Shown in pieces: positions 1 to 64,000 of a stretch of 64,000 bases of DNA. Numbering within the stretch: position 1 is the stretch's first letter; every line of letters starts with the position of its first letter. Source of the stretch: Cladocopium goreaui (Eukaryota; Sar; Dinophyceae; Suessiales; Symbiodiniaceae); assembly GCA_947184155.2 (NCBI GenBank), contig CAMXCT020006224.1, positions 106,212 to 170,211 on the forward strand. The letters are read 5' to 3'. The position numbers and the translations under genes were made by a program. The notes beneath the pieces are model-generated. The model did no database searches. It was not told where the DNA came from and saw only the letters and a list, made by a program, of their open reading frames with translations.

Positions 1-185
1 CTCTGAGGATTTGAGCATATTTAAGGCATAGGCATGGAAAACACCATGAGTCAAACTAAGTTCATGAATTCGATTAATATGACTAATGCCGCAAGAATTC
101 ATGTGGCACCAAATCAATCCAAAAATTAAAGAAATTACTTTACTTCGTGTGATCCCCACCATGGCATTTATACATTTTCTTATTG

Positions 186-678
186 GCAAATCTTCTGGCA
201 TTCTATCTGACATATCTTCTGACATTCTATTTGGCATTCTATCTGACATATCTTCTGGCATATGATCTGGCATATCTTCTGGCATATCTTCTGGCATTCT
301 ATCTGGCAAATCTTCTGGCATTCTATCTGGCATATCTTCTGGCACTCTATCTGACATATCTTCTGGCATTCAATCTGGCATTCTATCTGGCATATCTTCT
401 GGCATATATTCTGACATATCTTCTGGCATTCTATCTGACATATCTTCTGGCCATTATTCTGACATATCTTCTGGCATATCTTCTGGCATATCTATCTGGC
501 ATATCTTCTGGCATATTTTCTGGCATTCTATCTGGCAAATCTTCTTCTGGCATTCTATCTGGCATATCTTCTGGCTTCTGGCATATCTGGCATTCTATCT
601 GGCATATTCTTCTGGCATATCTTCTGGCATTCTATCTCATTTCTGGCATATCTTCTGGCATTCTTCTGGCATATTCAT
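186..678. repeat. Degenerate ~12-bp tandem array (ATCTTCTGGCAT-like)
   Basis: About 490 bases consist of head-to-tail variants of ATCTTCTGGCAT and ATTCTATCTGGCAT. The array keeps frames open on both strands, giving a low-complexity L/A/Y-rich reading on plus and an M-P-E-D-rich reading on minus. Neither reading resembles a folded protein, so I treat it as a minisatellite. It lies downstream of the last STAS-domain exon recognised for the SulP gene, so it is either intron or 3' flank of that gene. Confidence 0.9.
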
Positions 679-1010
679 GAGGTCCGGCAGGGAACACTTT
701 GCCATATGAGGTCCGGCAGGGAACACTTGGCGTGGATACTCGCGGTTGAGGTCCGGCAGGGAACACTGGGCGTGGATGGTCGTGGTTGAGGTCCGGCAGG
801 GAACACTGGGCGTGGATGGTCGTGGTTGAGGTCCGGCAGGGAACACTGGGCGTGGATACTCGCGGTTGAGGTCCGGCAGGGAACACTGGGCGTGGATGGT
901 CGTGGTTGAGGTCCGGCAGGGAACACTGGGCGGGGATGGTGGTTGAGGTCCGGCAGGGAACACTGGGCGTGGATGGTCGTGGTTGAGGTCCGACAGAGAA
1001 CACTGTGGAT
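679..1010. repeat. 40-bp tandem array, about eight copies
   Basis: The unit begins GAGGTCCGGCAGGGAACACT and continues with GGGCGTGGATGGTCGTGGTT, for a total period of 40 bases. The first unit is shortened to about 28 bases and the last is degenerate. Because 40 is not a multiple of three, the frame rotates from unit to unit. As a result all three minus-strand frames stay open, which explains three overlapping ORFs of 108-161 codons here. It directly abuts the 12-bp array on its left and a GA-rich tract (1021-1075) on its right. Confidence 0.92.
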
Positions 1011-1226
1011 CGCGGGTCGCAGTTGGACGAGGAGGACGACGAGGAGGAGGAGAGGAGAAGAGGAGAGGAGGAGCAGGGAACTGACATAAAATCTAACAAC
1101 CCTCACCTGGCAGGTGGGGAAAAAGACATCAAATGCATCCACATGCTTACTATTTAGCAAAGCTTTCCATTTTTCATCATTCCTCAGGGCTCCCGGTCAT
1201 CCTTCCCCCACAAAAATCCCTGGTGC

Positions 1227-1300
1227 CCCTCGTGCGGAAGTCATTCACGACGTCTTTGATGACGTGACAGGCGGTGGAATCCACAGAGATCACCGGGGTC
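1227..1300 (-). CDS. SulP transporter exon: STAS domain core
   Basis: The exon reads TPVISVDSTACHVIKDVV followed by NDFRTRG. This matches the STAS-domain strand and helix that carry the conserved (I/V)D-S-(T/S) turn, the site phosphorylated in related anti-sigma-factor antagonists. It starts after CCGAG in a phase that completes the arginine codon left open by the preceding exon. The end is set at a GC donor (GGG/GCACC) by analogy with other exons of the gene; an end a few bases further on cannot be excluded. The usual strand just before TPVISVDS appears shortened, so a small exon may be missing between this one and the exon at 2.7 kb. No later STAS exon was recognised to the left. Confidence 0.8.
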
Positions 1301-1776
1301 CTCGGTAGTGGCCGTTGGATCCATGTCCGGCCAGGGACCCAGGGTCAGTGGGATGGGCCAAATGGGTATCATCCACTGCTGGTTCCTGTGAAGGTGAGAT
1401 TTGGCAGAAACTTAGCTTCTAGCAGCTCCAGTATCTTTCTGCACTTGGACCATGTGCCAAACCCGGGAAAAGAAGACGTGCGGCAAATTAAGAGTGGCAA
1501 CGAGATGCAACCATCATGATCATGTCTACTGGCAAAATATTGTTTTTTGTTTTTTTCCGATAGGCTACTCCAAATTATATAGATGGTTTGAAACTATACA
1601 TGTTTAAAGTTTAAAAACCACCATTAAACCACCATTAGAACCACCATTAAAACCATTAAAACCACCAATTTTTCGCGGGCCTTTCAACCCATCACTGGCC
1701 CTTTTCACCCTGCGAAACCGCAACAACTCTGCCGAGGAGCATTTCCAGGACCTGAGCCACTGATTGGCATCCAGTT

Positions 1777-1883
1777 CTGGTTGGTGGTTTTTCGCCACCC
1801 CCCTGAAAAATATGAGTTCGTCAGATTGGATCATCATCCCAACTATATGGGAAAATACATTTTTTTTGGAAACCACCAACCAG
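1777..1883 (+). mobile_element. MITE-like inverted-repeat element, family A copy 1
   Basis: The copy starts CTGGTTGGTGGTTTTTCGCC and ends GGAAACCACCAACCAG, so its ends form terminal inverted repeats. The interior contains GAAAAATATGAGTTCGTCAG and a dyad around GATCATCATCCC. It is non-coding, about 107 bases long, and lies in an intron of the SulP gene. Confidence 0.85.
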
Positions 1884-2654
1884 AATACTGTATTGCCATT
1901 ATGGTATGCAAAAAAAATGAACTACATTATCAAGATGGATTAAATAAATATAATTATATATCCATATATATATATATCATTATTATATATTGACATCATG
2001 GGAATTGAATCATAGCGGACTATTATATTATTAGTCTTGATTGGTATCATCCAATATGAGAATTGGTATAATATCGCCTGTTCCTGATAGATTGGATCGG
2101 ATAGTAATCATCCAAACATCTAATGGTACTCAATAACCTTGAATCAATGGAGCTCAATGAACCAAATAGCTATGTTGCAGGGCAACAGCCACTAGGATGT
2201 AGCCAGCAAACATGGGCGTGAAGCCAACTGTGGTTTTACTACGTTTTACTGCAATGACAACGTGCCAAAGCTTTTTGATGTCTGGAAACCAGGATAGCTG
2301 TGCATCTAAACTTGTAGTAAAACTGCATAGATTTGCTACCAAATTGTGCTTTTTCTATTCTAATGGAATAGCGGACCAGGGAAAGTACGCAATGAAAAGC
2401 AGCCGGCTATGCGTGACCTCTTCTAGATATTTTCCATGCCATGGACTTATTATTACTGGGTGGCGGCCAAGCTTGACAAGATTGATCACTTGTATGCCTT
2501 ATGGCTTGAATACTACAATGCAAGCTACATGTTCCCATATTTTCCCCTAGTTTCCCATATGTTCTCATAGAATATCCGTGGAATCACTACCAGTCCACCA
2601 TGGGCCACGGTACCACGGTTCGACGCCGCCAAGCTATGCCAAGCTGCTATATAC

Positions 2655-2710
2655 CGCGTGGGGTTCACTTCCTCCAAGTCGTTGACGTGCGACAGAAGCA
2701 TTTCCTTCAC
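2655..2710 (-). CDS. SulP transporter exon: STAS linker
   Basis: The exon reads VKEMLLSHVNDLEEVNPT and ends two bases into an arginine codon at a GT donor (ACGCG/GTATAT). In SulP proteins this hydrophilic helix joins the first STAS strand (exon at 3.3 kb) to the second. The acceptor is CCCGAG/GTGAAG. The 56-base length and phase agree with the exon on each side. Confidence 0.8.
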
Positions 2711-3301
2711 CTCGGGGCTCCAGGAAAATCTTTGGATCATTTCCTAAGTAGGTTATGTCTCTGCAGATCATAGTCATTAATTAATCCACATAGAATATAA
2801 GATAAGTAGGGATAAGATGTTATAGGTGGGATAAGTGGGTTAATCCACATATAATTCGGGTGAGCTAACCTACGAATCGTAAGTGGGGCGAGAAAGCAAA
2901 TATGCTACCATAGTAATGCTGGATGATTCAAATTACCTCTGGAAACCATGTGTGTCTAGACTGAGGAATTCAGAGAGAATCCTAAATTTAAGGCAATGAA
3001 TGAACTTGATGGTTTTCCCCCTTTTCACTGTCATTCTTGCAGGCCTTGTCGGCCATTTTCCACAGCTATGCATGATCCAAATCACAGCAAACAATTTAAA
3101 TGTTCTTGCCTTTATCAACAAAAATAATCAAAATCGAGATGAGCGCAACACATTGGGTGTCTCATCTAAAAGCCGTTGACTGGAAAAAAGGGGGGAGCAT
3201 CTGGGTTGTGCTTGCCCGGCCGCGGACCCATGATGGGTAGATTCTGCAGTGATCCATGGAACAAAACAACTCTGACCTCCCATCCCTGCCCTTGGAGTGA
3301 C

Positions 3302-3363
3302 AAAGGAAGCGTTGGCAAAGTACAGGGATGAGCCGATGCGTGCAATGAAGACGTTCCTGACCA
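3302..3363 (-). CDS. SulP transporter exon: first STAS strand
   Basis: The exon reads VRNVFIARIGSSLYFANASF, the classic opening of the SulP STAS domain (family pattern roughly R-I-x-x-x-L-Y-F-A-N-A). It begins after CTCTGCAG with two bases that complete a valine codon left by the previous exon and ends in phase 0 at a GT donor. An upstream extension in frame (reading ENIRAHLGVRLSA) is open but is more likely intron, because the phase match fits the shorter exon. Confidence 0.88.
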
Positions 3364-3858
3364 CTGCAGAGAGGCGGACCCCGAGGTGGGCTCTGATGTT
3401 CTCCAACTGCACCGGGACGAAAAACTGGCGTATCTGAGTATCCTCAACAACATACAGTTTATGCTGCCGTAAGTAACATTTTCTACGGTACAAAAAATGA
3501 TTTGTTTTCTCTTACTTACAACTCAGTCATTCCACGCTTCGGTGCCTTGAAACATGTTATTTTAACAAACAATCCATGAAAAACCATGCTATGTTGTCTT
3601 ACTTTGAACATATTTTTCATGGCTAAATTTTAGGGAATCTTCCCACACAATTTATAGATTAAGCACAGTTGGCTCCACTTCAGGGTCCTAAAATGGCCAT
3701 TCACTCGAATCACCTAAACACCACATTTTCCCGCAGTCACTTGAACAAAAATCATGAAAATGACTGAGTCGGCTTTAGCTGAAAAAAAAACACTGATTTT
3801 TGGCACTACGAAAAGAGCTCCACTTGTTTGGGGCGCCACCAATGGCCATCAACCAAAC

Positions 3859-4048
3859 CGAGTGTCTGGATGAAGGTGCCACTGGATTCCTGCTTCATGT
3901 TGCGATAGATGGAGGTCCCTGGGATGCGCCACAGAATGGTGATCTGCGGCCGCGCGGACTCGTAGATGACGATGATCAAACTGAGACCCACGGCCACCAA
4001 AATGCCCATCAACACTCCCAAGAACAGAGTGCCCAAGAAGGCAGTGAC
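3859..4048 (-). CDS. SulP transporter exon: last membrane helix and pre-STAS linker
   Basis: The 190-base exon encodes 63 residues. It opens with VTAFLGTLFLGVLMGILVAV and runs through a membrane helix into IYESARPQITILWRIPGT, then SIYRNM. This corresponds to the final transmembrane segment of SulP followed by the conserved stretch where an R-P-x-x-x-x-L-G-x-x-P-G-T-x-x-Y-R pattern is usual; tryptophan stands at the glycine position here. The acceptor is CTTAG/GTCACT. The GT donor leaves one base of the next codon, matching the exon at 3.3 kb. Confidence 0.93.
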
Positions 4049-4142
4049 CTAAGGAATCAGCAGTTTCAATGGACAAATATGGGCAACATATAGGAAAAAT
4101 AGGAAAATATAAGGAATCATATATATATATACATACACACAC

Positions 4143-4174
<32 letters not shown>

Positions 4175-4483
4175 AACATTCCCAATTTGACTGGACAAAT
4201 ATGGGCAATATATAGGAATATGTGGGCAACATCTAGGAAAATGTGTTTTATGTGTCAAATAATGTCAAATATCTTGACTCATATGCCAGTTGTCACAAGG
4301 TCAAAAAAGTCATAGCTAGCGAAAGTTGTTTATAATTCAACTCGGGGTTTATGGCCATAGTGAATTGGGTTTCGCCAGGACGACAGACTGGCAGTTCTCA
4401 GCTGGACCTACGGACCTTGAATAGTTCTGAGATGTTTTTAGATGGTTCCACTCTTCATCCTTGGAGTAGATAGGCTATTAATA

Positions 4484-4596
4484 CTGGTTGGTGGTTTTTC
4501 GCCACCCCTCTGAAAAATGATGGACTTCGTCGGTTGGGATGATGACATTCCCAAAAGAATGGACAAATAAAAGTCATGTTCCAAACCACCAACCAG
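4484..4596 (+). mobile_element. MITE-like element, family A copy 2
   Basis: The copy has the CTGGTTGGTGGTTTTTCGCC start and a CCAAACCACCAACCAG end, with the family interior GTTGGGATGATGACATTCCC. It lies in the SulP intron between the exons at 4.0 and 4.8 kb and is followed by an ATTAACC tandem run (4605-4670). Confidence 0.85.
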
Positions 4597-4792
4597 ATAT
4601 ATTGTTATTCCAATTATTAACCATTATTAACCATTATTAACTATTAACCATTATTAACCATAGATTAATCATGTATCTACAAGAAACCAAAAGATGTATA
4701 TATTAATGTAATGACTTATTCATGACCATCATCCCCCAAGTTCACGAAAACTCCCAGAAATCTGCAGGTCCAGCGGTCCAGCGCCAAGATGC

Positions 4793-4913
4793 CCACAGCA
4801 GGAAATCCTGCTTCTTCACGTGGAACAAATGCCGCGCTTCCTGAAAGGCCACTAAAGGGATCACCGAATTCATGACGATGGCGGCCAGGGCGAACTTGGG
4901 GAGGTAGTAGAAC
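4793..4913 (-). CDS. SulP transporter exon: LPK-AALAAIV-like helix
   Basis: The exon encodes FYYLPKFALAAIVMNSVIPL, then VAFQEARHLFHVKKQDFLLW. This is one of the most conserved parts of SulP proteins, with the L-P-K-x-x-L-A-A-I-V motif and the cytoplasmic V-K-K-x-D segment. The start (CTCAG/G) completes a leucine codon from the exon at 5.5 kb. The frame runs into the exon at 4.0 kb only if a GC donor (TGG/GCATCT) is used. A MITE-like element lies about 60 bases upstream, inside the preceding intron. Confidence 0.94.
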
Positions 4914-4972
4914 CTGAGATCGCCGGAACTGGATGCACCCCTGGTGGCAGCGGGAAAAATATGGAAACATGT

Positions 4973-5067
4973 CTGGTTGGTGGTATACCTATATACCCCT
5001 CTGAAAAATATGAGTTCGTCAGTTGGGATGATGACATTCCCAATATATGGAAAATAACCACCAACCA
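4973..5067 (+). mobile_element. MITE-like element, family A copy 3
   Basis: The copy begins CTGGTTGGTGGTATACC, contains the interior GTCAGTTGGGATGATGACAT, and ends ACCACCAACCAA. The final G of the repeat end is changed. It is only 60 bases from the SulP exon at 4.79-4.91 kb. Confidence 0.8.
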
Positions 5068-5488
5068 AATAAACATGTCTTTTTTTGTGATTTGTGAGTT
5101 GGTACCTTGCTTGATGAAGGTCTTCCTCATCACTCTGGACAAAATATTAAAGGGATGGTCACCTAAGTGTGCTTTGAAGATTTGGGCATGTTCAACAACC
5201 CCTTGAGATCTCCGCTGGAATTCGCCAAACACGAAGTGAACACGACTTTGGTCTAAGAACTGTGGTGCTCCGATAGTTGATCACAATTGTGTTTTCTCAT
5301 TGACATTGGAATTGTGTGGGGTATCCAACCACATTCATCAGTGGTTAAGTCCATCTTTTTGATGGTTCAACCCCCACAACTTCATGGCTTAAATCGTATA
5401 TAAAACACCGATATTTTCGTGACGAAATCCCCTGGAAAAAATGCCGGAGCATCGAAGAGTTCCCCCGGAAACGAATCCTGCAAGAGAC

Positions 5489-5523
5489 AGCGGCGTCAAA
5501 AACATGAGCGTGGCCAACATCAC
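5489..5523 (-). CDS. SulP transporter microexon (35 bases)
   Basis: This tiny exon encodes VMLATLMFLTPL, the end of a membrane helix usually followed by FYYLPK in SulP proteins. The next exon begins exactly with that sequence. The acceptor is CACCTG on plus (CAG/GTGATG on minus), the donor is CCGCT/GTCTCT, and both phases fit their neighbours. Confidence 0.85.
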
Positions 5524-6075
5524 CTGGCAAGATGGCAGTAGGGTCTGGGAATTTGACATGGCGCATAGTGGCATAGATTCCCAGTACTCGAAATTTAACA
5601 GAGCTATGGAATAGAATAGAGTTTCCCTGCTTTTTTGTTTGCAAATCGGGATATCGAAATTGCCCATGTACTTCGATGATTTATGATGATTTGCCTTAAA
5701 AAAAAGGGTTTTCCATAACTATGATAAATTACCAAAGGGTACAGTATTTGTTTGTTTAAGGTATAATTATAAATTATAAATGGTTCGCCCTCTCCACTTT
5801 TGAATAACGCAAAAACATGTTGTACCTCCGACATATGTAGATATATATGATATAATACTGTATAGTTTAGCAATTTTATAGGTATACATCTGGAAGAAAT
5901 GAACATGTAATTCTTGCCATATGCAGCCGATCACAAATCATCACCACATGTAGTGCATTGCTGGAGGCATCAAACCATCCGGCAATCTAATCTGGCACCT
6001 GAAACATCACCCCAAATGGATGGTTCATAATGGAAAATCCTATGCAAGTTGATGATTTTGGGGTACCTATATTTT

Positions 6076-6182
6076 CTGGTTGGTGGTTTTAACCATCTTG
6101 AAAAATATTAGTCAATGGGAAGGATTATCCCATATATATATATATTATTGAAAAATAAAACATGTTCCAAACCATCAACCAG
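6076..6182 (+). mobile_element. MITE-like element, family A copy 4
   Basis: The copy begins CTGGTTGGTGGTTTTAACC and ends CCAAACCATCAACCAG, with a TA-microsatellite expansion inside. TTTT flanks both ends, a possible short target duplication. Confidence 0.8.
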
Positions 6183-6248
6183 TTTTAGGCTACCTATATC
6201 AACCAGTCCGGTGCCAGCGGAGTATCATCCAAATTGGCAGGTTACCAC

Positions 6249-6372
6249 TACCCTCTGGTAAACAGCCACATAGCGAACTGAAAAATCACCATCTTTTAAT
6301 AGGTAAATCCACTGTAAATGGACAATTTTCAGTTCTTTTTTCCATAGCTATGCAACAAATTACCACGGGGTA
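6249..6372. mobile_element. MITE-like element, family B (TACCCTCTGGTAA ends)
   Basis: The copy starts TACCCTCTGGTAAACAGCCA and ends AAATTACCACGGGGTAA. Internal pieces resemble CATAGCTATGG, CCATTTTTAATAGGTAAATC and TTTTCCATAGCTATG. The two halves are inverted relative to each other. It is non-coding and lies in a SulP intron. Confidence 0.75.
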
Positions 6373-6485
6373 ATCTCAGCATATCGCACCACATTTTCTG
6401 GGAATCACATCAATCATTGTCGCTATCTGGGTCCGAAAATATGGTACCCATGGTACCCCAAACTCCCATTGGAGGGTCATCATTT

Positions 6486-6590
6486 TACCCTCTGGTAATT
6501 TGTTACATAGCTATTGAAAATGGCCATTTATAGTGAGTTGTCCTATTAAATAGGGGGTTTTCCATAGTTATGTTAGTTTACCAGAGGGTA
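6486..6590. mobile_element. MITE-like element, family B, well preserved
   Basis: The copy starts TACCCTCTGGTAATTTGTTA and ends TTAGTTTACCAGAGGGTA, giving inverted ends of about 13 bases. CATAGCTATTGAAAATGG is in the left half and CCATAGTTATG in the right. This is the clearest copy for defining the family. Confidence 0.82.
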
Positions 6591-6938
6591 AGAATGACAA
6601 GAATTGGAGGTTCATCCACCAGTTTCTCACAGAAAAAACCAACGATCAAATGATCAACTTAGTTATCCCACCTTGTATCCCTTGGTAACTTTGTTAAATC
6701 ACATGAAATCCCAATTTCCAAATCCCTTCATTGCTTAAAATCCGTCATTTTCCATTTTTCTACGGCAAACATTTGTCAAACCCACCATTTTCACCGCTTG
6801 AATCGTCCATGTTCCATGCTTCAACCCAGCATTATGTTATATCCATATGAAATAGGTTTCTGTTCACATTTTTCCAAATCCAGCAATCCCGAAATATGAA
6901 ATCCAGAAGTCCCATAGAAACATCCACTATCCCATGAC

Positions 6939-7029
6939 GGATCCATGGTGCTGGTATATTAATGCTAACATTGGGGGTATATGGATGGGATCCATGTTAC
7001 CATATATAGCAGCACCATGGATCCTATGG
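6939..7029. repeat. Palindromic element, GGATCCATGGTGCTGG family
   Basis: The left end GGATCCATGGTGCTGGTATA is mirrored by the right end AGCAGCACCATGGATCC. Between them lie GCTAACATTGGGGGTATA and GGGATCCATGTTACCATA. Relatives occur at 18.28-18.35 kb, 18.50-18.60 kb and, inverted, at 30.47-30.57 kb. This copy ends about 60 bases from the SulP exon at 7.1 kb. Confidence 0.72.
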
Positions 7030-7091
7030 CACCTATGGGTATGAAATCCCGTAGAATCCCTCCATTTCCACTGAAGCTCCGCCAAGGGCAC

Positions 7092-7153
7092 CAAGGCCGT
7101 GAGTACGCCACTGAACTGCGACAGGGCTCCCGTGGAGTTATTCACCGCGGAGC
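7092..7153 (-). CDS. SulP transporter exon: SAVNNSTGALSQ
   Basis: The exon encodes SAVNNSTGALSQFSGVLTAL. In SulP proteins the S-x-S-R-(S/T)-A-V-N motif begins this region, followed by an amphipathic stretch and a helix. The first half of the motif must lie in a separate exon between 7.2 and 9.5 kb that I could not find. The GT donor (TTG/GTGCCC) is phase 0, matching the microexon at 5.5 kb. Confidence 0.9.
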
Positions 7154-9540
7154 CTCGGACATAGGTTTAGATAAGTTGATATAGGCTCTTAGGGACTTAT
7201 AGCCCGAAATACCAGTTATAAGTACTAAGTCACCCCATTTATGGAACATGTATATCATAATTAATCAAGAAATAAGATGAAATAATCAGTTATAGCTATA
7301 GTCTGGTTGGCTATACCCCAACATCCGAGCCATGAACATTATACAATTATAGCCTGGTTGATGTTGATTGGTTGCGAACTGTTGGGGCTTATACTAGCTA
7401 ATGTACTGGGGATTATGATAGGCCATGGAAAGGGAACTTATCAAGCAACTATATAGAATAGTGAGATGGGATATACACAAGGTGGTGCCCCAGTTCGTTA
7501 GCTAAGTTGGTGCAAATAACTCCAATTTCACTATGGTTGATTAGGTAGATATATCAATATATATCAATATTTACTATGGTTTATAAACCAACTTATAACT
7601 GCTCGGGCACAACCTTGTAGGCCTGTAGGCTTTTTTGAATGGCTCATTCGGAAACGTCGGGGAAAATTTCGAGAGCGGTCCAAATCTTTGGACCATTGAT
7701 CCAGTGAAACGCAAAAAAACATGGAAAAACACCATGACTTGACCAGCACAAAACCATGGATTTTATAGTTGATTTCAAGAAATTTCAAAAATGTGAGTCA
7801 AGTCACACTCAATTGGATATTTTTGGAGGATCCCGACCAAAATGGAGTGTCTGAAAGTAGTTTTTGTTTTTACCCTCCAAATCCCCCGTTTACCATTCAT
7901 TCCATGAGTCAGAAAATGGACACACACCCATCACTGTAGCTGATGGCTGATTCCTCATGAAAGAGTTGGTTTGACCGCAATATTGCAGGGAAACCACCTT
8001 TCCTGTACATCTTACGAATCCATTTGGTTGAATATGGCAGTGTTAAATCATGCTGGATCCAGATTTTTTCTGATGCTTGCAACCCCGTGAAACGGCTGGT
8101 TCAAAACCCATATCAACAGCACAGTTTTCCAGTTTGACGGAAGCACATGATCCGCTTTATCAACTTCGCATGGCAAATGCCAGGCAAAGGTGGTTGCGCT
8201 ACTCAAAATCCACATATCTTGGACATATAGCAACTCCCGAACAAGGGACAAGGAATGTGCATGAGAAATAAATTACTGTTCTGTCTTTCTTGGAGGTAAT
8301 TGCATATAATTGCCATATGTTGCTGTCCTTACCAACATGTTGTTCCAACATCACCTATCTAAATATTGCAAGGCTGATATGGGTGGTGATAAGCCGCGGC
8401 AGTTCCATTCCGTGCAAGCAACGACTGAATGATCCAGTGACAGGGTAGCAACTGAACGCTGCCTCACTTCGCAGACACATTTTTGTGTGTGTGTCGACGG
8501 ACATGGGCAAGCAAGGAAGGGTCCTTGTCTGTCCTTATCATAAGGAGGAATTGATTGATCGATAGAATGTGATCCGTTGATTGGTTGATCGATAGAATGT
8601 GATCCGTTGATTACCATTGATTAACTATCAATTAGATTCATGTGGTATACCGATACACAATCCCCAGAATCACATTTTTTTATGGGTGTTATAAACCATT
8701 CCCAGTCATGGTTGGTTTATCAATGATCCCTGATCGTTGATTCTATCAGCTGAACCCATGCAAGGTGGTGTCCCGCAGTTGTAAATGGGTTGCAAGCCAT
8801 TTACAACTATGGAGCTGTCTGCCATAAACCAATACTTCACTACCTGAAGTAAACCTTCTTAGATCCTTCTTAGATCCTTCTTAGCTAACATGAACCAAGC
8901 AGAATTCCCAATGTTTATAGGTTAAGTCCAGATGTCCCATGGATTTTTTCAGGCTTAAATCCACTTCGCGATTGCGCGATTGCGCTATGGGATAAGCTGA
9001 CGGACTAACCTGGATCCTGGATTACTAACCATCAAGTAGTCCCTAAGTGTCTCTACCATCTGGTTATGACTAACAGTTTGCCATGGGAAATCACCATTTT
9101 CAATAGGTAAACCCAGGTAAACCATCTACAAATGACCATTTTCCATGGCTATGTTAAATAACCAGAGGGTAAGTCATTTGAACCAAGTATATCTCTTTAT
9201 GTTCCACTGTTCCACTACGTGAGGCCCGCATCACTAAATCATCCAGGTTAATAGGATTTTCCACTAGATCCATCATTTTATGGAACCCGCCATCGTTGGT
9301 GATATGTCCATCATATTCCCATCTAGTAATATTAACATTGCCCTATATTAATATATATATAGTGATTGAACATCACAGTCTTTGAAAGGTAAATCAACTA
9401 TAAATGGGCCATAAACTAACATTGCTATGTGATATTTAATATAGATATTACCAGGTATAGTAATTTGATATAGTAACTATATCAGTTACTATAGTGAATA
9501 ATATCAAATATATAATAACAGCAGGATGCCCCTGGGAAGC
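7154..9540. other. SulP intron region, one exon missing
   Basis: The region holds TA-rich sequence, a palindromic stretch with TTGGTTTATAAACCAACTTA near 7.57-7.62 kb and a duplicated TTGATCGATAGAATGTGATC segment near 8.55-8.60 kb. One SulP exon carrying the S-F-S-R motif should lie here, but I cannot see it. Confidence 0.55.
9054..9171. mobile_element. MITE-like element, family B
   Basis: The copy starts TACCATCTGGTTATGACTAA and ends AAATAACCAGAGGGTAA, with internal CACCATTTTCAATAGG and CCATTTTCCATGGCTATG. It forms a sub-family with the copy at 9.7 kb. Confidence 0.75.
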
Positions 9541-9665
9541 CCTGCTCCCACCACATTGGCGATGCCCAGCGCCAGCATCTCCTGCGTGGCGTCGATCTCG
9601 TAGCCGTTGGTGGCCGCCAGGTTTTTGCCGATGGCAATAGATTCCATATAGCCGATCAGGGTGGC
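9541..9665 (-). CDS. SulP transporter exon: GYMESIAIGK / Q-E-x-x-A-L-G-x-x-N
   Basis: The exon encodes ATLIGYMESIAIGKNLAATN, then GYEIDATQEMLALGIANVVG. This matches the SulP core helix with the conserved E-S-I-A-I-(G/A)-K and the N-Q-E-L-x-A-L-G-x-x-N signature, with T for N at the first position. The acceptor is AG/GCCACC. The most natural end is a GC donor (GCAGG/GCTTCC) that leaves two bases for the missing next exon. Confidence 0.93.
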
Positions 9666-9704
9666 CTAATGATCCGCAGTTTTTTGCAGCTGAGACAATA
9701 GGAG

Positions 9705-9810
9705 ACCATCTGGTTATGAGTTCGCCATGGATCCACCATGCTATTAAGAACGGTAAACCATCTATTTCTATGGGCCATTTTCCATGGCTATGTTGAATAA
9801 CCAGAGGGTA
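9705..9810. mobile_element. MITE-like element, family B
   Basis: The copy starts GACCATCTGGTTATGAGTTC and ends TTGAATAACCAGAGGGTA. It lies about 40 bases from the SulP exon at 9.54-9.67 kb, so it occupies part of the acceptor-side intron. Confidence 0.75.
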
Positions 9811-9892
9811 TATGGTATTATTGGTTAATATACTGTTAATGATGGTTAATATTTATGGTTATTATATATTGTTAATGATGGTTTACAATAAT

Positions 9893-9999
9893 CTGGTTGA
9901 TGGTTGACCTAACCTGAAAAATGATGGAGTTTGTCAGTTGGGATGATGACATTCCCAATATATGGAAAAATAAAATTCATGTTCCAAACCACCAACCAG
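9893..9999 (+). mobile_element. MITE-like element, family A copy 5
   Basis: The copy begins CTGGTTGATGGTTGACC and ends CCAAACCACCAACCAG. It shares the interior GTCAGTTGGGATGATGACAT with copies 2, 3 and 8. It lies just upstream (minus sense) of the SulP exon at 9.6 kb. Confidence 0.82.
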
Positions 10000-10828
10000 A
10001 TAGGATATATGGATGAATATGGAACAATGGTAGGTTTCTATAGCCATTCTTATGGTCTTGAATGGAAAGTATGGACATTATGCTGTTTTTTTCCTGAAAA
10101 ATATGGAAACTACAGTATGGGAAACATGGTTGGTTTTCCATAGCATTGTAGAATGGTCATGGAATGTATGATGGCATTATATATGTTGTTTTTTCGTTTG
10201 TAAACTTTATGTGCAACTTTAATGGAATTTCATGTTGATAGACTGGGAAATGTTTGATCCGTCGTATATCATTTGGTTGGTTGAAGGGGAATGCATGGAG
10301 ATTGGAGCTCATAGTATTCCTAGACAAGGGTTTATGATGGTCCCGGGATGCTGAGGGAAATCGTAATGGTCCCTGCTAGGGGAGAAAAAACATGGAAACC
10401 ACTTTTCTACCGAGTATATAAAAGCAATGGCTTCCTGTACTTTTTGAGCTTACCATCAACAGATCCATTGATCAACTTGGCCTGCAGAAAACCCCCAGCA
10501 TTTTCAGACCATGATCTCGGTTCATTTGTTTTTGGGACTTCTTGCAGCCGCCAGACAACTTGTCAGGAAGACCCTATCATGAGAAACGAACAAAAAAATT
10601 GTTTGTGAATTTTACCTCAAACCAATCCATTGAAGGGTTGGCTGGATGGCTTTATTAAACCCATCCCAATGAGTATCATACAATTCGTCAACTGGAAGCA
10701 TCGTTCCAGGATGGACAACGGAAAATCACTTTGAAGCCACCAGTTGGCCATCAGCTGGGGCGCCAAACTTTGTATTTCAGTTGTTAAGGGGATGCGCACA
10801 ACAGTTGTTTTGATAGGATGTTCCTTTT

Positions 10829-10958
10829 TGGGGGGGCCCCAAAACATAACATGACCCAAGCGCGGGACTTTCTTAATGTCCCAAGGATGTGTTGGTGATG
10901 CTCTCTGCAAATCATGTTCAATGCTCCTCATGTGGGCCCCCCCCCCAAAAAAAACAGC
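10829..10958. repeat. Inverted repeat with G7/C4 and C10/A8 runs
   Basis: TTTTTGGGGGGGCCCC on the left and GGGCCCCCCCCCCAAAAAAA on the right are inverted copies around about 85 bases of unique sequence. They can fold into a hairpin with an extended GC stem. It lies in a SulP intron and no coding function is seen. Confidence 0.75.
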
Positions 10959-11289
10959 AAACCCAATTAATTACCGATCAATCCAACGGTTCCAAGGGTA
11001 GGCATGGCAGCGATTACAGCAGAATTTCATTTATAACTGGCAGATGCTAGCAGGCAGCCTTTTGGAATGGCCCCCGGGCACTCTTTTCAAAGAAAGTCTT
11101 TGAGCTATTTCATTGAGAGGAGAGCATCACCATAGTGATGAGTCACCTGGCTATTTTGAGGAAAAAGAAGAAGCTGAATGTGGTCACGCGTATCCCCAGA
11201 CCCAGCTGGATCTCATGGCACTGAAATCTGCCCCTCTCATCACTGCTACAGTTTTTGCCTCAAAGCCCCATGGAATGCCGCCAAGTAAC

Positions 11290-11379
11290 CGACATGGCCG
11301 TACCGATGACGGTGGGGATTTTGGCCAGCTGCCAGCTATCAATGCTCATAGGAAACAGGCCTGAAGGAATCTCACCAAC
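11290..11379 (-). CDS. SulP transporter exon: VGEIPSGL
   Basis: The exon is exactly 30 codons and encodes VGEIPSGLFPMSIDSWQLAK, then IPTVIGTAMS. The V-G-x-I-P-x-G-L-P motif is standard in SulP proteins just before the helix carrying E-S-I-A-I; here F replaces the final P. It is flanked by TTGAG/G and a GT donor (TCG/GTTACT), both in phase 0, and joins directly in frame to the exon at 9.6 kb. Confidence 0.9.
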
Positions 11380-12562
11380 CTCAAGCCGACCCCGGACCGT
11401 GAAGCTATCCTGGAACTGGCTATGGGGGATAGGCGGTGCCATCATTTTCTGTTTGTGGCATCTCATCCCAAATCAAACTGAAAGCTCATTCCTTTTGACT
11501 TGGGGCTCCTCAAATAACGTATATTTGCTGGGCGTGGTCGTGATTTGGTTCATCGGGATTCGATGTTCCGTTCAGGTGTACACCAATGGCCAGGTTTTGG
11601 CCACAAATGACCCCGAGTAAAGTCATCTTGCAAAATGACAAGGAAACACCAATGAGCAGCACAGTGTCTGAGCCCCAAAAGAGATTCAAACAACTCCTGT
11701 AAGCCTAAGCCCGAGTACTACCCACTTATTTATCTGATTTACGAGTTGAACAGCTGCATAGTCCTTTTTGCAAGTTGAATACCTCATTTCAAAGAAGCAG
11801 TTCACCCGCAGCCCCGATGGATGGCTCCGGCGTCCGAAGCGGACAAAACAAAGCTGCTTAGGCACGTATTTCACGTGAAAGGTCTCTGTGAAGATGGGGA
11901 ATGCCCATATCATCACCTCGGTGATGGATAAAACATGATCCCATCATGCGCATGAAATCCCATGCAGGTCCCAAGGGACTCCAAAATGAAGAAATCCAGT
12001 ACGACAAACCAAGGTTTCAAGCGTTTCAAGCGGGTATTTATTAATATTTGGGAAAGGGATTACACATCTATAGACATCTATATAATTGACATCAACTGTA
12101 AACATCACCTTGCCTTGCAGTAGTTTTAGAGCTCCATGGCTGGGTAACCTCCATTTGTTTGCTTCAAGCGGCTGGGCAGACTCCATTCCCCGCCGCTAAT
12201 CAAACATGGCTGGGATACTCCCTACCAATTGGAAAGTGTCCATTGCGGCGGTTGATTACCAAAGGAGGATGCATGGGCGAAACACCCTGAGGCCCTGACA
12301 GCCATGCTAAGAAAGGGGACTCCATAACAAGGCTTCGAACTTGCCCGAATGACACTGGCGATGCGGATCTTCCGTTGGAACATGTTGGAACATGTTGGAA
12401 CAAAAAAATCTGTATGTGAAGTAGCCCAATCTCAAATTCCCCACCACCCTCCCCCAAAAAAAACAACTACAATCCTAACACCATGGCACTATGGCTCCAA
12501 GTCTTGATAAAGCCGGAGAATTCTCAGCTCAAAAACACCTTAAGGGATCCAGCCATCCCTAC

Positions 12563-12672
12563 CCGGACCGAGAAGGCAAGATGCTGTTCCCACCAAACAG
12601 CTGATCAAAGGGCCCATGGGGCCCAACATCTTCAAGCGCTTGAACTTCAGCGCCAAGTTTTTGTTGGTGATC
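12563..12672 (-). CDS. SulP transporter exon: helix pair with LGPMGPL
   Basis: The exon encodes ITNKNLALKFKRLKMLGPMG followed by PLISCLVGTASCLLGP. The basic cytoplasmic loop and the (L/A)-L-G-P-L helix start are usual in SulP proteins at this place. The GT donor is CCGG/GTAGGG. About 20-30 residues expected before VGEIPSGL are not found, so a further exon probably lies between 11.4 and 12.5 kb. Confidence 0.88.
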
Positions 12673-13038
12673 CTGAAAGCTGATTTTCACAAAGGATCTC
12701 CGAAGAAAAAACACAAAAATTGGAGAGTTTCAACAGCACAGATTGGAGCAAATTCGGATCTTCTGACCAGCAAGACAAGGGGAAGCATTGCTGATTTGAT
12801 AAGCTATTTTGGGGCAAGGGTCAAAACTTCAGAGCAATCCCGCTCCTGGAGATTTTCCAAGTTCATTTCTCAGATCTTTCTATTTATATATATATATACA
12901 GTATATTACAGTATATATATAATTATATATACAGTATATATATATATATATATGCGATGTGCTTCCATTCTCTTCCATTTTTCTTTCCAGGGCCCGTCTT
13001 AAGCAGCCGCAGGATAAGCCCATTGGGCACGTTTTATC

Positions 13039-13124
13039 CGAGGCGCAGGTAAGCCAGCCAAACACAGCCTAAGAGCAAAGGCATCCCCTTGGTTTGGTCG
13101 ATCTTGATGATCACATTATAGATC
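13039..13124 (-). CDS. SulP transporter exon: IIKIDQTKGMPLLLG helix
   Basis: The exon encodes IYNVIIKIDQTKGMPLLLGC and VWLAYLRL, a cytoplasmic helix with an I-x-x-I-D-x-T pattern leading into a membrane segment, as in SulP proteins before the basic loop of the next exon. The acceptor is CCCAG/GATCTA. The frame stops at TAA two bases past the proposed end. The best junction uses a non-GT donor near CTCG/GATAAA, and its exact base is uncertain. Confidence 0.8.
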
Positions 13125-13424
13125 CTGGGCTCGCGATCGGAGGCAACCATGGTCTATTGGGGTACCCTCCATGTAGTGATACTAGTAATATGATACTTAC
13201 TTGGTTTACCCCCAATTAAACAGTCGTTTGGGGTTTGTCAATCCAGGGTTGACATGACCAAACATACCCTCGATGTTTCTACCATTTGCGAACTGGAAAC
13301 CATGGACCAGCCAAAGGCCACCTGGCCTGCCAGGTGCCTTGTTCCAGACCACATCTGAAATTCGATGCATTCCACAAAACTGAGGCCCCAGTTTGATCCA
13401 GCACAACTTATCACTGCAAAAAAC

Positions 13425-13446
13425 GATCCCCAGTATATACCCGAAA
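13425..13446 (-). CDS. SulP transporter microexon (22 bases), YILGI
   Basis: Twenty-two bases supply the end of an asparagine codon and FGYILGI, the sequence expected right after I-A-L-S-Q-L in SulP proteins. The acceptor is CCAGAG/T and the donor ATC/GTTTTT. It is short, so the call rests on its position, phase and the match to the family. About 15 further residues before the exon at 13.1 kb are unaccounted for. Confidence 0.6.
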
Positions 13447-13723
13447 CTCTGGTGCCAGCACCCACCGGTCACCCAAGCTGAGAGACGTCTCATAGATGTA
13501 TTGTGACTTTGGAAGGTCATAGCCAAGTACATACCTAACATCCACTTCAGCAGTTGGGAAGATTGGAAGACGGGAAAACGCGACGGAGCATGTCTCTTTC
13601 CTGCTGCATCCCGCTTGTTTTTTTCACAAAGATTAGTCTGTGAAGTTGGAATGCCTTGAGCAAATGTTCCAAACTCATCCATCCTCATATCCATTCGCCC
13701 AACCGTAACGGGTGCAGGGTCAC

Positions 13724-13779
13724 TTCAGCTGGCTGAGGGCAATGATGATGGCCGCCCCACTTGTGAAGCCGCTGATCAC
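13724..13779 (-). CDS. SulP transporter exon: ISGFTSGAAIIIALSQL
   Basis: The exon encodes VISGFTSGAAIIIALSQL and two bases of the next codon. This is a highly conserved SulP core helix (pattern H-P-V-I-x-G-F-T-x-G-A-A-I-I-I-x-x-S-Q). The acceptor is CACAG/GTGATC and the donor AA/GTGACC. It joins in phase 0 to the LGHP end of the exon at 26.1 kb across a 12.3-kb intron. Confidence 0.93.
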
Positions 13780-15989
13780 CTGTGCCAATGTATGATATAT
13801 ATATATATATGTGTGTGTGTGTGCTTGTGTATGTATATGTATTTAAATTTGTAATATATGCATATTATATATATATGCATACATGTATATATACACACAT
13901 CTATCCCTCTCTCTCTCACTCTCTCTCCAGCGCCATTGAAGTCTTGCCCTCTGAGCCCCTGGTAATTGTTCACAGTTTGCTAGTTTGCTATGGAAGCTAT
14001 GGCCCATTTAGTTCGGTGATTTACCATGATTTACCTATTTTTCTGAATATTTCTGACATCAACTATCATGAAACTGTGGTGACTTGGGTTTGAGCCACAT
14101 ATTTCAATAGCCCCAGAACCACATCTTCTTGGTCAAATGCGACTTAGCAATTCCTTTCCTACTGAAACCAGCAAGTGGTTTTCTGGACAGAAAATGACAA
14201 TCTCCAAGCAACAGGAATGTCATACACCCTACCGCACCCTAGAAAAGAATCCCGATCCCGGCTCAAGGGACCCTGCGGCCAGCTTTTCCCCCGCGACAGA
14301 GTCTCCAAGACAAAGACTCGGACCAAGAGAAGGGCGTTTTTCAATGGCCGTACCTAGCCCCTGGGTGTTGGATGGGACTATCGTTGGGCTCCCGTGCAAT
14401 TTTGATACCTCTAAGAGTAACCCCAAATCATTGCCAATCCCCATGAGAAGTTCAAAGAATTTGTTTATCCAAAAATTGATATCATGGGATATCATAGGAA
14501 AGTTTTTGTAGGGACATCGTTGATATATATATATATATTATGCATGTATTTATTTGTTTGTATCATGGCCAACTCTTTATCCCAAATTTGACCCACAGGC
14601 CCACAAGAACCTACATGGAACAACGGCCAATGTCTGATGTCTGGGCAAGTTTGGGTTGCGGCGCCACTGGCGCCGGACAATGATCCATTCAACATCCAGG
14701 TTCGTTTCCCGTCGCAACGCATCAGTTTGTTGCAGGAACGCACTCCTGAATCCCCCAAGGGCTTGAGATAAGTTTGATCAAATGATGCCAGAAAACATTT
14801 CAAAAAAAATCAAAACATGTCATGCATCTTTGAGCAACAGGAGCTTTGAGGCCACAAGTTCTGTACAGTGTGCAGGGATGATTCGTGTCTTGCCCCTTGC
14901 AGGCAGCGGGAGAAGCCCACCGCAAGTTCAGGGGTTCAATTCTGTATCTTGATCCCTGCATGCCTGTTCCTTCAGGCCAAAAAATCAGGTCAACATTTCA
15001 GCACACTCGATTTCTGTTTGGGATCAGGGATCAAACGGGCTTCGCGTCGTTTCTGTGGGAGGCCGGGGAAACTGCAGCTGATCCTAACGCGAAGTGTTGG
15101 TGTGTTGGGCTCAGCTACCCAATTTTGTGTTTAGTTTCATTGTTCTGATAGTTGCCCACCCTGGATACAAAGACGCATATATAGGATCATATATGCATAT
15201 ATCTGAAAATCTAAACATGTAGAGATACACAATACGGTATAGTCATTCTGTTTTCCATTTCACTACGACTTTTGACAGTGCTCCATTCACCTCCCTATAC
15301 CTTTGACCCAGGTGTGCACCCAGCAATGACATGAAAAGTCACGGATCCCAAACAGCAATCGACGCGTCGAACTATCCACGGACTCGACCCTTCCACGGAG
15401 TGTCCTCATCCGTCCACGGCAGCTGGGGACATTTTCACGGTTGTGGGGCGGAAGTCCATGAGTAAGGATATGAATCAGCATGGTGACTTAACAGCCTACC
15501 AATAAAAACATATAAAGACCAGGTGATTCATGCAACTTTATGGGAGAAAGCTTACCTAGGAAAAAACATCTGGTCACTTGCCTCGCCAAGACGGTGTTTA
15601 CATAGTATTTTGGAGTCCACTGATGTAGCACTGTATCAGCTGTGTCCAATACGCAAATGCTATTTGGCTCTCCAACTTTCAAGTTTTATTCGTGATTTAA
15701 AAAATAGTTTCGGGGGTGTAGCATAGCCATATAGCCATTACCAACCATACGCTAGTTCGCAAAACACTATTTTGAGCTGATTTGAAATTTGTCGCATTTT
15801 CTCATTTCTAGCACAACAATAAACCACAAACTTACCATTCACCAAGGTTTCACGAGTGATCGTGGTTCATTTCACAGACCAATCTTGACACCAACGCTGA
15901 CCATGCCCGGGATGAATCGGGCCTCTATCGGCTGGGCGGGATAGCTGATCCCAACTTCCAATGGGTTTATCAGTTTTACATGTATACAT

Positions 15990-16375
15990 ATGTCTCTCTC
16001 TCTATATATATAATATATATATAATGTATATATATATATATTATTTATATATATAAAAAGTATATATATATAATGTATATATAATGTATATATATATATA
16101 TTATGTATATATATAGTGTATATACATATAATATATAGTGTATCTATATATAATATATATATAATGTATATATAATGTATATATATATAATGTATATATA
16201 TATAATGTGTATATATATATACATTATATATAATGTGTATATATATATATAAAGTATGTGTGTATATATATATAATGTATGTATATATAGATATATATAT
16301 ATATATAATGTATATATTTATGTAGATAACTATGTTTTTCATGTTTTTAGAGAGATACAATTATATATATATATA
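15990..16375. repeat. TA/TAATGTATA microsatellite
   Basis: Nearly 390 bases consist of TATATA, TATATAATG and TATATAGTG variants. The 162-codon minus-strand ORF across it (I-Y-I-Y repeats) is a by-product. Confidence 0.92.
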
Positions 16376-16528
16376 TAAGATAGCAATCATCCCATCCTAA
16401 TTTTCAAGACCCCCCAGAAACCATGTTTTAGTAGGAGATGAAGTCACATCTTTGGGACCATTTGGGGGGGTCATATTAGGGGGATGGGATTGTTCACAGC
16501 TTAGTAGTGGATTATAATTATAGTGAAA

Positions 16529-17190
16529 TTATAGTGAACCTACAGCTGTCTCACCAGACCGAAACCTGTCACTCATCAAAACATGAGTTGCCATGTGCTT
16601 TTGGGGATCGATGGCATCAATTGTCTCTGAAAAGAGCGTAGTGCGTCCACCCCTGGGGCATCCACTAAGTGGTGGCGCCTGAAATCGTCGTGCGCGCAGC
16701 ACAAACTCTTGGCGTAGCCTGCCCGGCAACTTCCCTTGTGAAAGCATTTGCCGGAGGCCCAGTGGGATCTGTCCTGCGGTGCTCAGCGCACGAAATGTGT
16801 TCAATAGCGGCATCACGCACATCCACAAACATCTACCCAAAGGAATCATGACCCTTGATCTTTTTCGCGTTGCCATCCACAAAGGAATTGTTGCAACACG
16901 ATTGTGTTCAAGGTGCCAGTGGTAGGAAAAAACCCACAGGGTCGGATGATGCTGGGGAAATATCGACGACAACACACCGCAGGGCACGATCGGCTCACTG
17001 AATTTTGCTCATCCAAGTGCCGAAGACATAACCTTAGAGAAGTCAAGCGGAGAGCGAAGTCAAAGCTTGAAAGCTTCACTTGAAAATCAGATCCAGTTGA
17101 TGTAGAATAATTTAGAAATGGCAAATGATAGAAGTTTGCTGCAGGAAAGCAGTAAGACAAAGAGAAAAGGGCACATGTCTCGAAAGGCAC
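16529..17190. other. Unrecognised coding-like segment, possibly a decayed element
   Basis: Unlike the surrounding AT-rich repeats, this 660-base segment has balanced composition. Two overlapping minus-strand frames are open (16,529-16,987 and 16,846-17,190), with readings such as GQIPLGLRQMLSQGKLPGRL. The plus strand also has a readable stretch (THIHKHLPKGIMTLDLFRVA). I do not recognise a family. It could be an exon of another gene, or a fragment of an old transposon with frameshifts. Confidence 0.3.
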
Positions 17191-17340
17191 TGTCCCCCAT
17201 GTCCACCAGAACTCAAGTTTTCTGAGTGGTGCTTTCTTTAACTGGCTAAATGCATCACATCGTTAAAACCAGGGTGAATTCAAACTGCAAATCACTAGAT
17301 CCCCAGAAAATTCCAACAAAATGAAACTCATGATTTAGCT

Positions 17341-17720
17341 ATGTTTTTCTATGGTTTTCTATATTTTTTCTATGGTTCTCTATATTTTTTATATTGTTTT
17401 CCATGTTTTTTCTATGGTTTTATATGTTGTTTCCCTGGTTTTCCGTGTTTTTTTTCTATGGTTTTCCGTGTTTTTTCCATGGTTTTCCGTGTTTTTTCTA
17501 TGGTTGTCTATGGTTTTCCATTTTTTTCCATGGTTTTCCGTGTTTTTTTCCATGGGTTTCCATGTTTTTTTCCTTGGTTTTCCACGTTTTTTCCATGGTT
17601 TTCCATGGTTTTCCATGGTTTTCCATGTGTTTTCCATGGTTTTCCGTGTTTTTTCCATGTTTTTCCGTGCTTTTTCTATGGTTTTTCCTGTTTTTCCCAT
17701 GGTTTTCCTATGGTTTCCTT
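17341..17720. repeat. TTTTCCATGGTTTTCCGTG minisatellite
   Basis: The stretch consists of tandem variants of a roughly 10-21 base unit built from GGTTTTCC and (A/G)TGTTTTTT. It is strongly T-rich on plus. The three plus ORFs and one minus ORF (148-173 codons, F/S/V/M- or K/T-rich) are by-products. A GC-rich island of unknown meaning follows at 17.73-17.83 kb. Confidence 0.9.
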
Positions 17721-17870
17721 CAAAGTTTCCCTCCAGGGCCGGCCTCTCAGCGTGGACTTCCCAGGGCTGGCAGCTGCACCCGATGCCGCCGCGAGTCTGG
17801 ATCCGGCACGCCGAGACCTGACGACTGCCACACACACATTAGTAGTTTATAAACCATGGTAAATATTGAT

Positions 17871-18270
17871 ATATATATATATCCCACCTTGTATATATCC
17901 CATATTCTAGTGAGGTCCTTATAATTTACCCAGATAGATAGATATATATATAATATATATATGGTAATATATGGTAAATATATGGTAAATATACGGTAAA
18001 TATATGGTTAGAACCCAAATTATAAGTGGATTAACCCTACTTATCCCATTTATAACTGGGGTTATATCTCACTTACTAAGTGGGATGAGCCACCAAGTAT
18101 ATATATATATATATACATTTCAGGATCTATGGTGCTGCTATATATTTACCATATATTTACCATATATTTACCATATATTACCATATTATATATATATATA
18201 TATCTGGGTAAATTATAACGACCTCACTAGAATATGGGATATGCACAAGGTGGGATATATATATATATAT
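17871..18270. repeat. ~400-bp palindrome with ~135-bp arms
   Basis: The left arm (17,871-18,008) contains ATCCCACCTTGTATATATCC and CATATTCTAGTGAGGTCC, then TATAATTTACCC and repeated ATGGTAAATAT. The right arm (18,139-18,270) carries the reverse complement: ATATTTACCAT repeats, GGGTAAATTATAACGACC, TCACTAGAATATGGGATA and CAAGGTGGGATA. A third copy of the right arm lies at 18,396-18,503. It is non-coding, and the symmetry suggests a foldback or MITE-type element. Confidence 0.85.
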
Positions 18271-18395
18271 ATATCCCATAGGATCCTTGGTGCTGGTATA
18301 TATGCTAACATTGGGGGTATATTGATGGTAAATGTTACCATATGTATGGCATTAGTAGTAAATAACTAGCAAACAAAAAAAATGGGATACTAACG

Positions 18396-18503
18396 ATATA
18401 TTTACCATATATTACCATATTATATATATATATATGGGTAAATTATAACGACCTCACTAGAATATGGGATATACACAAGGTGGGATATATATATATATAT
18501 ATC
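18396..18503. repeat. Third copy of the 18-kb palindrome arm
   Basis: The copy repeats ATATTTACCATATATTACC, GGGTAAATTATAACGACCTC and ACTAGAATATGGGATATACA in the same order as the right arm of the palindrome just to its left. It is followed by a copy of the GGATC-ATGGTGCTGG element. Confidence 0.85.
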
Positions 18504-20783
18504 GCATAGGATCTATGGTGCTGGTATATATGCTAACATGGGGGGTATATTGATGGTAAATGTTACCAGTTTCCATATATATAGCATACATGGATCCCAT
18601 GGTATATATATATATGGGTAAATAATAATATTTCACTAACCTGAAATAAGGCTATGTTGGGGATGATTCCTCTTATTAACCATGATTCCAGGTGGGCTAT
18701 AAGTCCCTACAAGGTTGTGCCCCCCAGTTATAAGTTATTGGTTTATAAACCATAGAAAATATTGATATATATATATATTGATATATTTACCATAAACCTG
18801 CTAAATTTCAAAAGTCATGTTTTTTTAGTGGAAGTTCAATTTAAAAAAGCGTCCTTATTTTTCTTGGATGTGTGCTAGGCAACTTGTGTTCGGGATGCAT
18901 TGCCTCAGATCGAAAAGTGATTCAGGCAATTCAGACTTGAATCATCAGCTTGGCTATTCCATCCACGGACTGCGTTTTCTCCCAAAAGATAAAGCACTAG
19001 ATTGCCATGGGCAAGCCCAAGACAGTTGACTGCTGTACCAAATGCTGCATTGCTCTACTGGCGATCTCCAACCACACTGATCATTGTGAACATGTGGGAC
19101 CTTGGCAAGTGAGTTATGCCAAAGGAGGCCATTATAAACAGAATCAACTAAACAAGCTTATCTATGGTGAAAACACGCACCTTGAAAACAGTCAATTCAG
19201 GACTTTGGCGCTGTTGTTCGGTCCATGGTGGCAGTTCCTAATTGTCAATACAAGTTCTGCATTGCTGCAAGTTGATTTTTTTCCTTGCTTTATTGCACAG
19301 TGCAAAGCGTATAAGTATAGCTACAGCAATGTAAACCTTACAAGAAATATCCGGAGTTGGTCTATGCAGTTTCTCGTAACATGGATCAGAATCACGGGAT
19401 GCTGGAACTGCGGTGATTCTGACCACTGTTTTGCCAAAGAGTTGGCTTGGACGTTAAAAGATAGACATAGGAAACCAAAGAGCACAAACAATGAAATTGT
19501 TTTGAACAAAAATAACCGTAGAACCAACCAACATATCAACATAGGATGGAAAATCTAAGAGATGTATGAAACAGTAACGAAAGTTTCTTTCAAAAGAAGC
19601 AGGGCTGCGAACAATACAATGCTAAATCATGGGAAAACACCAGTGTCACTGCTTGAAAAAAGTTCTAGTGGCAAAGAAAATAAATCTAAACAGTCATTCA
19701 TTCTGTTGAAACTGCCCGGCGAAACAAGTGGAGTTTCTAAAATAATTGTCTAACCCGGGGAAATTTGTCAGACGAGTAAGAGCTCCGACGAACCAAAAAG
19801 GTGAAGTTGTTTCAACAAAGAACTCTACAACAAAAATTGCACGGTTAGTCTGAACCAAATTTGAAGCTCCAAGAAAAGGAACCTAAGAAACGAATAACGC
19901 GAATAGATTGAAGGAACTTAGGGTTGCTTAGGGTTGTAAACTTGTATACATACAAATATGCCAGAACTGCTTCGCAAAGGAGTTCCAAAAACAAAAAGAT
20001 TGTAAGAAAGAAAGGCTACCTCATCTGGAAAAAATCAGAGTGCCTAAAAAGAAAACTAGAAAGAAATTGAAATTGTTTTGAACCAAAAACTCAGCGTGAA
20101 AAAATGGGAAAACCCAAACAACTTGAAATTATTTACAAAAATGGAGTTCCAAAAATTTATCTCTCAGGGAATAATATTAAAAATTGCTTCAAAAAAGAAC
20201 AACAAATCCTACCAAAAACAGAGTGCCAAAAAAGAAGTGTGAAAGGAAAAATTGAACTGAGAGTTCCCAAAAGAAGGATTTTATGGGGAGAAGTTCGGAA
20301 CCGGTTTAAAAAAAGAACCGGGCATTCTCAAGAATGCAAATCAAAGAAAGGAACTCTCAGACAGGATAAAAACGAAATTGGGTTGAAGAAACTCCCACGA
20401 AAATTACTTCTAAAAAACACCAGAACTCGCTGAGGTTTGATTACCGCAAAGCGCAGGGTAGCCAGTAGCCAGTAGCCAGGACAGAAAAAATGGTCTTGAA
20501 ACCTGATCGCACAAGGATTTGCTACAAAGGATAGTGTACATGCTCACATCAATCCAGAGACATTGTCGGACCAGTGGGAAAGTTGTGCATTCTGACGGCA
20601 AAACCGAGTGATGAACATTTTGGATTCTGAGTCGTTGATTTCAACCTCGCGAAATTCCAGAACATCTAAATCGCTTTTACCGAAACCAGGTTTGTTCATG
20701 TGACCAACAGGAAATATATAATCAGGACAAAAATCTGAATCAAACATGCTTCAGTGCTGAAAGAAATTGGGGCCGCCCCAAAA

Positions 20784-21053
20784 AAAGTTAGAGTTCCAAA
20801 AAAAAGTTAGAGTTCCTTTTTTTTTGGAACTCTAACTTCTGGTCCATCCAACGCCCAAAAAGCTACGGGTATTTTTTTTCCCCTGAACTGAAAATCCAAG
20901 GAAATGTGAGAAAAAATGCCTGTAAACTATCCAAGTTGCAGGAGAATTTATGAATTTTGGCAATTTTTGGGTTCAGGAGAAAAAAATTACCTGTAAAAAA
21001 TTGCAGGTTTTGGGGAGGTAAGTTAGAGTTCCTTTTTTTTTGGAACTCTAACT
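20784..21053. repeat. Perfect T-loop hairpins (GTTAGAGTTCC stem)
   Basis: GTTAGAGTTCC, a run of nine T, then GGAACTCTAAC occurs at about 20,809-20,839 and again at about 21,023-21,053. Each is an 11-base perfect stem with an all-T loop. An extra half-copy precedes the first. A third, nearly identical hairpin lies inside the adjoining ~75-bp array. Confidence 0.85.
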
Positions 21054-21224
21054 TTTTGAGGGGATTCTAACTTTTGGGTGCTCTTAATCATTTTGCCTTG
21101 AGGTTGAACGGGTTTGAACCATCTCCTCTGAACCCCTGCGGCATGCGAACAGTTGTTCTTGGTTTCGCAAATGCCATTTTGGATTTGCCTCTCCTGCTCT
21201 TTGTTTCTTGGCGTGAAAGCTTTT

Positions 21225-21560
21225 CTTTGGAACTCTAATTTTTGAGAAGCTCCAAGAACTGGGTTGTTCTGCATTCAAAAAGTTAGAGTTCCTTTTTTTT
21301 TGGAACTCTAATTTTTGAGAAGCTCCAAGCACTGGGATTTCTTGCATTCAAAAAAATAAAGTTTCTTTTTTTTGGGAACCCCAATTTTTCAGACGCTCCA
21401 TGAACTGCGTTTTTTTCTTGCGCCCTTTTTTTTGGAACACTATCTTGTGAGAAGCTTCAAGAGCCAAATCTCTACGCACAGAAAAATATAGTTCCTTTTT
21501 GTTTGAAACACTATGTTTGTTTTCATTTTCTTCTTGGGGGTTCCTTTGTTTTGGAACTCT
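21225..21560. repeat. ~75-80-bp tandem array with hairpin motif
   Basis: About four to five degenerate units each contain TTTGGAACTCTAATTTTTGA, GAAGCTCCAAGAACTGGG and a T-run ending AGAGTTCC. Divergence increases to the right. Minus-strand ORFs of 83-87 codons across it are artefacts of the repeat. Confidence 0.75.
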
Positions 21561-23027
21561 AAGTTTTTTGCAAACCAGTTTCCTTGTTTTTAGGGTTCTG
21601 TTTGCAAACCTTTTGTTCGAAGCAGTTTAACTTGTTTCTCTTTCAGTTTTGCATTCTTTACGGAAATCAAGCTGTTCAAAGCAGTTTGTTTGTTCTCTTA
21701 AAGTGTTTTGTTTGCAATTGGAATCCTTATTGACTTTAACGTTGCCACACACTCTCAGTCTCATTCGTGTTTCTTTGGAATATGTTTCTCTTAACTTGTT
21801 TTGAGTTCCATTTTTGTTGACCTTAGCCTTGTTGACCATATTTTTGCCCCCGCGCAATTCCATCAGTTTTTCTTGCAGCCTTCTTTTCCGGAATCTATCT
21901 GTTCTTTTTCGGGGTAGTCTCACAATGTTTCTTCAAGTTCCCATGCTGGCATCTCTAGTGTTAACATACATGTTCATAGTTTGTTTTCCGAGAGTGCCCT
22001 TTTTGGGGACCTCAACTTGTTCAAGGCATTTTGTGTGTACTTTGGGGGTCTTTCTTTTTTGAACTCCAAGTCTTTATTTCAGACTCTGCACCAACATTTT
22101 TTTTCCACTTCTGTAGTGTGTGCTCTTCGAAGTGCACGTTGATTTTTGGCTTGTTACGTCATTTCCTTTGCTATTTCATACCCATGCCATGTTGTTGGTT
22201 GAAGTTCTCATTTGTTTTGGGATCTGATAGTTTGTGGAGTGCTTCTTTTCTCAGGTTCCTTCTGAAGAATACTTGTTGGGATTAAGCCGCAATGTCTTCC
22301 ATTCGTATGTTCTTTTTCTCTAACGCATGTCTTTCTTTCCGCCTCAAAGTGCTCCATACTGTCGACGTTGGTATTTTGTCTCTAGTACTGCCCGCAAACA
22401 AATCCACCGCGTAATGGGGCGCGACGACGTTTTATTAGTGTCAGGCCTTGTTTTTCATTGAAACTTTGCGCTATCTCCAGTCCCAAAGCGTGCGAAGCCA
22501 GTAAACAAACCAGATCCTGATTAACCACACATTTTTTGAATTATATTATGAATTATTTGCATGTAATGTAATTAAAGGTTCTCGATGGTGATGTTTCGCT
22601 AGAATGAACCACCAGTGGTGCCATCATCCACCATCAAATACCTAATGAATTGACTTATTCAGTTTCGTTTGGGCTGTGCCCAAGTCGCAAACGAGTGTGG
22701 CCTTAGCAGCATGTGGGAAAAATTAGGGCCCTTTTTTGCCTGAACCGCGCTGGACTTATGAAATTTAGCACATAAACCATAGTTATTGGACTTATAAACC
22801 AACTTAGCTAACTATGGGGCACAGCCTTGTATATATATATATATACTTAGTGGTGCTTAGTAGGGAATGGATGGGAATGGGGGAATGGGATGGTTATTAC
22901 TAGTGATTATGGATCATTCCCTCATTCCCTGCTATATATAATTACAATTAGTACTAAATATATGGTAAATAAATCATTAGTATCCAATTAAAAATTGCAA
23001 TTTGCTAGTTATATATGCCAATGATAT

Positions 23028-23124
23028 CTGGTTGGTGGTTTCAACCCCTCTGGAAAATATGAGTTCGTCAATGGGAAAGATTATCCCATATATTAAGAAA
23101 AAAATGCTCCAAACCACCAACCAG
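23028..23124 (+). mobile_element. MITE-like element, family A copy 6
   Basis: The copy begins CTGGTTGGTGGTTTCAACC and ends CCAAACCACCAACCAG, with the shorter interior GTCAATGGGAAAGATTATCC. It lies inside the 12.3-kb SulP intron, next to TA microsatellites. Confidence 0.83.
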
Positions 23125-23239
23125 TATATACTGTGTATATATATATATATAAATATATATATATGGGTAAATATTAAGTATGGTTATGTTTATATATATA
23201 TATATACACATACCCATGTGTATATAATACTATACCACA

Positions 23240-23271
<32 letters not shown>

Positions 23272-23359
23272 GTATATACATACATACTTTTGTGATTTCT
23301 GAAGTCAACTGTTTGGAGGGGAAGATCGTTCCCATCGCCATCACCGTCGCCGCTCCCGG

Positions 23360-23470
23360 TCGCTCCCGTCTGCAGCTTCGAGGCCCATCAAATCCAGGAA
23401 CTGAGACGATGGAGGCAGAGGCTGCTCCTGTCCGAGCCCCGAGTGGGAACAAGCTACGGTGGATGGGCCA
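23360..23470 (+). CDS. Possible exon, unknown gene
   Basis: After CTGCAG the plus frame reads SFEAHQIQELRRWRQRLLLS, then EPRVGTSYGG: a charged helical sequence unlike the flanking microsatellites. Another plus frame and one minus frame are also open, so strand is not proven. It sits in the long SulP intron and I do not recognise the protein. Confidence 0.3.
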
Positions 23471-24104
23471 GCGAAATCACCAGTTGAAATTTCGGTGGTT
23501 TATCCCATTATTTATAGGGTTTCAACCATCCAAGGTGATGCAGGATTTTGCAACCATCCACAGTATGTCTATGGATGTCTATGGTAGCTTCGAACTGCTA
23601 CAGTTAAAGCCCTTTAAACCAGTCATAAATGGTTAAATCATCAATGGGAATTCCAGGATCCTAAAATGGAGGTACGCTAGTACCATAGAAGGCCATATTT
23701 TCCGGGGATATTCCCTCACATAGCCCCTACATAGCCCTTACAGCCCTTACATAGGCCTGGTTTTTTCATAGGCCTTTTTTAATGGTAGGTACCTCCAAAT
23801 TTGGGTTCCTGGAATGGCCATTGAAATCATGTTAAGTCCAGGATGCGGCGATCATTCCATGACTCACACGGAAAAGCTCAGGACGTATCTGGGAGGTCCT
23901 GGGGGTCAAGTTCCCACATCCAATCTGTGCTGGATCTCATTTATATACTTATATATATATAATTTTATGTATGTATGTATGTATGTATATATATATATAT
24001 ATGTATAATCATAAAAATCATTATAAAAACAACAATAACAAATATATATATATAACATTTATATGATGTTATCTGTTGATGGAATATTTATCTGCATTTC
24101 TGGA

Positions 24105-24222
24105 TGATTTTGGACCATGGAGCGCCTCGGACTTCTGCAGGACCAAGGGTTCAGAGGCTCGGCGGAACCTGTCCCGACGCTCTTGCAAGGACTCCTGGCG
24201 GTCAGACCCTCACAGTGGCTGG
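24105..24222 (-). CDS. Possible exon, unknown gene
   Basis: A GC-rich island surrounded by AT microsatellites. On minus it reads SDRQESLQERRDRFRRASEP, then LVLQKSEALHG, a basic/acidic helix-forming sequence. The plus strand is also open (MERLGLLQDQGFRGSAEPVP). It is not SulP-like, and strand and gene are unresolved. Confidence 0.3.
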
Positions 24223-25026
24223 TTATATTATATGCTATGCAAATAATATCAAATAATGTTATATAGATTCATAATTCAGGTGAACATATATATATATATG
24301 TGTGTATCATGAATCATGTGTATATACATTTTTACATAACCTGAAATAAGGTCATTTGGGGATGATTCCCCTTTTTGGGCCGCCATTCCAGTGACGTGGC
24401 AACGTGAAGTCGTTAAGACTTATCCAGTTATCCAAATGTATTCAAGATATCCCAGAACTTTCGCGTGCAAGTTTAACTGGGCACCTTGACAAAGTACCAG
24501 TTCAACTTGAACCTTTCACACCGTTCATGTTTTACTTGGCTAGCAAATCGACCGATATGGGCCGTATACATTGGAAGCTGTAATCTATTAGGGCATGGCA
24601 GGATTGATGAAGGCTCAAAATGCCCCTACTTCCTTAGATGAAAAAATGTAGCGCACGATTTTGCGCGTTGGCTGCATATTGGGCAAAATATTCTCAAGGC
24701 ACACATAAAAGATGAGATTGCTAATGGTAGGTATAGCCCTTCTTTCCCTGTAGAATTTTAAGTCTAGGGGTTGGGAAAGGCCACGGAGTTTCAATTCATG
24801 TGCAATTAAAATGTGCGAGTGTGTCGTGGAAAGTGCGATTTTCACACTCAAATTCAAAAAATCCAACATTTCCTTGAAAAAACTCAAGCGTGATTTCAGC
24901 GTGAAAAGTGCGTGAAAAACTTGTGATTTTGGAGTCATCAATAAACTTTCAAAAATGATTCTTCAATCGTGAATTTATTCAGTAGCCAGTGGTTCATAGC
25001 CAACACTATTACTGATCCGGGGGACC

Positions 25027-25117
25027 ATGAACGTGCAAGAGTCTCTCCGGAAAGCGCAAGAAAGGGCACTCAGGGCCAAAGCTGAAGTCAATGGTTCTGA
25101 TGAGTCAGGGCCCCAAG
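25027..25117 (+). CDS. Possible exon, unknown gene
   Basis: The plus strand reads from an ATG as MNVQESLRKAQERALRAKAE, then VNGSDESGPQ, ending at AAG/GTCACT, a good GT donor. The sequence looks like a coiled coil. It is within the long SulP intron but on the opposite strand. It could be the first exon of a nested gene, but no product is recognised. Confidence 0.35.
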
Positions 25118-25801
25118 GTCACTTATGAATGATATATGTGTTTATCTTTCTAGTTTTTCCATGGTATATGTATAAAGGTTCTTGCTTCCGGGACGTTTGT
25201 GCTGATACTGTAGTGGTTGGTGGATATCTTAGGGGTTCTACTGGGGTGTATGTATCTTTACATATATATATATATAAGTTATATATATATATGTATCAAT
25301 TCTATATCATTTTTTAGGGTCAAGTGAAAAGGGTACTTTCAGTGAATCGTGTACTTTCTAGAATGTGCAAGTTTAACTGGACACTTTGGAAGTTCAGGGT
25401 ATTCAAGCTACATCCCATTTATATGGGATTATAATGGGATTATAATGGGGTAATGGGATTCAATACCCATATAATCCCATATAATTCCATTGAAACTCAT
25501 TATCTTCAGGTGGGGAAAAAAGAACAACAAACACCAGGATGGAAGGATTGGTAACAACAATACGTGAAATGCGGACCGATCATTAATTCATTATATGTTT
25601 TGGTGAGAAAATGACAGACGTCCCAAGCAGTATCCATCTTTAAATTCACCATTATGTCATCCACCCAATTCCATCCATGAAAAAAAATCAATTCCCGGAC
25701 TATCCCCCCAGCGCCAGCTCCTTCTTGAATGACCTTAAGTTTCCAGCCACAGGCCAACTCTGAGTCACCAACTCTGAAGGGTCCGGAGTGGGACCCAACA
25801 G

Positions 25802-25918
25802 TGTCGATGCGGTCAATGGTGCGATGCGAGGCAAGTGGGGAGTAGCCATGGCTGGATCAGTGGCGATGGCTTTTGTCCGCGCTGGGCGTCTCTTTTCAAT
25901 GCTGGAGCCAGGACACAG
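25802..25918 (+). CDS. Possible exon, unknown gene (hydrophobic)
   Basis: The plus strand between CCAACAG and the strong donor CACAG/GTATCG reads SVDAVNGAMRGKWGVAMAGS, then VAMAFVRAGRLFSML, which could be part of a membrane helix. The minus strand is open too, with a P/T-rich reading that looks like antisense. Plus is more likely, but strand is not proven and no family is recognised. Confidence 0.35.
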
Positions 25919-26088
25919 GTATCGCCAAATGCAAACCATGGTGCTGAAATATTTACCTATTTATCCAACAAAAATCACCCAAAATGCGGCTGACTATTCC
26001 TTCCATCGAGCATCTTCGGGTCTAGGAGTCTAGGAACACCGCCGAAATGATGATGGTTTGCCCGTCAAAATTGTTGACACCGAGTCAC

Positions 26089-26136
26089 AGGATGCCCGAG
26101 AAAGGTGACCAAAAAGCCCAGTTTCAACACACTGGC
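26089..26136 (-). CDS. SulP transporter exon: LKLGFLVTFLGHP
   Basis: Sixteen codons read ASVLKLGFLVTFLGHP, matching the SulP segment L-R-L-G-F-L-V-N-F-(L/I)-x-H-P. The exon ends at HP with a GT donor; the valine and isoleucine that follow in the family are the first codons of the exon at 13.8 kb. The acceptor is GAG/GCCAGT. Start and end are both phase 0. Confidence 0.88.
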
Positions 26137-26613
26137 CTCGGAATCCATGGGAGCCCATAGAAGCGATGTCTTAGGCATGGCATATCATGGCTTCTTACTT
26201 AGAACATGTTATAAGTGCCATATGTATCCAGAAAAGTGCCATAAGCCCCATCATATTATCAAAGTGGGTTGGCCGACATGTTGTGGGGAGACTTGCCCGG
26301 GGATTGTAGCTCGCCAAAATGGTAAGGGCTAGGACATCCAAACTGCACAACAATCCTACAAAATCCCAGCATGGTGCAAGTGGAGAATGCACCTCCCCAA
26401 CCATGTTGCACTAATCTCGGACTGTAAGACCTTGCATGTGGCTTACGTAGATTACGTCGTGACAAGTGTGTGGGACAAAATGTGGGCCTCATTTTGTGCC
26501 CCTTTTGACTGGTGGTTTCACTCCAACTCTCCGCAGCAGTTGCAGGCCGTATGGATCGTATGGATGATTCAAGACAGTGATGCTGTTCCCATGGGAAATC
26601 CGGTCCAAGCGTC

Positions 26614-26682
26614 CAGGATTTGCATCACGCCCACCATGGCTGCCGTCAAACATGCGAGTCCCACATATTCTTCCGGACAGGT
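26614..26682 (-). CDS. SulP transporter exon: EEYVGLACLTAAMVGVMQIL
   Basis: Twenty-three codons encode TCPEEY followed by VGLACLTAAMVGVMQIL, the SulP helix that ends G-x-x-Q-(L/I)-L before the L-G-F-L-V segment. The end needs a GA donor (CTG/GACGCT) to join in phase 0 to the next exon. The acceptor is CCTGAG/ACCTGT. The open frame continues another 11 codons past the donor, which I consider intron. Confidence 0.83.
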
Positions 26683-27256
26683 CTCAGGCACCGCGTGGCC
26701 CATGGTGGTGAAACATGGGGGAAAAGAAGACACCCGGAGACCTGAAACTTGGGGAACTCCCCGTAACTCCCCAACTGTTTTTTTCACGCTACTGGTATAA
26801 CTGCTCACACTTACAAGCCCGAAATGAATGGAAATGACTCAAAGATAGGCTCCGGATGCACCCATGGCCCATGTTGCAACCCTTTTGTACATCTTTTCGG
26901 TTGCATTTTTTTGTTGCAAGTCGCATCAAACCACAAATGACCGGGTCTTGTCGAACTGTGGCTTTTTACGACTGACACTTCGGGATAATTATTCAGGAGG
27001 CCCCTACTACATCCCAGTCGCACAAAGACACATCCAAGCCATCAGCAACCCGGGGTAACCCCAGCAACCTCCCTGCAACCCATCTTGACCTTGGACTATT
27101 TTGGGCTGAGTAAAAGGATGGTCCTCTTGTGTCAACAAATATGTTCTGGTCATTTTTTGTAAGGGCGCTAAACATGTCAAAGCACAGGATCAACAATAAC
27201 AAGCCTGCGGACCGAAAACCGTTCCCGTAAAACGCACGTTTTTGAATATCGCGATT

Positions 27257-27618
27257 GTGGGGTGGGGTGGGGGGGGCATGTTAACGTTCCTTGTACTTCG
27301 TACATAAAATATTGCCACGCTGCTGAGATCTCTGGGATCGTTTACTACGTTACATGTTGCTACGCTGCTGATGGGGTGGGGTGGGGTGGGGTGGGGGGGG
27401 GGCATGTTAACGTTCCTTGTACTTCGTACATGATATATTGCCATGCTGCTGAGATCTCTGGGATCGTTTACTACGTTACATGTTGCTACGCTGCTGCTGG
27501 GGTGGGGTGGGGTGGGGGGGGGGCATGTTAACGTTCCTTGTACTTCGTACATGAAATATTGCTACGCTGCTGAGATCTCCGGGATCGTTTACTACGTTAC
27601 ATGTTGCTACGCTGCTGA
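27257..27618. repeat. Three copies of a ~121-126-bp unit with G-runs
   Basis: Each unit contains GGCATGTTAACGTTCCTTGT, ACTTCGTACAT, GCTGAGATCT, GGGATCGTTTACTACGTTAC and ATGTTGCTACGCTGCTG. Copies start at about 27,275, 27,401 and 27,522 and are nearly identical. Before each copy is a GGGGTGGGGT run that ends in eight or nine G, a candidate G-quadruplex. It lies in the SulP intron between the exons at 26.6 and 28.2 kb. Confidence 0.92.
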
Positions 27619-28161
27619 AAGTGGAATCTGATGAAAAAGTCAATTCCCAGCAACTTGAGTGCCAAAAGTGACCTCTTGATGGTGTATGCTAGAGCTTGGC
27701 AATGGAGATGCATTCACAAGAATGCTGACTGCCAGCTGATAACAGTGCATGTGTTGCAGCGATGACGCTGAAAAGCCAAAAAACGCGCCCCAAGTTTTTC
27801 CATGATTTCCAATCATCAAATCAGCACGGCACTGTGGTAAAATCACATTTTTTTTAAAAAACGTGCGTTTTATGGGAACGGCTTCCGGTCCGGCGGGAAT
27901 AACAAGCACAACATTGGATGTGTGCGAGCAAAGGCAAATCAATCAAGAACACGCACATGTTCTATTATCTCCTTATAACTTGATGCTGATTTCACCCACC
28001 ACATGCCCCCCTATTCCCCCATCCCCACTATCCAATCAGAATCACTATATCCACTGATTATCCACTGACTATCCACTGTCATATTACCAATCCACAACAT
28101 TGCACATCTCCAGAAATTCAGATATGGCCCACCTATCCCATCCCCCACCCCGGGCCCCATC

Positions 28162-28354
28162 CATTTTGATCCCCGCCTCGTACTGCGGCTTGTCCTCCAC
28201 CGTGCACTCCGGGCCCAGCTGTCCATTGAGCCCGGCCTCCACCAGGAGGGAGACCATGGCCACGGGGCCCACGGCCAGCTGCCGGCTCTGCCCGAACAAG
28301 GCGTAGATCAACGTGGGGACGCAGGCGGAGTACATGCCGTTGATGTACGGCAAC
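28162..28354 (-). CDS. SulP transporter exon: YINGMYSA / RQLAVGPVAMVSLLV
   Basis: This is the longest exon found for the gene. It encodes LPYINGMYSACVPTLIYALF, then GQSRQLAVGPVAMVSLLVEA and a hydrophilic loop ending EAGIKM. The S-R-x-L-(A/S)-V-G-P-x-A motif is diagnostic of SulP permeases. The first base completes a glycine codon with the upstream exon. The end at ATG/GATGGG implies a GA donor, giving phase 0 with the exon at 26.6 kb. Confidence 0.95.
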
Positions 28355-28702
28355 CTGGGTGGGCAGTTCTGGGATCAAAGGGGGTCAAGGTATCGTTTTG
28401 GTGGTGAAAGGTGGAGCTTCTTGGGCTACGTTTTGGTGATGGTTGATTCTTGGGAGGATTTTTTTTGTTGATGGTCGGAGGCCTGCTGTACCAAGGTGTC
28501 ATAGTGGTTTTGAAACAAACATTTGGAAGTCTGACCCTCCAAAACATTGATGCACCTATCTCAACCTATTTCTCTGCTTCCGTGCATCGGCACCTCCATG
28601 TCCTATCCTGAGATATCCTGAGTGTGAATTGTTCCGAAACAGTCTTCACACCTGAAATGCCTTGGTCTCTCACCGTCGCCCCGGCCCAGGCGGCCCAGGC
28701 AC

Positions 28703-28824
28703 CCGGCGATGGCGCCGTAGGACATGCTCTGGGGGATGACCATGACCCCCACCGTCAGCCCGGCCACCAGGTCGGCGCGGAGCTTGTGGCAGGTCATCTG
28801 CGGCAGCCATTCCAGGACGGTGAC
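28703..28824 (-). CDS. SulP transporter exon: LEWLPQ / DLVAGLTVGVMVIPQSMSY
   Basis: The exon encodes VTVLEWLPQMTCHKLRADL, then VAGLTVGVMVIPQSMSYGAI and AG. This is the N-terminal SulP signature: W-L-P, D-x-x-A-G-x-T-V-G, and I-P-Q-x-M-(A/S)-Y in the first half-helix of the anion site. The GT donor is GCCGG/GTGCCT. The start is set after CTCCAG; the frame is open upstream, so it could begin slightly earlier. The N-terminal exon(s) before it are not identified. Confidence 0.94.
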
Positions 28825-29731
28825 CTGGAGCTTCTCCGTGGAGTTTAGGTGGCAAGGACAAGAAATATATAAAATCCATGAAATTTGCCAAGATCACCAG
28901 AAATGGTTGGTATTTAGATGTATCTACCCCCCTGCTGAATTGGAGGTTGAGGGTTTAGGGTTTAGCACATTGAAGAAACTAGCTATGTTGGGAGGTTCGT
29001 TAAACATCATTAGACGATCTTTTTGGGGTTCATTTATTGGACGTTAAGTTTCAATTCTTCACATGTATTTGAAAACGGCTCTGGGCTTGTGGGAGTTGTA
29101 CCCAAGATCTCTGCAGACCGGATTTATGCAAGGGGCTAAACTCCGGGTGCTGGTTTCAAATGGTTTTCAGGCTGAGGTCAACCACCAAACACCACCAAAC
29201 ACCAAGCATCCAGGACAAGCGGTGACAACTTGCGACAAGCGACAATCTTGGCCACTTTCTGGTACATGGTCATTTCATTCCGAGGTCGTTTTGACCTCAA
29301 AAAACTGGGCGGTGACGCATGGCAAATGAAAGGACAACATTGACAAATCCATGAGTAGCCTGCGGCAAAGCAACATTTTGAAGTATAATTATGTAATGGA
29401 ACGGCCACCCTCTTCACATCTACATTCTTTGTGTCCACGCACCCACGCTGTGGCAAATCACATGCACATGCATCAAAACAAACACACATACACAAACGTA
29501 TATATATATATACTGCATATATATACTGCATATATATATATATACTGCATATATATATATATATCTATACTGCATATATATATATACTGCATATATATAA
29601 CTATATATATATAATATTGTAAAACAAAAACAAAATGCATATATATATATATATGTATATTGTATACTAATTATAGTATAGTGTATATATATATATAAAT
29701 ATACACACCATATATTGTATGTATACATATG

Positions 29732-29762
<31 letters not shown>

Positions 29763-31585
29763 GTATATTGTATACTATTTATAGTATAGTGTATATATAT
29801 ATATACACCATATATTGTATGTATATATATATATATGTGGCTTCAGGGGTCTTTGGGGCGTTCTAAAATACGGTGTGTATGTATATTATCGTACCAGTAT
29901 TTATATATTATGGACATATGCTTATATATATATATACAGTATTATTTATATGTGGACAAAGAGGCTTAAAAACATACAGTAGTATGTATTGCCAGTTTGA
30001 TACATGCCGCATTTGTTGCCGTGGAATTTTCTTATGGGTGCTGAATGCCTTCAACTCATCCCTCAAAATTCAAAAGCATTGGTCATTGGGGATTATCATG
30101 CCAGGTATGGACAGCAAGAAAATATTTTGAAACCCATTGAAACCCATATCAATGCCCCTGCAATATGGCTTTATGTGGTACAGTAGCTCCATCTTAGGGT
30201 CCTGAACTTCCCATTGACCATACGCCAAAACAAGAGATTGAACGGCGAAATGGACATTTCTCGGTGGCAAGTGGTGGCCCTGTCAGTTCTATGGAGCTCT
30301 TAGGACGAGGCAAGCCTTGGATAACCCCGGATTCATCAAGCCTGGTTGATTAATTAGGGAGTCATATCCGCTTCTCAAATGGTAATTTGGATCTCCCTAA
30401 TCACGAATTATTTGATGGCTAATTAATTACTATAGTTGTTGAGTATCACCAATCACTACTGATATCTAGCACCATAGGATCCATGGTGCTGCTTTATGTG
30501 GTAACATGGATCCCATCAATATACCCCAAATGTGAGCGTATATATATATTTATACCATACATGGATCCTATGGGTATGGGTAAATCAACTATTACTATGG
30601 CCATTTTCAATAGCTTTTTGTATGTTTACCAGAGTCCCACCATCTCATTGGATCGAACATCTCCACCACCCAATAGATCCAGAGTCGGAGCTCCCTTATG
30701 ACCATCATGCCACATGCAACATATCATTTTATCCATATTTATCCGTAGATCAATGGATTGGTCTAAGGGAAAATCTGCAGGAAACCATGAAAAATTTCAA
30801 TATGTTTCATAGGGAAATTCCATGGTTTCCTGCAAATTTCCCCCTGAACCAATCCATTGATCCATAGATCTCAACGCCCCCCGAAGCTTCCGAAACTCGC
30901 TTCGGCACTTCTTGGGTGTTGACGCCGCGTCGTCCACCACTCCATTGATCTGGTCTGCGCAGGAGCGCATACACATTTTCACCTCGGAACTCGTTTACCG
31001 ATTTTTTTTGCGAAAACTTGAGAGGAGCATGATGATAAATGGTGATAAATGGTGATAATGGATGTGGATTTGACTGGAATCATATGGGAATTATATGGGA
31101 ATTATATATATATATATATATGTATTTCAAATGTTGTTTATTGTTGTGAAAGGGAAGATAATGAAAGCAAACGTGTCATGAGGCGTAGGTGTCATGAGAC
31201 ATAATTTATCATAAAGTCAGACATCAATGCTTGGAGGGTTTCGCATCACTTTGCAAAACAAACATGCGTAAGCACACCCCAAAACTCATATGCTATCACC
31301 TCTGCATGATCCAACATCGCTCTTCAACCCACACAAACGCTGGATTCAAACGCAAACCACGGGAATGAGAGCCAGATCACCCTAAAACCACCAATAAATC
31401 CACTGTCCACCCCCACTTCTTTCATGTTATTTCCACCTTCCCAAAATCTTCCAACTCTGGCCAGAAAATTGATGTTCATCATTCTTCACCCCGAACATCT
31501 AGATTTCTCAAATTGTCGGTTTCCATAGTTATTTTTTCCCCAAACATTCCCACCAGCAGGTCTTCCCAATCAGCGCCACCCAACA
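28825..31585. other. Upstream region of the SulP gene, with microsatellites
   Basis: This stretch should contain the unseen N-terminal SulP exon(s) and the boundary with the next gene. It holds a TA/GTATA microsatellite (about 29.49-29.83 kb), an inverted copy of the GGATCC palindrome (30.47-30.57 kb) and one exon candidate at 30.9 kb. No promoter element is recognisable. Confidence 0.6.
30886..30982 (-). CDS. Possible exon, hydrophilic, unknown
   Basis: After CCGAG the minus strand reads VKMCMRSCADQINGVVDDAA, then STPKKCRSEFRKLRGAL. It is basic, cysteine-containing and clearly different from the flanking intron-like sequence. It could be an N-terminal cytoplasmic exon of the SulP gene (2 kb further on) or part of the upstream gene. 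I see no decisive motif. Confidence 0.4.
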
Positions 31586-31724
31586 CTACCGGGGCACGGG
31601 GTTGTTAATCAGCTGCCGCTCCTGAAGGATCTCACGTTGATCCTGGGAAACCTCCTCACCACAGGTAATGATCTCGATGGACTCGCCCTTCTCCATGCGA
31701 CCCACGTCCACTTCATCGTGTTTC
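31586..31724 (-). CDS. Terminal exon of an unidentified gene
   Basis: After CCCCAG the minus strand reads KHDEVDVGRMEKGESIEIIT, CGEEVSQDQREILQERQL and INNPVPR, then TAG. The sequence is acidic and hydrophilic with good exon character. TAG sits inside CCG/GTAGTG, so the stop could instead be part of a GT donor. However, the phase then left does not fit the next SulP exon, so I favour a true 3' end. The family is unknown; it may end the WW-domain gene upstream. Confidence 0.6.
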
Positions 31725-33066
31725 CTGGGGATGGGGGATGGCAGGATCGCGAGAGTTGGTGGAAATCACATCACTTAAATTCCATGGTTTATGGTATGGC
31801 TATAAAAAAGCAATGAAGATTCATTTTTATTCCGGAAGTTAAGGCGTATTTCCCGAGATAAAATGTGAGATTCGATGAGATGGAATGGGTTGAGGATCTG
31901 ATTCTTTTTTGGATGGGATGGGAGAAAACCAAGGAGTTGATGATGATGTTGATGATGATGGTTTGAGTAATGGGATGGGAAGGGAGATTTTGCTTGGATG
32001 TAAGTGATGATGGCGATGAGGATATGTTTCCCTAGATGGTATGGGAGGGAACAAATGAAACAGGGAGAAAGAGAGAGAACAACAATATGGGGCTGATGGT
32101 GATTGATGGGGATAGACATTATAGATGTAACGCATATCATATACCCGATATACAACTCCAGCATGGCCAAGAACACCCACAGTGTTCAAGAACTCACTGT
32201 GAACCCTGATTCCCTGCCATCATCCCCCATCCAAATGTCATGTTCATTTAAAGTCAACCGTGGTAAGGCCACGTAAAAAGATGCAGCAAACCCAACTGTA
32301 AACCGAAATTCGGCAAGGCCTAATTTAGACACACCAATTGGATCCAAAGGCTGTTCTTAAATATCAGGTGGGACCACGGTGGGGATTGTGAAACCCCACC
32401 CCAAATCCATGTTTTCCCTGGATCAATTGCAAATTTGGTTGCTTAAATCTCTCTCCCTCTCTCTCTCCCTCCATCGCCCTCTCCAAGAAGTCAGACTGGG
32501 CTAAAATCACAATTTCTTGCCCATTTTCTGAACTTGAGGGGATGGTTCAAATGTTGAAGAAAAACATCAAAAGCAATATTGTTTGAATACCATGTTAAAT
32601 CAAATATCCATATTTGCCTTGTTACCTCCTGGTAATTACCACATAGCTATGGAAAATGTGCCATTTGTAGATGATGCACCTAGTATTGAACACTAGAATT
32701 TCCATAGCTATGTTAGTTGAATTACATGAAAAAACACCATACTTTAGCCTGGCTTGATGGTTAGGTTAAATCACCATTTTCAAATATTTTCAATAGATCA
32801 CCACAACATGAAAACGAGGTTCCACTAAAAACCTTCTGGTATCCCTCCATTTATAAGTCGTTTTCCTTTGCCTTACCGAATGGGTAAATCACCATATTTG
32901 CCTTAAATCATGTTAAATCCCATCATTATCCCCATTGCTTCATGGTGAAATCCCCATGTTTCATAGATGTTGTAGATCATTTGCCTATTAAACAATATGA
33001 AACCATAGGGGATTTTCCGGCTTGCCATGTTTGTTTTTTCGAGCCGGCCGAGCTATGTCGCTATGC

Positions 33067-33126
33067 CGAGCTTCCACCGCGGCTCGATGCCGCTGCCCAG
33101 CGCCACCGCATGCATGCCCGCCATGG
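33067..33126 (-). CDS. Possible exon, unknown
   Basis: After ATCAG the minus strand reads AMAGMHAVALGSGIEPRWKL, ending at a possible GC donor (CTCG/GCATAG). It is GC-rich in an AT-rich setting. The protein is not recognised. Confidence 0.35.
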
Positions 33127-34202
33127 CTGATGTTTGGGCAAATTGATGGGTAAATCTGGTTATGGTTTTATATTGGTTATGGATGGTTATGGTTATATGG
33201 TTATATGGTTATTGGTATGGTTATGAATTGTTATGGTTATGGTTTATGGGTATGGTAATTTGTTTGGTTATGGATGGTTATGGTAAATTGGTATGGTACA
33301 TTTTCTCTGTCCAGGGAGTCCAGGGTGCTTTGTAGCTGGCCAGGACACAACTATTGGGTAAGCGAACTGTAAAAAACTAGGAACATGGTAAATTGTTATG
33401 GTTTTATATTGAGTTTTATGTGTGGTTTTAGTGTGTCACAGTCAATATAACTCAATATACGAGTGCAAACGTGTATAAAATAATTACTTTGTGAGATCTT
33501 TCTAAATCTACTTACTCTCTAGATCTCTCTAGAAATTGTTTTTGCTCTGTCTACAGAGGCTTCAGGTCGAAAGTGACTTCAGCGATGCCGCTTGCATTGC
33601 ATGGCGGTTCTGGGGTTTTAACGGATGAGGCTGATGGCGGACAAAATCGGCTGAGAGTAAGAACGTAAGAAGGAGAGGGCGTTATATGTGTTATATTCTT
33701 TCAAAGCTGTATATCATATATTGATGTTTGGTCCTGCGAATTCGTGTTTTCACATCTTTGTGATTCAATGAGAAACTCACCTAAAGATACCGGGATTGTA
33801 TGGATTTATTGACAACTATCCATCTATCCACAAGATAAATAAATATATATATATATAATAAGACTATTATAGATGTGGATATAATACTGTACTACTATTA
33901 TTTTAATAGTTAATTAAATAAATATATATATATATACATATATAAACAACATGTCTTTAATAAATAATAATAATAATATATCACCATAATACTCCTTAAT
34001 AATCATCAATAATATGTAATATTCATTTGACCGGTGGACTTCACTTTCATCTATGGCGTTCTCTCGTTTCATCCTTTACCAGGCCGTCGCATTGTGGCTT
34101 CCGGGCCCATCCGTATCCTCAGGAAATGGGGCGCGATATCCATATGCCAAAGACGGCCTAAGCCAAGGCGCATGGCCAAAGATGCCACCCCTACCGTGGG
34201 AC

Positions 34203-34255
34203 CTGATGGGACATGCTTCAAAATTCCGGAGCAAGTTCCTGAAAAAGTTCATGAC
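34203..34255 (-). CDS. Possible exon, unknown
   Basis: Between TCGAG and ATCAG/GTCCCA the minus strand reads VMNFFRNLLRNFEACPI, a plausible helix. Frames beyond the donor are also open, so the end may be later. The gene is not recognised. Confidence 0.35.
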
Positions 34256-36711
34256 CTCGAATTTGATGGTTGAGAAATCATTATTCTGAAATTGTATGAA
34301 ATTGTCATTTTAAGAGACACCACCTATTTTCAGACACTTCACATCCAAAAAAAATGGCAATGTGGCAATGTGGCAATGCGGCAGTGCCTAAATCCCATGG
34401 CTTTTCCCATGATTTTTGGCCGAGTTGTGCCCCATATTCAGCTCGTCAGGGACGAGCATATGTCACCAGGACTGTCACCAGGATGTCTGGAAATTTCGGG
34501 AGGTATCAACCAACCAACATCTGAGTAACCTATATTTCACTAGTCAATGGATTATAGTGGTGTTTAAGCCAACTTATACCCTCTGAGATTTAACATAACT
34601 ATGGAAAATGGACCTTTTACGGACTGTTTAGTATTAAACATGGTTATTTTCCGTTAATAACAAGCTTAGAACTAAGGGGCACCCCCGGTAGTACCCTTGA
34701 ACAAGGCCCGTCTCAAACTTCTCCACTGGGCCCCAAGGCTTTCCATAGTGCGGTCGGTGGTGGTCTAAGGGTTTTCGAACCTGATCAATTGGTGGTTTTG
34801 TCCCCAAGACCCACAAATGATGGGGGCCAGGTCAAGTTGACGACCTGGATTTACCACAGAGAAAACTGCGTTTTGGCACCTGGCAGCCAGCTATTCAAAT
34901 AGCATGCCTGGATGCCTGGAACTTTCAGCTAAGAAAAAAATATGTTCGTTGATTGTTTCGGGCCTCATCGAACCACCCAACATACGTTCCAGAAGGGATT
35001 GTCCACCCCAGCCCATGAAGGAAAACCCCGAAAATAATTCGTGTTTCATCCTACTTGCTCCGTACTATAGACTATATGAAACAATCAATGTCCGAGCTGT
35101 AATGGGGATTAGTATAGGCTTAGCCCTCTTAAAATAGGGTTCCCTCACCCTCTTCACCGAGTAGGCTCAGTAGACAAAAAACATTTTTTCATATTTTTTC
35201 GACAATTTCACCACAAAAAAAAAACTTGGAGAACTTGGACCGTGCACCTCATAGCTGTGGTGTGGACCAGGTGAACACATATCAACAGGAACCAAAGTAC
35301 TCGGCAGCTTCCTGGGCTGTCAGGACCCGGGACGCAGGACCTAGTGCTGGGGTGAAGGCTGCTGACTATGTGTTTCTGTTTTTGGTTTGTTTAAAGGGCA
35401 ATAACACTTTCAAATGTATGTCATGTTTAGTCAGTTTTAGTGTCTCGTCCATTTGTTTGAACCCAAATTTGACCCATGCACAACACTATATAAGCATTTT
35501 TGATTGGCACAGCTATGATGATGCTTCATAGAAGAGCCATGATGGGCCATGATTTGGGGAAAACCGTGGTGCCAGTGGTGCCCTGGTAAATGGCATCTTG
35601 CAGAAATGCCAGTGGTGCCTTTGTTCTCTGACCCCCAAATCTCCCATGAGGATCCAAATCCAAACATATCCTTTTCCTCCTGACAAACATGCAGAGAAGC
35701 TATCTGTGTGTCTTTGACATGTTGAATTCACCAAATAAATCTAAACAAACATTCCCTGCATTGAATCTATTGAAACAATTTGAAGCAATAAACATATATT
35801 TTGAACATGTCGAACTCATCAAATATCTGCCAAAAGGCAAAATTCATTAGGTCGCCAAAAGGCAAAATTCATGCCACTTCCCATGGGTTTCCGCCCTTTG
35901 ACGCAGGCCTTCCCAGGGAGGTTCTGCAAAACTCAGGGCCATCCAAGGGAGATCGAGATTTCGACTTGGCCAGGGCGAGTCGGGTCACCACAGTCGGGTC
36001 GGCTACATCCCACCCAGCTAGCGGAACTTCACAACCATCAGTAGAACCCAGTTACGCGTATATATGTATTAAATATATATATATATGTATGTATGTATTG
36101 TATGTATGTAAATATATATATACATAAGTACCATGCATATATTCAAACAAATATATATATATATATATGTGTGTGTTTATATGTACAATATGTGGAATAT
36201 CCCCAGTACATACTGCATGGGTATTGTTTCATACATAATAGCTGTGTTTGTTTAGCTTCTATAACTGGGGTGCACAGCGAACACACAACCAGTAAGCAAA
36301 CCAGTTGCCCATGGTGGTCGACTGAGGATCTGGGACAGGGTGCGTTTTTATATACCTAGCACATAGTAGACATTACTAGCCTAGATAGTAGTACCAATAT
36401 CCTCTCATTTTGTGGCATCCCTGCGAATGCCTGAAGTTCATATTCTTCATCCACCGTAGCCAAGTCATTCAAAGAAGCTTTAGAAGAGTATACGCAATGT
36501 GTACCCTGTACCCTTTGGTAATTTAAGATAGTTATGGAAACCATGACCCATTTATAATTGATTTGCCCTCTGGCAATTAAACATGGTAATTGTAAATCCC
36601 CTAACTAAATGGAGGTTCCTAGCTGGGAAAATCATCTAACTAAACCATGATGAATATTCCAGCTAGCCATGTTCGATGACCTGATGGTACCCAGGATTTT
36701 CCATAGAATTT

Positions 36712-36772
36712 TCCATGGCGGGTTCTGTCAAGGCAAGCTGAGTCACTGCCGAGGCGACGATGTTATAACTTC
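36712..36772 (-). CDS. Possible exon, unknown
   Basis: After CTGTCAG the minus strand reads GSYNIVASAVTQLALTEPAM. It faintly recalls the G-S-(Y/F)-S-R segment of SulP, but lacks S-R and lies upstream of the SulP gene, so I do not assign it. Confidence 0.3.
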
Positions 36773-38027
36773 CTGACAGGGCCCAGCCACTCTCCCAGCC
36801 GCGGTGTTTTTTTGGCAAATCACGAAGATAAGAAACCTTTGAGCCCCTCACCCAAATAGATACTCAGTACGTATATGTATATATATATATATTTATATAT
36901 ACGCATATGTGTGTGTGTGGTGCATATGCATGTGTATAAATATATATATATACAGATATGTGTGTAACATGGTAATTTCTTTAGACACGCAAACATGTTT
37001 TGCATTGCCGCGCCAAAATATTAAGTTAATATAAGTATCAGCTGAAGGTTGACTGCAAAAGTTGGGTTCCGGAATTCTGCAAAATAGCTATACTTGGGGT
37101 ACTCTTCTATGTTCAAACACACCCGAAATCATTCTTCATTGCTTAAAATCAAAAATTATGTTGCTGAAATTGGCAGTTTGTTTGATCCAAACTTTTTAGA
37201 ATCCGTTTATAATCCACATTTTGGTGGTTCACCATATGATCCATTGGTTAAATCCATCTTTTGGTGCTGAAGCACCACCTCGGGTGGTGAAAAAATTGGC
37301 CCCCCATGGACCTGGTCCAACTTTGGCGGGCACCGACGTGTCATTGATGTTCTGGCGCATTGGGAACATATGTTTTTGTCAAAAAAACACTTAAGCAAAC
37401 CCAGGCGATTTTTTTTGAGGGGTTCATCTGTTGATTTTTTCTGGTAGTTTTTGAAGGGTTCACCTGTTGATTTTGTGTCTGGTAATAAAGTATAGTATAG
37501 GTGTTGCTAAATAAACAGTGGCAACACTCAGGTTGGAATGTGGCATCTGTTCTGATTTTTTCTCAATGTTTTTGGGGGACCAAACAGTGAGGTGGTCAAC
37601 TCCAGTGAAACCAACGAGTTCCAGTTCATGCCGCAAGCATGGCATCGTGGTCACGTTTTTGAAACTAATGACAACAAGTTGAAGAACATGTCAGGGTAAT
37701 GTCTAGCAAATACCCTGGTGACATAACTATTAAAATCATCACGTTTGATATCATGAGTCATCTCTAAATGATCCATAACCTCCATAACTACAGCCTGTCA
37801 AATTACCAAATGGTGAATGGCATTGAGACATTTTATGTTCTACCATGTTCTACCAATTAGTTGAACACTCCTCCTAGTGAAGGATTCAAGTGCCCAACCC
37901 CCCAAGCCGATTCCTTCACCATGCTGGTGCAAGAGTATCCGTTGCATTGCGTGGGAAGTATCATGGCATCCTTTTTCCAACAATATGTATACATCTAAAT
38001 ACAAATACAAACGCACACACGCACACA

Positions 38028-38250
38028 CACTGATGATCGAGTAAGTAAATAGTTTACTCTGCAATAGTAAAAAGTTTACTCTGCAAGAGGGTTCCAAAGT
38101 TGGTACATGTTAGACAATTATTTCAGAATTGGTTCGAAATATTCAAATGTAGTAACATATTCCGGTTCTTGGCTTAGCCGGTCGCCATGTTCGACAAATT
38201 GAAATGCTGCAAAAAGCTGGGGTTGAAATGGCAGGTACGTGACAAAGGCG
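38028..38250. repeat. Segmental duplication, copy 1
   Basis: The segment contains CACACACACTGATGATCGAG and TAAGTAAATAGTTTACT, then TTCGACAAATTGAAATGCTG and GCAGGTACGTGACAAAGGCG. The same blocks recur about 620 bases to the right. The minus strand has a 101-codon ORF here (38,118-38,423) that is interrupted in the second copy. Confidence 0.8.
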
Positions 38251-38648
38251 ACAAAATGCATCCTGGAACTATTGGTAAGGAAGTGTACAGTCGAAGCGTT
38301 CCACAGGTGCACCCAGCTACACGTATCCAGGATCGCACCAGGGGACGGGGGGGTTAAGCCAAGCTGCCGAAGTTCAAAATCAAGCTGCTTATGCTGCTTT
38401 TCATTATAGATTCCCGGCCGCATGGCCCGTTTCCGTGTTGTGACGTATTCCTGTCTGTGACGTTTTCCGTTAATCGTAATTCATACATGTCTGGCTGGAG
38501 CCCTATTCCCGGCACCAAGTCCCGTCTTCAGGGTATTGCAGTATATTGCAGTACCCCACTCCCACTCTACACCGGAATGGCCGGCTCCGGTGCAATGCAT
38601 GCCACAGAGCGAACAAATGGCACTCACAAGTCAGTGAGACTGTGCCCG

Positions 38649-38785
38649 ACACACACTGATGATTGAGCAAGTAAATAACTTACTGCAATAAGAAATTTAG
38701 AAAGGTTATGTAGTCGTCGCCTCGTTCGACAAATTGAAATGCTGCAAAAAACTGGAGTTAAAACGGCAGGTACGTGACAAAGGCG
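38649..38785. repeat. Segmental duplication, copy 2
   Basis: The copy repeats ACACACTGATGATTGAGCAA, TTCGACAAATTGAAATGCTG and GCAGGTACGTGACAAAGGCG from copy 1, with substitutions and internal deletions. In the frame corresponding to the copy 1 ORF it has a stop. Confidence 0.8.
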
Positions 38786-40892
38786 TCTCTTCGTCATATC
38801 ACCAAAGGCAGTGTCTTCGTTGGTGAATGGCTGCCAAACCATGCCTCCACCCCCTGCATCTTTGGAATATACGTGTATATATATATATATTTATTTATTT
38901 ATTTATATATATAGGTGTTTTCATGCCTTCGTGTTTTCATTTTGTTGCTGCTTCTTGACCACGTTTTTTCTAAGCTTTTGCTGCTGTCGGGTGCCTGCTC
39001 TGCCGGAACTACCTAGTCACTACCTACGTCATCATATTTTCCATTGTCCCCATTGTCATCTGAAAAAGTCTAACATAGTCCAACCTTTCTGCACCCCAAC
39101 CCCATCGTCACTATCACCATCAACATCAGGATCACCATCGCCATCTTCACGCTCAAAAAAAAAACATGCTCATATTCAGCGGGCGTCTTGCTATCACATT
39201 CTCTTCACCCTTAAAAGACATGCATGCTCAATGAATCTTGAAACAGCGATTTGAATTATTGCGCGTGACCCGTTTGGAGTGCGAGCTTCATCGCCGAATA
39301 TTTTTCTGAATATTGACAATTGACAATGAGAATTCACAATTTTCAGGCTATAAATGCACTTCACACAAGAACGTGACAGCGAAGTGTTAATCCAATGGAA
39401 GTTGCAGAACGCTGTAGTTGGAAGGCAAACTTCCCCGGATAGCTTTTGGCTCTCCACTCCTCAAGTTGGAAATGGTTTTCCCTTTAGTGGGGCCAATATT
39501 TTTCTAGATTTTGGACCTCCCCATCTGTAGTCTGGAGGCGGCGAGCTCTTCCCAGAAGAGCTCTCCACCCAAGCCCCCAACATGGAAACCCCAAAGCGGC
39601 TAGCTATTTGTTGGACATGGGCGGGTTGAACCTTAAAACGCTACTGTATCTCTAAAAAGAAATATGGAAGATTTTGAAATGACATCCTTAATCTTGGGGC
39701 GGCAAGCTATTCCGATTCCATGGGCAGCGAGCTATCCTGATTTCGTTGGCGGCGAGCCACTGCGTGATATCTGTCAGTTTACAAAACTATTCATAGTATC
39801 TAAAACAAAGTAGCGAAAAAAAACAAAATTACCTTGGGGCCCATGCTCCACTATGATTTATCTAAGCATAGAATAGTGTGAGAGAACGAAGGCCTAAAAT
39901 GGATGGGATGATTGCAATTCCTTTTAGGGTGTATAGTCAATTCAGTTAAAAACTCGAACCACAACACCCCACACCGATTGGTGACTAGTGGCACCCCTCC
40001 ACCCCACGAATGTTATCAACTTGGCCACCAACAAACCCTGGAATCCTAGAACCTCAAGCCCTTGGTTGGAAAGCCACATGTCCAGCACCACCCGGTAGCC
40101 AAAACACTATCCCGTGAAAACACTAAAATTTATGAAAGTTCCTTAGAAGTACAGTGACTTGCAGGTCTCCTATAATGGCGGTACCCACAAATCATCCAAA
40201 TTAGACCATGGACCATGACTTCGTATTTATCAGAAAACCCCATTAATATCACTTAATATCCATTAATTATATAATTATATAATGTTGGTAAAGCAATAAT
40301 AAATCATCCCCCAAATCATCATATATGTGGTGTGGTTACCATTCCCAGTCATGGGTGGTTTATGACATTGTTTTACCCACATTATGTAAAATGTCAATCC
40401 TGGATTGATAAACCCCTTGGGAAGGTACCATTTAAGTATCAAATCATGACTGTTGGGGGTATACCCTCCTCATTAACCTAATTAACAAACCATGGTTTAT
40501 TAATCCGGGGTTGACATTATAATGATATACAGAGTTTCCTCATTGCCATCAATATCTCTGTATCCCTCCCGCCATTCCCACGCCTTTCGACCTCCGAATC
40601 CCTGGGTGCATTCCTTTCCGATCTGCGCGGCCAGCGAAGGCTTCCATGGGTTCCATGGCAAACAAAAAGGGACAAAAAGGGACCACAGAGATATATGATA
40701 TAATATGGTTCTGAATAATCAAAAAAACATTCAGATGATATATAATCAATATATAATAGATGAAAATTATTATTTTCAATTTAATATGGAGCGTTTTGCG
40801 ATGGTTTTTAGTATAAACCTCAACAAAGAAGAGTGGTCATGTTGTGGTGACCTAGCCAGGCAGGTTCGAAGCTAAAATGGTGCCCATGAAAT

Positions 40893-41121
40893 TAGATAGA
40901 TAGATAGGTAGATAGATAGATAGATAGATGGATAGGTAGATAGAAAGAAAAAAAGATAGATAGATAGATGGATAGATAGATAGATAGATAGATGGATAGA
41001 TAGATAGATAGATAGATGGATAGATAGATAGATAGAGAGATAGATAGAAAGATAGATAGATAGATAGACAAACAGATAGATAGATAGACAGGTAGATAGA
41101 TAGAAAGATAGATAGATATGT
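40893..41121. repeat. GATA tetranucleotide microsatellite
   Basis: About 230 bases of GATA with GATG, GAAA and GACA interruptions. The 101-codon minus ORF of S-I-Y-L repeats is an artefact. Confidence 0.97.
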
Positions 41122-41475
41122 ATGTAACCGTGGGGCACCACTTTGTAGCAGGTCGCAGGTTGCCGATTTCTCATCATATCATATGCCTCGAGTGTGGGTG
41201 AACAAATCTAGCTGCCAATGGATGGTTTTTGCAATCGGGGTTACCATCTAGCAATCTAACGTTTATTTATGGAAGCCATGGCCATGGTCCATTTGATGCA
41301 CTTTAATTCGATGATTTACCTATCCATTCTGCGTGATGATTTACCAACATTGACAGCAAAACTCTCACTGACTAGCAGAGTCAAAGGAATAGGTACTGTC
41401 TGTGGGTCCCGGCAGTGGACACATACCCCATGTGTCCAAACTGGGCCATTGCGGGCTTCCAACCCGCCACCGCAC

Positions 41476-41560
41476 CTCCCACTTCAATTTTTGTAGGGGA
41501 CTGTGTGCATAGAACTCCCGGCCATTGGGAGAATCCCTGAACGCCGCCCACAGAGGCCAG
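41476..41560 (-). CDS. WW-domain exon
   Basis: The exon reads WPLWAAFRDSPNGREFYAHS and PLQKLKWE. Two tryptophans about 23 residues apart with G-R-x-(F/Y)-Y between them match the WW domain, a small module that binds proline-rich peptides. The usual C-terminal proline of the domain would be in the next exon. The acceptor is TGTCCAG/C and the donor TGGGAG/GTGCGG. It lies upstream on the same strand as the exon ending at 31.59 kb; whether they belong to one gene is unknown. Confidence 0.6.
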
Positions 41561-42785
41561 CTGGACATGGAAAAACATGATCCACCAAGATCCACCAAGC
41601 CATACAGATCATACCTACGCTCAGCCTCAAGCGATCGGAAAATTTACAGGACACCCTAACTTTTGGTGCTTTCCCCAGCAGGTTTTCCGCTTGCTCACCT
41701 TCTCGCAGCTGAGAAACTTCCAATGAGCTGTGGATACACACGCATTCCGTTGTACACGCAGGTAAATCGTAAATAGAATAATCACTGTGAATATACAATA
41801 TATGTATATATATATATGTGTAAATAATACACACACATATATATATATTTTAGGTATGTATATATATATATACATATATTAACTAAGATTTTATTATACT
41901 ATGTTAACTGTGTTATACTATATTTTAAAAATCAGTTATATAATATAATACATGTTTTATTATAATATATTATATTCAATTAAATAATATTATAGTATAT
42001 TAAATTATATATAATTATACTACACACTATATAACATACTATACACATAATATTAAATATTATATTTAATACTATATTATATATTATATTAAATTATATA
42101 TTATATTTTATTATATATATATTATATTATATTATATTATTAATTATATTATATTATATATTATATTATATTATATATTACATGATATTATATATTATAT
42201 TAAATTATATTATATTATCGAAGGAAGTTTAGAAGTCAAACTTCCGACAATATGGACAGATGAAAGCAGAGGTGGGAAGAGTCAGAGAAGAGAAGAGAAG
42301 AAGAAAGAAGATGAAAAGAGAGAAAGTCTCAGAAGAAAGAAGATCCAGGTGCACGAAAAGGTAGGAAAGTCGCGAAACACGATTTTTCCAATGATCTGTG
42401 GCTCCAGAGAGGGTCGAAAAGTAGGCTCGCTAAAGCGGCGGGTGCCGAGCCCGCTGGGCAGATGTGATGAAATGGACGGATGCCTCGCACGAAACATCGA
42501 TTTTGAGGTAGAAAATTTTGAGCTTCATGAGAAATGAAAACTCGTAGGAAAACAAAGATTTTGGAGCTAGAAAGCATGAAAATTTGAAGAAGTATCGCAA
42601 AAAACACGCTCGTTTTGAGGCTCCAACATGTCTCGTCTCGATTCTCTGGTTTTCTTCTGCCGTCGCCGTGTCTATGGGGGAAGCCGCAAAATAACGGTTT
42701 TAAGCATACTTTTGTCACAAAACACGGTAAATACCAGTATTTTTGACCGTTTAAAGCAAAAATCACTCCTCCATGAGGCCCGTTC

Positions 42786-42893
42786 TGTATGTATGTGTGT
42801 ATGTGTGCATGTATGTATGTATGTATGTATGTATGCATGCATGCATGCATGCATGGATGCATGTATGTATGTATGTATGTATGTATGTATAAA
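42786..42893. repeat. GTAT/GCAT microsatellite
   Basis: Tandem TGTA and TGCA tetranucleotides switch from GTAT to GCAT and back to GTAT. ORFs in all frames across it are artefacts. Confidence 0.95.
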
Positions 42894-43405
42894 TACAATG
42901 TCCGTTTTTTGATTCAACCTCAATAAGTCATGCAAGACCGGGACTTTACAAATCTTTACAATGCTTGGATTGCTTGAGATGCCCTCCCCATCATCGACTC
43001 AGCAAGTCTCAGCAAGTCTCGTGCAGTGTGCAGGGCCTTCCCCTTCCAACAACTTTCTTGTGAGTAGCAAAACCTCCGCTGCATTCGCGTCGGGCTGGGC
43101 TTCAGGTGATACACCGCAGAACTCTACACCCAACATAGATATACCTGATACATCTGATCTAACTGGGGATATAACTGGTATACGACCAATATAACTGATG
43201 TAACTCGGGATAGAATCTGATATGACCATGATATAACTGAGGATATGAAAAACACATGACCGAAATGAGCGTTGAACAGGGTCATAAATCTTGACCTTCG
43301 CCCATTATCTGCCAGGAATGCCTGGGATTTGCAGGGCACTTCACTTGACTCAACCAAGGCACAAAGGTCACTTCAACAACCCCCACAAAAAAGGGACATA
43401 ATATA

Positions 43406-43502
43406 CTGGTTGGTGGTTTTGACAATCTTGAAAAATATTAGTCAATGGAAAGGATTATCCCATATATTATGGAAAATACAAATGTTTGAAACCACCAACC
43501 AG
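43406..43502 (+). mobile_element. MITE-like element, family A copy 7
   Basis: The copy begins CTGGTTGGTGGTTTTGACAA and ends GAAACCACCAACCAG. Its interior (GTCAATGGAAAGGATTATCC) places it with copies 4 and 6 as a sub-family. Confidence 0.83.
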
Positions 43503-44462
43503 TGTAACTCTGTGTGAAAATATTGTATCCAAAAATGTGATAATCAGCATCATTTTCCCTAGCCATTTGGGCACGGGTCAATTGTACAATGGATGCCATG
43601 CATGCACTGCTATCCTCTGGTGATGGGCCAAAAGGACATGGATAAATAACACAACGGTTTGAGATGATCAACAATTAGATGGTGGTATACGCAAAAATTA
43701 ATATCTATATAGTGTAACTTATAACATCTACGGTTGGTGATATGTTACTATCTGATCAGATGGTCTCAGTGCCAACAACATCTAAAGATTGTGAATTCGC
43801 GGGTTTTCTGACAAACCATGTTTGATTACAAGCGCGTGCTATTATGTCCGTCCCTAGAAAGGGATGATGATATCCAAAGCCTGAGATTTTGCAACGAGTC
43901 GAAAGCACCAACAATATGATGCAATGGTACTCCTGTAATTACAATATTATATTATATATATAAAATTCATTCAAAAAAACGGAACAACAACATTGTTCAA
44001 ACTTAACATCATTGAAAACAAAATAAAAACTCTTGATTCTCCGGCCCTTTGATCTTGATGTCCAGCCAGAAGAAAAAAAAACGTACCCAGCTCTGGGCCC
44101 CCGGAACGGTCCGCCGTACCGAAGGTGGTGAGATTCGAATGGAGTCCGGAACTGGGCGGAGGCTATTGAAAATTGCCCAGTTATACCCAGCGCAGGAATC
44201 CAACTGCAACAGCATCTTCCACAGATCAAAAGGTGAAAAAATGGCACCCAGTTAATTATAAATGATGCTACATGCTACCCATTGAAGATGGTGATTCCAT
44301 AGTTATGTCACTTATGTCTGTTAGTTTACCGGAGGGCATGCCGCAATGAGGCCAGGAAAGACAGAAATTCGATCGCCGCCCGGGCCCTTTTCTTGGGTGT
44401 CCAAGTTTTTTTTTCTCAACCGCTCCGCGACGAAGGACTGAGATCCAGTGGTAAAACTCATC

Positions 44463-44570
44463 TGCCCTCTGGTAAACCAACATAGCTATAGAACATCACC
44501 ACTTTTAATGGGTAGATCAACTATTTCTATGGCCATTTTCAATAGCAAACTGTTAAATTACCAAAGGGTA
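44463..44570. mobile_element. MITE-like element, family B
   Basis: The copy starts TGCCCTCTGGTAAACCAACA and ends TTAAATTACCAAAGGGTA, with CATAGCTATAG and CCATTTTCAATAG inside. A partial copy of the same family (TTAGTTTACCGGAGGG) lies about 130 bases to the left. Confidence 0.78.
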
Positions 44571-44938
44571 ATCCCGTTCTGATCCATGAATGACTTCAAT
44601 TATCTTTAACCGGCGGAGTCCAGCCGTTGTTCTTCCCAGCTAACTTATTTTCATGGCAGTTTTCTCTGCCCACGCACGAGACCTCGCAAGATAAAGTATT
44701 CGTACATCACCTTGCCTTTTAGCAGTAGGATATGTGCCATAGGTGAGGGAAACAGAAATCTTAATCGTCCGAAACAACTGATTTTTTGAATGAACATTGA
44801 AACTCTGAACGCCTTGCAGCAGTAAATTAAAGGACCGGATAACCTCACAAGTCAACTTCATCCAATAATCAGAAAAAGTGGTTGAAGCGGCACGGAGAAA
44901 GAAGAAAGGACAAAGGAGATGGTGGAGGGTCGATCATT

Positions 44939-45535
44939 TTAAGAGTTGTATGTGAAGAGTTGTGTGTGTGACAAAGTTGTGTGTAAAAGAGTTGTGTGTG
45001 AAATGTGTGAAAGGTTGTGAGTGAAAGAGTTGTGTGTGTGTGAAAGATTGTGAGTAAAAGAGTTGTGTGACTGTGACAAAGATTGTGTGTGACAAAGTTG
45101 TGTGTGTGTGAAAGAGTTGTGTATGACAAAGTTAATTGTGACAAAGCTGTGCGTGAAAGATTGCTGGTGTGTGACAAAGTCAAAGATTGTGTGTGACAAA
45201 GTTGTGGGTGACAAAGTTGTGTGCGAGAGAGATGTGTGTGAAAATGCTGTGTGCGAAAGAGTTGTGTGTGACAAAGGTTGTGTGACAATGTTGTGTGTGT
45301 GACAAAGTTGTGGGTGACAAAGTTGTGTGTGACAAAGCTGTGTGTGTCACAGTTGTGGGTGACAAAGTTGTGTGTGAGAGAGAGGTGTGTGAAAAAGTTG
45401 TGTGCGAAAGTTGTGTTTGACAAAGTTGCGTGCGATAAAGTTACATGCGAGAGAGAGAGGGAGAGAGAGAGAGAGAGAGATGTGAAAGATTGTGCGTGGA
45501 TGTGCGTGACAAAATTGTGTGTGACAAAGTCATAT
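44939..45535. repeat. Degenerate GTTGTGTGTGACAAA array (~600 bp)
   Basis: Units of about 15-20 bases such as GTTGTGTGTGACAAAG and GTTGTGTGTGAAAGA fill the stretch, ending in a GAGAGA run. The plus strand is almost free of C, so minus-strand frames read T-H-N-F/L-S-H repeats for up to 184 codons. I regard these as artefacts. Confidence 0.9.
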
Positions 45536-46069
45536 TTGAGACAGCGTGGATGTCACCAAGTGCCACGCCTGCCACGCAAAGAGCTGCGGCGACCACAGCG
45601 TCAACTGGGAACGGCGCTCTTGGTTCCCCGTTGACGCCGTGGTCACCACACAAAGATGTGGGGAACAAAACATTTGTCGAGTGATCCCAACCAACTGACA
45701 TTCTATTCCGCAATGTCATTCTATCTATTATTTCTGGCATTCCATCTGTCAAATATATTCAAATATCATCCATTGTTTGAAGAATCCAAAGGTTTTGCAT
45801 CGATCACATCCCCATGTTCAATATTTGATAGTTGAACCCCGGGCCCATTGTATGTAGTCCTTGAATGTAATCTTTAGTGATTCATCCCCTACAAAATGGT
45901 AGTTCTATCCCTATCTAGTAATTAACCACCCAAAAGAGATTCCGAACAGTATTTCCAGGATATTACTTCGACGATGTTTCCTCACCAAGGAAGTTCAACA
46001 AAACTCTTCAGTGCGACAGTTTTTTCACCTGGACCTGATCAGATTGGTCATTTAAAAAGCGAAAACATC

Positions 46070-46249
46070 TCATGAGGTCTCGATGGAAATGTGATACTGC
46101 CGCGGGTTCTCCTCACTCTGCGTCAGTGTGACTGAGGCTTCCAGGACATCGCCCGCCTCCACTTCCGGGAAGGCGCCCAAGTACACCACCTCAACGAACG
46201 AGGCAACAGAATCCACGGGACGTTGTCCGAATTCAACGGGTTTCACTGG
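46070..46249 (-). CDS. Last exon of a protein arginine N-methyltransferase-like gene
   Basis: Fifty-nine codons and a TGA. The exon reads PVKPVEFGQRPVDSVASFVE, VVYLGAFPEVEAGDVLEASV, TLTQSEENPRQYHISIETS. The pattern V-x-A-G-D-x-L-x-(G/A)-x-(V/I) followed by N-P-R-x-(Y)-x-I-S-I is typical of the C-terminal beta-barrel of type I protein arginine methyltransferases, where these strands close the barrel and the dimer. The acceptor is TTGAG/CCAGTG in phase 0, matching the exon at 61.4 kb. The family's usual H-W-x-Q just before V-x-Y-L is not preserved, which lowers confidence in the exact subfamily. Confidence 0.68.
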   Translation of the reverse strand, partial: PVKPVEFGQRPVDSVASFVEVVYLGAFPEVEAGDVLEASVTLTQSEENPRQYHISIETS

Positions 46250-46853
46250 CTCAACCAGGAAAATAGATGGTGATTTATGTGGGACAAATGGGGACTTACC
46301 TTAATGAGTTCATCATGGGTAAGTTGGTCTATGACTAGGCTAAGTGTTGGAATCTGTTGGAGGTGCGGTGGATATTTACACTCATGTGTATATATATATA
46401 TAAATAAATATAAATAAAATTATATAAATAGTGTTATATTGTGATACGGGTTCCCTCTTGTATGTGCGTAGTATTTGTGGGGAGGACATCAATGGGGATA
46501 GAAGTTGGGATATGACAAATGAGCAATGTGTGTTAGTTTGAAGTTTATTGACGAGATGAAATGTGTGAATGTTAATCTTTCTTCATATGGCTATGGGTAA
46601 AAACCCTGCACGCCTGTGAAAAAAAAGTCAATGGATGTTCATCCCCATACAAATATGGTCTGACCCATCCCCATTCGCAACTATGGAAAAATAGTGGTTT
46701 GTCCTTTTGTACACCTCCCGTGACAAACATTGGTCGATTGGGATCATCATCTAAGATAAGATAGACAACCGCAAAATGTCCGAACCAGCAATAGTGTAGT
46801 CTTGTGTACTTAGTGGCTAGATATATAGATATAATATATATATATATATTGTC

Positions 46854-47716
46854 GGTGCCGGAATTATAGAACGGAAGTTGAGGAGTACGAAGGTACGGTT
46901 ATTTACCGTACCCTGTTGTTCTATAATTCTGTTTTCCTCGGACGGTAGAAAAAAACGTATCTGAATTTACTCCTAACTTTTTTCGTCGTTCTATAATTCT
47001 TGTCGGAGCGCTGTTGTTCTATAATTCTGTTTTCCCCCATTTTTCCCACATTTCCCATTATCCTCATGTTATCCTCATTTTATCCTCGTTATCTCATCAA
47101 ATCCTCATGTTTATCATCATTTTATCTTCATTTCCTTATCAAATCCTCATTAAATCCTCATTAAATCTTCATTTTATCATCATTTCCTCATCAAATCACC
47201 ATTAAATCCTCATTTTATCCGCGTTTTATTATCATTTCCTCATAAAATCCTCATTTTATCTTAATTTTATCCTCATTTTCTCATCAAATCCTCATTAAAT
47301 CCTGATTAAATCTTCATTTTATTTTCATTTTATCTTTATTTTATCATCATTTCCTCATCAAATCCTCATTTTATCCTCGTTTCCTCATCAAATCTTCATT
47401 TTATCTGCATGTTTTCTTCATTTCCTCATCAAATCCTCATTACATCCTCATTAAATCTTCATTTTATAGATTGTATATGTACAAATATGCAGTAAATATC
47501 ATGTTAATGCCAGAAATTATAGATCGGAGCCAGGAGTAATTTAATTATAGAACGGGGAAATTTAATTATAGAACGGGGAAATTTAATTATAGAACGGATC
47601 CCCGTTCTATAATTAAATTTCCGGACTCCGCGCGGAATCGGAACCCGGAGGGGTACAAAGGTACGGTATTTTACCGTACTTTTGTACTCCTGGCTCCGTT
47701 CTATAATTCTGGCACC
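46854..47716. mobile_element. Nested foldback/TIR element cluster
   Basis: The outer ends GGTGCCGGAATTATAGAACG (46,854) and CGTTCTATAATTCTGGCACC (to 47,716) are inverted repeats with one mismatch over 22 bases. The motif TTCTATAATT or its complement appears about ten times inside. There are two hairpins with GTACGGT/ACCGTAC stems, at 46,892-46,912 and 47,653-47,687. Three tandem 21-base units (47,541-47,600) run into a perfect 21-base stem (47,577-47,597 with 47,602-47,622). A TCCTCAT array occupies the middle. There is no coding potential. It is flanked on both sides by TA microsatellite. Confidence 0.82.
47041..47467. repeat. TCCTCATTAAATCCTCATTTTA tandem array
   Basis: About 425 bases of 7-28-base units built from TCATCAAATCC, TCATTAAATC and TCATTTTATC. 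It is almost purely C/T/A on plus, a strongly strand-asymmetric minisatellite inside the foldback cluster. Confidence 0.9.
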
Positions 47717-48806
47717 ACCTGTAAATATATATATATATGTATATACATACATATTTGAGAGTATTCATGTAAGCTAAAATTGCTACAAATACCTTGAACC
47801 AATTGAGTAAACTGCATCAGCACAAGATGATGTTCAATCCTGGGTCATACTGAATCAACATCTCTCCAGATGCATCCACAAAATGGAAAATCCATGAAAA
47901 TCCCCTATCAATGGAGGTTTACAGCGGAGAAAACAACATGTTTCAATGGAACAGTTAGTTCCAGTTAGCAAGCTAACTGACCACACTAGGTATAACATGG
48001 TACAATGTGCTTCACACAATAACAAACCATCCCCAAATCACCACAGTCATAGGTGGTTTATTATTGTTTTACCCACATTACTGCATCAATACTGCAGTAA
48101 ATGATTGAAGTGGTTGGCAATTGATGTGCTTGCTTGCGCCACTCCTTGAGGTGATGTGGGTGGTTTCCCGGGTGAGTTTCTTGGGGTCATATCAAGCTGT
48201 AATGCCCTGCCGCAAAATGGGTATAAAGAGGTGCCATTGAAATATATCACCCAAATGTTTGTATATTTTGTACATGCTCCATGTGAGGAATAGGTCAATA
48301 GGTATCTACATGTGGGCTAAATGTAGATAACTCTTCCAGCACCATGTTTCGTATCTGTGTAAAACCCCAGGATCAACGACAGACATGACACCGTCTGCTT
48401 CCAATGCGTCGGCGGAGAGCCTGGGTCCGTCTTCAGGATCACCTCGTGGCCTCAAAATCGACGATTTTCAGGGGGGTTGCGAAGGAAGGAAAGGATCTAC
48501 CCTCCGGCAATGGAGGTTTATAGCTGGGAAAATCATCTAGAAATGGATGGTTTTAATGAGAAAATTGTGGTTCTAATGATTTCTAATGGGACATGGCCAA
48601 GCTAAATGGAGGTTTATAGCTGGGAAATCATCGAACTCCGGGGGAATTTTCCAGCACACTGTCACCTTTGACATCTAGCCACTGCTAGGGCGGGGTGACC
48701 TGTCAAGTGGTTGCCCATAGTTAGCTTAAGTTGGTAAAGTTGGTTAAACACTAGGCTAACTTAGAATTATGATGATTTATGGTGGATATGAATCATCTAC
48801 AGTTTT

Positions 48807-48936
48807 TTTTTTCTATTTGCTGTGCGTCAAAGAGTTGATCTCTTGCTGCAAATGCAAAGCGCACCCCTTCGCACGCTAATTGGATACAAAAGACATGTTG
48901 CTACCAATCTAGCACTACACCTCGATGTTCCAGTCA
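48807..48936 (-). other. Retroelement 3' untranslated region and A-tract
   Basis: After the stop of the last ORF piece, about 120 unique bases lead to AGAAAAAAAAA on minus (plus TTTTTTTTTCT at 48,807-48,817). A short 3' A-tract is what target-primed reverse transcription of a LINE would leave. Beyond it the sequence returns to AT-rich intron with GAATCATCTACAG on plus. Confidence 0.6.
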
Positions 48937-51510
48937 TCATCGCCCCTGAAAGTCAGGCCTGTACGTAGGAAAGTCATAAATGGGCGAGCTCTCAGTGGCT
49001 GCTTCATGCAGCCATTGATGCAAGGACAAATCGTCCACTGTACAGTTGATGACCTTATGGGAACGCATCGAGGTTTCGAATTGATCTGTGAAAGCCCGTG
49101 CTAACGCACGGCAAAATAAGGGAGGATACTCTTTGCATGCCGCAGTATTGAAGCGCCCCTGCTCATCTACACCTTGTGCAACTTTGACAGGGTATTTCAG
49201 CGTTGGATCTACACACACGTACATGGACTTTGCCAACGACGGTAGTCGGATGCTCAACAGCCCTGTCGGTTTGGGGGTGGCACTCCCCCATCTCCATTGC
49301 GCAAAGGTTTGTAACTTGCAGTCAGGATCTTTACGCAGCAATTCAACTAGCGCAGAGCGCCAGATGCTTGCCTTCTCTTCATCCTCCGGGCATGCTGGGT
49401 GTTCACTCAGGAATACACCGCCTGTGGCTAAATGAAGCACCGCAATGAACAGGGTTTGCAACGAAAATTCCGTTCCTTGTCTACACTGGCGGAGTTCTTT
49501 GACGGTCAGCATGGCGAGCCCAAAGAGTCGGCTGGCTGACCGGAGCGGTCTGGGCCAACTTCTGTGCTCGTTTTGTTCAGGCGGGGGCAAGTGTCTGGCA
49601 GCAGAGAATGTTTCACACGGTGCCCCAGCCAATGTGGCTGAGACTGCTCCACTCTCATAAAGTGCCACCAATTTCTGCCAGGAGATAGCCTTGACATGCA
49701 AGTTTCCATAGGCTTGAGACACCGCCGTATCCATCGAGAGGATAGTAATCCTCGCACCTCTGTGGTTGGCCCATTGTGCAAGCCAATAGTGGACGTCCTG
49801 CTGACGTCTTCGTCCACTGAAAAGGTGTACCACGAGGAAATGTGGCTCACCACCTCGCAGCAATATAGGGATGGGCTGAGTGGGCAAACATTGGTCCCAC
49901 TCCAGTGTTCTCAGCCGTTCATGCCAAGCAGTTTGATCTTCAAATCTCATCACCACGTGCCCCGCTGCAATTTGAGGCCGGGTCCCTGCAGGCGGTTTCA
50001 CAACCCGATGTGGGTGATCGGGACCCTGTGCTAGGAGAACCTGGATGCGCTGGCGCAGAAAACTTACTCTTCTCCGATCAGCCGTGGTGGAGAAGTCCTG
50101 TGCAATCTCTGCAAAGGCCTCATCAGCAATGTACTCAGCTTCGCCATCATCAAAGCTGGCAATCACGTCACCCAAGTCTGTTTGTCCCCACGCCAGAAAA
50201 CATCGCTCAATCCATGTGTCAAAGCAGGCTTCCCAATGTTCCTCTGGCTTGGCCAGGTGGGCCTCCAATGTCAGCATGACTACTTCCATCCATCGCTCTG
50301 GCAGAGCCACAATTGCCTCAGCATCGAAACCTGCTGCTTGGAAATCAGTCAACCAGCGTTGGGTACATGCGCGCAGGTTTGCATAAAACTCAGCACGTAT
50401 CTGTTCCCCTTGCTGGGGTTCAACCGCCGTTGCAAGTCTCTGCTCAATTTGCATGATCTCTTCTTCACATCTCACAATATCTGCCGTGCGCTGGTCTTTG
50501 TACAAGGGCTGAGGTCCCTGCGCTTGGATCCAGTTGGCACGATTCAGCCCTGCCAATGAGTTTGGCATTGTAATCCTGTGATAGTCAGCCTTGAAACCTG
50601 CACTCATGAGTGCTTGGAAGCATTCATTGCGTCCTGTGCGTCTTGAAACATATGCCAAATGTTGCTGCAGACGCTGTGTGGACCAAAAATGCTTCATGCA
50701 CGCTGGGCAGGTGGCCCCTTCTAAAAGATCATGCTCTACTGAGAAAACTTGATGTGTTTTCCGCTGATGCGTAGCAAGGCCAACGGCAGTGGTGAATGCC
50801 CTGCCGCAACTGCATTGGTGATCTGCATGCCCAAACTCAAAATTCAGTTCATGTGGCTTAGGGGTCAGTACCCCTCCCGCTCGTTCAATGGCCTGAAAAA
50901 TTCTGCGGTGCCATCCGTGAACTTCAATCATCATTGCCTCCTGCATGACATGCCGCTTGCTGAGTCTTTTTAAAAGGGCTTTCCAACCTGGTCCTCCCTG
51001 CTGCCAATGGTCAATGAGGGTTGTCAAATCTCTTGTCCATATGTCCGGGACAGCTTTGGCATCAAGCTTGTGAAGCCACTCAAGGTCAGCAAAAACACCA
51101 TGGAGCCAAGAATTAGGGACATCACTAAATTCTCTATGGAGCATGTGGTGCAAAAAGGCTGGCCCATGTTGAAAAACCTTCTGCGCAAAAAGGAGTCGAT
51201 CTTGTGCAATGCGTGCTCGTGCATCCAAACATTGTGCAATGGCAAAAACCTGAGCATTGGTCGTATGTGATGAATCCTGGTGGTGAGTCAAGCCCAAAAT
51301 TTTGCGCAAGCATTTGGTCACAACTGCATTCAATTTCTCAATCTGACGAGGGCTAGGCGTAGGCCAGGCACCGAGGCCAAAGAATAATTTTGTGCCTACC
51401 AGTGCATGAAATAAGCGGAAGCGCGTTTTCACTGCAATGTGGCGGTTGCAAAGCACTGTGCGGGATAACTGAGTGAAAGCAGTGTGAGCTTGACCGATAC
51501 GATGCTTCAT
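48937..51510 (-). CDS. Retroelement ORF2 3' part: RT thumb, zinc fingers, methyltransferase-like domain
   Basis: 857 codons. Residues 1-75 (MKHRIGQAHTAF, then K-T-R-F-R-L-F) are the thumb/connector that follows RT in LINE ORF2. Residues 233-253 form a C-x-C-x12-H-x4-H finger, and 268-284 a second finger lacking its last histidine. Residues about 555-810 resemble a C5 cytosine methyltransferase: motif I-like HLFSGRRR (562-569), motif IV-like GAPCETFS with the candidate catalytic Cys632, motif VI-like SEHP (702-705) and motif VIII-like QWRWG-x4-KPT (738-749). The ATG overlaps the stop of the preceding frame (ATGA). Upstream codons in this frame (FYAADGSFQVE) look like true RT sequence, so the break is probably a frameshift rather than a real start. 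Confidence 0.82.
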   Translation of the reverse strand: MKHRIGQAHTAFTQLSRTVLCNRHIAVKTRFRLFHALVGTKLFFGLGAWPTPSPRQIEKLNAVVTKCLRKILGLTHHQDSSHTTNAQVFAIAQCLDARARIAQDRLLFAQKVFQHGPAFLHHMLHREFSDVPNSWLHGVFADLEWLHKLDAKAVPDIWTRDLTTLIDHWQQGGPGWKALLKRLSKRHVMQEAMMIEVHGWHRRIFQAIERAGGVLTPKPHELNFEFGHADHQCSCGRAFTTAVGLATHQRKTHQVFSVEHDLLEGATCPACMKHFWSTQRLQQHLAYVSRRTGRNECFQALMSAGFKADYHRITMPNSLAGLNRANWIQAQGPQPLYKDQRTADIVRCEEEIMQIEQRLATAVEPQQGEQIRAEFYANLRACTQRWLTDFQAAGFDAEAIVALPERWMEVVMLTLEAHLAKPEEHWEACFDTWIERCFLAWGQTDLGDVIASFDDGEAEYIADEAFAEIAQDFSTTADRRRVSFLRQRIQVLLAQGPDHPHRVVKPPAGTRPQIAAGHVVMRFEDQTAWHERLRTLEWDQCLPTQPIPILLRGGEPHFLVVHLFSGRRRQQDVHYWLAQWANHRGARITILSMDTAVSQAYGNLHVKAISWQKLVALYESGAVSATLAGAPCETFSAARHLPPPEQNEHRSWPRPLRSASRLFGLAMLTVKELRQCRQGTEFSLQTLFIAVLHLATGGVFLSEHPACPEDEEKASIWRSALVELLRKDPDCKLQTFAQWRWGSATPKPTGLLSIRLPSLAKSMYVCVDPTLKYPVKVAQGVDEQGRFNTAACKEYPPLFCRALARAFTDQFETSMRSHKVINCTVDDLSLHQWLHEAATESSPIYDFPTYRPDFQGR

Positions 51511-54044
51511 TTCAACTTGGAAACTACCATCTGCAGCATAAAATGTGCCTGACCAGTGGCTACCGTCAGCTGGTACTGTCTTCTCATCTCTGGTGCACCT
51601 GGTCCTCTGAAAGTCACTACAGCTGTCGTTTTCCCTTTTTGCATGTTCAGTTCGAACCCTCTCCTTTGGAACGTCTTGTGTATTTGTTGGAGGAGACGTT
51701 CAATTGCACCAGGCATCTCATCCGCATGGACAGTAAGCCACGGTATGGCAAGGTCGTCGCTCCAGACAATTGCTTCCATTTGGACATCCAGCTTGTGCAG
51801 CAGTCCTTGGTATTGCTCTTGTTGACATACCCAATCGTTGAGTTCGATGGTGATATCTAGCATTGCCACATGAAATACTACGTCCGCCAAGGGGCTCCCT
51901 GGACGGGTCCCTCTTCGGGTGCGTGTCATCCCGGGATGTGCTGACAGCACATGCCATGTGTGGGCATGCACATCTTTCAACAGATTGACAAGTCTCGCCG
52001 GTGCGCCCAAACGTTGGAGCAGGCAAGGAAATTCAAGCCATCTGTTCACCCCTAATGAAGAGCACCCGTTGCTCTCGAGTGAGTGCAGTAGAGCATCAAC
52101 ATCGTCAGTTCTTGCAATACCACAGACCAGTTCACGGATCAATCTATGGAAAGCGTTTGCCAGATCCACAAAGACTACTCCCATGCTGAGGTTGTGTTGC
52201 TGTGCGATACGGCTAAAGCATTGCAAACTCATGCGCCCGAATTGGACTTGCTGACCTCCAAATCCCCCAATCTGTCCAGCTGGCTTCAGGGGTGCAATGA
52301 CTTCAATCACTTTCTCACGCAATAACGCATGCAGTCTTTTGTAGATGGTAGGCAAAAGCATGATGCCCCTGAAATGGGCTGCCCTGGAATGGTCGTTCTT
52401 CTTTGGGATCACTGCCAAAATGCCTCCCTTCGCTTGTATGGGTTCTTTCTGCCAAATAAAGATTTTGAGGAAAAGGTCCCAACAGAACATGGCCAATTGT
52501 ACTGGGAACCTATGCAGAAGGCCCGATGGCAGCGGATCAAGCCCGGTTGCCTTGTGTGGCTGGGTGGCGCGAAATGCATTAATGAGCTGAGCACGAGAAG
52601 GCAGAGCATTTAGCTCACACAACGTTGTGTCACATGGCTGCGTGCTTTGGAAGGCGGCACATTCCTGGACCAACTCGTCAGGAGTGATCGAAACTCCAAC
52701 TTCAAGATCCTGGAAATATGGGTGCCACTGCTCTTCTAAATGCTCAAGCTGCATAGGGGAAATTTGAGTTTTCCGTGCTCTCATTTTAGGCAATGATCTT
52801 CGAATGACTGTCCAAAATTCCCGTGCCTGATGTGGGCTCGTGAGCTCACTTGCCTGATGTGCCAACCGGTCAAAGAAAATGGAATCATCTTTGCGGCATG
52901 CAGCAACTACCTGTTTACCCAATTGGCGAAACATGGCAAATGCAGTGGCGCATAGGTGGTCCTGCTGCTTCTGAAGAGTGCGAACTTCAGCATCGTTCAC
53001 TTCGTTATCTGGTCGTGTCCACGCATTGAAACACAGCCTCAACCATGTCAGTTTCTGGACACGCGTGCTCTCCCACATTTGGTTTCTCCAATGTTTTTTC
53101 TCTTTGACCAAATTCCACGTGGCAGCTGACATCGTGGTCTTCAACGGTGACCATGTTCGCTTGCGTCCAGGGATTTGCTTGAGAAGCTGTGCCTGGAGCA
53201 TGTGTGCGTGTGTGTGAACATCAACTTCCCATGAGACCTGCAAGGGCTGAAGGAATTCTAAATGGGATGCTTGGTCAAGATCTCGTTCATTCCTCTTGTT
53301 CAGCTTGACACTTCGTGGTTTGGCAAAAGGGATAATGTTCTTGGTCAGGGTGACAACTGCCAGTGCATGATCTTCTTTTACTGTTGACAAGTCGACCTGA
53401 TCACTGACATATGCCGTCAATGAATGACACTGCCAAGTCATGGGAAGTGCTATAAAATAATTCCGCAGCCATTTGCCTTGGTTGTGTCTCCATGTACCAC
53501 CTTCTCCCTCTTGGCAATGCTCAAATGTGGCAGGAAGCCACAGCGCATTCTGCTGCAGAAACTGTAGGAAATATTCTGATTTCTCAGTATCAATTTCAGC
53601 TTGCCATGGTCCAACATGTGGGGACGGATAAGTGCCTACACGGGCATTGGCATCGGCGAGAAGGATCCTGTCCCATGTGGCGTACTTGCGTGGGATGCTG
53701 GCATCCACTTGGAGCCACCAGGCTTCAATCTCTTTTTCTGCTGCTCCCGTGTGAGGTGCGTGGGCCGCAATCACAATACAGCGTAGCACAGGTGTACGCA
53801 CCCGGACAATAAGGAATCTGGGGTCTCGTGCAATCAGTGAAAAATGGCAGGAATGGAACACTACACCATTGTCATCTTTATTGTCCTCCTTGGTCCATCC
53901 GTGTGGGTGCTGTGTATTGAATCCTACAATGATACCGTAATGACCGGCATCCGTGGCGGCACTTCCAAACAAAAAGAAATTTTGGGTCATGAGCAGCATG
54001 GATTTTTCGCAAGCGTGTTTCTTGTAAGGCAAAGATATGTACAC
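51507..54044 (-). CDS. Retroelement ORF2 middle part: EEP endonuclease and reverse transcriptase
   Basis: 845 codons. Residues 30-230 are the endonuclease/exonuclease/phosphatase fold: AHAPHTG (94-100), LLADANARVG (128-137) and the final DH (225-226). Residues about 500-830 are reverse transcriptase: VFVDLANAF with catalytic Asp627, TRPGSPLADVVF (713-724), and VWSDDLAIP with Asp763-Asp764 (S-D-D instead of the common A-D-D). The first ~20 residues belong to the wrong frame; the correct N-terminal part of the endonuclease is in the preceding ORF, which overlaps by 167 bases. The last ~12 residues are also out of frame. Confidence 0.92.
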   Translation of the reverse strand: MYISLPYKKHACEKSMLLMTQNFFLFGSAATDAGHYGIIVGFNTQHPHGWTKEDNKDDNGVVFHSCHFSLIARDPRFLIVRVRTPVLRCIVIAAHAPHTGAAEKEIEAWWLQVDASIPRKYATWDRILLADANARVGTYPSPHVGPWQAEIDTEKSEYFLQFLQQNALWLPATFEHCQEGEGGTWRHNQGKWLRNYFIALPMTWQCHSLTAYVSDQVDLSTVKEDHALAVVTLTKNIIPFAKPRSVKLNKRNERDLDQASHLEFLQPLQVSWEVDVHTHAHMLQAQLLKQIPGRKRTWSPLKTTMSAATWNLVKEKKHWRNQMWESTRVQKLTWLRLCFNAWTRPDNEVNDAEVRTLQKQQDHLCATAFAMFRQLGKQVVAACRKDDSIFFDRLAHQASELTSPHQAREFWTVIRRSLPKMRARKTQISPMQLEHLEEQWHPYFQDLEVGVSITPDELVQECAAFQSTQPCDTTLCELNALPSRAQLINAFRATQPHKATGLDPLPSGLLHRFPVQLAMFCWDLFLKIFIWQKEPIQAKGGILAVIPKKNDHSRAAHFRGIMLLPTIYKRLHALLREKVIEVIAPLKPAGQIGGFGGQQVQFGRMSLQCFSRIAQQHNLSMGVVFVDLANAFHRLIRELVCGIARTDDVDALLHSLESNGCSSLGVNRWLEFPCLLQRLGAPARLVNLLKDVHAHTWHVLSAHPGMTRTRRGTRPGSPLADVVFHVAMLDITIELNDWVCQQEQYQGLLHKLDVQMEAIVWSDDLAIPWLTVHADEMPGAIERLLQQIHKTFQRRGFELNMQKGKTTAVVTFRGPGAPEMRRQYQLTVATGQAHFMLQMVVSKLK

Positions 54045-54633
54045 CTACATCGTGCAGCTGCTGCAAGATCGTTGCTTGTCTGGTTGGTCCAGCAATGGAT
54101 TCGTTCTTTGACTGATTGGTTCCTTTCAATGTGAGAACATTTCCTGTCGCTAGAACAAGTTGGAGTCTGCCTTCACCTCCGCTGATATCTGCCTCTGGTG
54201 GAAGAGCATTCTGCAGAATTGAGGGCGTTGGTTGGGTGCAGGATTTCGTCGGGAGCTGAATACGTGTTTCCAACCATTTGTCTGCATACTCATCGGCAAA
54301 CAGGAGCCACATCCATTCGCCGGCATCAATGGTAGCCTTGCAGAGGATTTGTTGGAAGAATGGAGCTAAATCGTGGGTAACATGGCCATGTGCCGCAAAA
54401 TGTGCCAATCCATCAACAAGCTCATTGCCTGGCTCTCCACGATGGCTCCTTACATGCCATCCTTTGCATTTGACATGAAATCTGGTTTCTACAAGCTCCA
54501 CCAGCGTTCGTGCACTCCGACCTAATAGCGGGTGTTGCATACATTTCCAGTTCCCCAGAAGTTGATTTCCTACTGTTTGGGAATCATAGCAGAACCAAAT
54601 TTCAGGCATTGCAAAATGGCTGCAAGCAAACAA
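53878..54633 (-). CDS. Retroelement ORF2 part: end of RNase H and start of endonuclease
   Basis: 251 codons, starting from a non-ATG codon inside the RNase H domain. CYDSQTVGN (15-23) supplies the third acidic residue, and VRSHRGEPGNELVDGLA (61-77) the H-x-x-x-x-x-N-x-x-x-D end of RNase H. After a linker, LVLATGNVLT and IFALQETRL give the first EEP motifs (N and E ligands). The frame is lost in the run AAAATTTCTTTTTG near 53,980 and the domain continues in the next ORF. Codons just upstream of the annotated start (AELHASIGAAKVAHDI) are in frame and supply the second acidic residue, so the piece truly begins near 54,690. Confidence 0.82.
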   Translation of the reverse strand: MFACSHFAMPEIWFCYDSQTVGNQLLGNWKCMQHPLLGRSARTLVELVETRFHVKCKGWHVRSHRGEPGNELVDGLAHFAAHGHVTHDLAPFFQQILCKATIDAGEWMWLLFADEYADKWLETRIQLPTKSCTQPTPSILQNALPPEADISGGEGRLQLVLATGNVLTLKGTNQSKNESIAGPTRQATILQQLHDVGVHIFALQETRLRKIHAAHDPKFLFVWKCRHGCRSLRYHCRIQYTAPTRMDQGGQ

Positions 54634-55583
54634 CTTGAGGATATCATGAGCGACCTTGGCAGCACCAATACTCGCATGCAGTTCCGCTGTATATGATCAG
54701 TGGGCGGCACTTGAGCGGACAGAATCCCCGCCTGGTACCATCGATGTCCACTTTTAATGAAAACAGCAATTGCAAGGCCTGCGTGATCAACATTGTTCTG
54801 AAAGGAGCCATCAAAGTAGATCCACATTTCTTGTCCGCCTTGGTCAATGTCCCAGACGGGCAGCTCCATCCAATGAAGACTCTCATACGGAATAACTACT
54901 TCTGCTGGTGGCATGAAAGACATGAGCATGAAATGAGTGTCAATCCATTCAAACGCATCAATGGCTGGCTTCATTTCAATCTGAATCATGTCCGGGTCTG
55001 CTGTGTCGTTTTCATCCAATGTTGGATCACTTGGTTTTTGTCGGACAGTCGCACTTCTCTGCAGGAATTGTATGCCTTCCATGCCTGGCCTCACGGGAAG
55101 AAACGATGGATTCCAATCCGGTTCAATCCTGTCTCTTTTGATCAGTACCACAATGTGGTCTCCATCGCTGCCAGGCACTCGTGTACCGATAGGGATGGTA
55201 AAGGAAGCATGTTGAAACGTACAATGAATGTGTTCGCCAAATCGTCGGATCTCTTCACTGTATCCTACTCTCTCAAGGACTTCCTCCCTGGTGATGTGTT
55301 CATGTGTAACAATTGCAGTCCGAAACGGGTGTCCATTGTGTACTGCATCATCAAACATCGTGATCAAGCTAGCGACTTGCGTTTCCGTCGGCTCTTGTAC
55401 CAGCAAAATGTGCGCAGCGACATCATGTTCCAGTGCAATTGGCGTCGGTTGGACAACAAAGAAGAAAACTGGCTTATTGGGTGCAATAACATCCTGCCAT
55501 GTTTGAGTCATCAAACGTTCCCATTGCATGAAATCTTCTTGCAAATGAACTTTCCGACAGTATCCGCATCTCAGTCGATTCAA
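54570..55583 (-). CDS. Retroelement ORF2 part: repeated module 3 and start of RNase H
   Basis: 337 codons. Residues 1-150 are the third copy of an uncharacterised module: FVVQPTPIALEHDVAAHILL, then ITMFDDAVHNGHPFRTAIVT. In-frame sequence upstream (TWYLSPGLNRLRCGYCRKVH) shows the module begins near 55,605. Residues 251-300 open the RNase H domain: WIYFDGSFQNNVDHAGLAIA with catalytic Asp258. The frame breaks at CATATACAGCGGAAC near 54,690. The last ~40 residues are out of frame. Confidence 0.8.
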   Translation of the reverse strand: MNRLRCGYCRKVHLQEDFMQWERLMTQTWQDVIAPNKPVFFFVVQPTPIALEHDVAAHILLVQEPTETQVASLITMFDDAVHNGHPFRTAIVTHEHITREEVLERVGYSEEIRRFGEHIHCTFQHASFTIPIGTRVPGSDGDHIVVLIKRDRIEPDWNPSFLPVRPGMEGIQFLQRSATVRQKPSDPTLDENDTADPDMIQIEMKPAIDAFEWIDTHFMLMSFMPPAEVVIPYESLHWMELPVWDIDQGGQEMWIYFDGSFQNNVDHAGLAIAVFIKSGHRWYQAGILSAQVPPTDHIQRNCMRVLVLPRSLMISSSCLLAAILQCLKFGSAMIPKQ

Positions 55584-55591
55584 GCCAGGAC

Positions 55592-58285
55592 TCAGGTACC
55601 ATGTCTGTACACTCGAGGTACGCTCTTCACCTTCTGCCCTCGCAGATGCGTGTTGATCCCTCGCAGATGCGTGTTGATCCCTCGGTCTTGCATGTGTTCT
55701 GGCAAGGTAGCAATAGGTGGGCGACCTGGTGTAAACTCAGCTGCATTCGCATTGAAGGCAAATGCATTGCAAGCAGAGCTCATGGTGTTCTGTTGCATGA
55801 AAGCGTTCTCATCCGTTTCTTCTCCATCTGATGTCCATGCTGGTAGTTGATGACGATAAATGTGGAGTTGCATGTTCCTTCCAGTTTCCAAATTAACTTG
55901 AGACAACAGACTCACCTCCTGTTGTTCGAGCCATAACCTGCATTGAACTCCGGGGTATGCACAGTCATCAGATTGGCCCAACATCTCAAGCACAACATCT
56001 TTTGTCACAGGGTTCGCACATGCAATTGCTGTTGAGAAGGGTGCGCCTTGACGTACAGCATTATCATACTTGGTCACAATAAGGCCAACTTGCGTCGGGT
56101 TCAGATGTTGATGCAGGAGAATATGCACTGCATTCAATGGGCTGCCTGGCGGCGTAGGGTGTACAATTGCAAAGTTGATGTCTTCGCCAGCATCTTCAAG
56201 ATCATGCCAGACTTTGCGCAAGTCTTGTTCCCATGTTGTGAAATCTCCTCCCAGTAGGACATTCCTTTGTTGGTCATTAAATGGGACATATATACCATCA
56301 ATGTACCAAGTATGAACTTCCAACATACGCTCCTGTGAAATCTCAACTCGCTGTCCCTGTTGTTGCCAGATGGGATGTAACCTCTGGATGAAGAGTGATT
56401 GATCTTCAAGGCGCATGGACAAGGTTGACATCGGCTGTACCAGTGGTCCAAGGTCAACTAACACCACAGATCCAAGTCCCCAATGCAGCTCATCGTCTGC
56501 TCGTTCTCCCGGTGATGGGATGACCATTTTGATCCCCTCTCCAGACCTGAAGGGTTCATACCACCTCTTGCCAGGGACGCCCCGATGAAGTGTGCATCTT
56601 CGACCTCTGCAGACTCTGTCAAGGTTTGCTCTACGAGTCAGATCCTCTGGTGAAATACCATGTGGAACAACGGCAACAGCATGAGCAGTGCCATCGAGGG
56701 TGAGTGCACGAAATTGGAAGTTCAGCAAGATCGGTGCTCTGATCTCATTAGGGTTCTGGTATACAATCAAATGCCCTATGGTCTGTTCAGTTGGCGCAGC
56801 AAGTGGCTTGGGAAAGACCCATGCAAAATGAACTGGCACATCACGCTGAATTTTGTCTCTCCATGCATGCTGAATGTCTTGTACCCAAAGATTGATGTGG
56901 GCATCCACCCGAACAACTCTCGAAACTTCACTGACACTTTCCGTGGAGCAATCTGCATACCAGGTAGTTAGATATGCTACTGGTCCTTCATCATCATTTT
57001 CAATCCATGCCCCATCACCAAAGAAAGTACCCATAGCACGCAACCAATGTGGCCATGGAATAACGCTTGGGTTGAAATTCAAAACGCAAGACTCATTGGT
57101 AATCTGCTGTGTGGTGTTAACAACGTCACTGCTGGATGCAGACTGGTTGGCTGCTGCGATTGGGCGTTGCATCAAATCTACCACATCAGAGTCATGATCG
57201 TCCGGCCTGCCAAATTCATTACGGATTTCATCTGAGTCAATGAGACTGGGTGAGACATCAGTCTCGGATTCAGCAGATTCCTCAGGTGCCTCCGGTGGGG
57301 TCGGAACATAATATCGGCTCCAAAAGGTTTCAACATCTAGATTGCGGCTTGCTTCAATCATGTCACGTGTGGGTATCTCGCAGTGCTGAGGCGGTGGAAC
57401 AACCACTTGTAGATAGTTGCCATGCTGCATTCTGCGTGGGAGGACTTCTTGTAAGGGCCATGTCATGCCTTCATGCTTGACCAAACATCTGTTATGTTCG
57501 AATCGGCAATATTCAAAAAGCTGAATCTGGATCAAGAGGGCTTGCCGTACCAACCATGCTGGGACAGGGATCACATGCCTACGGACTCTTGGTGCCGTTT
57601 GGAAATGTGCCTCTTGTGCCTGGCCACGTGTGACAACATCAATCATGACAAGAAAAGAGGGTTCACCGACCGGAATGTCTCTGGCAAATTGCACGATGAG
57701 AGGAACGATTCCGTCTGGTATGTCACTGGGTTGGGTTGTCATGTCATGGCAATCCAGCAACTCTACACGGTCCATCGCAAAATGGTGTGCCACCTCCCGC
57801 ATCATTACATGGAAATCAACCCAGTTCAGCATGGTGTGGATCGGAATGTCATCTAAATGATACAGCAAAACTGATTGTCTGTTGTGGTCACTTGATGGCG
57901 GTTGAGTATTTGGGTCATCTGGTGGTGTATCGCCAGAGTCCTCAGGATCTTCATCATGATCTTGGGAAGCATCTGGGTCACCTTCTGTTGTGGGTTCGTC
58001 ATCTTCATCCATTCCACCTGCAACACGTCCGAAGTCCCATGGTGGTGCTTCCATCTCATTATGATGGACAATGCGAGGTGGCTTTTGCATGCTTGCAAAA
58101 TGATCGGCTTCCTGTTCGTCTTCCTTGGAGCTCAACACGGCCAGCGGGACTGACAGCGGAGCACACTCAAGGTTGACACTGCGGCGGAGTTGGTCTATGG
58201 TGCATTGGACTTGTCCATGAAAGCAATGTGCAAGGGCGATCAAGGGCGCATGTTTGTTTGGCTGCATTTGTGCATAGAACATCAA
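55592..58285 (-). CDS. Retroelement ORF2 N-terminal part: acidic region and modules 0-2
   Basis: 897 codons; the first ATG is at 58,282. Residues 90-135 are acidic and low-complexity (DEDDEPTTEGDPDASQDHDE). A roughly 150-residue module then recurs: weakly at 141-297, then at 441-590 (TTWYADCSTES ... FAWVFPKPLA) and at 659-815 (TWYIDGIYVPF ... FAIVHPTPPG). A third full copy lies in the next ORF. Each begins with T-W-Y, has a W-x3-I/L-x2-(A/V)-W-x-D helix, an F-x-x-V-x-P-x-P strand and a G-x-x-(I/M)-x-(M/L) end. I do not recognise the family. A 21-base duplication near 55,650 doubles GINTHLR. The end is a frameshift near 55,620. This ORF shares its frame with ORF1, 220 bases upstream. Confidence 0.75.
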   Translation of the reverse strand: MMFYAQMQPNKHAPLIALAHCFHGQVQCTIDQLRRSVNLECAPLSVPLAVLSSKEDEQEADHFASMQKPPRIVHHNEMEAPPWDFGRVAGGMDEDDEPTTEGDPDASQDHDEDPEDSGDTPPDDPNTQPPSSDHNRQSVLLYHLDDIPIHTMLNWVDFHVMMREVAHHFAMDRVELLDCHDMTTQPSDIPDGIVPLIVQFARDIPVGEPSFLVMIDVVTRGQAQEAHFQTAPRVRRHVIPVPAWLVRQALLIQIQLFEYCRFEHNRCLVKHEGMTWPLQEVLPRRMQHGNYLQVVVPPPQHCEIPTRDMIEASRNLDVETFWSRYYVPTPPEAPEESAESETDVSPSLIDSDEIRNEFGRPDDHDSDVVDLMQRPIAAANQSASSSDVVNTTQQITNESCVLNFNPSVIPWPHWLRAMGTFFGDGAWIENDDEGPVAYLTTWYADCSTESVSEVSRVVRVDAHINLWVQDIQHAWRDKIQRDVPVHFAWVFPKPLAAPTEQTIGHLIVYQNPNEIRAPILLNFQFRALTLDGTAHAVAVVPHGISPEDLTRRANLDRVCRGRRCTLHRGVPGKRWYEPFRSGEGIKMVIPSPGERADDELHWGLGSVVLVDLGPLVQPMSTLSMRLEDQSLFIQRLHPIWQQQGQRVEISQERMLEVHTWYIDGIYVPFNDQQRNVLLGGDFTTWEQDLRKVWHDLEDAGEDINFAIVHPTPPGSPLNAVHILLHQHLNPTQVGLIVTKYDNAVRQGAPFSTAIACANPVTKDVVLEMLGQSDDCAYPGVQCRLWLEQQEVSLLSQVNLETGRNMQLHIYRHQLPAWTSDGEETDENAFMQQNTMSSACNAFAFNANAAEFTPGRPPIATLPEHMQDRGINTHLRGINTHLRGQKVKSVPRVYRHGT

Positions 58286-58504
58286 CTACATCCAAAAAAC
58301 GTGGCTTCTGAGAAGACTTTTGTGGCCGCCTGTGCTCACGGGAACTGGCCTGAGTCGCATTTTCCCCCATTGTCCCACACTCCAAAGAAAGGCTCAGCGC
58401 TCTTGTCTGGGCTTCCCATTCGCTACAAAATGTTGGTTCTTGTAGGATGGAGTGGGTCCATTTCAATACGATCAGGTGAGCATCTCCAGCCAAAGGCTCA
58501 CGCC

Positions 58505-59779
58505 CTAGGCACCAGCACTCTGAGGTCGCTTGATGCCGGGCTGGGCAAAAGGCTCCAATTGCCCAGAGCCAGGTAAGCCCGCAACGTCGGCTTGGCCATC
58601 TAGACGCGCCTTTTTGGATGCCTGTTCGCTGGCATGGATTGCCTCTGCCGCTTGGTGCAACTGCTCCAAGGTGGTCGTGAGGTTCTTCATCCCATCTTGC
58701 ATCTTCTGAGCGCTGTCCATTGCCTTTGATGTGTCGTCTTCTGAGACCAGATCCACTTCTGCTGTCCCACTTTCCCCATGTGATGTCGCAGCAAGGTCTG
58801 CAATCTCCTTGGAGGAGGCCAACTGTGCCTTTGCCTCTTGCAAAAGTTGTTGCGCCTCTGTAATCCTCGTCATTGCAGCATGTTCCTGGGCTTGGAATTG
58901 GCTCGTAAAGCCTTGCCATTGTGTCACGCTCAATGAAAGGAAGCTGCGCCATTGTAAATGCAATTGCGATCTGGCTTCGAAAGAGTCTTGCAATTCCTTT
59001 CGGGCCTTTATCAAATCTTTTAATGCAAGGTTCAATTCTTTGTTCTGCTCTTTCTCTTCCTTCACCTGAATGTTTTTCATTTCTTGCTGGACGTCTTCCG
59101 GTAGTGTGCCCTTGGATTGGTTCTTCCGCAGAGTGTCGATCAATGCCTTGTACTCCATCGGAATGGGTGCAGCCGGATTGTCCACTGGAACATTTGGGGC
59201 AGGCGTTTGGATGGTCTGTGCTGCCTGCATCCACGAAAGTCCCGATGCAATGGTTGGAACTGTGACCGCCGCCTCCGGTGGCGGGGGTGGCTGTGCAAAT
59301 TCCCCCCTTGGTGTCTGCGGCTTCTTGGGTCGTGGGCTTTTCCCTTTCCCCTTCTTCTTCCCCTTGCCTCCTGTCCTCGGCGAGGGGTGACGTGGCGATT
59401 TGGGCCACTGCTGATACTGCGCATTGTCTTGTCCTTGTTCTTGGTGCCATGACCTGTAAGAGACATTGTATCCATCTCCTACTTCCTGCCAATGTCCTCC
59501 ACAACTGTGACAGTGGTTGGCATGTTTTCCGTTCATGACCCTGCACCATGCGCATCTCCATCCTGCATTGTGTTTTCCACTTTCCGCCATTGCTAATTGT
59601 AGCCGGCGATTGATCACTTGACCAAAATTGGGGTCGCGTGAATGGTGTGTTTGCAATGTTTTCTTCACCCAACGAAGAGTTGCAATACCTCCTGTTCTCT
59701 GACCCCCTTTGATCTGCCACCACAGGAATCGCGCAAGAGCACGAGCCCTTCTCTGTCTTCTCCTCCACGTGGAAACCAA
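58505..59779 (-). CDS. Retroelement ORF1: Gag-like protein with RanBP2-type zinc finger and coiled coil
   Basis: An open frame of 424 codons. The first ATG in frame is at 59,590 (MAESGKHN), so the protein may be 361 residues. The finger W74-x-C76-x2-C79-x3-N83-x6-C90-x2-C93 fits the RanBP2 consensus exactly; such fingers bind RNA or protein, consistent with a nucleocapsid role. A basic KGKKKGKGK stretch follows, then a P/A-rich linker and a long E/K/Q/A-rich predicted coiled coil (about residues 225-400). Upstream sequence in this frame is open for another nine codons to a stop. A different frame there begins MRILVFLVALFSL, signal-peptide-like, probably by chance. Confidence 0.78.
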   Translation of the reverse strand: MVSTWRRRQRRARALARFLWWQIKGGQRTGGIATLRWVKKTLQTHHSRDPNFGQVINRRLQLAMAESGKHNAGWRCAWCRVMNGKHANHCHSCGGHWQEVGDGYNVSYRSWHQEQGQDNAQYQQWPKSPRHPSPRTGGKGKKKGKGKSPRPKKPQTPRGEFAQPPPPPEAAVTVPTIASGLSWMQAAQTIQTPAPNVPVDNPAAPIPMEYKALIDTLRKNQSKGTLPEDVQQEMKNIQVKEEKEQNKELNLALKDLIKARKELQDSFEARSQLHLQWRSFLSLSVTQWQGFTSQFQAQEHAAMTRITEAQQLLQEAKAQLASSKEIADLAATSHGESGTAEVDLVSEDDTSKAMDSAQKMQDGMKNLTTTLEQLHQAAEAIHASEQASKKARLDGQADVAGLPGSGQLEPFAQPGIKRPQSAGA

Positions 59780-60190
59780 TGCCGTCTTGACAAATCAATG
59801 AAAATAAAGCCACAAGGAAAACCAAAATACGCATCAAAATTGTGGGAACTGTCAATCGGTGTATGGCCACCGCAGAACCGTAAAAGTGAGGGTTGCAGGG
59901 CAAATCCAGTTCACAACCACCCACTAATTAGATCGTGAAATCCAAATAAATGTTCAAATTGCAAATGAGGTAGCGATTGCAGGGCGCACCAGTTAACAAC
60001 CGAACCTAAGCCCAACCGGTATGTAGTGGAGAGTTACAGGATGAAATCAACTGCAGTGCTCAAGCAATACAACACCGATGTGCAGCAATGAGAAACCAGG
60101 CTCCCACAAAGCGCTAGTCAGCGCAGATGAGGGGTAAAAAAAACAAATTGTAGGCATCAGGTACGACTTTGTAGTAGCTTCCCCGTGTCT
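59780..60190 (-). promoter_or_regulatory. Retroelement 5' region with direct repeats
   Basis: Upstream of ORF1 are two imperfect copies of a ~26-base sequence, TTGCAGGGCAAATCCAGTTC plus ACAACC on plus (59,893-59,918), and TTGCAGGGCGCACCAGTTAA plus CAACC (59,978-60,002), spaced 85 bases. Repeated 5' regions often carry the internal promoter in LINEs; that role here is inferred. The exact 5' end is not defined. Confidence 0.4.
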
Positions 60191-61377
60191 TGTTGATGTT
60201 TATTTCCCTTGATTTCCCTTCAATTCAATTCTACTATTGAAAACCCAGCATGGTGTAACCCCCGATGGGGTATGTACCATGAAGAGGGTAGGTAAGTGAG
60301 CGATCCATCGTCCAAACAATTTTAGGGGAATAGAATGGAATAATTCACCCATTTACGAAGCCGCAACTGGAGTGATAATCAGAATCATCCACTATGGCCG
60401 CAACTGGGGAGATCAGCACTCTTGAAGGCGGGCCAACAGTTATAGATCCACAGAACAGTTGGCTTATCCCATCTCCCCCTCGGATTTCCATGCAAGGAGC
60501 CAGTTTTACGCCTGAAAAAACATGTTTTTTGATGGTCTAATCACTATAATTACATTGGTTGGTGAAACGAGGAAAAAAACACCATGTCCCAGAGAGTTCA
60601 CCCATAGCTGGTTAAATCACCATGTTGTTCCATGTTTCATTGGTGAAATTCTTATTTTGTACACGTAATGTTTCTCTACAAGTACCGTTTTGTTATCCTA
60701 ATGTTCATCACGCATTCCATATTTTCATAATTACCCTATGGTAAACTAACGTAGCTATGGAAATAACAATTTTTAATCGGTAAATCATCAAACTATTCAT
60801 TGGCCATGGCTTCCATTTTGCACACTGTTGGTTTGCTCTCATTGTTTATGACCTTTGAGAGCCTATTCACGGTGGTGCCCCCCAGTGATAAGTTGGTTTA
60901 TAATCCCCTCATAGTCCTGTCTCCCTAATCAACCCTAGTTATTGGAGCTGTTTCAACCAACTTCGCTAACGAATTGGGCCCCCTGCCTGTGAAACAGGGG
61001 TTGGTAAATGTTCTAATAGAACATCACCCAACTATTGGAGATGCAATCTCCAACCAATACTTCAACTTGTGATGTTCAAAATCCCCTAAGCAGGAGATTT
61101 ACCAACTTCAATGCTATTTTGAGCCCCTCCAAAATCCCAGCTTGGGAGTGCATAACACTTATAGAAATGGGTCAAAAAAACAAAAAGATTATATAATGGA
61201 ATTTCCCCACTGAATTGAAAACCACAAATCCTAAGTAGAACACACACACACACATTTATACATATATACAGTACACATATATATATATGTAAAATCATGA
61301 ATATGGGTGATAATCCATGTGTTAATGTATCAGCCATATCCAGGATATATACTCCATAATCTCCATATATAATCCAC

Positions 61378-61458
61378 CAGGGCGCCAAAGGAGACGTCGA
61401 ACCAGAAAGCCACGCCCGCAGCATGGCCCCGACGCCAGGCACGAAAGCAAAGCTGCGC
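61378..61458 (-). CDS. PRMT-like exon: beta-barrel G-V-A-F-W-F-D-V-x-F
   Basis: Twenty-seven codons read AQLCFRAWRRGHAAGVAF, then WFDVSFGAL. The (H)-G-x-A-x-W-F-D-(V)-x-F motif is characteristic of the C-terminal barrel of protein arginine methyltransferases. The acceptor is TTTTTCAG/GCGCAG and the donor CTG/GTGGAT, both in phase 0. Removing the downstream 15.1-kb intron joins this directly to the last exon at 46.1 kb. Enzymes of this family transfer methyl groups from S-adenosylmethionine to arginine in histones and RNA-binding proteins. Confidence 0.72.
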
Positions 61459-62569
61459 CTGAAAAAATCGGCCCTGGCCTTTTGGGAGGACCATTTTTTG
61501 GCCCAAAAAAACGTGGGTTTTGACGGATAGATCATAGGTTTGACCGGGGTTGAATGGATTGGATTTCATGGAACTTTGAATGGACTTTTGATGGGTATAA
61601 AACATGGTTGAATGTGTATTTTTCTTGAAAAAAGTTGCACTCTTAATTAAAGTATACATTGATTTTTGTCGAATCCCATCCCTCAACATTAAACAGACAC
61701 CCATTGTATGGCCTCAAATATCTGTAAATCATGATGTAAATCAACTACTACATGATTTCTGCGGGGAGATGTCTAACAAAAGGATTATGCAACCTTCTAT
61801 TTTATCCTTTTTCCCCTTGGGTAAACTGACATAGTCAAAGGGTCCATGGCTTGGCCATATTCAATCCATATTGCGACTAAAACAAAAAACGGTGGACTAA
61901 AAAAAACACCACGATGCACATTGAACAAGCAAGGATCAGTTCCAACCAACTGAAAATGTGTGTGACCAGTCAAAGTGCTACTTGTTTTTTGCCAGAAACA
62001 TGACCAAACTTTGGTCTGGAATCAAGAAAATTCAAGAAACAACATATAAAAATCGCCGCATTTTTGCCCTCCTTCCTGCGATGCTCATCCGGAAAATACC
62101 TACAACCTCATCATATTACCATCAACGTTGTTAAATGTTGCAGTAACAAAAACTAATCAATAAATGAAACCATATCAATCTATATATATATATGATATAT
62201 ATGTATATGATATATATGATATATATGTATATGATATATATATATATATATGAGATTTTACCCAACAGCTCCACGCAAAGCTCAAAGAAGTCAGGGTGAG
62301 AGGCCCCTTGTGCGAGTCAACCCATCTAGTCTGAATGGTCCTACTGGGTCAGAGCATGGCACCCCATGCTGTAGAAAGTGTGTCCCCACATCCAAGTTCG
62401 TGTCAAAGTTTCGTCAAACCCACAGCTGTGAAACATCATGTGGTAGCAACACTGCAGCTTTCCACCTCAGAACGCTGGAATTAGCTCTGTTCTTTGTCGT
62501 TCTCTCACGGAAAAATCGGTCGCACCGCCGTGTGTTCTCTGAGGCCTGCAGTTCACGTGTTCCTTCCAC

Positions 62570-62627
62570 AGGCAACTGGAGCAAATCACCCAGATCCATG
62601 GCCAGAATGGGCTCAGCCAATAACCTC
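62570..62627 (-). CDS. PRMT-like exon: A-E-P-x-x-x-x-x-D-L
   Basis: The exon reads RLLAEPILAMDLGDLLQLP. In protein arginine methyltransferases a (A/S)-E-P-x-x-(L/I)-x-x-(I/M)-D-L strand and helix stands just before the W-F-D-V strand, where the next exon on this strand carries it. The GT donor (CCT/GTGGAA) is in phase 0 and fits the exon at 61.4 kb. The SAM-binding half of the enzyme should lie to the right of this exon, mostly beyond the window. Confidence 0.6.
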
Positions 62628-62958
62628 CTGCGACGCCACGGTCATGTCACGTGACAGGTGGACAGGTCAACTGGGACAATAAAATAATGAACTCAAAAAG
62701 GGGCCACCAGTTGTTTCCAAAAATCTATGGTGAAGCTATCTTCACTAAAGTCTGGGTATGGATCAAACTTGAGTACACCAATCATTAGATGGGTAATACT
62801 ACAAATGGACTAAAACCTGTGCTCCCCTGTTACCGTCTTAAATTTTCACCCCCATTTCAAGATGCCCGAAGCAAACAGCCAGAGGCCAGGCTGCAAACCG
62901 GAACATGTCCAGCAGCTAAGTCATGGCTGACTAATAGATGAGAAATCAAACTAGGATA

Positions 62959-63067
62959 TACCCTTTGGTAATTTAACATAGCTATGCAGCTATGGAAAAT
63001 CACAAGTTTTAATGCGTACATCAACCATAAATTGCCATTTCAATAGCTATGTTAGTTTACCAGAGGG
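62959..63067. mobile_element. MITE-like element, family B
   Basis: The copy starts TACCCTTTGGTAATTTAACA and ends GTTAGTTTACCAGAGGG. CATAGCTATG is duplicated near the left end. Half-copies of the family also occur near 5,716, 32,624, 34,578, 36,507 and 60,733. Confidence 0.78.
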
Positions 63068-63611
63068 AGTATATGAATATATATATATATATATAACCCG
63101 TATCATATTTGGCTGGAATGGTAGAACAAAGTAATCTTGGCTACCTGGAAGTTGTCGTAGATATGCATGTTTTAATTTTACACATAATCATATATGTGTC
63201 ATATATATGTAATATGATATAATACCCAATATATAACACATATATATGTATAAATAATGTATAAAACATGTATAATATATAATAATAAATGTGTATATAT
63301 ATATATGCGTGAGCTTGGGCAATGTATGCATTATATATCCCCAGTTTGAAGGACAAAAGTCATGCGCTGGAGAAGCAATCAAGAGTATCTGCAGTTTTCA
63401 AAGATAGATCCAACCCAGCAGCTGCTCGCAGAAGCCCCAAGCAAATGATTGTCCAGCTGAACGCCTGGGTTCTGAAGAAATTTCAAGTGGCCTCTAATTT
63501 TACCATATTCTCTTGTTTCAAACAAAGCTTTCAAACTAGGGGATTTATATGGATTTACCGGATCCATCATACATCTCATGTTTCAAAGAGAGTCACGCGC
63601 CACGTTCACAA

Positions 63612-63721
63612 CTGGTTGGTTGTTTCAACCCCTCTGAAGAATCATGGAGTTCGTCAGTTGGGATGATGACATTCCCCATATTATGGGAAAAATAAATTTC
63701 ATGTTGCAAACCACCAACCAG
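63612..63721 (+). mobile_element. MITE-like element, family A copy 8
   Basis: The copy begins CTGGTTGGTTGTTTCAACC and ends GCAAACCACCAACCAG. The bases ACAA flank both ends, which could be a 4-base target duplication, but other copies do not clearly show one. Confidence 0.82.
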
Positions 63722-64000
63722 ACAAGATCTTTTATCTCCGACATTGAAACGTGAATCCTGCCGGGCTCTGCCGGCGATCCGAAAAATCCGGCTGCCAATG
63801 CTTCTGAACGGCCGGTTCCACCACAAGAGATTTGTGTTTTATGGTTGGTTTATAACTCCAATAACTATGGTTTACGATACTTACACCATTATAACTATAG
63901 TTAATAAACCAACTTATAATGCCCTAAAGAACCAAAAGTCCTTTGCTTCATCAGGCCTTAAGGTCAATCAGTATCGGTGCAAGCTGGAAACACCGACCCC

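Follow-up and report, generated by a model that had tools for sequence, protein, structure and literature searches.

A putative C5-methyltransferase-like domain at the C terminus of a dinoflagellate LINE-type polyprotein

Results

Here, we describe a LINE-type polyprotein whose 3′ end likely encodes a divergent C5-methyltransferase-like domain, which looks closest to the G-x4-KPT methyltransferases of phages. A large group of dinoflagellate LINEs carries this domain as a regular component.

Architecture of the element

The element lies on the minus strand of a 64-kb stretch of host DNA (the window), and its features are collected in Table 1. From N to C terminus, the polyprotein displays RNase H-like and endonuclease-like regions, a reverse transcriptase (RT), a zinc finger and, last, the methyltransferase-like domain. 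The first-pass annotation had assigned this domain to a LINE-type ORF2, which is borne out by the RT encoded directly upstream; the RT region also gives a phmmer match to PDB 8c8j (E 0.0009, residues 485-637). A second C2H2-type zinc finger, read by eye, seems to come after the first. The endonuclease-like region, for which Pfam gave no match, was recognized by eye from the motifs of the APE-type family. No long terminal repeats were found in 46500-62000, and the window element shows no convincing target-site duplication.

The window copy is broken upstream of the domain, since its reading frame shifts several times along the element and the RT is in another frame (51507-54044) than the domain, with at least one frameshift between them. 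The frame of the domain itself is open. Within the 64-kb window we found no second copy of the domain (one 25-residue row, E 0.8). An intact relative (G000:C5274) has an open frame of 4,297 aa, two adjacent stretches of which, translated separately, are stop-free from the N-terminal repeats through the RNase H-like, endonuclease-like, RT and zinc finger regions to the domain, which there follows the RT and zinc finger in frame; the start of this frame lies outside the translated stretches.

Several other features lie in and around the element. Read by eye, the N-terminal part of the polyprotein (also L310:3-7931) contains some five or more tandem TW[FY]...W modules, such as TWYIDG...W and TWFVHH...W, which match no family and could be nucleic-acid-binding repeats. 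Farther upstream, a minus-strand ORF (58505-59794) displays a CxxC...CxxC ribbon similar to zinc fingers of the RanBP2 type (Pfam E 0.98) and possibly encodes an ORF1 protein. On the other side of the element, 46834-47736 holds two 42-nt arms, 86% complementary and 819 nt apart, with tandem repeats of the ATCCTCATT type and a number of TTCTATAATT(C)/(G)AATTATAGAACGG copies between them; it looks like a hairpin or a non-autonomous element.

Table 1. Positions in the window of the element's features and of the residues discussed in the text
Feature	Position	Strand	Details
C5-methyltransferase-like domain	49054..49866	-	ORF residues ~612-882; C-terminal motif X-like KEYP-x-x-FC helix
ORF with end of RT region, zinc finger and methyltransferase-like domain	48937..51699	-	920 codons, stop to stop
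Motif I-like block LVVHLFSGRRR, residues 622-632	49804..49836	-	HLFSG itself 49813-49827
GAPCETFS	49603-49626	-	Motif IV-like
Candidate catalytic Cys695 in G-x-PCET-[FW]-[ST]-x-AR	49615..49617	-	101/101 rows
SEHP	49396-49407	-	Motif VI-like
Motif VI-like Glu766 of E-H-P	49402..49404	-	E, H, P each 101/101 rows
Motif VIII-like block QWRWG-x4-KPT	49264..49299	-	QWRWG 49285-49299, KPT 49264-49272; Q801, G805, K810, P811, T812 each 101/101
Reverse transcriptase	51624..52592	-	RVT_1 E 2.5e-5, 24.5 bits (Pfam gathering score 29.6, not reached), residues 705-807 of ORF 51507-54044
C2H2-type zinc finger	50653..50709	-	zf-C2H2_4 E 0.011 here, 0.0057 in intact copy; both below curated cut-off
APE-type endonuclease-like region (approximate bounds; frameshift-split in window copy)	53339..54150	-	NVLTL, QETR, LLADANA, EDH by eye
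RNase H-like region, 5′ of endonuclease (approximate bounds; frameshift-split)	54381..54848	-	NCBIfam PRK07708 E 2.2e-4 (far under cut-off); acidic motifs by eye
N-terminal polyprotein part, several tandem TW[YF]...W modules	55592..58285	-	By eye; no family match over cut-off
C-terminal tail PDFQGR	48940..48957	-	End of ORF

Motifs of the domain and library searches

The blocks HLFSG, GAPCETFS, SEHP and QWRWG-x4-KPT, which the first-pass annotation had read as motifs I, IV, VI and VIII of C5 methyltransferases, are all present on the minus strand in that order. We number residues from stop to stop; the annotation's 857 codons start at Met64, and its candidate catalytic Cys632 is our Cys695. 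In the window domain, 68 residues separate Phe627 of motif I from Cys695, with further steps of 71 to Glu766 and 44 to Lys810. The same steps in M.HhaI, counted by hand on a sequence that matched the PDB over its full length, are ~63, 38 and 44-46. The extra length relative to M.HhaI falls between motifs IV and VI and takes in a conserved PRPLRS...REL-x-Q segment.

Strictly, the family departs from the class at several motifs. Motif I of C5 methyltransferases, F-x-G-x-G, is the SAM site; it is absent from the family, which has F-x-G-R-R-R instead. The P-C of motif IV is found in 101/101 rows, with a profile match at the block, and the motif VI Glu is equally invariant, as EHP and not ENV/ENP. 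The call of motif VIII stands as to the block itself but not as to its canonical form, Q-R-x-R being replaced throughout by QW-x-x-G-x4-KPT.

Profile libraries did not recognize the domain. PF00145 matched none of 86 family members, nor the window ORF or domain, and PHROG models named as methyltransferases, PHROG_757 included, matched none of the 86 at E up to 1. No methylase catalytic domain was thus found by Pfam and PHROG in any member, and a PDB search with the 86-member profile gave no methylase match. Listed PF00145 matches in the host genome do not include family places. We took as chance one member's match to the DNMT3A N-terminal model PF22855 (E 0.068), MBD4 phmmer rows (best E 0.13), haemagglutinin-esterase and NUG1 rows (E 0.8-1.6) and scattered Pfam rows among members. 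The annotation's claim of a C5-methyltransferase-like domain in a LINE ORF2 is thus upheld by the arrangement and by the invariant Cys and Glu, but not by the Pfam, PHROG and PDB libraries.

Direct searches beyond the family were equally negative. The domain found no relatives in viral contigs or genome contigs, and the RT none in viral contigs. A PCET pattern matched nothing in viral contigs and five places in genome contigs, all short chance frames. By tblastn, the domain reached E 4 at best against phages and plasmids, and against phages neither the ORF (E up to 1) nor the RT (E up to 0.001) gave a match.

Copies, conservation and selection

The host genome searched amounts to 1.17 Gb, in which the 21-base dinoflagellate spliced leader has 172 exact matches (reversed control, 0), marking the host as a dinoflagellate. 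With the 920-aa ORF as query we obtained 2,729 first-look candidates; the best 50 were scored and all match, 49 reaching the C-terminal end and 3 holding an inner stop. The domain alone gave 2,524 first-look candidates, of which the best 111 were scored, the rest remaining first-look candidates. All 111 match, 11 with an inner stop and 32 within open frames longer than 3,000 aa. Since these 111 places match over the domain and the motif residues are invariant in the aligned copies, the motifs are more than a chance occurrence.

We aligned 90 of the 111 places with the window. Nine of the 11 places with an inner stop are among the 21 not aligned, which biases this sample towards intact copies. 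The resulting 91 rows count the window copy twice (WIN and L220). Cys695, Glu766, His767, Pro768, Lys810, Pro811 and Thr812 each occur in 91/91 rows, Asp657 and Phe627 each in 90/91, and 2 of the 90 copies have a stop inside the domain. Dropping the window's own locus, two copies with a stop and two short ones left the 86-row family (85 copies plus the window). A wider 101-row alignment adds 15 lower-tier loci, without the partial L326 and with two stop-holding loci kept using X. Across it, copies being mostly intact, GxPCET, PR, EHP and KPT are found in 101/101 rows, and H625, G629, R631 and R632 each in 100/100 rows with a letter there. In lower-tier copies the motif I-like block reads HLYSGRRR or HLYAGRRR. 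Of 32 copies examined (including L220-L249, L311 and L312), 29 end, or nearly end, in a conserved PD[YF]Q-type peptide that is preceded by varying residues. The first-pass annotation had proposed conservation of the cysteine and of the motif VI acidic residue as a check: Cys695 and Glu766 are in all aligned rows, and loss of the cysteine in most intact copies, which it named as telling against its reading, was not observed.

How deep the association runs can be seen from an RT-only search, which listed 150 places (107 best, 43 weaker). In at least 90 of the 107 best, a listed domain follows the RT on the same strand, 1.9-2.4 kb farther downstream. We read four of the remaining 17, and all four have the domain, two with a frame break in the slice and one cut by a contig end; at two of the other 13 (C1013 and C3792), a listed domain lies farther off on the same strand (~5.7 and 8.1 kb). 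Sixteen of the 43 weaker places, chosen with RTs 30-36% identical, all match the domain profile (L326 partially), two holding stops in the matched stretch.

Among 3,570 pairs of the 85 copies, 3,474 were saturated at synonymous sites and 78 fell outside Ks 0.02-1.5, leaving 18 usable pairs with a median Ka/Ks of 0.09 for the domain, none reaching 0.5. This shows that the domain is under purifying selection and maintained along active lineages; Ka/Ks alone speaks for maintenance, not by itself for catalysis. A decaying relic is ruled out by the cysteine in 101/101 rows together with the Ka/Ks of ~0.09, despite the broken upstream frames of the window copy.

Relationship to phage KPT-type methyltransferases

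To assemble a phage set, we used a DNA pattern for YCxYG-x4-KPT, the second half of which comes from the window's G-x4-KPT block. At least 120 viral contigs match it; the first 80 of 120 loci were read and all 80 encode the peptide, 73 of the proteins being long enough to retain. These proteins carry LFAGSR-like, SPPCT-x-FS, IENPRG and KPT blocks. Both of two tested score above the PF00145 cut-off, and the one of these compared with PHROGs matches PHROG_757 'DNA methyltransferase'. Unguided alignment with hhalign and MAFFT brings the blocks of the LINE domain into register with theirs: motif I, an acidic residue following the next strand, PCET, EHP, KPT and the KEYP helix are colinear, in C5-methyltransferase order.

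The profile score against the KPT-type set grows with the family, from 25.8 (1 sequence) to 31.0 (86) and 36.4 (101), the last lying above every one of 400 column shuffles (at most 28.4) and above the reversed profile, which scores 14.5. With ordinary DNMTs as the target, the 101-row profile scores 31.1 (shuffle maximum 25.6). When it was used to rank the 1,806 ORFs of the phage loci, the top 50 comprised 40 KPT-type and 3 other C5 methyltransferases (base rate 13%), with AUCs of 0.964 and 0.805, respectively; control profiles (reversed and five shuffled) gave 0.365-0.61 for the KPT type. With motif IV removed, the AUC was 0.878 (KPT) and 0.398 (other DNMTs), and with the KPT block removed as well, 0.462 and 0.408. 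The profile signal is thus carried by two blocks, motif IV and KPT, of which the latter also served to choose the phage set, a caveat on its part of the signal.

The window domain alone was compared with its own shuffles. Against ordinary DNMTs, 2 of 1,020 scored shuffles (2,000 made) reach its score; against the KPT type, 11 of 986 do. An anchored test outside motif IV gave 21/1,000 for KPT (51 for the left side alone, 58 for the right) and 112/1,000 for DNMTs. Ordered-block tests at three information cut-offs gave 0, 1,264 (a failure) and 106 of 4,000 for KPT and 1, 0 and 4 of 4,000 for DNMTs; they misplace motif VI wherever it is a block, and motif IV too at one cut-off. A structural model built on the phage alignment resembles DNMT3/DNMT1, partly by construction. 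Plain Foldseek was unspecific, its 50 rows naming no C5 DNA methyltransferase, and a single-sequence structure model was discarded.

Discussion

Proposed activity and alternative readings

The domain is probably catalytic, working like PF00145/PHROG_757 enzymes though outside both by the strict features tested. It would fold as a Rossmann methyltransferase and bind SAM, and Cys695 would attack cytosine with the help of Glu766. In the simplest reading, the enzyme would act in cis with the RT, on nucleic acid of the element itself. Most likely the domain, held within the RT complex, would methylate this substrate (RNA, cDNA or target-site DNA) in the course of target-primed reverse transcription. 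Given the short stretch between motifs VIII and X, other parts of the polyprotein may confer sequence specificity.

The first-pass annotation had suggested that the element might methylate its own copies. For CpG methylation, this is counted against by the lack of CpG depletion relative to the surroundings: the element has an observed/expected ratio of 0.60, compared with 0.61 over the 48 kb on its left and 0.56 over the 3.5 kb on its right, and the median over 60 domain slices is 0.69. The target may hence not be CpG DNA, the methylation may not be retained, or the domain may act on RNA. Separately, CA/TG is over-represented in the element (48900-59927; 1.50, against 1.23 left and 1.29 right), perhaps reflecting codon use.

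A methyltransferase fold serving as a nucleic-acid-binding or structural module, with no methylation, is in our view unlikely. It would agree with the missing FxGxG and QRxR forms, with the CpG ratios and with a published LINE DNMT domain that, in the accessible part of the report (PMC5890265), was inactive on yeast DNA, a result its authors call inconclusive. However, Cys, Glu and KPT do not vary across the 101 rows, binding alone would hardly call for an invariant cysteine within a PC motif, and phage KPT proteins that Pfam classes as C5 methylases also do without FxGxG-like and QRxR forms.

It is improbable, too, that this is no methyltransferase at all but an unrelated LINE C-terminal domain, its PCET and KPT likeness due to chance or convergence. 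The missing library matches, the restriction of the signal to two blocks and the unspecific Foldseek result speak for this. Against it stand a profile score above 400/400 shuffles and the C5-methyltransferase order in which motif I, the acid following its next strand, EHP, the KEYP helix and the two blocks all fall. Identity with the known SymbioLINE-Dnmt domain is very doubtful, and we rejected it for the window copy: the host and element are of the same kind and the genome holds many PF00145 genes, but the PF00145 domain of SymbioLINE-Dnmt, in the part of its description available, lies in the ORF upstream of the RT, whereas this one lies downstream and escapes PF00145, and no listed PF00145 match is near a listed family place (closest pair on a shared contig ~102 kb).

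With a catalytic domain as the preferred reading, we tentatively entertain a broader scenario, possible but further than we would commit ourselves. The family would be a second, unrecognised lineage of retrotransposon-borne pyrimidine-C5 methyltransferase, phage KPT-like, fixed C-terminally in a major dinoflagellate LINE group before its RTs diverged to ~30% identity, and acting in the reverse-transcription complex to modify new copies or their RNA during synthesis. Should the ~2,500 first-look candidates in one genome prove real, the family would rank among the largest reservoirs of such enzymes and could feed the unusual nucleotide chemistry of dinoflagellate DNA. Capture of methyltransferases by dinoflagellate retrotransposons is already known for PF00145-type domains; if an invariant, C-terminal methyltransferase-like domain invisible to PF00145 is retained throughout a diverse LINE group, such domains would be more numerous and more varied in these genomes than has been estimated. 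Its position would tie modification to the RT machinery rather than to ORF1, and its invariant residues make it directly testable.

Comparison with known systems

The first-pass annotation pointed to reports of cytosine methyltransferases captured by dinoflagellate retrotransposons. Such elements are indeed published, but those described in the accessible part of de Mendoza et al. 2018 (PMC5890265), which searched with Pfam models such as PF00145, are not this family. They are SymbioLINE-Dnmt, with its DNMT in ORF1 upstream of the RT, and SymbioDIRS-Dnmt3, in which DIRS elements encode a tyrosine recombinase and have a Dnmt3 domain in the same ORF as the RT. A C-terminal LINE domain of the present kind is not mentioned in the available portions of PMC12344493, PMC9998398 and PMC6338049, nor is a C-terminal LINE methyltransferase-like domain described in the titles and abstracts searched, a scope that takes in few subscription journals.

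By the same partial account, SymbioLINE-Dnmt shares with our family dinoflagellate LINEs as carriers, a C5-methyltransferase-type domain, purifying selection and many copies. It differs in having a PF00145-detectable domain in ORF1, whereas ours is PF00145-negative, displays EHP and KPT and sits at the C terminus of the RT polyprotein; SymbioLINE-Dnmt is also CpG-depleted (PMC5890265). The polyprotein parts upstream of the RT gave no DNMT match in the window or in an intact copy. The host genome has at least 125 PF00145 matches (of 2,685 candidates, 123 were scored). Among those listed, none comes nearer than ~102 kb to a listed RT place on a shared contig, contigs being picked by eye. Many listed matches lie in single ORFs of ~350-430 aa, many with identical scores, as expected of SymbioLINE-/DIRS-type DNMTs. 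SymbioDIRS-Dnmt3, in the part of its description available, resembles our family in having a methyltransferase domain in one ORF with the RT, but the element described here is LINE-type, has an endonuclease-like region and shows no detectable Dnmt3.

The phage KPT-type proteins (PHROG_757; PF00145 weakly) are the closest counterpart. Both groups have, in order, LF[AS]G-x-R, an acid after strand 2, PC-x-T-[FYW]-S-x-A, E-[NH]-P, G-x4-KPT and an [IY]-P helix, with a short region between motifs VIII and X. At motif I the phage proteins mostly read LFAGSR, and FxGxG-like and QRxR forms are absent there as well. The LINE domain differs in its EHP in place of ENP, in the GRRR after motif I, in some 35 additional conserved residues (PRPLRS...REL-x-Q) on the stretch from motif IV to motif VI, and in being part of a polyprotein of more than 4,000 aa that has no PHROG or Pfam match for it.
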